NCBI GenBank assembly: GCA_016183805.1
Contig: JACPDX010000038.1
Coordinates: forward strand, 1-33,683
DNA length: 33,683 nucleotides
From: Bacteroidota bacterium
GTDB lineage: Bacteria > Bacteroidota > Bacteroidia > Flavobacteriales_E > Vicingaceae
Direction of reading: 5' to 3'
The notes under the pieces were generated by a model. That model was not told the DNA's origin and made no database searches. It saw only the letters and a list, made by a program, of their open reading frames with translations. Shown piece by piece: positions 1-33,683 of this stretch. The position numbers were made by a program, and so were the translations under genes. Positions within the stretch are counted from its first letter, which is position 1. Every line of letters starts with the position of its first letter.

Positions 1-1
1 A

Positions 2-943
2 TGGGTTACTCGTACACCTGAAACCGATTATGTAGGAGGAGATTATGGGTTTCGATCTATTGATTTCTCGAATAAAGCTAACGGAATTGCTGTAGGAGAA
101 CGTGGCTCAATATTCAAATATTATGAAAACCATTGTTCAGTAACTAATTATTCAAACTATACATATGTAGATAATAGTAATGGTAACGTTTCATTTACCA
201 ACACTTCAACAGGTAGCTTTAATCAATTAAATTGGGCTTTCGGTGATGGAAACACATCATCATTAACCAGTCCAAACCATAACTTTAGTGCTAATGGAAC
301 TTATGTGGTTGTTTTAACCATTAATGATTCTGTAACTTCTTGTTTAGATTACTACACTGACACAATTACAGTAACAGGAGTTATATCCCCCACTCAATGT
401 ACGGCAGGTTTTGTAATATATCCAGACACAACCACTGGAGATATTATAGTTATTAATAGTTCAACTGGTTCTAACTTAACTTACTTATGGGATTTTGGCG
501 ATGGAAATACTTCAAGTCAGGCATACCCAAGTTATACATATACATCTACTGGTAATTTTTATCTTTGCTTAACAATAGATGATGGTGCTGGCTGCATAGA
601 TATGTACTGTGATTCTATTGGAGAAAATGGTGTGGTATTTAACAAACAAATAGGATTTACGATAAATGTAATTGCTACTCCTGTTATTACAGGTATAGAA
701 GAGAATAACCTAGAATCGAGTCTAGAAATAGAAATTTATCCTAACCCAACTTTATCTCAATTAACAATTGATACAGAGCTAGATATTAGTGAAATAATCA
801 TTGTTGACATAACTGGTAAAACCATTAAGACAATTAAACAAAATACAAACTCTGTAAATGTTGCTAATTTATCGAACGGTATTTACTTTATTAAAGTAAT
901 TACTGATGAAAAAACAATAACTAAAAAGTTTGTAAAACAATAA
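2..943 (+). CDS. T9SS-secreted PKD-domain protein, 5' partial
   Basis: The frame is open from base 2, so the N-terminus lies outside the window. About 313 residues are visible. The first 40 or so contain a segment resembling one unit of a Ycf48/BNR-type beta-propeller (SIDFSNKANGIAVGERGSIF). Two PKD domains follow, each with the WxFGDGNTSS core (near bases 236 and 488). The last 75 residues form a type A T9SS C-terminal sorting domain that starts with EIYPNP and ends in ITKKFVKQ. Family knowledge: such proteins cross the inner membrane by Sec, then leave through the type IX system, and the sorting domain is cleaved. The substrate or adhesion target cannot be told. A shorter reading from the GTG at 305 would cut the first PKD domain and is not the real start. 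A strong terminator follows at 1018. Confidence 0.88.
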   Translation, partial: WVTRTPETDYVGGDYGFRSIDFSNKANGIAVGERGSIFKYYENHCSVTNYSNYTYVDNSNGNVSFTNTSTGSFNQLNWAFGDGNTSSLTSPNHNFSANGTYVVVLTINDSVTSCLDYYTDTITVTGVISPTQCTAGFVIYPDTTTGDIIVINSSTGSNLTYLWDFGDGNTSSQAYPSYTYTSTGNFYLCLTIDDGAGCIDMYCDSIGENGVVFNKQIGFTINVIATPVITGIEENNLESSLEIEIYPNPTLSQLTIDTELDISEIIIVDITGKTIKTIKQNTNSVNVANLSNGIYFIKVITDEKTITKKFVKQ

Positions 944-1017
944 AAAACGATTTGCCAACAAAACCTAAACTGCATTAAAATATAATTTGGCTTAACGTTA
1001 AAAAACTAAGGCGTAAT

Positions 1018-1043
1018 AAAGCACTCGAAAGGGTGCTTTTTTT
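1018..1043 (+). terminator. Rho-independent terminator
   Basis: A 9-bp stem (1018-1026 with 1031-1039, one G-U pair) is closed by a GAAA tetraloop and runs into seven T residues at 1037-1043. It ends the transcript of the secreted PKD protein. Confidence 0.85.
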
Positions 1044-1133
1044 GTTCTTTAAATTATTAACGTAAGCCTTAAAGATTTATTCCAAATACAAAATTTGCCA
1101 AGAGATAAAAAACACCACTTACAATTATAACTC

Positions 1134-2561
1134 CTAATAAATTATACAAAATTCTCCTGCCCGTACCATTTCTTTTATCGGCACCCTACCCGATCCAAAA
1201 ATAATGGCTTGAGTGGGCGAAGCTACAGGCATCATAAAGGCACAGCTGGCAGATAACGTTGCGGGAATCATTAATATACGGGGGTCAACACCCAGAACTA
1301 TGCTGGCTTTGGCTAAAATAGGTAATACCAAGTTGGTAGTAGCTGTGTTTGATGTAAATTCAGTTAACATAGTTAGCACTAAACAAACAATTAGAATTAA
1401 AAATAGTGGAGAATCTACCGAAACATTATTAAAAGCATTTCCAATAACGGTAGATAAACCTGAATTTTCGAAGCCACCTGCTAAAGCAAAACCGCCACCG
1501 AAAAGCAACAAAATCCCCCAAGGTAATATTTTTACATTATCCCATTTCAGCATCATTTCATTTTTACGCTCTTTTGAAGGGATTATGAATAATAATACCG
1601 CAGTTCCAATCGCCACAGCAGAATCGTTAACCATGGGCAAGTTAAAAATGGTTCGCCAACCTCTAATGGTAAAATTTTCTGAAAGAGTTAAATCTGAACC
1701 AGTTAACCAAAGTAATACAGCAATTCCAAAAACAATCCCTGCCACCCATTCATCTTGCTTAACTTTTCCCAATTGTTTTAGTTCTTCTTTAATTACTCCT
1801 TTGTTTTCAAAGAGTTTGAATTTTGGTAATCTAAAAATTACTCTTGTCATCAATAGCCAACCAGTAAAAATAAATACAATGGAAATAGGTAATCCCATTA
1901 ACATCCATTCGGTAAAACCAACAGGTGGTAAATCAGGGAATAAACTTCGGTACATTTCAACAAAAACCATGTTGGGTGGCGTTCCAACCAAAGTTGCCAT
2001 ACCGCCAATATCGGCAGAATAGGCTATTCCCAATAACAAGCTTAACCCCAATTTTTTTATTAATTTTTGGTCAGCAATTTTTTCGGCAGTTTTATCAATA
2101 ATAGAAATGGCTATGGGCATCATTACCATTACCGATGCCGTATTAGAAATCCACATGCTTAAAAATGCGGTAGCTATCATAAAACCCAATACCATGTTAA
2201 TAGGGTTTGTTCCTATTACTCTAACGGTATTTAAGGCCAATCGTTTATGTAAGTTCGAAACCTGTAAGGCTTGTGCAAGAATTAATCCTCCTAAAAACAG
2301 AAAAATAATATCTTTACCGTAAAATAGTGCTGTTTCTTTTGAATCTATAATTTCAAAAACAGGAAAAAGCACTAATGGTAGCAATGAAGTAATTGGAATA
2401 GGAACAACTTCAAACACCCAAAACATTGCCATAATTACAACAATAGCTGCCATAATTGGAGCTTTTGGATTATCGTTAGGTACCCAATAATACACAACAA
2501 CAGCAAGTAAAATAGAAAGAATTCCTATAATGGCTTTTTTACTATGTTGGTGTTTCAACAT
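1134..2561 (-). CDS. SLC13/DASS family anion (dicarboxylate) transporter, 3' frameshifted
   Basis: Predicted inner-membrane sodium-coupled carboxylate or sulfate transporter of the DASS/SLC13 family. It has many hydrophobic segments and the two family signatures SNT (residues 139-141, WISNTAS; and 404-406, TSNTATTNLVLP), which bind sodium and substrate in known members. The frame read here stops after MVRAGEFCIIY. Family members carry one more membrane helix after the conserved VRAG. That helix is present in another frame: after the GCAGGAGAATTTTG stretch near 1150-1160 the DNA reads YNLLGVIIVSGVFYLLA and reaches a stop at 1069-1071. A 2-nt duplication of GA (or a 1-nt loss) would explain it. 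The protein is therefore either truncated by one helix, a recent pseudogene, or affected by a sequencing error. It lies 4 nt after cdaA and is probably co-transcribed. Substrate unknown. Confidence 0.87.
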   Translation of the reverse strand: MLKHQHSKKAIIGILSILLAVVVYYWVPNDNPKAPIMAAIVVIMAMFWVFEVVPIPITSLLPLVLFPVFEIIDSKETALFYGKDIIFLFLGGLILAQALQVSNLHKRLALNTVRVIGTNPINMVLGFMIATAFLSMWISNTASVMVMMPIAISIIDKTAEKIADQKLIKKLGLSLLLGIAYSADIGGMATLVGTPPNMVFVEMYRSLFPDLPPVGFTEWMLMGLPISIVFIFTGWLLMTRVIFRLPKFKLFENKGVIKEELKQLGKVKQDEWVAGIVFGIAVLLWLTGSDLTLSENFTIRGWRTIFNLPMVNDSAVAIGTAVLLFIIPSKERKNEMMLKWDNVKILPWGILLLFGGGFALAGGFENSGLSTVIGNAFNNVSVDSPLFLILIVCLVLTMLTEFTSNTATTNLVLPILAKASIVLGVDPRILMIPATLSASCAFMMPVASPTQAIIFGSGRVPIKEMVRAGEFCIIY

Positions 2562-2565
2562 CTAT

Positions 2566-3360
2566 CTAAGATAGTTCTTTAGAAATTTGACGATCTAGTT
2601 CTTCTAAAGTTAAATTGTATAATATTTCTCCTTTTTTACTCAACGAAATTTTACCTGTTTCTTCAGAAATAATAATTGCAATGGCTTGAGTTGATTCTGT
2701 TATACCTGCTGCAGCTCGATGTCGCAATCCAAAATGTGAAGGAAAATCTAAATTATCGGATACCGGCAAAATACAACGTGCCGCTTTTATTAAATTATCC
2801 TGAATAATTACTCCTCCATCGTGTAAAGGGCTGTTTTTAAAAAAGATATTTTGTAATAAGGACGAAGATATTTTTGCATTTATTTTTTCACCGGAATCTA
2901 TAAACAGTTTAAGTTCAGCGTTAAAATCAATAATAATTAATGCTCCTGTTTTTGTTTTTGCAAGCATTTTACAGGCATCAATTATTGGAGGTAATTTTAA
3001 CTTTTCCTGTTCATTAACCGAAGATTGAAGCATTTTAAAAAAACTACCACTTTTTGAGGAGAAAAATCGATTATTACCAATTAATAACAAAAATCTACGA
3101 ATTTCTTGTTGGAAAACAATAATTAATGCCAACATTCCAAGTCCTATAAAATTTCCTAAAATTTCACTTAACAAGTGCATTTTAAAAATTTCGGCAAACT
3201 TCCAAAACAAATAAATGGCTAAAACACCTAAAAATATTTTTATTGCAACGGTTCCTTTTACCAATTGATATAATTGATATAAAATGATGGATACCACTAA
3301 AATATCAACTACATCGAGCCAACGAATAGAAATAAATAACAAAGTGGTGTAGTTTATCAT
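2566..3360 (-). CDS. cdaA: CdaA-type diadenylate cyclase (c-di-AMP synthase)
   Basis: Makes cyclic di-AMP from two ATP at the inner membrane. Three hydrophobic segments (about residues 8-90) precede a DAC (DisA_N) domain (about 115-250). Catalytic motifs are LHDGG at 179-183 and RHR at 213-215, then ISEETG at 231-236. The first motif is DGG where the family consensus is DGA; the Asp and Gly are kept. The length (264 aa) is normal for CdaA. It is the upstream gene of a two-gene minus-strand unit with the SLC13 transporter. Family knowledge: c-di-AMP controls potassium and osmolyte transport, so pairing with a transporter is suggestive, but no direct link can be read from the sequence. A TATATTTG motif sits only 4 bp before the ATG (3365-3372), too close for a usual leader. 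The promoter may lie further upstream. Confidence 0.92.
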   Translation of the reverse strand: MINYTTLLFISIRWLDVVDILVVSIILYQLYQLVKGTVAIKIFLGVLAIYLFWKFAEIFKMHLLSEILGNFIGLGMLALIIVFQQEIRRFLLLIGNNRFFSSKSGSFFKMLQSSVNEQEKLKLPPIIDACKMLAKTKTGALIIIDFNAELKLFIDSGEKINAKISSSLLQNIFFKNSPLHDGGVIIQDNLIKAARCILPVSDNLDFPSHFGLRHRAAAGITESTQAIAIIISEETGKISLSKKGEILYNLTLEELDRQISKELS

Positions 3361-3398
3361 GTTTCAAATATAAACTTTTTAGCCATCGTTTGTGTTCC

Positions 3399-3418
3399 AC
3401 AAAAGATATTTCTTTTGT
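3399..3418. promoter_or_regulatory. Perfect dyad in a divergent promoter region
   Basis: ACAAAAGA-TATT-TCTTTTGT: two perfect 8-bp arms around a 4-bp centre, in the 175-bp gap between divergent cdaA and the TPR/PD40 gene. It could be an operator. AT-rich sequence makes such dyads fairly common by chance, so this is tentative. Confidence 0.3.
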
Positions 3419-3503
3419 TTGTGATGACACGAACTAGGTCTGCAAAATGGTACAAAAAATTATTTATTCATTATCAAATGTTGTGTATCAATAAAATTGA
3501 TTC

Positions 3504-3511
3504 TATTTTTG
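3504..3511 (+). promoter_or_regulatory. Bacteroidota-type -7 promoter element
   Basis: TATTTTTG fits the TAnnTTTG -7 consensus of Bacteroidota. A TTG lies 20 bp upstream at 3481-3483. Transcription would start near 3518, which supports the downstream ATG at 3536. Confidence 0.5.
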
Positions 3512-3535
3512 TTAAGGATAACTTTTAAATTTACC

Positions 3536-5077
3536 ATGCGAAATATACTTTTTTTTGTTTCTTTCCTTTTCATAAATAGTGTTGTTGCTCAAGAAATAAC
3601 AAGTAAAATTGCCAGCGAAAACTTTAATCAAGGCGATTTTAACACGGCATTAAAAAACTACCTTGAACTGGTAAAACAAGAACCTGAAAATTCAAAATAC
3701 AATTACAGAATTGGTGTTTGTTACTTAAATACCAACATTGATAAAGCAAAAGCCGTTAGTTACCTCGAGAAAGTACTTCAATTACCGGAGCCGGATCCAA
3801 ACACCTATTATTTATTGGGACGTGCATATCATTTTGCCTACCGCTTTAGTGATGCCGTAAAAATGTACGAACAATTTAAAGCGAACAATAAAGGAACTCT
3901 CGAAAATGTTATTGATGTTGAAAAACAAATTGAATATTGTTACAATGCCATTGAGTTAATGAAATTTCCTTTAGATGTTACTTTTAAAAATTTAGGCGTA
4001 AACGTTAATTCAAGATATAAAGATTATTATCCCTTTGTTGCTAAGGATGAAAGTTTTTTAATATTCAATTCTAAACGAGAAGATGGTAGTGTAAAACAAA
4101 TTGATGGTACGTATACTTCTGAAGTTTATTTTTCGAAAACAAAAAATGGAGAATTAGGAAAAGCCCGAAAACTAGACCAAAATATAAACACCCTAACCGG
4201 AAATGAAGAAATTGTTGGAATGTCGCATGATGGTGATTTTTTAATTTTTTATTTTGAAAACGAGAAGAATTTTGGCGATTTATTTATTGCTGAATTTGAA
4301 AACGAAGACATCAAAAACTTACAAAAGCTACCAAAAACAATCAACTCAAAAAACCATGAAATTGCTGCTTCAATTACTAAAAATGGCGACGCTGTTTATT
4401 TTGCAAGCGACAGAGAAGGTGGTATGGGTGGTGTTGATTTGTACATGTCGCTTAAATTACCTAACGGAGAATGGGCTCCTGCTCAAAATTTAGGACCATC
4501 CATCAATACTCCTTTTGATGAAGATTTTCCAAACATCACTGCTGATGGTAAATCGTTGTATTTCAGTTCTAAAGGACATACCAGTATGGGGGGCTATGAT
4601 GTTTTTAAAGCAAGTTGGGATCAGGTAAAACGCATTTGGTCAGATGTGAAAAATGTTGGATTCCCAATAAATACACCTGAAGACAACACTAATTTTAGAG
4701 AATCGGAAAGTGGACGAACAGGTTATGTTTCAGCATTAAGAGCAGAGGGTATGGGCGATTTTGATATTTATGCCATTACTTTTAACGAAGTTGAACCGGA
4801 ATATACTGTAATTAAAGGATTTGTATCTACTCAAGATACAGCTAATATTATTAAAGATGTATTTATTTCTGTACTGGATTTACAAACCGACGAACTTTAT
4901 GGAACTTATCTAACCAATCCTATTACAGGTCGTTACATCATTATTTTACCTCAAGGAAAATTCAATATGTTAGTGGAAGTTCCTGGTTTTAAGCCACAAA
5001 GCGAAGATATTGAAGTGCTTGGTAAAAGCGACTACAGAAGTTTAATAAAAAAAGACATTGTCTTAAAACAAAATTAA
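3536..5077 (+). CDS. PorE-like TPR / PD40 beta-propeller periplasmic protein without OmpA domain
   Basis: 513 residues from the ATG at 3536. That start is preferred over a TTG-type start at 3497 because it begins directly with the signal peptide (residues 1-19, cut after VVAQ) and follows a -7 element. TPR helices occupy about 20-145. A WD40-like PD40 propeller runs about 160-390, with repeated DG..LYFSSKG or DAVYFASDREGGMGG strands. A carboxypeptidase-regulatory-like beta domain covers about 415-510. This order matches PorE-type proteins of the type IX secretion and gliding machinery, but the C-terminal OmpA peptidoglycan-binding domain of PorE is missing and the gene ends cleanly with a stop. 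It is probably a periplasmic or outer-membrane-associated relative. A role in T9SS is inference only. Its 3' end overlaps the convergent gene by 4 nt. Confidence 0.82.
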   Translation: MRNILFFVSFLFINSVVAQEITSKIASENFNQGDFNTALKNYLELVKQEPENSKYNYRIGVCYLNTNIDKAKAVSYLEKVLQLPEPDPNTYYLLGRAYHFAYRFSDAVKMYEQFKANNKGTLENVIDVEKQIEYCYNAIELMKFPLDVTFKNLGVNVNSRYKDYYPFVAKDESFLIFNSKREDGSVKQIDGTYTSEVYFSKTKNGELGKARKLDQNINTLTGNEEIVGMSHDGDFLIFYFENEKNFGDLFIAEFENEDIKNLQKLPKTINSKNHEIAASITKNGDAVYFASDREGGMGGVDLYMSLKLPNGEWAPAQNLGPSINTPFDEDFPNITADGKSLYFSSKGHTSMGGYDVFKASWDQVKRIWSDVKNVGFPINTPEDNTNFRESESGRTGYVSALRAEGMGDFDIYAITFNEVEPEYTVIKGFVSTQDTANIIKDVFISVLDLQTDELYGTYLTNPITGRYIIILPQGKFNMLVEVPGFKPQSEDIEVLGKSDYRSLIKKDIVLKQN

Positions 5078-6399
5078 TTTTCCTGTAAAATAATTTGTTG
5101 CTCCACACCTAATCCATACTTTAAATGCTGATTCAAAAAATTTGTAGAATCGGCTGTAATTTCTGCACTATTCAAATATCCTGCATTGTTTAGTTTTTTT
5201 AATCGGATAGGTTCATTTTTGTTGTTAGATAAGATAACGATAGTTCTTTCATCAACAGATTGGCTATAATTTTTATGAATTCGATAAAATACTCCATTAA
5301 AAACCAGCATTAACACTACAACAATTAACAAAGCCGGTTTAAAATTTATTTTTATCTCTTTTGAATGAATCCCATACAAAAACATAAATCGAACTATTGC
5401 TAAAGAACTAAACAAAGAAGAAGTAATGGTTGACCTATCCGGAGCCAATCCACCAAGTGCGTAGATAACAATAAACTGATTGATAAATACGACCAAAAAC
5501 ACAAAAATTAAAGTTTTGAAAAGATCCTTTTTAATATTAAAATTTTTATAAAGTTGAACGCTTGATTTTGTTCCTAGAATAAAAAATGGAAATCCGAAAA
5601 TAATAGCAGGTAAAATGGTTTTATAAAAATCGATGAAAACATATTTTACTGTTCCATAGCCAACATATAAAACCAACTCAACAAAAGGCAAATTAGGTGT
5701 AAGGTTATCTCTAAAAGTTGTGCCTACACTAAAATAATTTACACTAATAGAACCCAACATAACTATTGAAGTTATTGCTTTAAGAACTGTATTTCCTTTA
5801 AAAAAGAAGGAGACAAAAAGTATCAATATAGTAAGCAAAGCCAATACCTCATTTGAACCACCAATGTACAAACAGCAAACTATAATTACCAAATAATCGA
5901 AAAAACGATGTGTTTGCTTTAACCAGCTACTCAACCCAAACAGAAAGAAAATACAGCTCCACAAATAAGCTAAAGAAGCTGAAATCCAAAACCATGATTG
6001 TCCTGTAAAATGTGTAAAAAAGAAAAATACCCCGATAAAAACAATGGCATATAAAAGGACTGTTTTAATGTTAAAGTTTGTTTCATATTTTTTATTTAAA
6101 GCAGCTAAAACCAAATAAATACTGTAAAATAACAGCAAAAAACTCAATCCATTAAAAGCAAATAAAAAGTATTTATACTCGCTAAATTTCATAAAAAATA
6201 GAATGGCAAAATTATACGTCCACCGCCCATTCCATGTTAAATAAAGTTTTTCATAAAACTCAAAAAATGAAAAATCTCTTAATCTACCTATAAAAAGATA
6301 ATCATCAGCCGAAAACCGATTAAACCAAGCTGTTATAAATAAGAACACCACCAATAAAATACCTTGAACAAAAATTAGATGTGATGTTTTGATTTTCAT
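5074..6399 (-). CDS. Multi-pass membrane protein, DUF6056/GT-C-like
   Basis: 441 residues with about ten to twelve hydrophobic segments. After the first segment comes FSADDYLFIGRLRDF, and at about residue 57 WNGRW. Around residue 180 there is GGSNEVLAL. An acidic DD motif in the first external loop, then W(N/T)GR and a GxxNE motif, are typical of DUF6056-type proteins. Those resemble GT-C lipid-linked sugar transferases in layout. The enzymatic activity and substrate are not known, and I assign the family from motif memory only. The C-terminal 70 residues form a small soluble tail. It is transcribed alone on the minus strand and overlaps the convergent TPR/PD40 gene at a shared TTAA (5074-5077), with no terminator between them. 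Confidence 0.7.
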   Translation of the reverse strand: MKIKTSHLIFVQGILLVVFLFITAWFNRFSADDYLFIGRLRDFSFFEFYEKLYLTWNGRWTYNFAILFFMKFSEYKYFLFAFNGLSFLLLFYSIYLVLAALNKKYETNFNIKTVLLYAIVFIGVFFFFTHFTGQSWFWISASLAYLWSCIFFLFGLSSWLKQTHRFFDYLVIIVCCLYIGGSNEVLALLTILILFVSFFFKGNTVLKAITSIVMLGSISVNYFSVGTTFRDNLTPNLPFVELVLYVGYGTVKYVFIDFYKTILPAIIFGFPFFILGTKSSVQLYKNFNIKKDLFKTLIFVFLVVFINQFIVIYALGGLAPDRSTITSSLFSSLAIVRFMFLYGIHSKEIKINFKPALLIVVVLMLVFNGVFYRIHKNYSQSVDERTIVILSNNKNEPIRLKKLNNAGYLNSAEITADSTNFLNQHLKYGLGVEQQIILQEN

Positions 6400-6509
6400 T
6401 GATTTAAAATTGTATGTTGTAAAAGTAAAACAAGTTATTAAACATTATTAACATGATGCTCGAATTAAATCTTTTTCTACGAATTTTGAGCTAATAAATT
6501 GAAAAAATC

Positions 6510-7334
6510 ATGCAACAATATTTAGATTTACTAACCCACGTTTTAGAGCATGGAGCTCAAAAAGGTGACCGAACAGGTACAGGAACCATCAGTTGTTTTG
6601 GTTACCAAATGAGGTTTGATTTGAGTGAAGGATTTCCTTGTTTAACCACCAAAAAATTACACTTAAAATCTATTATACACGAGTTGCTTTGGTTTATCAG
6701 TGGCGATACCAACATTAAATATCTACAAGAAAATGGTGTTAAAATTTGGGATGGATGGGCTAACGAAAAAGGTGAGCTAGGCCCTGTTTACGGGCATCAA
6801 TGGAGAAACTGGAACAGTGAAGGAATTGACCAGATAACCGATTTAATCAATGAAATTAAAACCAACCCAAACAGCCGTAGGTTAATGGTTTCGGCATGGA
6901 ATCCCAGTGTAATGCCCGACACCAAAAAATCGTTTGCCGAAAATGTGGCGAACAACAAAGCTGCACTTCCGCCATGCCACGCATTTTTCCAGTTTTATGT
7001 TACCGATGGAAAACTTTCGTGCCAATTGTACCAACGAAGTGCCGATACGTTTTTGGGAGTTCCTTTTAACATTGCCTCGTATGCTTTGTTTACCTTAATG
7101 GTGGCTCAAGTATGTAATTTAAAACCTGGTGATTTTATCCACACCTTTGGCGATGTACATTTGTACAACAACCACATTGAACAAGCAAAACTTCAATTGA
7201 CCCGAACACCAAAAAAATTGCCGGTCATGAAAATTAACTCTGCCATCACAAGTATTTTCGATTTTAAATATGAAGATTTTGAATTAACCAATTACGAACC
7301 GCATCCACACATCAAAGCAGAAGTATCTTTATAA
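6510..7334 (+). CDS. thyA: Thymidylate synthase
   Basis: Converts dUMP to dTMP using methylene-tetrahydrofolate. All main motifs are present: RTGTGT near residue 21, [10 protein letters not shown] (123-132), the catalytic Cys156 in [11 protein letters not shown], and [18 protein letters not shown]. The C-terminus ends [10 protein letters not shown]. At 274 residues it is about 10 longer than the E. coli enzyme. The extra residues lie between the AWNP motif and the catalytic cysteine (about 136-151), a position where insertions are known in the family. Only 1 nt separates it from the HSDR_N gene, so the two are very likely co-transcribed. Confidence 0.97.
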
Positions 7335-7335
7335 C

Positions 7336-7782
7336 ATGTTTCAACTCAACTTACCGTTTTACAACCTCACGTTAAAAGAAGAAAACGGTAACCATTTTAT
7401 TTTCGACGATATTCGTAAAAAGTACTTGCGTTTAACGCCGGAAGAATGGGTTAGGCAAAATTTTGTAAAATATTTAATCGATAAAAAAAAATACCCTGCA
7501 TCGTTAATTGTTATTGAAAAAGGATTAAAACTCAACGAACTTACCAAACGTGCCGATGTATTAATTTACAAAGACTCCTCTCCTATTTTACTGGTAGAAT
7601 GTAAGGCACCAACCGTAAAAATTAGCCAGGATACTTTCGACCAGATTTCTCGTTATAACTTAACGTTTAAAGTACCTTATTTAATGGTAACCAATGGTAT
7701 GAGCCACTATTGTTGCCAAATTGATTTTGAAAAAAATTCTTATCATTTTTTAGAGGATATTCCTGAGTTTGTGGAGTTATGA
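7336..7782 (+). CDS. HSDR_N-type (PD-(D/E)XK-fold) small protein
   Basis: 148 residues matching the type I restriction enzyme R subunit N-terminal domain family (HSDR_N_2) as a stand-alone protein. The nuclease-like core is RADVLIYKDSSPILLVECKAP, with Asp74, Glu88 and Lys90 forming a D-x(n)-E-x-K site, followed by QISRYN at 103-108. There are no helicase or specificity subunits nearby, so this is not a complete restriction system. Stand-alone copies beside housekeeping genes are common in Bacteroidota. DNA binding or cleavage is plausible from the retained residues, but the role is unknown. It follows thyA by 1 nt. Confidence 0.82.
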   Translation: MFQLNLPFYNLTLKEENGNHFIFDDIRKKYLRLTPEEWVRQNFVKYLIDKKKYPASLIVIEKGLKLNELTKRADVLIYKDSSPILLVECKAPTVKISQDTFDQISRYNLTFKVPYLMVTNGMSHYCCQIDFEKNSYHFLEDIPEFVEL

Positions 7783-7823
7783 AAATCTTATAACAGAAAA
7801 TTCAATTCACAAAACTTTATTTA

Positions 7824-7871
7824 CAAAAAAAAGCTGAACAACTTCGGTAATCACCTTGTTTGTTCAGCTTG
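7824..7871 (-). terminator. Rho-independent terminator for the DUF5606-type gene
   Basis: An 11-bp stem (7831-7841 with 7860-7870) is followed on the minus strand by an uninterrupted run of T (A8 on the plus strand, 7825-7832). It ends the minus-strand gene that stops at 7894. There is no T-run on the plus side, so it is mainly one-directional. Confidence 0.8.
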
Positions 7872-7893
7872 TTATAATAAGTTAATTAGTTAG

Positions 7894-8451
7894 TTATCCG
7901 TTTTTCTTAGAACCAGCAGCTTTTTTAATAGGTACTTTTGCTGCACTTGGTTTTTTGGCGATTGGTTTCGCTGTAGCTACTTTTTTAGTAGTTACTTTTT
8001 TATCAGCAACTTTTTTTGTATCCTCTTTTTTATCGTCTTTTTTACTGGCTTTTTTAGCTTCAGCTTCTTGTTGTTTAAAAAACTCCGATTTAACTAAAAT
8101 ATTAAACCATAAAAACAGTTTTTTTAAATCAGAATTATAAACTCTTTCCTGATCAAATTCAGGAACTATTTTAGCTAAATAAGCTCTTAATTCTTCCGGT
8201 TTTGCATTGTGATCTATGGCTGCTGCACCTTTAGTAGTATCATACACCTTAGTATATACTTCAATAATTGGCATGTCTTCGGTGGTAGTATAAATACAAA
8301 TATCTTCCAAAGCACTAACTTTATCGGAGGCATAAACAGGAAGCTTTTTCCCTTCAGCTAACGATTCAACAATAAAACCGGATTTTGTTTGTGATACAAT
8401 TTTATACAAACCCGGTTTGCCAGTAATAGAAATAATAGATTTTAAATTCAT
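7894..8451 (-). CDS. DUF5606/DUF6852-type protein with Lys/Ala-rich tail
   Basis: 185 residues. The first 45 (MNLKSIISITGKPGLYKIVS onward) match the DUF5606 type, and residues about 50-125 match the partner domain DUF6852, ending in a helix (LKKLFLWFNILVKSEFF). The remaining 55 residues are a low-complexity tail of repeated KKxxxKK and AxKK units that resembles histone H1-like tails. The family is restricted to Bacteroidota as far as I know, and its function is unknown. The basic tail suggests contact with nucleic acid or ribosomes, which is inference. It has its own promoter (TAGCTTTG at 8471-8478) and terminator, so it forms a single-gene unit. Confidence 0.8.
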   Translation of the reverse strand: MNLKSIISITGKPGLYKIVSQTKSGFIVESLAEGKKLPVYASDKVSALEDICIYTTTEDMPIIEVYTKVYDTTKGAAAIDHNAKPEELRAYLAKIVPEFDQERVYNSDLKKLFLWFNILVKSEFFKQQEAEAKKASKKDDKKEDTKKVADKKVTTKKVATAKPIAKKPSAAKVPIKKAAGSKKNG

Positions 8452-8470
8452 GTTTTAGTTTTAAAGTGAG

Positions 8471-8478
8471 CAAAGCTA
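8471..8478 (-). promoter_or_regulatory. Bacteroidota-type -7 promoter element
   Basis: TAGCTTTG on the minus strand is a perfect TAnnTTTG. It lies 19 bp upstream of the ATG of the DUF5606-type gene. No clear -33 TTG at the usual distance. Confidence 0.5.
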
Positions 8479-8558
8479 CATAATTTTTTTTGCAATAAAA
8501 ATAAAGATATTTTTTTTAAAGAAACGAGTTATTTATCTGTGTAATGTCCTCACATCCA

Positions 8559-10061
8559 CTAAACCCTTAACCAACCATAAGCATTAGGTAGTTGATCAAT
8601 AATATCAGAGGCTATCATTGAAACCTCCCCCACCTGTTCTTTTGCCAAATCTCCGGCAACACCATGCAAATAAACCCCTAAAATTGCGGCATCTTCAGGT
8701 AAATAACCTTGAGCCAATAAAGAAGCTATAATACCTGTCAACACATCCCCGGCACCAGCAGTAGCCATTCCAGGGTTACCAGAACTGTTAAAATGTACCT
8801 TCCCTAATGGAGTTGATATAGAAGTATATGCACCTTTTAAAACTACAATTACATTGTTTTTTGTAGAAAAATCCAGTTGTAATTTCAATCGGTCTTCATC
8901 ATTGCTCCACTTGCCCACCAAGCGTTCAAACTCTTTGGGGTGTGGTGTTAAAATGCTGTTGTTGGGTAAAAACGACAACCATGTTTTATTTTCAGCTAAA
9001 CTATTTAACGCATCGGCATCAATAACCATTGGTAATACAGTGTTTTGTATCAATAATTTTAAAGCACTTTGGGTTTGTTTTTCCAGCCCAATTCCTGGTC
9101 CAATACCTATAGCTTGGTATGTTTCGGTATTTTTAATTGCAGTAAAATAGTTGGTTTCTTCATCCACACTACACATGGCTTCGGGAACTGCCGTTTGTAA
9201 AATGGGCAATCCAACAGTTGGCACATGTACGGTTAGCAATCCCACTCCCGAACGCAAACAAGCTTTAGAAGATAGAATTGCAGCTCCCATTTTACCATAA
9301 CTTCCTACCATTAATAAAGCATGACCATAAATTCCTTTGTGAGAGAACTTTTGACGAGGCAACACCAATCCTTTTACGTCTTGCTTAGAGGTAAAAAAAT
9401 AAGGCGTTTCAACTTTTTTAATAAAATCAGGATGTAAGCCAATAGGTAAAACAATACATTCTCCACAAAAAATATTGTTTTGTGGAAACATCATGGCTAA
9501 TTTGGGTTGCTCAAAAGTTAGTGTATAATTAGCATTTACAATGTTTTTAAGGTTATTATTTTGGTTGTCTTCACAAAAAAGACCCGAAGGAATATCTATT
9601 GAAACTATTTCGTGTGTATTCATCTGATGAATAATTTCTGCAACAAAGCCGTCAATAGGTTTATTCAATCCAGAACCAAAAATGGCATCAATTACAATAC
9701 TATTAAGAGCTATTTTAAAGTGAACCTCTTTTTCAGACAAGGTAACTAACTCAATACCAGTTTTTTTAAGCTTTTCTAAATTTATTATAAAATCGGGCGA
9801 ATAGTTTTTTGAAAATTCCACCACAAAAACTTTTACATCATACTTTTTCTCAGCCAATAAACGTGCTATAACCAATCCATCGCCACCATTGTTACCTACT
9901 CCACAAAAAATGGCAAAAGATTTATCAGTATTGTATTTATTTTTAAGCCACTCAACACATCTTGTAGCAGCTCGTTCCATTAAATCTATTGATGAAATAG
10001 GTTCGTTTTTAATGGTAAACTCATCGGCTTGTTTTATTTGTTGTGCTGTTAAAATTTTCAT
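8559..10061 (-). CDS. nnr: Bifunctional NAD(P)H-hydrate epimerase / ADP-dependent dehydratase
   Basis: Repairs damaged NADH and NADPH. The N-terminal epimerase (YjeF_N, about residues 1-215) carries GNNGGDG at 56-62 and SIDIPSGLF. The C-terminal dehydratase (about 225-500) carries GSYGKMGAAILSSKA, GIGPGIG, VIDADALN, LTPHPKEFERL and the nucleotide-binding GNPGMATAGAGDVLTG near residue 430. At 500 residues it has the usual full length of the fused enzyme. Upstream on the same strand is a DUF2752 gene, 93 bp away. The gap contains a 69-bp element that shares a 13-bp identical core with a second site at 27613, so this gene may have its own regulation. Confidence 0.95.
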   Translation of the reverse strand: MKILTAQQIKQADEFTIKNEPISSIDLMERAATRCVEWLKNKYNTDKSFAIFCGVGNNGGDGLVIARLLAEKKYDVKVFVVEFSKNYSPDFIINLEKLKKTGIELVTLSEKEVHFKIALNSIVIDAIFGSGLNKPIDGFVAEIIHQMNTHEIVSIDIPSGLFCEDNQNNNLKNIVNANYTLTFEQPKLAMMFPQNNIFCGECIVLPIGLHPDFIKKVETPYFFTSKQDVKGLVLPRQKFSHKGIYGHALLMVGSYGKMGAAILSSKACLRSGVGLLTVHVPTVGLPILQTAVPEAMCSVDEETNYFTAIKNTETYQAIGIGPGIGLEKQTQSALKLLIQNTVLPMVIDADALNSLAENKTWLSFLPNNSILTPHPKEFERLVGKWSNDEDRLKLQLDFSTKNNVIVVLKGAYTSISTPLGKVHFNSSGNPGMATAGAGDVLTGIIASLLAQGYLPEDAAILGVYLHGVAGDLAKEQVGEVSMIASDIIDQLPNAYGWLRV

Positions 10062-10086
10062 TTGTAGTTATTTATTTTATTAAAGC

Positions 10087-10155
10087 GGTCATATGGAATC
10101 GCCATTTGAAATATTCATCGGTGTTTTTGAGCATTTTGCTCATGGCTTATTTCAT
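10087..10155 (-). promoter_or_regulatory. Shared upstream element, copy A
   Basis: Read on the minus strand it opens with ATGAAATAAGC and closes with ATTCCATATGACC, 25 bp before the nnr start codon. Copy B at 27613-27676 opens with ATGAAATGAGC and closes with the same 13 bp, 26 bp before another start codon. A 23-codon ORF (10072-10143, MSKMLKNTDEYFKWRFHMTA...) also lies here. Regulatory function is inference. Confidence 0.35.
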
Positions 10156-10448
10156 TATAATATTTTTATTAAATAACTGATTATTACAATACTAATATTA
10201 AATATAAAAAGGTATTTCAATAAACCGGCTCCATTTTTAAATTTGAATATAAGATGAATCGGCAAAAACAAAACCATTACTAACATTGGTATCAAAGCCG
10301 GATAAAGGTAAAAACTTTCTATAAAATCACCTTTAAGTAAAGCTATAAATGCACGTTGCATTCCGCAGCCCATACAATCAATATTAAAATATTTTTTGTA
10401 AGGGCAAGCTAAAAAATGTTGTTCTAACCAATCAATGATATACTTCAA
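10155..10448 (-). CDS. DUF2752 family membrane protein
   Basis: 97 residues. The N-terminus carries the family cysteine pattern: ACP at 14-16 and DCMGCGMQRA at 24-33, followed by LLKGDFIESFYLYP. Two hydrophobic helices follow (about 48-67 and 75-95). DUF2752 proteins are small membrane proteins of unknown function, widespread in Bacteroidota. The cysteines could bind a metal or form disulfides, but nothing shows which. Length is typical for the family. It precedes nnr on the same strand. Confidence 0.87.
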   Translation of the reverse strand: MKYIIDWLEQHFLACPYKKYFNIDCMGCGMQRAFIALLKGDFIESFYLYPALIPMLVMVLFLPIHLIFKFKNGAGLLKYLFIFNISIVIISYLIKIL

Positions 10449-10557
10449 TCAAAAACTATTTTTGTTAAAGTAAAATTAATCCTTTTAAATAGAAACACCA
10501 TTTCATTAAAGGTTTTAATTAATGATAAACGGTTAGTAAAATATAATTCTAAGTAGT

Positions 10558-10565
10558 TATTTTTG
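10558..10565 (+). promoter_or_regulatory. Bacteroidota-type -7 promoter element
   Basis: TATTTTTG, the same octamer as before the TPR/PD40, serS and tRNA-Ser genes. The start would be near 10572, giving a leader of about 43 nt to the receptor ATG at 10615. The -33 region is poor (TTAG at 10533). Confidence 0.42.
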
Positions 10566-10614
10566 TTGCCGTATTAATTTGAATGAATACTTTTACATTT
10601 TTAAAAAATCAATA

Positions 10615-12960
10615 ATGAAATTGAATAAAATTCTTTTAGTAATTCTACTTATCGTAATTACTTCCAATATATTCGCTCAAGGAACTGTTCGTGGTTTTGT
10701 ATATGATGAGAAAACAGGTGAACCCATGATTTTTACCAATGTTTATTTTAAAGGTACTACCATGGGTTCGGCAACCGATGTAAACGGATTTTATTCCATT
10801 ACCAAAATTCCGGCAGGAAGTTATACGTTAATGGTTTCTTCCTTGGGTTTTGATACGGCACAGGTAGCCATTACCATTAAAGGGAATGAAATCATCAATC
10901 AAAAATTATTTATTAAAGAAGCCATGATTCAAATGGCAACTTTTAATATCTCTGCTGAAAAAGCAGAATCAAAAACCGAAGTAAAAATGTCTGTTTCTAA
11001 AGTTACTCCAAAAGAAATTCAATCCATGCCATCCATTGGTGGAGACCCTGATTTAGCTCAGTATTTACAAGTTTTACCGGGTGTAACTTTTACCGGAGAC
11101 CAAGGTGGTCAGCTTTACATTAGAGGAGGTTCGCCCGTTCAAAACAAGGTACTTTTAGATGGAATGATTATTTATAATCCCTTCCACTCTATCGGTTTAT
11201 TTTCAGTTTTTGATACCGATTTAATGCGTAATGCCGATGTTTATACCGGTGGTTTTAGTGCTCAATATGGTGGCAGGGTTTCGTCAATTATGGACATTAC
11301 CACACGTGATGGTAATAAAAAACGATTAAGCGGAAAACTTTCTGCCAGTTCGTTTGGTGGAAAAATTTTATTGGAAGGACCCATGAAAAAAGCAAAAGAA
11401 GTTGGCGGGGGAAGTAGTTCTTTTGTGATTTCGGCAAAACATTCCTATCTAGAACAGTCATCTAAAATTTATAAATCATATTTTAAAGAATTAAAATCTG
11501 AAAATGCCAGAGGAATTGATACCACCGGACTTCCTTATGGTTTTACCGATATCTATGGTAAAGTTTCATTTAATGGCGAAAACGGAAGTAAATTCAATTT
11601 ATTTGGGTTCAACTTTCTGGATCGTGTTAATTTCTCTGATGCCTCAAAAATTGCTTGGGACTCTTACGGTGGTGGAGCCAATTTTGTGTTAATTCCCGGT
11701 TCATCTAAAACTTTAATTGAAGGCGTTTTTGCTTATTCGAAATATAAAATAGATATGCTTGAAGCTGATGGAAAACCAAGAACCAGTAATGTTGGAGGTT
11801 TTAACGGAGGTATGACTTTTACTACATTTTCCGGCGACAATGAATTCAAATATGGTTTTGATGTGTTAGGCTTAAGCACCAATTACGAATTTACCAATTC
11901 GGTAGATTTAATTATTCAACAACAACAAAGCACTACCGAACTTGGAGGTTTTCTATTATTTAGATGGAACATTAAAAAATTGGTGTTAGAACCAAGCGTT
12001 AGAGTTCAATATTATGCTTCATTATCAGAAATTTCTCCTGAACCGCGTTTGGGCATAAAATACAACATTACCGATTGGTGGAGAGTAAAGGTAGCAGGAG
12101 GTTTATATTCTCAAAACTTAATCAGTGCTAATTCTGATAGAGACATTGTAAATTTATTTTATGGTTTTATTTCCGGTCCTGATAATTTACAAAAAGAATT
12201 TACCGACCTAGACGGAAACGTTCAAGAAATTACTTCAAAACTTCAAAAAGCCAGACACGCCATTTTTGGTTTCGAATTTGACTTAAATCGTTCAATATCT
12301 GTAAATACCGAAGGTTATTACAAAGGATTTACTCAATTAACCAATACGAATAGAAACAAAATTTACCCCGACAACAACGAATTTACTAACGAACCGGATG
12401 TGCTTAAAAAAGATTACATTATTGAAACAGGAGACGCATACGGAGTTGATTTTAGTTTAAAATATACTTCCACCCACTTAAATGTTTGGGCCATTTATTC
12501 GTTGAGCAAAGTGAACCGTTGGGATGGTATTATTGAATACAACCCTGTGTTTGACAGAAGACACAATGTAAACTTGGTAACAGCTTACACTTTTGGCAAA
12601 AACCTAAACTGGGAATTTAATGCACGTTGGAACTTCGGTTCAGGTTTCCCATTTACGCAAACACAAGGATTTTATGAGGGGTTAAGCTTTAGTTCAATCG
12701 ACCAAAACCCTACAACGGCTAATGGAACTTTAGAAATTGCTTATGCCGAATTTAATAAAGGGCGATTACCTTATTACCATCGTTTAGATTTAACCTTAAA
12801 AAGAACGTTTGTATTGGGTAAAAACACCGAGCTAGAATTGAGTGCAAGTGTTACCAACGCTTACAACAGAGAAAATATTTTCTACTTAAACAGAGTTACC
12901 GGTGATAAAGTTTACCAATTGCCATTGCTTCCCAGCTTTGGTATGAGTTTTACTTTTTAA
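10615..12960 (+). CDS. TonB-dependent outer-membrane receptor with carboxypeptidase-regulatory N-terminal domain
   Basis: 781 residues from the ATG at 10615, which starts the signal peptide (MKLNKILLVILLIVITSNIF, cut after AQ). An upstream in-frame ATG at 10579 only adds 12 polar residues. A CarboxypepD_reg-like domain follows (about 22-105, GTVRGFVYDEKTGEPMIFTN). Next comes a plug domain (about 125-235) with GGDPDLAQYLQVLPGV, GGQLYIRGGSPVQNKVLLDG and GFSAQYGGRVSSIMDI. A 22-strand beta-barrel follows and ends in an aromatic residue (GMSFTF). It imports a substrate across the outer membrane using TonB energy. There is no SusD partner beside it, so a single-component receptor is likely. The substrate is not readable; siderophores, vitamins and peptides are all possible. 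Transcribed alone. Confidence 0.92.
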   Translation: MKLNKILLVILLIVITSNIFAQGTVRGFVYDEKTGEPMIFTNVYFKGTTMGSATDVNGFYSITKIPAGSYTLMVSSLGFDTAQVAITIKGNEIINQKLFIKEAMIQMATFNISAEKAESKTEVKMSVSKVTPKEIQSMPSIGGDPDLAQYLQVLPGVTFTGDQGGQLYIRGGSPVQNKVLLDGMIIYNPFHSIGLFSVFDTDLMRNADVYTGGFSAQYGGRVSSIMDITTRDGNKKRLSGKLSASSFGGKILLEGPMKKAKEVGGGSSSFVISAKHSYLEQSSKIYKSYFKELKSENARGIDTTGLPYGFTDIYGKVSFNGENGSKFNLFGFNFLDRVNFSDASKIAWDSYGGGANFVLIPGSSKTLIEGVFAYSKYKIDMLEADGKPRTSNVGGFNGGMTFTTFSGDNEFKYGFDVLGLSTNYEFTNSVDLIIQQQQSTTELGGFLLFRWNIKKLVLEPSVRVQYYASLSEISPEPRLGIKYNITDWWRVKVAGGLYSQNLISANSDRDIVNLFYGFISGPDNLQKEFTDLDGNVQEITSKLQKARHAIFGFEFDLNRSISVNTEGYYKGFTQLTNTNRNKIYPDNNEFTNEPDVLKKDYIIETGDAYGVDFSLKYTSTHLNVWAIYSLSKVNRWDGIIEYNPVFDRRHNVNLVTAYTFGKNLNWEFNARWNFGSGFPFTQTQGFYEGLSFSSIDQNPTTANGTLEIAYAEFNKGRLPYYHRLDLTLKRTFVLGKNTELELSASVTNAYNRENIFYLNRVTGDKVYQLPLLPSFGMSFTF

Positions 12961-13001
12961 AATAAATTAAACCGGAAAGTTATATTCTCAAAAAAATATA
13001 G

Positions 13002-13009
13002 TAAGTTTG
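13002..13009 (+). promoter_or_regulatory. rplU promoter -7 element
   Basis: TAAGTTTG is a perfect TAnnTTTG. Transcription would start near 13016, giving a leader of about 24 nt before rplU. No TTG at -33; only TTA at the right distance. Confidence 0.55.
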
Positions 13010-13039
13010 CAACCTTTAAAAATTAATAAATTATAAAAA

Positions 13040-13492
13040 ATGTACGCAATAGTTGAAATAGCAGGGCAACAATTTAAAGTTGTAAAAGACCAACGTCTGT
13101 ATGTACATCGTTTAAAAGACAATGAAGGAGCTAAAATTAGTTTCGACAAAGTTCTTTTAATTGATAACGATGGCAAAGTGAACGTAGGCGCCCCGGTTGT
13201 AACAGGTGCCAGTGTATCTGCAAAGGTACTGGAACACCTTAAAGGAGACAAAGTTCTCGTCTTTAAAAAGAAAAGAAGAAAAGGTTATCAGAAAGAAAAT
13301 GGCCACCGTCAGTATTTAACTCAAATTTTGATTGAGGGAATTTCTGAGAAAGGTGCGGCTAAAAAAGCTGAAGCTAAAGCTGAGATTACAGAAGAAGCTC
13401 CGGTAAAAAAAGCAGCAGCTCCTAAAGCAGAAGCAGCAGCGCCAAAGGCAGCAGCTCCAAAAGCTAAAAAAGTAACTAAAACTGAAGAATAA
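13040..13492 (+). CDS. rplU: 50S ribosomal protein L21 with Ala/Lys-rich extension
   Basis: The first 102 residues are a normal L21 ([40 protein letters not shown] and [11 protein letters not shown]). L21 binds 23S rRNA in the large subunit. A further 48 residues form a low-complexity tail of APKAEA or APKAA units with many Lys and Glu, similar in style to the tail of the DUF5606-type protein at 7894. Such tails on L21 are known in Bacteroidota and their role is not established. It is followed by rpmA after 90 bp, in the usual L21-L27 order. Confidence 0.97.
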
Positions 13493-13505
13493 CTAATTAG
13501 TTCCG

Positions 13506-13575
13506 AGTTTAGGGTTTAAAGTTTAGAGTTCGTAGTAACTCAAAACAAGAAACTCGAAACAGGAAACTTTAAACT
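13506..13575. repeat. Ten-unit heptad repeat forming an imperfect inverted repeat
   Basis: The rplU-rpmA gap reads in 7-bp steps. Units 1-3 are close to AGTTTAG, and units 7-10 are close to its complement (AGAAACT, GGAAACT, TTAAACT). The two halves can pair: GTTTAAAGTTT at 13514-13524 is the exact reverse complement of 13564-13574. It ends 7 bp before the rpmA ATG. Confidence 0.75.
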
Positions 13576-13582
13576 AAATAAA

Positions 13583-13846
13583 ATGGCACATAAGAAAGGA
13601 GCCGGTAGCTCGAAAAACGGAAGAGAATCTGAAAGTAAACGTTTAGGTGTTAAAATATATGGCGGACAAGCTGCAATTGCAGGTAACATTATTATCCGTC
13701 AAAGAGGAACTAAACACCACCCGGGTGTAAATGTAGGTATTGGTAAAGACCATACTTTATTTGCATTGGTTGATGGAGTTGTTTCTTTCCGTAAAAAGAA
13801 AGACAATAAATCATACGTTTCTGTAGACCCTATTACCGAAGCATAA
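13583..13846 (+). CDS. rpmA: 50S ribosomal protein L27
   Basis: 87 residues starting [20 protein letters not shown], with [20 protein letters not shown] and the C-terminal beta-barrel ([16 protein letters not shown]). L27 reaches the peptidyl-transferase centre through its N-terminus. This copy starts directly at the mature MAHKKGAG, with no cleavable extension as found in Firmicutes. It is co-transcribed with rplU. A heptad inverted repeat ends 7 bp before its start codon, and a double hairpin with terminator follows. Confidence 0.98.
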
Positions 13847-13860
13847 GTTTATATATTAAT

Positions 13861-13876
13861 CCCGATAACTATCGGG
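13861..13876. repeat. Short palindromic hairpin CCCGAT-AACT-ATCGGG
   Basis: Perfect 6-bp arms around AACT, between the rpmA stop and the terminator. CCCGATAxxTATCGGG palindromes recur in intergenic regions of many Bacteroidota, from general knowledge. Confidence 0.6.
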
Positions 13877-13879
13877 GTC

Positions 13880-13919
13880 AACTCCTGTATCTGTAAACTT
13901 ATAGATACAGGAGTTTTTT
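13880..13919 (+). terminator. Rho-independent terminator of rplU-rpmA
   Basis: A perfect 13-bp stem (13880-13892 with 13903-13915) around a 10-nt loop, followed by a T-tract at 13914-13919. Confidence 0.9.
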
Positions 13920-13927
13920 GTTTATTA

Positions 13928-13943
13928 TCCGTCAACTGACGGA
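13928..13943. repeat. Short palindromic hairpin TCCGTC-AACT-GACGGA
   Basis: Perfect 6-bp arms around the same AACT centre as the palindrome at 13861. It sits just upstream of the serS -7 element, where a -33 box would be expected. Confidence 0.5.
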
Positions 13944-13953
13944 TTAGTTTTAT

Positions 13954-13961
13954 TATTTTTG
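13954..13961 (+). promoter_or_regulatory. serS promoter -7 element
   Basis: TATTTTTG lies 28 bp before the serS ATG. It restarts transcription after the rpmA terminator. No TTG -33 box is visible; the palindrome at 13928-13943 occupies that position. Confidence 0.5.
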
Positions 13962-13989
13962 TTTCAAATCGTAAATCTCAAATCACAAC

Positions 13990-15261
13990 ATGTTACAAAC
14001 AGCATTTATCAGAGAAAACACCAACCTTGTTATCGAGCGGTTAAAAAAAAGAAACATTGATGCAACAATTACTGTAAACAGTATTATTGAGTTGGATGAC
14101 AAACGTAAAAAAACTCAACAGGATTTAGATGCCTTGTTAGCCGAAAGTAACCAATTAGCCAAACAAATTGGTGATTTGTTTAAAAATGGAAAAACCGAAG
14201 AAGCCACCCTATTAAAAGACAGAACTTCAGAAATAAAAGAATTATCAAACACACTTAAGGAAGAGCAAAATACTATTACTACTGCGTTACAACAATTGTT
14301 ATATACGCTACCAAATTTACCTAACGAGATAGTTCCAAACGGCAAATCTGCCGAAGATAACTTAAACGTTTATAAAAACAACACTATTCCAACTTTACCA
14401 AAAAATGCTTTACCACATTGGGAATTAGCCAAAAAATACGACCTCATAGATTTTGAATTGGGCGTAAAAATTACCGGTGCAGGTTTTCCTGTTTACAAAG
14501 GAAAAGGAGCTCAATTGCAACGTGCTTTAATCACTTTTTTCCTGGACGAAGCTATTGCTGCCGGATACAACGAAATAATGCCTCCTTTAATGGTCAACGA
14601 AGCTTCAGGCTACGGAACCGGGCAATTACCCGACAAAGAAGGACAAATGTATTATATGCCTGTTGATGATTTGTACATGATTCCAACAGCAGAAGTACCT
14701 ATTACCAACATTTACCGTGATGTGATTTTAAAAGAAAGCGATTTTCCGATTAAAAATGTGGGCTACACACCTTGTTTTAGAAGAGAAGCCGGTTCTTATG
14801 GTAAAGATGTGAGAGGATTAAACAGATTGCATCAATTTGACAAAGTAGAAATTGTTCAAATTCAACATCCTGATAAATCGTACCAAACGTTGGATGATAT
14901 GGTAGAACACGTAAAAGGTTTGCTGAATAAATTAGAACTCCCTTACCGGATTTTACGTTTGTGCGGTGGTGATATGGGTTTTACCTCTGCCCTAACCTAC
15001 GATATGGAAGTGTTTTCTGCAGCTCAGGAAAAATGGCTGGAAGTAAGTTCAATTTCAAATTTCGAAACCTTTCAGGCCAACCGATTAAAATGCAGGTATA
15101 AAGACAAAAATGGAAAAACGCAGTTGGTTCATACTTTAAATGGAAGTGCTTTGGCGTTGCCCCGTATTTTAGCTTCCATTTTAGAAAACAACCAAACCGA
15201 AAACGGAATAAAAATTCCGAAATGTTTGGTTCCATATACTAAATTTGATTTTATAAGCTAG
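13990..15261 (+). CDS. serS: Seryl-tRNA synthetase
   Basis: Charges tRNA-Ser with serine in the cytoplasm. The N-terminal tRNA-binding coiled coil covers about residues 30-105, with long Lys/Glu-rich helices. The class II catalytic core follows: the motif 1 region near EAIAAGYNEIMPPLMV, TAEVP near residue 235, motif 2 FRREAGSYGKDVRGLNRLHQ and motif 3 GSALALPRILASILENNQ. At 423 residues the length is standard. A tRNA-Ser gene lies 2.7 kb downstream on the same strand. The next gene, a lipoprotein, starts 2 nt after the stop, so serS leads a small operon with two envelope proteins. Confidence 0.97.
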   Translation: MLQTAFIRENTNLVIERLKKRNIDATITVNSIIELDDKRKKTQQDLDALLAESNQLAKQIGDLFKNGKTEEATLLKDRTSEIKELSNTLKEEQNTITTALQQLLYTLPNLPNEIVPNGKSAEDNLNVYKNNTIPTLPKNALPHWELAKKYDLIDFELGVKITGAGFPVYKGKGAQLQRALITFFLDEAIAAGYNEIMPPLMVNEASGYGTGQLPDKEGQMYYMPVDDLYMIPTAEVPITNIYRDVILKESDFPIKNVGYTPCFRREAGSYGKDVRGLNRLHQFDKVEIVQIQHPDKSYQTLDDMVEHVKGLLNKLELPYRILRLCGGDMGFTSALTYDMEVFSAAQEKWLEVSSISNFETFQANRLKCRYKDKNGKTQLVHTLNGSALALPRILASILENNQTENGIKIPKCLVPYTKFDFIS

Positions 15262-15263
15262 CC

Positions 15264-15809
15264 ATGAATCTTCAATCGTCCGTTTTAATCATTGTTACTT
15301 TGGTTACTTTCTCGTGCGGAGAAAACCGGGAAAAGGAAGTGAAACGAATAGACGAATTGGTGCTTCAATTACAAGAAATCGAAAACAAATTTAAAAACAT
15401 TGATTCCATAGACTTGTTTTCGGTTCATTCTAAAGTTCAAGCTGATTTAAAGGAATTTCACCTGATTACTGATACACTCGACAACGAAACGGTTAAAAAA
15501 ATACAAGAAGCCTATCCAAACCTTTCTCAAATAAACTTTGCCGCCATCAACTATAATAATCTTGCATCAGAAATAGCTTTTTCTAAAACCCAATTAAACA
15601 ATTTGCAGCAAGATGTAAGCAACGGATTATTTGAAACCGTAAAATTGAATGATGTAATAAATGAAGAACAACAATTTTTGCTTAATTTAAACCAAGTTTT
15701 AGATTCGACTTATACGAACCTAAACGAACAATTGGAACAAACTAAAAAAGGATATTCAACAATTGACTCTATTGTAAACTATTACAGCAAATTAACCGTT
15801 AACAAATAG
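15264..15809 (+). CDS. Putative lipoprotein with coiled coil
   Basis: 181 residues. A hydrophobic N-terminus ends in VTFSCG, so Cys18 is a likely lipidation site, although the lipobox is weak (Phe at -2). The rest is almost entirely helical with heptad-like Leu/Ile spacing (about 25-55 and 100-170), suggesting an extended coiled coil. I recognise no domain. It starts 2 nt after serS and is followed after 40 nt by a signal-peptide TPR protein. The three look co-transcribed, and the two envelope proteins may work together (inference). Confidence 0.75.
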   Translation: MNLQSSVLIIVTLVTFSCGENREKEVKRIDELVLQLQEIENKFKNIDSIDLFSVHSKVQADLKEFHLITDTLDNETVKKIQEAYPNLSQINFAAINYNNLASEIAFSKTQLNNLQQDVSNGLFETVKLNDVINEEQQFLLNLNQVLDSTYTNLNEQLEQTKKGYSTIDSIVNYYSKLTVNK

Positions 15810-15839
15810 AAGCAAAGTTTTTAAAAAAAGTTTTGCTTC
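15809..15839 (+). other. RNA hairpin between lipoprotein and TPR gene
   Basis: GAAGCAAA (15809-15816) pairs with TTTGCTTC (15832-15839). The helix continues inward through two G-U and several A-T pairs to an AAA loop. There is no T-run after it, so it is not a standard terminator. It ends 10 nt before the TPR start codon. Confidence 0.55.
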
Positions 15840-15849
15840 CGGCAACAAA

Positions 15850-17718
15850 ATGAAAAGAATACTTTACATATTCATTACTCTCTTGATAATTTCATTATCA
15901 AACACTACTGTTTTTGCTCAAACCAATATCGATGAAGAATTGGCCAACCAATATTTCTCCAACAAAGAATTTGATAAAGCTGCTGTATATTTTGAAAAAT
16001 TGTTGGATAAATACCCTTCACAAGCCTATTATTTAAAACTCTTGGATTGTTTTGTCGAATTAAAAGAATTTAAAAACGCCGAAAAATTAATTAAACGTCA
16101 GCAAAAACAAAACGCCTACGAACTTAGCTTTAATGTCGATTTAGCTTATGTTTATAAAGTATCTGGAAAAGAAAGCGAAGCCAAACAATTGAGCGAAAAA
16201 ACCATCAAGCAATTAAGTCCCAACCAACAACAAGTCATTAATTTAGCACAGGCATTTCAGTTTAGAAAAGAAACCGAATATGCCATTCAAACCTACTTGC
16301 AAGGCAGAAAATTATTGAAAGACATTTTTCCGTTTAATTTTGATTTGGCTCAACTGTACCATTCAATTGGTAAAACCGAAAGTATGTTACGTGAATATTT
16401 GGATATTCTCGAAGTTCAGGAAGCCTATATCCAAAGTGTACAAAATGCCTTACAAAACAATTTATATGATGACGACAAAGGCGATAAAAAAGCTGTTTTA
16501 AAAACGCTGTTGCTGGAATACGTCCAAAAACAACCTGATAAACGTGTTTTTTCTGAACTATTGATTTGGGTGTATATTCAGGAAAATAATTTTTTAGGAG
16601 CATTTATACAGGCAAAAGCTTTAGATAAAAGGTTTAAAGAGTTTGGCGATCGTATCATTGCATTAGGTGCTTTAAGTACCGAAAACAACGATTACGAAAC
16701 TGCCATTAAATGTTACCAATATGTGATAGGAAAAGGTACCGACAGTTATTATTACGTTAACGCAAAAATGGAACTGGTAAATGTTTATACCAAAAAAATA
16801 ACTTCGTCAAACAACTATACTGAAAACGATTTAATGGAGTTGGAACGTAATTACCTCTCTACCTTAAGCGAATTGGGTAAAACTGCTGCCACAAGCCCGT
16901 TAATTAGAGGTTTGGCTAATTTACAGACCTTTTATTTACACCAACCCGACAAAGCCATTGTTTTGTTAAACGAAGTGCTGGAAATGCCGGGAATTAAAGC
17001 CCACGAGATTGCCCAAACAAAAATTGAACTGGCCGATGTGTATTTGTTTACCAACGAAATTTGGGAAGCCTCCCTACTCTACTCACAGGTTGAAAAAGCT
17101 TACAAATACGACCAATTGGGTGAAACAGCCAAATTTAAAAATGCTAAAATTTCGTTTTATACGGGAGATTTTGCTTGGTCGAAAGCTCAACTCGATGTAT
17201 TAAAAGCTTCTACCTCCAAATTAATTGCCAACGATGCCATGGAACTTTCGTTGTTAATTACCGACAACATTGGGATAGACACCAACGAAGCCCCATTGTT
17301 GCTTTTTGCTAAAGCAGATTTATTGAGCTACCAGAATAAAAACGAAGAAGCATTGATTTTACTTGATTCACTTCAAAAAGAATTCTCTTATCACGGCATT
17401 AATGATGATATTTTATACAAACGATTTAAAATCAATTACAAAAACCGTAAGGTGGATTTGGCTATGGAGAACCTTAACGAAATTATAAAAAATTACCCTA
17501 CCGATTTATTGGGCGACGATGCCATATATAACCTTGCCCTAATTTATGATAACGATAAAAATGATAAAGAAAAAGCCAAAGAACTATACAAAAAACTGTT
17601 GTTCGATTACCAAGACAGTATTTATGGTGTTGATGCCAGAAAACGATTCAGAGAGTTAAACGGTGAGAATAAAACCATTAACCTGGAAAACAACATCGAT
17701 AAGTATGATGTGAATTAA
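15850..17718 (+). CDS. Exported tetratricopeptide-repeat protein
   Basis: 622 residues. A signal peptide covers residues 1-24 (cut after VFAQ). TPR-like helix pairs run through the whole mature protein, for example ANQYFSNKEFDKAAVYFEKL at about 31-50, YQYVIGKGTDSYYYVNAKME near 290, and a YbgF-like end (YPTDLLGDDAIYNLALIYDN) near 555. The last repeats resemble those of periplasmic assembly scaffolds. It probably acts as a protein-protein scaffold in the periplasm; partners are unknown. It is the last gene of the serS unit. Its stop codon lies inside the left arm of a 29-bp inverted repeat that begins at 17715, so the insertion may have altered the original C-terminus. Confidence 0.82.
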   Translation: MKRILYIFITLLIISLSNTTVFAQTNIDEELANQYFSNKEFDKAAVYFEKLLDKYPSQAYYLKLLDCFVELKEFKNAEKLIKRQQKQNAYELSFNVDLAYVYKVSGKESEAKQLSEKTIKQLSPNQQQVINLAQAFQFRKETEYAIQTYLQGRKLLKDIFPFNFDLAQLYHSIGKTESMLREYLDILEVQEAYIQSVQNALQNNLYDDDKGDKKAVLKTLLLEYVQKQPDKRVFSELLIWVYIQENNFLGAFIQAKALDKRFKEFGDRIIALGALSTENNDYETAIKCYQYVIGKGTDSYYYVNAKMELVNVYTKKITSSNNYTENDLMELERNYLSTLSELGKTAATSPLIRGLANLQTFYLHQPDKAIVLLNEVLEMPGIKAHEIAQTKIELADVYLFTNEIWEASLLYSQVEKAYKYDQLGETAKFKNAKISFYTGDFAWSKAQLDVLKASTSKLIANDAMELSLLITDNIGIDTNEAPLLLFAKADLLSYQNKNEEALILLDSLQKEFSYHGINDDILYKRFKINYKNRKVDLAMENLNEIIKNYPTDLLGDDAIYNLALIYDNDKNDKEKAKELYKKLLFDYQDSIYGVDARKRFRELNGENKTINLENNIDKYDVN

Positions 17719-17816
17719 CGTGAGTTCGATATAACAAAACGATGTCAGTTTGAGTGAAAATCTGCAAGATTTTAGTATCGAAAACAAATCGTTTTGTTAT
17801 ATCGAACTCACGTTAA
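17715..17816. repeat. 102-bp palindromic (MITE/REP-like) element
   Basis: Perfect 29-bp arms: 17715-17743 and 17788-17816 are exact reverse complements, each starting TTAACGTGAGTTCGATATAA. The 44-bp centre contains a second perfect stem (AAAATCT-GCA-AGATTTT, 17757-17773) and the phrase GTCAGTTTGAGTG...TATCGAAAAC. That phrase resembles intergenic repeats common in Bacteroidota. No ORF inside. The outer ends are TTAA on both sides, so a TTAA target duplication is possible. Confidence 0.88.
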
Positions 17817-17918
17817 ATTAAATTTCTGTTGTTCTAGGTCTGAAAAACTTTAAAAAAGTAAAATAAAAATAAACACTAAAAAAACGCTTGTTTTATTTTC
17901 ACATTAGAATTTGATTGT

Positions 17919-17926
17919 TATTTTTG
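17919..17926 (+). promoter_or_regulatory. tRNA-Ser promoter -7 element
   Basis: TATTTTTG lies 15 bp before the tRNA, with TTTC 18 bp upstream as a weak -33 box. Start near 17933 gives a short 5' leader. Confidence 0.55.
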
Positions 17927-17941
17927 CTGTCCGTTAAAAAA

Positions 17942-18031
17942 GGAGGGATGGGTGAGTGGCTTATACCACCAGTTTGCTAAACTGACGTACGGGAAACTGT
18001 ACCGGGGGTTCGAATCCCCCTCCCTCCGCCA
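17942..18031 (+). tRNA. tRNA-Ser (GCU)
   Basis: 90 nt including an encoded CCA. The acceptor stem GGAGGGA (17942-17948) pairs with TCCCTCC (18021-18027), with G as discriminator. Anticodon GCT lies at 17976-17978 in the loop TTGCTAA. The class II long variable arm is stemmed by GTAC/GTAC (17986-18002 region). The T-arm is GGGGG-TTCGAAT-CCCCC. Long variable arm plus GCU anticodon identify serine, reading AGC and AGU. Confidence 0.97.
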
Positions 18032-18040
18032 CTAAAGAAG

Positions 18041-18064
18041 AAGCCGCTTTTCAGCGGTTTTTTT
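18041..18064 (+). terminator. Rho-independent terminator after tRNA-Ser
   Basis: An 8-bp stem (18041-18048 with 18053-18060, one G-U) around TTTC, running into seven T at 18058-18064. It also sits at the 3' end of the convergent lipoprotein gene. Confidence 0.88.
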
Positions 18065-18534
18065 CATTCAAAATAAACAACAAACTCCTTAAATGCTTCT
18101 TCTATTTTACGGTAAGCTTTATCGGCTTCCTCAACATTAGTAGCTTCAGAAAACTCAGCCGATAAATCTAAAAAAGGTACCAGCCATTTATGCAATTCAT
18201 CGTGTGCTTGTCCAATCATGGTACAATTAGCAGTTAAATCCTCTAGGTTTTTTGCTATCCCTTTCGAAAGTGTTTGGTATTCTTCAAAAGTTGGTTTGTC
18301 TTTTTTAGAAAACTCATTCACTGCATTTTCTATGTTTTTTATAAAAGCCATCATTTCAGGAACTACTACCCATTTCTTACCGTTATCGAGTACTATGGCT
18401 TCAACTTCATCGTGTTGGTGTACTTCTTCAGTAACAACAGTATCTTGTTGTATTGTTGCTTCATTGTTATTGGGATTATTGCAACCAAAAAATATGAATG
18501 CAAAAGCCATAGAAAAAATTAATTTAGTTTTCAT
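18064..18534 (-). CDS. Putative lipoprotein, helical
   Basis: 156 residues. The signal sequence ends in FIFFGC, so Cys18 is the lipidation site. Next comes an Asn/Thr/His-rich linker with HQHDE. The mature part (about 55-156) is four predicted helices with TANCTMIGQAHDELHKWLVP, ending in KAYRKIEEAFKEFVVYF. This resembles a four-helix-bundle protein of the kind found near metal-efflux genes in Bacteroidota. The His residues could bind a metal, which is inference. It overlaps the upstream membrane protein gene by 11 nt, so they are co-transcribed and probably act together. Confidence 0.75.
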   Translation of the reverse strand: MKTKLIFSMAFAFIFFGCNNPNNNEATIQQDTVVTEEVHQHDEVEAIVLDNGKKWVVVPEMMAFIKNIENAVNEFSKKDKPTFEEYQTLSKGIAKNLEDLTANCTMIGQAHDELHKWLVPFLDLSAEFSEATNVEEADKAYRKIEEAFKEFVVYFE

Positions 18535-18922
18535 CTTTATTATTTTTAGTGATGATAAAATATGCTAAAATGGTAAAAATTACTGTTAAAACCATTCTAA
18601 AAACCAAAGCTCCAATGGTTTTGATTTCATGAATTCCTCCTGAATTGATGTAGAATAAAAATCCTATAAAAGTGATAAGAAGAATCAAAAAAGAACTTGC
18701 TAGCAGTTTTGTGGTCCATTTTTTCATTTTTAAAAAGCCGTAAACTGCTGTTAAATATATTAAACCGCTGATAAAGTTTGCCCAAACCACAAACAACACA
18801 TAATTTCCTTCTTTTTCTCTAACTCCAAACAAATCTAATAATATTGAAGTACTTAAAAATAAGGTGAGTAACCCAAATCCGGTTAAAATTGCGACAGCAA
18901 TGTATTTTAATATATTTTTCAC
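18524..18922 (-). CDS. Small four-helix membrane protein
   Basis: 132 residues with four hydrophobic segments (about 6-30, 43-65, 73-93 and 103-125) and short charged loops (REKEGN, KMKKW, NNKDEN). No family recognised. It is the first gene of a two-gene minus-strand unit, with a perfect -7 element (TAGCTTTG) 28 bp upstream. Its end overlaps the lipoprotein start. Confidence 0.7.
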   Translation of the reverse strand: MKNILKYIAVAILTGFGLLTLFLSTSILLDLFGVREKEGNYVLFVVWANFISGLIYLTAVYGFLKMKKWTTKLLASSFLILLITFIGFLFYINSGGIHEIKTIGALVFRMVLTVIFTILAYFIITKNNKDEN

Positions 18923-18950
18923 ACCCTCGTTTATTTTAAGATTAGCACGG

Positions 18951-18958
18951 CAAAGCTA
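18951..18958 (-). promoter_or_regulatory. Bacteroidota-type -7 promoter element
   Basis: TAGCTTTG on the minus strand, identical to the octamer before the DUF5606-type gene. It would drive the membrane protein and lipoprotein pair. Confidence 0.5.
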
Positions 18959-19069
18959 ATGATTTCAACTGTTAAATCTTGTTAATAAATCCTTTAATAA
19001 CCTTTTTAAATACAAGAGATTGGAAAAATTTTTATTTCTAATTTTAACACCTCGAAAGATCTATTTTAT

Positions 19070-20926
19070 ATGGCAGACGAATCTATTTACAACGAAGACA
19101 ATATTCGCTCACTCGATTGGAAAGAACACATCCGATTACGACCCGGTATGTATATCGGTAAATTGGGCGATGGTGCTGCTTACGATGATGGAATTTACAT
19201 TTTACTCAAAGAGGTTGTAGATAACTGTATTGATGAATTTGTAATGGGTCATGGAAAAACTATCGATATTTCTATCAAAGATAAATTGGTAAAAGTCAGA
19301 GATTACGGGCGTGGAATTCCTTTGGGAAAAATGATTGATGCCGTATCGAAAATGAATACCGGTGGTAAATACGATTCAAAAGCCTTTAAAAAGTCTGTTG
19401 GTTTAAATGGTGTTGGAACAAAAGCCGTAAATGCTTTATCCAGTCAGTTTATTGTAGAATCGGTTAGAGACGGACAAATCAAAAAAGCAGAATTCGAGCG
19501 TGGAGAATTAATCAACGATTACCCCATCGAAGAATCGAATTACCGAAAAGGAACTAAAGTAACTTTTGTTCCTGATGAAGTTATTTTTAAACATTACCAA
19601 TATCGTTCGCAATTTGTAGAAAAGCTATTATGGAACTACGCTTTCCTAAATACCGGTTTAAGCATCAATTTTAATGGCGAAAAAATTGAATCGGAAAATG
19701 GTTTAAAAGATTTATTAGCCCAAAATTTATCCGACGAGCCACTCTACCCTATCATCCATTTAATTGGAGAAGATATTGAAGTTGCTATTTGTCACACTCA
19801 AGCGTATGGCGAGGAGTACCATTCGTTTGTTAATGGACAATTTACACCTCAAGGCGGAACACATCAAAACGAGTTTAGAGCCGCTTATGTAAAAACCATT
19901 CGTGAGTTTTATGGTAAAGATTACGATGCTGCTGATATTCGCTCCGGAATAATATCTGCGGTAAGCATAAAAGTAATGGAACCTGTTTTTGAATCGCAAA
20001 CCAAAACCAAATTAGGTTCTACCGAAGTTGGCCCTGATGGTCCTTCAATGCGTGCTTTTATCAACGATTTTCTGAAAAGAGAATTAGACAATTTTTTACA
20101 TAAAAACCCCGAAGTATCTGAACAACTACAACGACGAATTTTACAAGCCGAACGAGAGCGAAAAGACATGGCTGGCATCAAACAGTTGGCGAAGAAAAGA
20201 GCCAAAGAAGTTTCACTCCACAACAAAAAATTAAGAGATTGTAGGGTTCATTACAACGATGAAAAAGATAATACCCGAAAAATTGAGTCCACCTTATTTA
20301 TTACCGAGGGTGATTCGGCTTCGGGTTCTATTACTAAATCGAGAGATGTAAATACTCAGGCGGTGTTTAGCCTAAAAGGGAAGCCGTTAAATGCTTACGG
20401 TTTAACCAAAAAGGTGGTTTACGAAAACGAAGAATTTAACCTGTTACAAGCCGCTTTAAATATTGAAGAAGGTATTGAATATTTACGTTACAACAACATT
20501 GTAATTGCTACCGATGCCGATGTGGATGGTATGCACATTCGGTTGTTATTAATTACTTTTTTCTTACAATTTTTTCCTGATGTAATTAAAAACGGACACT
20601 TGTATGTTTTGGAAACCCCTCTTTTTAGAGTTCGCGATAAACAACAAACGTTTTACTGCTATTCTGAAACAGAAAAAAGAGAAGCCTTAGAAAAACTTAA
20701 AGGAAAAGCAGAAATTACCCGATTTAAAGGTCTTGGAGAAATTTCGCCAAGCGAATTCAAGTTTTTTATTGGTGCAGATATTCGTTTAGCTCCGGTAATT
20801 ATTGGCTCCGACACTCCTGTACAAAAGCTATTGGATTTTTACATGGGTAAAAACACTCCTGAGCGACAAGAGTTTATCATCGATAACCTGAAAGTTGAGA
20901 AAGATTTAATTGAGGAAACTATTTAA
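19070..20926 (+). CDS. parE: DNA topoisomerase IV subunit B (ATPase)
   Basis: 618 residues. The GHKL ATPase domain (about 1-215) has the N-box [10 protein letters not shown], the DYGRGIP motif and [15 protein letters not shown] transducer domain follows. The TOPRIM domain (about 405-520) has EGDSASG near 412 and [10 protein letters not shown] near 482. The C-terminus carries [18 protein letters not shown] and [11 protein letters not shown]. Together with ParC it decatenates daughter chromosomes. The short length, lack of the GyrB-specific insert and adjacency to parC identify ParE rather than GyrB. It sits 5 nt before parC. Start chosen at the ATG giving [17 protein letters not shown]. Confidence 0.95.
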
Positions 20927-20931
20927 TTAAA

Positions 20932-23715
20932 ATGGCAGAAAACGAAGAAGATAATATAGAAAGAGACGAGGAATTTGAAGGTAACGAAGGCGAACAGTTA
21001 GAAAACGTTATTCAGGTTTCGGGCATGTATCAGGAATGGTTCTTGGATTATGCCTCTTATGTAATACTAGAACGTGCCGTACCACATTTAAATGATGGAT
21101 TAAAACCCGTTCAGCGACGAATTCTTCATTCCATGAAAGAGCTGGATGATGGTCGTTACCACAAAGTAGCTAACTTGATTGGAAATACCATGAAATATCA
21201 CCCACATGGTGATGCTTCTATTGGTGATGCCATGGTTCAAATTGGACAAAAAGAATTGTTAATTGATTGTCAGGGAAACTGGGGAAATATTCATACCGGC
21301 GACAGAGCTGCTGCTCCCAGATACATTGAAGCACGATTGACTAAATTTGCTTTAGACGTTGTATTTAATGCAAAAACAACCACTTGGCTATCTTCTTACG
21401 ATGGTAGAAACCAAGAACCTGAAACGTTACCCATTAAATTTCCATTACTTTTAGCTCAAGGTGTTGAAGGTATTGCCGTTGGTTTGGCTTGTAAAACATT
21501 ACCCCACAACTTTAACGAATTGATTGATGGTTCCATTGCCATTTTAAAAGGCAAAAAAACCAACATCATGCCTGATTTTCTTACAGGTGGTTTAGCCGAT
21601 TTTTCAAATTACAACGAAGGATTAAGAGGCAGTAGGGTTAAAGTTAGAGCTAGAATTGTTGCCGAAGATAAAAAAACATTAAAAGTAACCGAATTACCCT
21701 TTGGAGTTACAACCGACAAGCTGATTGAGTCTATTTTAAAAGCGAATACCAGAAATAAAATAAAGGTTCGACAAATTGAAGACAATACCGCCGAAAATGT
21801 GGAGATTTTAATTCATTTGCCGGCAGGTGTTTCTCCCGACAAAACCATTGATGCATTGTATGCATTTACCGAATGTGAAATTTCCATATCGCCAAACAGT
21901 ACGGTAATTCATGAAGACAAACCAAAGTTTATTGGCGTAAACGAATTGCTGGAAATTTCAACTCACAATACCGTTGATTTGCTTCGAAGAGAACTGGAAA
22001 TCCGTAAAGGTGAATTAGAAGACCAATGGCATTTTTCGTCGTTAGAAAAAATATTTATCGAAAATAAAATCTATATACAATTGCATGGATTGGGTTACGA
22101 AGAAGCTTTGGAAACAACTTTACAACTACTTCAACCCTTTGTAAAACATTTACTGAGAGCTGTTACTGCTGATGATGTGATTCGTTTGCTCGAAATCAGG
22201 ATGCGAAGAATTACCAAGCACGATGCCGACAAAGCTGATGAAAAGTTGCTTGCCTTAGAAGATGAACTCAGAAAAGTAAAATACAACCTCGAACATTTGA
22301 TTGAGTTTGCTATTGAATATTTTAAAGAAATCAAACGAAAATATGGTGAAGGAAGAGATAGAAAAACAGAAATTCGTTCGTTTGAAAGTATTGATGCAGC
22401 AGAAGTTGCCATAAATAATGTAAAGTTATACTTGAACAAAGAAGAAGGTTTTATCGGCTATGGTTTAAAACGAGGCGAAGGCGATTTTGTTTGCGACTGT
22501 TCCGACATCGACGATATTATTGTGTTTAGAGAAGATGGTAAAATGCTGGTAACAAAAATATCGCAAAAAGCTTTTGTAGGTAAAAATGTAATATACACCA
22601 GTGTTTGGAAAAAAGACGACAAACGCACCATCTACAATTTAATTTATCAGGACGGAAAAACAGGTCCTGCGATGATGAAACGTTTTCCAGTAACTTCAAT
22701 AACCAGAGATAAAGAATACGATTTAACCAAAGGAACTGCTGGCTCAAAAGTGTTGTGGTTTACTGCAAATCCAAACGGAGAAGCCGAATCTATTTTGGTA
22801 AAACTTCGTCCGAAACCGGGAGTGCGTAAACTGAAATTTGAAATTGAATTTTCGGAACTTGCCATTAAAGGAAGAAATGCTTTAGGAAACCGGGTTACCA
22901 AATATCCTATTGCAAAAATTGAATTGAAAGAAAAAGGTGTTTCTACCCTCTCGGCTCGTAAAATTTGGTTTGATGATACCGTACAACGACTAAATGCAGA
23001 AGGTAGAGGCGATTATTTAGGTGAATTTAAACCTACCGACAAAATTTTAACCATCATGCAGTCGGGCGAATATCAACTGACTGGTTTCGACTTGTTTACC
23101 AAGTTCGACGAAAACATGATTGTAATTGAAAAATGGAATCCTAAAAAACCTGTTTCGGCTATTTATTTTGATGGTGAGAAACAACAATACAATGTAAAAC
23201 GATTTTTAGTTGAGCCTTCCAACCACAAAGTGTTGTTTATTACCGAACACCTCAACTCATTTCTAGAATTGGTTTCAACCGATTGGAAGCCCAAAATCCA
23301 ATTGAATTTTGCTAAGGACAAAGGTATTGAACGTGCTTCGGAAGTTTTAAAATTAGAAGATTTAATTGCAATAAAAGGATTAAAAGCCATTGGTAATCGA
23401 TTAACTACTTACAAGGTTAAAAATATTGATTTGTTGGAACCGCTTCCTTATGAAGAGCCTGTTGTTGAAGAAATTGATATTGAAGAATTAGCTGAAGAAA
23501 CGATGTATGAAGAATTAGCCGAAGAAACGATAGAATTGGAAGACCACGAACAGGAAATCGAAGAAGGTAATGACTTAGAGGAAGAAAATTACAAACCTGA
23601 ATTTAAGTTGCCTTCGGAAGAAACGAAAGAAAAACCTACTCGACCGTCAGGCGGGAAAGGACCAATTAAACCCGTTATCGACGATGACGGCGAAAACCAA
23701 ATGACTTTGTTTTAA
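20932..23715 (+). CDS. parC: DNA topoisomerase IV subunit A
   Basis: 927 residues. The breakage-reunion domain has the catalytic Tyr131 in RAAAPRYIEARLTKFA, and the quinolone region HPHGDASIGDAMV (91-102). At the positions of E. coli ParC Ser80 and Glu84 it has Ala95 and Asp99. The tower and a coiled coil (about 415-465) are followed by a beta-pinwheel-like C-terminal domain (about 500-835). The last 85 residues are very acidic, include a near-duplicate (EELAEETMYEELAEETIELE), then a KPTRPSGGKGPIKPV linker and a final DGENQMTLF. The QMTLF end resembles bacterial sliding-clamp-binding pentapeptides. It lies 5 nt after parE. Its stop overlaps the rhomboid start (TAATG). Confidence 0.95.
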   Translation: MAENEEDNIERDEEFEGNEGEQLENVIQVSGMYQEWFLDYASYVILERAVPHLNDGLKPVQRRILHSMKELDDGRYHKVANLIGNTMKYHPHGDASIGDAMVQIGQKELLIDCQGNWGNIHTGDRAAAPRYIEARLTKFALDVVFNAKTTTWLSSYDGRNQEPETLPIKFPLLLAQGVEGIAVGLACKTLPHNFNELIDGSIAILKGKKTNIMPDFLTGGLADFSNYNEGLRGSRVKVRARIVAEDKKTLKVTELPFGVTTDKLIESILKANTRNKIKVRQIEDNTAENVEILIHLPAGVSPDKTIDALYAFTECEISISPNSTVIHEDKPKFIGVNELLEISTHNTVDLLRRELEIRKGELEDQWHFSSLEKIFIENKIYIQLHGLGYEEALETTLQLLQPFVKHLLRAVTADDVIRLLEIRMRRITKHDADKADEKLLALEDELRKVKYNLEHLIEFAIEYFKEIKRKYGEGRDRKTEIRSFESIDAAEVAINNVKLYLNKEEGFIGYGLKRGEGDFVCDCSDIDDIIVFREDGKMLVTKISQKAFVGKNVIYTSVWKKDDKRTIYNLIYQDGKTGPAMMKRFPVTSITRDKEYDLTKGTAGSKVLWFTANPNGEAESILVKLRPKPGVRKLKFEIEFSELAIKGRNALGNRVTKYPIAKIELKEKGVSTLSARKIWFDDTVQRLNAEGRGDYLGEFKPTDKILTIMQSGEYQLTGFDLFTKFDENMIVIEKWNPKKPVSAIYFDGEKQQYNVKRFLVEPSNHKVLFITEHLNSFLELVSTDWKPKIQLNFAKDKGIERASEVLKLEDLIAIKGLKAIGNRLTTYKVKNIDLLEPLPYEEPVVEEIDIEELAEETMYEELAEETIELEDHEQEIEEGNDLEEENYKPEFKLPSEETKEKPTRPSGGKGPIKPVIDDDGENQMTLF

Positions 23716-24344
23716 TGAGTTTAACTTTAATCATTATCATTATTACCGTTGCTGTTTCGCTATTGGCAAACAACAATCAGGAACTGTATGTTAAATTGCT
23801 TTTTAACCCTTATCAGGTAACTCAACGAAAAGAATGGTATCGATTAATCACCCATGCTTTTATTCACGACAGAGGTAATATTTTCCACCTAATTTTTAAC
23901 ATGTATGTTTTGTACTCTTTTGGAAACGCTGTTGAAAGTTTCTTGGCATACAATTTAGGTTCTAAAGCTATTTTATATTACCTCTTTATTTACATCGGCG
24001 GAATACTCGCTGCCACTGTTCCATCATTAATTAAACACAAAGACGATTACGGATACAACTCTGTTGGGGCTTCAGGTGCTGTTTCTTCAGTGCTGTTTTC
24101 GGCTATTGCATTTATGCCACTAAGTGGTGGAATTGGTATTTTGTTTATTCCTTTTAGTATTCCGCCACTGGTATTTGGCGTACTTTACATTGCTTACGAA
24201 TTATACATGGATAAAAGAGGTGGAACCAATATTGCTCACGATGCACATATTGGAGGGGCTGCATTTGGATTTTTATTTACATTATTATTTGTACCCGGAG
24301 CTTTTATAAATTTTGTTAATCAGGTAATTTCTTATTTTAATTAA
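23715..24344 (+). CDS. Rhomboid family intramembrane serine protease
   Basis: 209 residues with six membrane segments. The catalytic dyad is Ser120 in GASGAVSS and His178 in AHDAHIGGAAFG. His58 and Asn62 in HLIFNMYVL match the oxyanion positions. It cleaves membrane-anchored substrates within the bilayer; the substrate is unknown. The ATG overlaps the parC stop by 1 nt (TAATG), so translation is likely coupled and the gene is the third member of the parE-parC operon. A hairpin repeat follows 7 bp after its end. Confidence 0.92.
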   Translation: MSLTLIIIIITVAVSLLANNNQELYVKLLFNPYQVTQRKEWYRLITHAFIHDRGNIFHLIFNMYVLYSFGNAVESFLAYNLGSKAILYYLFIYIGGILAATVPSLIKHKDDYGYNSVGASGAVSSVLFSAIAFMPLSGGIGILFIPFSIPPLVFGVLYIAYELYMDKRGGTNIAHDAHIGGAAFGFLFTLLFVPGAFINFVNQVISYFN

Positions 24345-24350
24345 ATGTGT

Positions 24351-24404
24351 GTTCTCGCGGATTTCGCTAATAATTCTGCGATTATTTGCGTAATCTGCGA
24401 GAAC
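24351..24404. repeat. 54-bp intergenic hairpin repeat (TCTGCGAGAAC type)
   Basis: GTTCTCGCGGATTTCGC (24351-24367) pairs with GCGTAATCTGCGAGAAC (24388-24404), with a few mismatches. AATAAT and ATTATT pair inside. Repeats of this CTGCGA/TCTGCG type are frequent in Bacteroidota intergenic DNA. No T-run follows. Confidence 0.65.
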
Positions 24405-24425
24405 TAATTGAAGTATCTTAAAACC

Positions 24426-24914
24426 ATGAATAAAAAAATAATCTTTTTAGATAGAGACGGAGTAATAAACATGGAACGTGGCGATTACACGTTTAAAATA
24501 GATTATTTCGTTTTTGTTGATGGACTATTTTCTGCTTTAGCACTGTTAAAAAATAAAGGATTTGAATTTATCGTAATCACCAATCAAGGTGGAATTTCAA
24601 AAGGTATTTATACCCATCAAGATGTTCAACAACTAAACAACTTGATAAAGGCAGCATTTAAAAACCACCAACTTAAATTACTCGATATTTTTTATTGTCC
24701 GCACCACAATGATGTAGAAAAATGTATTTGCCGAAAACCAGATTCACTATTGTTGGAAAAAGCCATTGCAAAATACAACGTTGATATAGGTAAATCCTAT
24801 TTCGTTGGAGATAGCGACAGAGACATTGAAGCAGCCAAAAAAGTTGGTGTAAAAGGAATTAAAGTGAACAAAAACTCCGATTTAAACGTATATATCAACC
24901 AAATCGTCACTTAA
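24426..24914 (+). CDS. HAD-IIIA phosphatase, GmhB type (D-glycero-D-manno-heptose 1,7-bisphosphate phosphatase)
   Basis: 162 residues from the ATG at 24426. A TTG 18 nt upstream is less likely because the usual N-terminus is KKIIFLDRDGVIN. Asp9 and Asp11 are the HAD nucleophile and acid/base. VITNQGG is motif 2, RKPDSLLLEKA motif 3 and VGDSDRDIEAAKK motif 4. Cys91, His93, Cys100 and Cys102 form the zinc site known from GmhB. GmhB dephosphorylates heptose bisphosphate for LPS core, or a related sugar such as histidinol phosphate in other members. No other heptose genes are in view, so the substrate is not certain. The next gene starts 1 nt after the stop. Confidence 0.87.
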   Translation: MNKKIIFLDRDGVINMERGDYTFKIDYFVFVDGLFSALALLKNKGFEFIVITNQGGISKGIYTHQDVQQLNNLIKAAFKNHQLKLLDIFYCPHHNDVEKCICRKPDSLLLEKAIAKYNVDIGKSYFVGDSDRDIEAAKKVGVKGIKVNKNSDLNVYINQIVT

Positions 24915-24915
24915 T

Positions 24916-25767
24916 TTGAATAAAACGCTCTATATCAATTACAATGGAAATTTATTTTTGGAAACCGAAAATATTTTTACGGTAAATAATAGAGCTTTTA
25001 AGTATGGAGATGCTATTTTTGAAACCATAAGAGTATTAGATGGCAAATTGTGTTTCTTACCCGACCACTTTGAACGTTTAAAAAAAGGAATGGATTTTTT
25101 ACAATTTAAAAATTGTGAAATCACTTTTGAAACACTCATCAAACAAATCGAAGACCTTGTTGTAAAAAACAATATTAAAAAAGGAGGAAGAGTTCGTTTA
25201 ACTGTTTTTCGTGAAGCAGAAGGTTTTTATACTCCTTTTAACGAAAAATGTGGATATGTTATTGAGGCGAAACCTATCGAACAAAATCATTATAGTTTAA
25301 ACCCAGACGGTTTGATTATCGATATCTATAACCTGCACCGAAGAAGCACTTCAAAGCTATCGAATATAAAAACTACTAATGATATTCCTCAAATATTGGC
25401 AGGGCTGTATGCTTTAGAAAATAATCTCGACGACTGTATTATTCTAAACAAGCACAATAGAATTGTTGAAACCACTAATTCCAACATTTTTTTATACAAA
25501 AAAAACAACATCTACACTCCTAGTCTCGACGAAGGTTGCATGGATGGTGTGATGCGAAAACAAATTTTGAAAATTGCCGAAAAACTTAAAATCAACATTT
25601 TTGAAGGAATGTTAAACGCTAACGTGCTTTTACAAACTGATGAGGTGTTTGTAACCAATGTTGTTCGTGGTGTTCAGTGGGTAAAAACGTTTAAAGAAAA
25701 AAACTATACCAACGAAGCCTCTCAAGTATTTGTGAATGAGTTAAATAAAGAATCTACCCACAATTAG
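24916..25767 (+). CDS. Class IV aminotransferase (PabC/BCAT-like)
   Basis: 283 residues with a TTG start at 24916. No ATG is near and the family N-terminus (FTVNNRAFKYGDAIFETIRV) is intact. The PLP lysine is probably Lys152 in KLSNIKTTNDIPQ. VETTNSNIFL and the phosphate-binding GCMDGVMRKQIL follow, and DEVFVTNVVRGVQWV closes the active site. Class IV members include aminodeoxychorismate lyase (folate pathway), branched-chain and D-amino-acid aminotransferases. The length and single-domain form fit a PabC-like enzyme, but the specificity cannot be read. It lies 1 nt after the GmhB-type gene and is probably translated with it. Confidence 0.87.
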   Translation: MNKTLYINYNGNLFLETENIFTVNNRAFKYGDAIFETIRVLDGKLCFLPDHFERLKKGMDFLQFKNCEITFETLIKQIEDLVVKNNIKKGGRVRLTVFREAEGFYTPFNEKCGYVIEAKPIEQNHYSLNPDGLIIDIYNLHRRSTSKLSNIKTTNDIPQILAGLYALENNLDDCIILNKHNRIVETTNSNIFLYKKNNIYTPSLDEGCMDGVMRKQILKIAEKLKINIFEGMLNANVLLQTDEVFVTNVVRGVQWVKTFKEKNYTNEASQVFVNELNKESTHN

Positions 25768-25795
25768 TTTACGATTTACAACTTTCACAAAAAAA

Positions 25796-26095
25796 CTAAT
25801 ATTTTAATCCACTTAAAAAGTTCGGAAAAAACATTGGTGTAATTAAAAAAATATAGAGAAAGAAAAGAATTGAGAATAAAATTCCCATAAGTACAGGATA
25901 TGCAATTAAACCTCCTTTTAAACTCGGGTTTAAGGTATGAGCAATTATGCCATGAATACCAGCTACAAAAGTTATAGATAGGATAAGTAAAATCACAAAC
26001 AATGATTCTTCGATAATGTCATCTCTATAAAAGTAAAAGATTATTCCTGCTATAACGGTGGCTATTAATAATAGCCAATAAATTCTTCGTGCCAT
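25796..26095 (-). CDS. Small three-helix membrane protein
   Basis: 99 residues with hydrophobic segments at about 5-22, 31-52 and 66-90 and little soluble sequence. No family recognised. It begins 5 nt after the universal stress protein stop, so it is in the same transcript. It may link the stress protein to the membrane, but that is inference from position only. Confidence 0.65.
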   Translation of the reverse strand: MARRIYWLLLIATVIAGIIFYFYRDDIIEESLFVILLILSITFVAGIHGIIAHTLNPSLKGGLIAYPVLMGILFSILFFLYIFLITPMFFPNFLSGLKY

Positions 26096-26100
26096 ATTCT

Positions 26101-26991
26101 TTATTTCATTAGTAATTGTGCCTCTTTTTCCTCAATAAAATGAGTAAGGTATTTTTTATTAAAACTCAATAAAGGAATGTTAATGTTCGATTCCATCCGC
26201 TCCACTACATCGCGATGAAACCATTTATCAAACACATTTTCATTACTTCGCTCTAATAATACAATCATGGAAATATCATTAGACACCACATAGTTGTTCA
26301 GTTGTTCATAGATGTCGTTCGAAACCAATAATTCAAATTTCAAAAGTTTATAGGTTACCTTTTTCTGTAACAGTTCTTTAAAGTTCTCCATCAATTTTTT
26401 GCTCGAATATTCACGCCCGGTCGAAACGTGTGCAACTGTAATTTTAGCTGCAAATAATTCTGCAATTTTCGATAAAGCATTTATAGCATCTACATCTGCT
26501 GCTTCAAAATCAGTTGCATAGAAAATGTGTTTGGGTATTTTATAATTCGCTTCTATTGGAATAGTTAATACCGGACATTCGGCTTTTTCAATCACTCCTT
26601 TAGCTGTACTACCTATAATTAACTCACGCAGTCGGCTTACTCCTTTACTTCCCATCACCACCAAATCAGCATTACATGTCTTAACCATTTCTATAATACC
26701 ACTTACAGGTGAAATATTTTGTTTTGCCTCAAATCGAACATGTTGAGTTCTTGTATCTAAACCAAAAAAAGTTTCAAAAAGATTTTGTAATTGGTGTTTG
26801 GTAATTCGCTCTGTGTCTTTTTCTACATCAATAAAGGTTGAAGATTTTGATGGCGTATTCAAAAATGTTGGAACATCAAATACATGTAACATCACTAACT
26901 CGGCACCTGATTTTATACTTAATTCATAAGCATATTGAAGTGCATTTTTCGCATTTTCAGAAAAATCTGTGGCATATAATATGGTTTTCAT
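26101..26991 (-). CDS. Tandem universal stress protein (UspA family)
   Basis: 296 residues from the ATG at 26991 (MKTILYATDFSENA). A longer reading to 27102 is rejected: its extra 37 residues lack family similarity, and a -7 promoter element lies inside them (27019-27026). Two Usp domains: 1-148 and about 153-285. The first keeps the ATP-binding pattern G-x2-G-x9-G-S/T (GSKGVSRLRELIIGST). The second keeps the fold start (HIFYATDFEAADVDAINALS) but has lost that motif, so only one site should bind ATP. Usp proteins support survival under starvation, hypoxia or redox stress. Neighbours are a small membrane protein downstream and the four-cysteine protein upstream. Confidence 0.92.
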   Translation of the reverse strand: MKTILYATDFSENAKNALQYAYELSIKSGAELVMLHVFDVPTFLNTPSKSSTFIDVEKDTERITKHQLQNLFETFFGLDTRTQHVRFEAKQNISPVSGIIEMVKTCNADLVVMGSKGVSRLRELIIGSTAKGVIEKAECPVLTIPIEANYKIPKHIFYATDFEAADVDAINALSKIAELFAAKITVAHVSTGREYSSKKLMENFKELLQKKVTYKLLKFELLVSNDIYEQLNNYVVSNDISMIVLLERSNENVFDKWFHRDVVERMESNINIPLLSFNKKYLTHFIEEKEAQLLMK

Positions 26992-27018
26992 CTTATTAAA
27001 TTTTAAATCAACTTCCCA

Positions 27019-27026
27019 CAAATTTA
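27019..27026 (-). promoter_or_regulatory. Promoter of the universal stress protein gene
   Basis: TAAATTTG on the minus strand with a TTG 20 bp upstream gives TTG-N20-TAnnTTTG, the best match in the window. The transcript would start about 20 nt before the ATG at 26991. Confidence 0.6.
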
Positions 27027-27103
27027 AAGTTGAGCATTGCCTATAACAATAATATAAGTCATTAATAATGTTGATTTTGGTTACCTGTTTGTCAATCCTC
27101 AAC

Positions 27104-27586
27104 TTAAACCTGAGCCAAAATCACGGTGTAATTTTTACCATAAGCTTCTGCACATTTAGGACAATAAGTATAGTAGAAATAGAGTTTTTTCACATCCTTT
27201 CCTTTCGATTTTACATAGGTTTTCATTTCTTCTACATTTTTGCCCATGTTTCTATATGACCCTTCAAATACTTTGGTTAAAAAAGTACCCGAAATTTTTT
27301 CCATGTGGGCCTTTGGTACTTCTTTATCAACAGCAATATACACGTCCGCACCCCAAAGCGAAGTTTCGTCTGAAAGTACCAATTGTTCTGAAGCAACAGC
27401 ATGGGCTGCTTCAATTTTTTTAATACCTCTTTCCATTACTGCTCCAAAATTTAGCGGAATATGAAAAAGGCTGTTCACATGATCTTTAAGAAATAATTTA
27501 TCTTTAAATGTAATTTCTTTATTGTCCCATGATTTCGGATTAAATCTGGGGCAACACCCTGTTTCAAAAGTTTCTGGATTTTTCAT
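27104..27586 (-). CDS. Four-cysteine protein with possible GyrI-like effector-binding fold
   Basis: 160 residues, no named family recognised. The N-terminus has GCCPRFNP (Cys11, Cys12) and the C-terminus YTYCPKCAEAYGKNYTVILAQV (Cys142, Cys145). Together they could form a four-cysteine metal or redox site. From about residue 80 the pattern (DVYIAVDKEVP, FEGSYRNMGKNVEEMKTYVK, LYFYYTYCPKC) resembles GyrI/AraC-effector-binding domains, where G-x-Y and a late Y-Y-x-x-P occur. This is inference. It lies upstream of the universal stress protein on the same strand with a 112-nt gap that holds a separate promoter. Upstream of its start is the shared element B. Confidence 0.7.
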   Translation of the reverse strand: MKNPETFETGCCPRFNPKSWDNKEITFKDKLFLKDHVNSLFHIPLNFGAVMERGIKKIEAAHAVASEQLVLSDETSLWGADVYIAVDKEVPKAHMEKISGTFLTKVFEGSYRNMGKNVEEMKTYVKSKGKDVKKLYFYYTYCPKCAEAYGKNYTVILAQV

Positions 27587-27612
27587 ATGTTAGTATTTAA
27601 TTGTTTTAACAT

Positions 27613-27676
27613 GGTCATATGGAATTTGCATATCATCATTCGTGGATGTACTAAATTTCTTCTATGCTCATTTCAT
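27613..27676 (-). promoter_or_regulatory. Shared upstream element, copy B
   Basis: Minus strand: begins ATGAAATGAGC and ends ATTCCATATGACC, 26 bp before the ATG of the four-cysteine protein. It matches copy A (10087-10155) in both ends, overall length (64 against 69 bp) and distance to the start codon. Function unknown. Confidence 0.35.
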
Positions 27677-27737
27677 GATGTTTAAGTTTATTGAGAAAAA
27701 AAAATTAAAGAAGAGCTTAAGACCATTAGCCAAACCC

Positions 27738-27938
27738 TTATATTCTTGTAAAAATAATTGAATAATTACTTGCATTTATTTTTGTATAATTTATCTCCGA
27801 ACGCTTATACATCCGTTGTTTCTTCTCTCCTATCCTATTTAGTTCACCTAATGGATTTAGTTTTTTTAAATTCAATTTTATTTTATAATATCCTTGCTCA
27901 AATGCATAAATTAAAAACGTACCCGAAAATTCCATCAT
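27738..27938 (-). CDS. Possible small basic protein
   Basis: 66 codons from a double ATG at 27938 (MMEFSGTFLIYAFEQGYY), continuing with a basic stretch rich in Lys, Arg and Asn. The frame extends upstream to 28025, but those 29 residues look non-coding. The ATG follows ATTAAAAATTAACACA, a typical AT-rich leader. No family recognised. It occupies the gap between the stress genes and the divergent phosphoribosyltransferase. Without it the gap of about 490 nt would hold only element B. Confidence 0.4.
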   Translation of the reverse strand: MMEFSGTFLIYAFEQGYYKIKLNLKKLNPLGELNRIGEKKQRMYKRSEINYTKINASNYSIIFTRI

Positions 27939-28078
27939 TGTGTTAATTTTTAATAGTTCAAAGGAAAGACTATAATAAAAGGAATGAAATGATGATTGTT
28001 CTGATAAAACGTAAACATGTATCATTGTTTAAAAAGGGTTTTTATAGTCATTTTGTTAAACATTTATAACCACGCCAC

Positions 28079-28723
28079 ATGTTTAATGATAGAATAGATG
28101 CAGGGCAACAATTGGCTGTTGCTCTTAAGCATTATAAAAGAAAAAAAGAAGCTGTAGTAGTTGCACTTCCGAGAGGTGGGGTTATTTTGGGATACGCCAT
28201 AGCTAACGAACTACACTTACCACTGGAAGTATTAATGGTGAAAAAAATTGGACACCCCACAAATCCTGAGTTTGCAATTGGTGCAGTTAGCTTAACAGGA
28301 AGTATTGTTGATGAATTTACCAGTGTGGACGAAACTTATATTGAGAAAGAAATAAAAAATATTCGGGAACTGCTTAAAAAAAGATACAAAATGTATTATG
28401 GAAACAAACCTCCGCTCGAATTAAAAAACAAAACGGTTATTGTTGTTGATGATGGTGTTGCAACAGGTTCAACAATGATTGCGGCATTAGATTTAATTAA
28501 AAATGAACAACCAAAACACATTGTTGTTGCTGTTCCGGTTGGTCCACCTGATACCATTAAAGAAATTGAAAATTTTTCGGATGAGACCATTTGTTTAGAA
28601 ACCTACAGTCCTTTTTATTCCATAGGAATTTATTACAAAAATTTTACTCAGGTAACCGATAATGAGGTAAAACTATTATTATCCATGATAAACCATAATA
28701 ATTTGGTCAATCATAAAAAATAA
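28079..28723 (+). CDS. Phosphoribosyltransferase family protein
   Basis: 214 residues. The type I PRTase fold shows LPRGGVILGY at 30-39 and the PRPP-binding loop VIVVDDGVATGSTM at 120-133. IGHPTNPEFAIGAV at 57-70 is typical of the stress-associated PRTase group, in which members are often next to or fused with dienelactone hydrolase or erythromycin-esterase domains. The substrate base is unknown. It is divergent from the stress cluster at 25796-27938, and family knowledge links both groups to dormancy or hypoxia regulons. Its stop codon lies in an AT-only hairpin (28713-28738) that could act as a weak terminator. Confidence 0.87.
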   Translation: MFNDRIDAGQQLAVALKHYKRKKEAVVVALPRGGVILGYAIANELHLPLEVLMVKKIGHPTNPEFAIGAVSLTGSIVDEFTSVDETYIEKEIKNIRELLKKRYKMYYGNKPPLELKNKTVIVVDDGVATGSTMIAALDLIKNEQPKHIVVAVPVGPPDTIKEIENFSDETICLETYSPFYSIGIYYKNFTQVTDNEVKLLLSMINHNNLVNHKK

Positions 28724-28896
28724 ACACTCATTTTTTATACAGCTATTTTTCATTTCATCAAAATTTCAAAACAACATTAATGTTGTTACATCTTCATATT
28801 TTTCAATTCATTCTCCTTGTTTTTTATTGATTTTTAGGGTGATAAAAATCAACTGTATCGACAACACAGGTTTCCGAAATTAAATTATCAGCTAGA

Positions 28897-28904
28897 TAAT
28901 TTTG
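28897..28904 (+). promoter_or_regulatory. Promoter -7 element of the SprB-repeat gene
   Basis: TAATTTTG is a perfect TAnnTTTG, with TTTC 22 bp upstream as an imperfect -33. The start would be near 28911, about 31 nt before the ATG. Confidence 0.5.
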
Positions 28905-28941
28905 ACCAGATAAATTAATTAATAACTAAAAATTTAAAGCT

Positions 28942-30321
28942 ATGAAAAAGATTACGATGCTAATGTTTTTGTGTTTAGTGAGCCTAACAGGTCTCTTCGC
29001 ACACGAAAGCTGTCTTGATTGGAACGAATACGTTTCTTTCAAAAACACAGGTGGAACAGATTATTATTTGCTCACCAAGGGTTGTGCAGAAAAAGCAGCC
29101 CAAACATATCATTATTCCGGACCAGGTAACATTACCGATGTAAAAATAATGGGTCAAACACCCTCTGGTTCAGGGTGGGCTCCATTTACCATGCTAAAAG
29201 TCGGTATTTATAATGTAGATGCCAACAACAGACCAACAACATTAATTGATTCAGAAACCATTAAATGGTATTTTTGGTATTCAGAAATGACAGCACATTT
29301 TGGTGGTGGTGGGGTTCCAGTAAACAATAATTTTGCCGTAACCGTTGAGCTTATTAATCCTTGTTTTTTCGGACAAGAATTTAATGTTAAATATACTGGA
29401 GATGGAGAAGGTAGTGGAGAAGATCTGCCTTCAGTTGCTGGAGCCTGTATAGGGGCTAACTGGCTTTCTTTATTACCAACAAAAGATGGCGATTTATACA
29501 TTATTCCACAAATGAACCATTATATTTCGGCTAATTTTTCTCCAAGTGCAACATGTGGTGTAGCTGTTAGCCAAACAGTAAATTTTACCAATACTACATT
29601 AATGACCGAAGATAGCATGTTTAACACAATTAGTCTGTCTGGTTATACTGGTAGTGAAACACTTTATAGTTGGGATTTTGGAGATGGAGGAACATCTACA
29701 GCAAAAAACCCTTCACATGCTTATTCCACTCCTGGTGTATATACGGTTACGTTAACATCAACTATTGATAAGTGGCCTATGGGTGGTAGTTATTGTAGTG
29801 ACACTAAAACAAAGAAAATTTCTGTTGGTTTAACAGTATCAGGAGCACCAACAAATTTAACTTGTTACGGTGACCAAAGTGGTTCTATTCAATTAACTGC
29901 TTCCGGTGGTGATAATTCATGGTATAAATACAGTTTAGATGGAGAAAATTGGCAATGGTCTCCTACCTTTTCCGGATTACCGGCAGGCACTTATACTATT
30001 TATGTAAAAGATGCTTTGTGTTGCGAATTTCAAGGCACATCGGTTACTATAACACAGCCCGTCGATATTGTTATTGGTAATCCTGTAAGTATTACCATGG
30101 CATCATGCGGAAATGCAGATGGAGCAATGTTAGCTACAGCAACAGGAGGAACAGGAACTTTAACGTACAGCTTAGATAATGTTACCTATCAATCATCCGG
30201 TGTTTTTAATGGTTTAGCAGGAGGTGTGTATACATTGTATGTAAAAGATAACAATGGTTGTATAAAAATGAAAAGGGTTGTTGTTAGTAATACTAATTCT
30301 CCAACATTATCATTACAATAG
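28942..30321 (+). CDS. SprB-repeat adhesin-like protein, N-terminal part, cut by in-frame TAG
   Basis: 459 codons. A signal peptide at 1-20 (MKKITMLMFLCLVSLTGLFA) leads into an unassigned beta-rich domain (about 21-205) with several Cys. A PKD domain follows (about 206-295, YSWDFGDGGTSTAKNPSHAY). Then come two SprB repeats (TGGTGTLTYSLDN..., GLPAGTYTIYVKD). The frame meets TAG at 30319-30321, just where a third repeat begins, and continues without a break in the same frame to 32670. As read, this part would be exported by Sec but has no T9SS sorting domain, so it would stay in the periplasm. TAG is one base from Ser (TCG), Tyr, Lys, Gln or Trp codons. Either a recent nonsense mutation, a readthrough site or a sequencing error. 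Confidence 0.88.
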   Translation: MKKITMLMFLCLVSLTGLFAHESCLDWNEYVSFKNTGGTDYYLLTKGCAEKAAQTYHYSGPGNITDVKIMGQTPSGSGWAPFTMLKVGIYNVDANNRPTTLIDSETIKWYFWYSEMTAHFGGGGVPVNNNFAVTVELINPCFFGQEFNVKYTGDGEGSGEDLPSVAGACIGANWLSLLPTKDGDLYIIPQMNHYISANFSPSATCGVAVSQTVNFTNTTLMTEDSMFNTISLSGYTGSETLYSWDFGDGGTSTAKNPSHAYSTPGVYTVTLTSTIDKWPMGGSYCSDTKTKKISVGLTVSGAPTNLTCYGDQSGSIQLTASGGDNSWYKYSLDGENWQWSPTFSGLPAGTYTIYVKDALCCEFQGTSVTITQPVDIVIGNPVSITMASCGNADGAMLATATGGTGTLTYSLDNVTYQSSGVFNGLAGGVYTLYVKDNNGCIKMKRVVVSNTNSPTLSLQ

Positions 30322-30471
30322 TACACCAATGTAAGTTGTAATGGAGGTAGTGATGGTACAATAACCATTATTGGATCTGGAGGAACAGGTGTTTTACAAT
30401 ATTCTATTGATGGCTCATTTTTCCAAACTTCCGGAAACTTTACAAATGTAAGTGCGGGGTCATATAGTCCA

Positions 30472-32670
30472 ATGGTTAAAGATGCTGCTGAATGTATAGG
30501 TACTTTAGCGTGTGTTACCGTATGTGGTGTAACAATTGTAGAGCCTCCAATAATCACTTTTAGTTTATCCCAAGCTTCTGCTTCATGTAACGGAGCAAGT
30601 GATGGTGAAATAGATGTTATGACCGCAATAGGTGGAATTGGCACATTAACATATAGTATTGATGGAGTAAATTACCAATCAGGTTCAACCTTTACAGGTT
30701 TAGCTAGTGGTCTTTATACTGTTTATGTAAAAGATGTTGCCTCATGTGTTACAACAGATACCATTACAGTTGTTCAACCCGACCCAATTCAAGCAACAAT
30801 AGACTCATACACCAATTTATCGTGTAATTTAAGTCAAGATGGAACATTAAGTATTTCTGCGACAGGTGGTGATGGCAACTATTTATACAGCATTGATGGT
30901 GTTAATTTCTATCCTACAGGCGATTTTAATAGTTTAGCAGCCGGAACTTACACCGTTTATGTAAAAGATGGTAACAACTGTACCGGAACTACAACCTTAA
31001 CCATTACATTTACCCAACCAACAGCAATTACTGCTAATATAACAACAGGTAATTCTACTTGTGGTAATGCCAACGGAACTCTTTTAGCTATTGCTAATGG
31101 TGGCTCAGGTTTGGGTTACTCTTATAGTATCGATGGTGGTGCTACAAGCAATGGAACAGGTGCTTTTAGTGGATTAGTTGACAGTACTTATATCGTATTA
31201 ATAACTGACGGAAACGGTTGTCAAAATGTATTCACTGCAATAGTAACAGATTCTGATGGACCTGTTATTGCAAGCAGTACATTTACTGACGTTACTTGTA
31301 ATGGTGGAGATGATGGTACAATTACCATAACATCAGTTACAGGAGGTACAGGTACAATTATATATAGTGTTGATGGAGGAGCATTTCAACTTTCCAACCA
31401 AATAACCGGTTTAGCTGCCGGACAACATACTGTAGTTGTTAGAGATGCCAATGGTTGCACCGGAGAAATTAGTGTCGATTTAACTGAACCTTCAGCTTTT
31501 ACTATTGTGTTAACAAGTAACAATATCGGTTGTTATGGAAATAATACCGGTAGTATTACTGTAAATGCAGCAGGTGGAGCAGGAACCTTAGCTTACAGTA
31601 TTGACGGAATCAACTTCCAATCACCTAATACATTTAACAACTTAGCTGCAGGCACATATTATGTAACAGTAAGAGATGCCGGAGGATGTACTGATTCTGA
31701 AACCACAACAATTACACAACCTAGTGCAATAGTACTTTCTATAGGTACATTAAATGTTGACTGTAATGGAAACAATAGTGGAGCAATTTATGCAAGTGCA
31801 ACAGGTGGTTCAGGTGCTATTCAATATAGCATAAATGGTATTACCTATCAAAACTCCGGTATTTTTTCCAATATTCCAGCTGGTAATTATACCGTATTTG
31901 CAAAAGATTCGAACACATGTATTAAAACTTTTAATACTGTTATAAGTCAACCTAATGCCTTAGTTTTATCGGCAACAATAACAGATGTTTCTTGTGCCGG
32001 TGGTGATGATGGTGTAATTGATCTTGCCATTACAGGTGGAACACCTCCTTACAAATTTACTTGGCCTGAAGGCAAAGTAAGTGAAGACATCTTTAACCTT
32101 CCTGCCGGTATTTATACTGTTTACGTAACAGATGCCAACGGGTGTTCAGTTACAGGTGTTTATACAGTTAATCAACCATTATTTCCAGTCATAACAAATG
32201 GAGTTGTTATTAATGCAACAAGTTCATCTTCGGCAAACGGAAGTATTGATGCTACAGTAAATGGAGGTACACCCCCTTACTCTTATCAATGGAATCATGG
32301 TCCAATTTCAGAAGACATTTCTGGTTTATTACCAGGAGTATATGTACTTGTAGTTACTGATGCCGAAGGTTGTACCTTTACTACTGCATTTGTGGTTGAA
32401 TTTAGTGTTGGTTTAACTGAATTGTCTGATGGAAATGAGTTACGTATTTATCCTAATCCGGCAAAAGATCTTATTAATGTTGACTTAGGAACTGATGTAT
32501 TCGCTAGTAGAATTTCATTAGTGAACATTACCGGACAAGTAATTTACGAAGCAAACCCTAACAGTAATAAGTTTGAGGTTAACGTTAAATTATTTGATAA
32601 AGGTTTATACTTTATAAATATTTATACCGAAAATGAAATCATCACTAAAAAAGTGGTCATTAATAGATAG
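30472..32670 (+). CDS. SprB-repeat adhesin-like protein, C-terminal part with T9SS sorting domain
   Basis: In the same frame as the preceding part; the frame is open from 30322 and the first ATG is at 30472, in the middle of a repeat, so it is not a natural start. From 30322 there are nine SprB repeats of about 75 residues. Typical sequences are NGGDDGTI, GGTGTIIYSVDG and GLAAGTYTVYVKDxNGC. The last 80 residues are a type A T9SS sorting domain (ELRIYPNPAKDLINV, ending ITKKVVINR). This part alone has no signal peptide and could not be secreted. The intact gene (28942-32670, 1,242 codons) would make a cell-surface or secreted repeat protein of about 1,240 residues, of the type linked to gliding or adhesion. 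Confidence 0.87.
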   Translation: MVKDAAECIGTLACVTVCGVTIVEPPIITFSLSQASASCNGASDGEIDVMTAIGGIGTLTYSIDGVNYQSGSTFTGLASGLYTVYVKDVASCVTTDTITVVQPDPIQATIDSYTNLSCNLSQDGTLSISATGGDGNYLYSIDGVNFYPTGDFNSLAAGTYTVYVKDGNNCTGTTTLTITFTQPTAITANITTGNSTCGNANGTLLAIANGGSGLGYSYSIDGGATSNGTGAFSGLVDSTYIVLITDGNGCQNVFTAIVTDSDGPVIASSTFTDVTCNGGDDGTITITSVTGGTGTIIYSVDGGAFQLSNQITGLAAGQHTVVVRDANGCTGEISVDLTEPSAFTIVLTSNNIGCYGNNTGSITVNAAGGAGTLAYSIDGINFQSPNTFNNLAAGTYYVTVRDAGGCTDSETTTITQPSAIVLSIGTLNVDCNGNNSGAIYASATGGSGAIQYSINGITYQNSGIFSNIPAGNYTVFAKDSNTCIKTFNTVISQPNALVLSATITDVSCAGGDDGVIDLAITGGTPPYKFTWPEGKVSEDIFNLPAGIYTVYVTDANGCSVTGVYTVNQPLFPVITNGVVINATSSSSANGSIDATVNGGTPPYSYQWNHGPISEDISGLLPGVYVLVVTDAEGCTFTTAFVVEFSVGLTELSDGNELRIYPNPAKDLINVDLGTDVFASRISLVNITGQVIYEANPNSNKFEVNVKLFDKGLYFINIYTENEIITKKVVINR

Positions 32671-32707
32671 TAGTTTAGTTAGTATAGTTTAGTTAGTATA
32701 GTTAGTA
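32671..32707. repeat. Tandem repeat TAGTTTAGTTAGTA, 2.6 units
   Basis: Two identical 14-bp units (32671-32684 and 32685-32698) and a 9-bp partial unit, starting right after the adhesin stop. The unit is two 7-bp steps (TAGTTTA, GTTAGTA), similar in period and sequence to the heptads before rpmA. Confidence 0.8.
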
Positions 32708-32708
32708 C

Positions 32709-32750
32709 AAAAGAGGAGTTGTCTTTTATAGATAGCTCCTCTTTTACTTT
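32709..32750 (+). terminator. Terminator of the SprB-repeat gene
   Basis: A perfect 10-bp stem AAAAGAGGAG / CTCCTCTTTT (32709-32718 with 32736-32745), extended by two weaker pairs, then ACTTTT. Confidence 0.75.
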
Positions 32751-32773
32751 TCTGCCGTTTTATAAAACTGTAC

Positions 32774-32797
32774 CGATGATATATGTCATCGTTTTTT
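32774..32797 (+). terminator. Second tandem terminator
   Basis: CGATGA (32774-32779) pairs with TCATCG (32786-32791), followed by six T at 32792-32797. A smaller back-up terminator 24 bp after the first. Confidence 0.6.
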
Positions 32798-32835
32798 ACT
32801 GATATTGCTCATCTAAAAATTTCGAAAAAAAATGC

Positions 32836-32842
32836 TACTTTG
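32836..32842 (+). promoter_or_regulatory. Possible -7 element for the TerB-like gene
   Basis: TACTTTG, one base shorter than TAnnTTTG. It is 29 bp before the ATG and downstream of two terminators, so a promoter is needed here. Confidence 0.35.
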
Positions 32843-32871
32843 TGTATTAGTTTATTTAATTCTTTTTTACA

Positions 32872-33240
32872 ATGGATGCTAAACAACATCTTTATTACGC
32901 ACTAGGAATAATGGCTTATGCAGTGGCTAAGGCAGATGGTAAAGTGCAAAATGAAGAACGCCAAATGATACACAAAATAGTTGTTGAAAAATCAGGACAC
33001 GAAATTGATTTCGACTATGCGGAAATCATTTTTAGTATTTTACAAAAAGAAAAACAAGGAGCAAGTGAAGTATATCAGTGGGCAATGAATGCTTTTAACC
33101 TCGGTAAACATCATTTAACTCCTGAAATGAAAAAACAATTTATTGCCGTTATTAAACAAATTGCAGAAGCTTACCCTCCAAAAACTATCGAAGAAATTAA
33201 ATGGATTGATAAAATTTCGCGAAATATTTGGTTATTATAA
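32872..33240 (+). CDS. TerB-like protein
   Basis: 122 residues, all helical. AVAKADGKVQNEERQMIHKI at about 18-37 is the signature of the TerB/DjlA-N fold, with the DGKVQNEE metal-binding-type loop. The length equals a single TerB domain. Family roles include tellurite resistance and sensing of phage or cell-envelope stress, but single-domain copies are often uncharacterised. It is followed after 8 nt by a PAS sensor gene, so the two are probably co-transcribed and may share a signal path (inference). Confidence 0.82.
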   Translation: MDAKQHLYYALGIMAYAVAKADGKVQNEERQMIHKIVVEKSGHEIDFDYAEIIFSILQKEKQGASEVYQWAMNAFNLGKHHLTPEMKKQFIAVIKQIAEAYPPKTIEEIKWIDKISRNIWLL

Positions 33241-33248
33241 TAATAACT

Positions 33249-33683
33249 ATGAGTATTAAACAAACATCAGCAATACAAAAAAAAGAAACCTCTAAAGCTT
33301 TTATAGAAAAGGAAGTTGCTGAATTGTTGAAAAAACTAAGTACGCACCAATCAGAACTAGAGACTCAAAATGAAGAATTGCGTACCATGCAACAAAAGTT
33401 AGAAGAAGTACGTGACCAATACACCAACCTATTTGAATTTGCTCCTGTAGGTTATTTTATTTTTGATTTAAAAGGAACTATTTTAAATGTTAATCTTACC
33501 GGAAGTGGTATGTTAAATAGTGAAAGAGTACGTGTTAAAGGAAAATCGTTTACAGCTTTTTTGGCAAATAATAACGATAATTATTTGTTTTTTAAACACT
33601 TACGTGAAGTATTTAAAACAGAAGTACTACATTCTTGCCAAGTGGAATTAAAACGCAAAGGCTACCCCTCATTTCCTGCACAT
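33249..33683 (+). CDS. Coiled-coil/PAS sensor protein (likely histidine kinase), 3' partial
   Basis: 145 residues are visible before the window ends. The first 60 form a Glu/Gln-rich coiled coil (ELETQNEELRTMQQKLEEV). A PAS domain starts at about residue 58 with YTNLFEFAPVGYFIFDLKGT and continues through NVNLTGSGML. This arrangement is typical of the N-terminus of PAS-containing sensor (hybrid) histidine kinases, but no kinase domain is inside the window. There is no signal peptide or membrane segment in the visible part, so sensing would be cytoplasmic. It starts 8 nt after the TerB-like gene. Confidence 0.8.
   Translation, partial: MSIKQTSAIQKKETSKAFIEKEVAELLKKLSTHQSELETQNEELRTMQQKLEEVRDQYTNLFEFAPVGYFIFDLKGTILNVNLTGSGMLNSERVRVKGKSFTAFLANNNDNYLFFKHLREVFKTEVLHSCQVELKRKGYPSFPAH

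Follow-up and report, generated by a model that had tools for sequence, protein, structure and literature searches.

A frame break at the edge of a contig-shared repeat sets apart the last helix of a DASS transporter in a draft Bacteroidota genome

Introduction

When the reading frame of a transporter gene closes just ahead of its last membrane helix, and that helix is still legible in another frame, the question is whether the gene was broken in the cell, broken in the assembly, or is read across both frames. Such a gene occurs in the window analyzed here, the whole of a 33,683-nt stretch from a Bacteroidota bacterium (GenBank assembly GCA_016183805.1, contig JACPDX010000038.1).

Results

The broken gene is a DASS transporter

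1134 to 2561, minus strand: SLC13/DASS transporter ORF as assembled, 475 residues, ending EFCIIY-stop (PF00939, TIGR00785)
1154 to 1155, minus strand: frame break, two bases over 12 aligned relatives around this point (alignment)
1069 to 1152, minus strand: out-of-frame last helix, assigned to TM11 by family alignment; 27 residues plus TAA (translation, alignment)

As a sodium/anion symporter of the DASS (SLC13-like) type the window gene is ordinary, and the copies in its relatives are complete. Its translation scores above the curated cut-off of the DASS profile TIGR00785 (268.9 bits against 198.6), matches PF00939 at 218.8 against a cut-off of 27 (E 2e-64), and contains both SNT motifs (SNTAS and SNTAT). 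An alignment of 19 sequences shows no variation in the first SNT or in the S and N of the second, whose T is kept in at least 90%. An excerpt of PMC7553777 describes these two motifs as the substrate and sodium sites of DASS/SLC13 transporters. In family scores and in both motifs the window transporter resembles members such as VcINDY (PDB 4f35), with window residues 9–472 matching chain residues 8–432. Unlike VcINDY, the ORF as assembled is without the last helix (TM11 in VcINDY numbering) in frame. DASS/SLC13 transporters have eleven transmembrane helices, of which TM11 is the last (excerpt of PMC5413979); here TM11, placed by family alignment, lies out of frame and is intact in another frame. 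Its absence from the transporter frame is read as a break in a DASS member and not as non-membership, and the remainder of the ORF is intact, without decay.

The minus-strand codons GTA CGG GCA GGA (1166–1155) are followed by GAA TTT TGT ATA ATT TAT and the stop TAG (1136–1134), such that the transporter frame reads VRAG-EFCIIY-stop, with six residues after VRAG. The other frame holds the expected last helix, ILYNLLGVIIVSGVFYLLANFVFGINL, open from 1152 to 1072, beginning with ATT (1152–1150) and running for 27 codons to TAA (1071–1069), and the helix end that the first-pass annotation placed at 1069 is the last base of this stop. The string AGGAGAATTTTG, in which that annotation located an extra GA, corresponds to 1158–1147, and a tandem GA duplication is one reading of the two surplus bases.

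The helix beyond the break is undecayed

All 477,266 stop-free 27-mers in the six frames of 905 kb of the window's own genome (G000) were scored without gaps, by BLOSUM62, against the tail of the G001 relative. The window helix scored 84, as did an exact duplicate on contig C27, while the next best 27-mer scored 42; because of this gap, the helix is more than a chance open frame. Its residues are identical to those of G001 at 17 of 27 positions and to those of G002 at 19 of 27, in agreement with the earlier claim that the helix had not decayed. Compared with each of 11 other relatives, the window tail also matches at more residues than the tail of G001 does in 10 cases, with L017 as the exception. 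When the helix frame is set against each of 12 relatives, third codon positions hold most of the differences, as compared with first or second positions singly.

Homologues carry the helix in a single frame

The homologue search covered 60 genomes, namely the window's own and 59 relatives, and 53 of them (own included) gave matches, many only distant. A second search, in a collection of named genomes, kept 80 of at least 576 matching loci. Altogether 113 loci were compared, some being one record fetched twice (e.g., L005 and L034). The end of the query was matched by 110, and 107 of those have a closed C-terminus, comprising the window and 106 others. Outside the 106 lie L002–L004, which are distant paralogues in G000 with no usable match, and three open-ended loci.

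Past VRAG, the frame runs on for 15–45 residues in 106 of the 106 other closed-end loci among the 113 compared, versus six in the window. The first-pass annotation had called for such an alignment, and among these loci there are neither FCIIY-like ends nor C-termini lacking the helix, of which each keeps at least 15 residues. The two extra bases at the break are found only in the window among 12 aligned close relatives. The homologue tails and the alignment with these relatives bear out both the frameshift proposed ahead of the last SLC13 helix and the two-base (GA) excess. The shortest of these 106 tails belongs to the DASS homologue L026 (G027), where an in-frame stop falls 15 residues after VRAG; the tail is 33 residues in three same-genus relatives.

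Programmed recoding by −1 or +2 frameshifting would join the two frames in the living cell, and both the intact helix in the other frame and the brief overlap of the frames speak for it. Against it, a single frame serves in all 106 other closed-end loci among the 113 compared, and a two-frame arrangement was found in none of them. The nine heptamers read in the zero frame between the VRAG codons and the stop all lack the slippery form XXXYYYZ, and the break coincides with a repeat edge, described below. A literature search, which says little, returned no report linking programmed ribosomal frameshifting with a dicarboxylate transporter. With relatives that need no recoding and no XXXYYYZ heptamer near the break, recoding is unsupported, and we regard it as highly improbable.

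The gene could also be split, with the last helix translated separately from TTG (1149–1147) to complete the truncated transporter in trans. The extra bases do put AGGAGA (1158–1153) ahead of this helix-frame TTG, which overlaps the end of the first ORF. However, Shine-Dalgarno-like 4-mers are not enriched in G000 (9 of 299 long ORFs, taking the first ATG as the start, versus 16 of 299 in an upstream control window), so the AGGAGA carries little weight, and the gene is unsplit at all 106 other closed loci. Reinitiation at TTG 1149 is unsupported, and a split gene of this kind appears very unlikely.

The break lies where a repeat with a copy on contig C27 begins

1015 to 1154, minus strand: 140-nt block with an exact copy at G000:C27:12729–12868 (144 nt with one mismatch from 1158) (sequence match)
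1018 to 1043, no strand assigned: terminator-like hairpin between convergent genes, within the repeat (sequence)

The repeated 140 nt hold the last helix and the terminator, and the copy on C27 lies outside any transporter gene. When repeats of at least 60 nt were sought, this block was the longest exact repeat in the 905 kb of G000 scanned. The fold of 1010–1075 on the minus strand reaches −11.1 kcal/mol, a weak signal (z −1.75, with 11 of 200 shuffles as good). A whole-genome search, in which 40 of 76 first-look candidates were scored, found two full copies only, and a third G000 match, on C5, is merely a similar terminator. On this count of two among 40 of 76 candidates scored, a spreading repeat family was rejected. 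In 45 other family genomes, with at most 18 candidates scored in each, the block matched only the ends of the transporters in G035 and G032 and, weakly over 37 nt, G035:C217.

Frame breaks occur at joins in draft assemblies, and a faulty join at the edge of the 140-nt repeat would give the broken frame seen here. In favor of such a join, the exact block begins at 1154, which is the position of the frame break, and it is the longest exact repeat of its kind in the scanned sequence; the undecayed helix and the intact remainder of the ORF fit as well. As at join breaks in draft assemblies, the window gene is intact but for one break, and that break lies at the margin of a contig-shared repeat. 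On the other side, the block carries a true DASS helix and is therefore at home in the transporter, with nothing foreign joined to it, and it was only post hoc that the break was linked to the repeat edge. A real rearrangement that left a scar would, moreover, look identical.

The C27 copy is out of place

On C27 the copy of the block has a dispersed hairpin element on one side and, on the other, a gene in which the block takes the place of the last codons, an arrangement that also argues for a faulty join. The hairpin element, GTCCTTAGTC...GACTAAGGAC, lies at 12672–12722 of L224 (G000:C27) and at eight further places in G000. All nine matches have at most two mismatches and five are exact, versus none for a reversed control. 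By eye, seven of the eight other matches are hairpin-like copies that closely precede a short G run, so the C27 junction may rest on few shared bases. The element, for which 'REP-like' is our own label, is also present in G001.

The gene cut by the block is small, with a signal-like N-terminus, and its relatives in four of four genomes end in EQIK plus four or five residues. Over 12063–13302 of L224, this small secreted-type gene converges with another that we take to be SET-type; in G001 the two lie 35 kb apart on the same strand. Contig C27 has further oddities that count toward an assembly fault. It contains N runs at 4866–4892 and 6027–6063, which may or may not be assembly gaps, and near 11030 of L224 a 35-nt gap relative to G001 splits an rlmL-like methyltransferase gene. 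We give almost no credence to a genuinely split transporter built from a copied helix-plus-terminator segment, in which the body without its last helix would be joined by a separately initiated or recoded TM11 micro-protein and the same segment would also stand elsewhere beside the REP-like element.

The downstream neighbor differs from that of relatives

2566 to 3360, minus strand: cdaA diadenylate cyclase, the upstream gene (TIGR00159, 208.5 bits against a cut-off of 188.8)
2 to 943, plus strand: 3' part of a gene for a surface-type protein, convergent with the transporter (ORF translation)

Upstream of the transporter, cdaA is found in G001 and G002 as in the window, and no other compared locus, within short flanks, shows it. 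The surface-type gene on the other side, whose product presumably has PKD-like repeats and a sorting-type C-terminus, is an unrelated gene and not the downstream neighbor found in relatives. In 6 of 109 loci, the transporter is followed by a gene that we take to encode a DUF3127 protein; most of the 109 have short flanks, and two of the six (L005 and L034) are one record. In G000 this gene is on another contig, C78, which again favors a misjoined assembly.

Frame breaks are rare in the genome

Indel noise was gauged with 211 ortholog-like pairs, in which ORFs of G001 were set against the DNA of G000 and pairs below 50% identity or 70% coverage were dropped. Coverage was roughly 26% for G000, or 905 kb of its 3.47 Mb, and 48% for G001, and the sample did not catch the rlmL-like break on C27. 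In G000 two rows showed a frame change, each from the same repetitive gene on C4. There were also two early ends, one being that of the window and the other, on C57 (L114), a divergent tail as judged by eye. In the reverse control (G000 ORFs against G001 DNA), 9 frame-change rows and 3 early ends appeared in 217 pairs, so G001 is noisier than G000. The C4 frame change lies near 17635 of L121, about 1.2 kb from the contig end, and some 1.15 kb separate the break in the window from the start of C57. Four short contigs of G000 (C6, C13, C20 and C38; L123, L130, L217 and L235) read wholly as N.

With so few other breaks, the G000 assembly is not generally indel-rich, and general indel noise is unsupported as the cause, one other gene only having a frame change in the 211 pairs. 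G000 is mostly clean, with faults at some places. This rarity, with one other broken gene in the comparison and one more outside it on C27, weighs against an assembly join, and the low background sets the window apart from the usual join breaks of draft assemblies. It is also an argument for a real recent lesion, i.e., a two-base insertion or recombination scar in the DNA of the cell, fixed or a strain variant, that removed TM11 and left a truncated, probably non-functional transporter. The tandem GA reading of the extra bases is compatible with such an insertion, and the undecayed helix fits a recent event. Late truncations may also occur elsewhere, given that the G027 homologue stops 15 residues after VRAG and its three same-genus relatives after 33. 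On the other hand, a random mutation would not be expected exactly at the edge of a 140-nt repeat, and the remaining gene is undecayed even though the missing TM11 belongs to the DASS transport domain, as stated in an excerpt of PMC7553777. From that placement of TM11, its loss, if the lesion is real, would probably inactivate the transporter. We consider a real lesion a serious contender, at somewhat under an even chance.

Discussion

What the sequences show is the break, the repeat, the coincidence of the two, a downstream neighbor that differs and homologues that are unbroken. Because the repeat edge lies at the break, the C27 copy is out of place and the DUF3127 gene is on another contig, the break is probably a junction scar, left by a faulty assembly join or, with almost equal likelihood, by real recombination or a recent mutation. 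Our first choice is the assembly join error, in place of a lesion in the cell, and we hold this choice to be evenly balanced between right and wrong. If the join is at fault, the cell's own transporter gene is probably intact. The first-pass annotation had proposed a recent event, an error or a recoded site; the first two both stand, with evidence for a structural cause added, and the third finds no support.

The locus carries a caution, in that what looks like recoding in a draft assembly reads differently once the break proves to coincide with the edge of a contig-shared repeat. If the lesion is real, C27 would represent a rearrangement filled in with a segment copied from another place, and the window would hold the fresh loss of a transporter helix, of modest interest for genome evolution.
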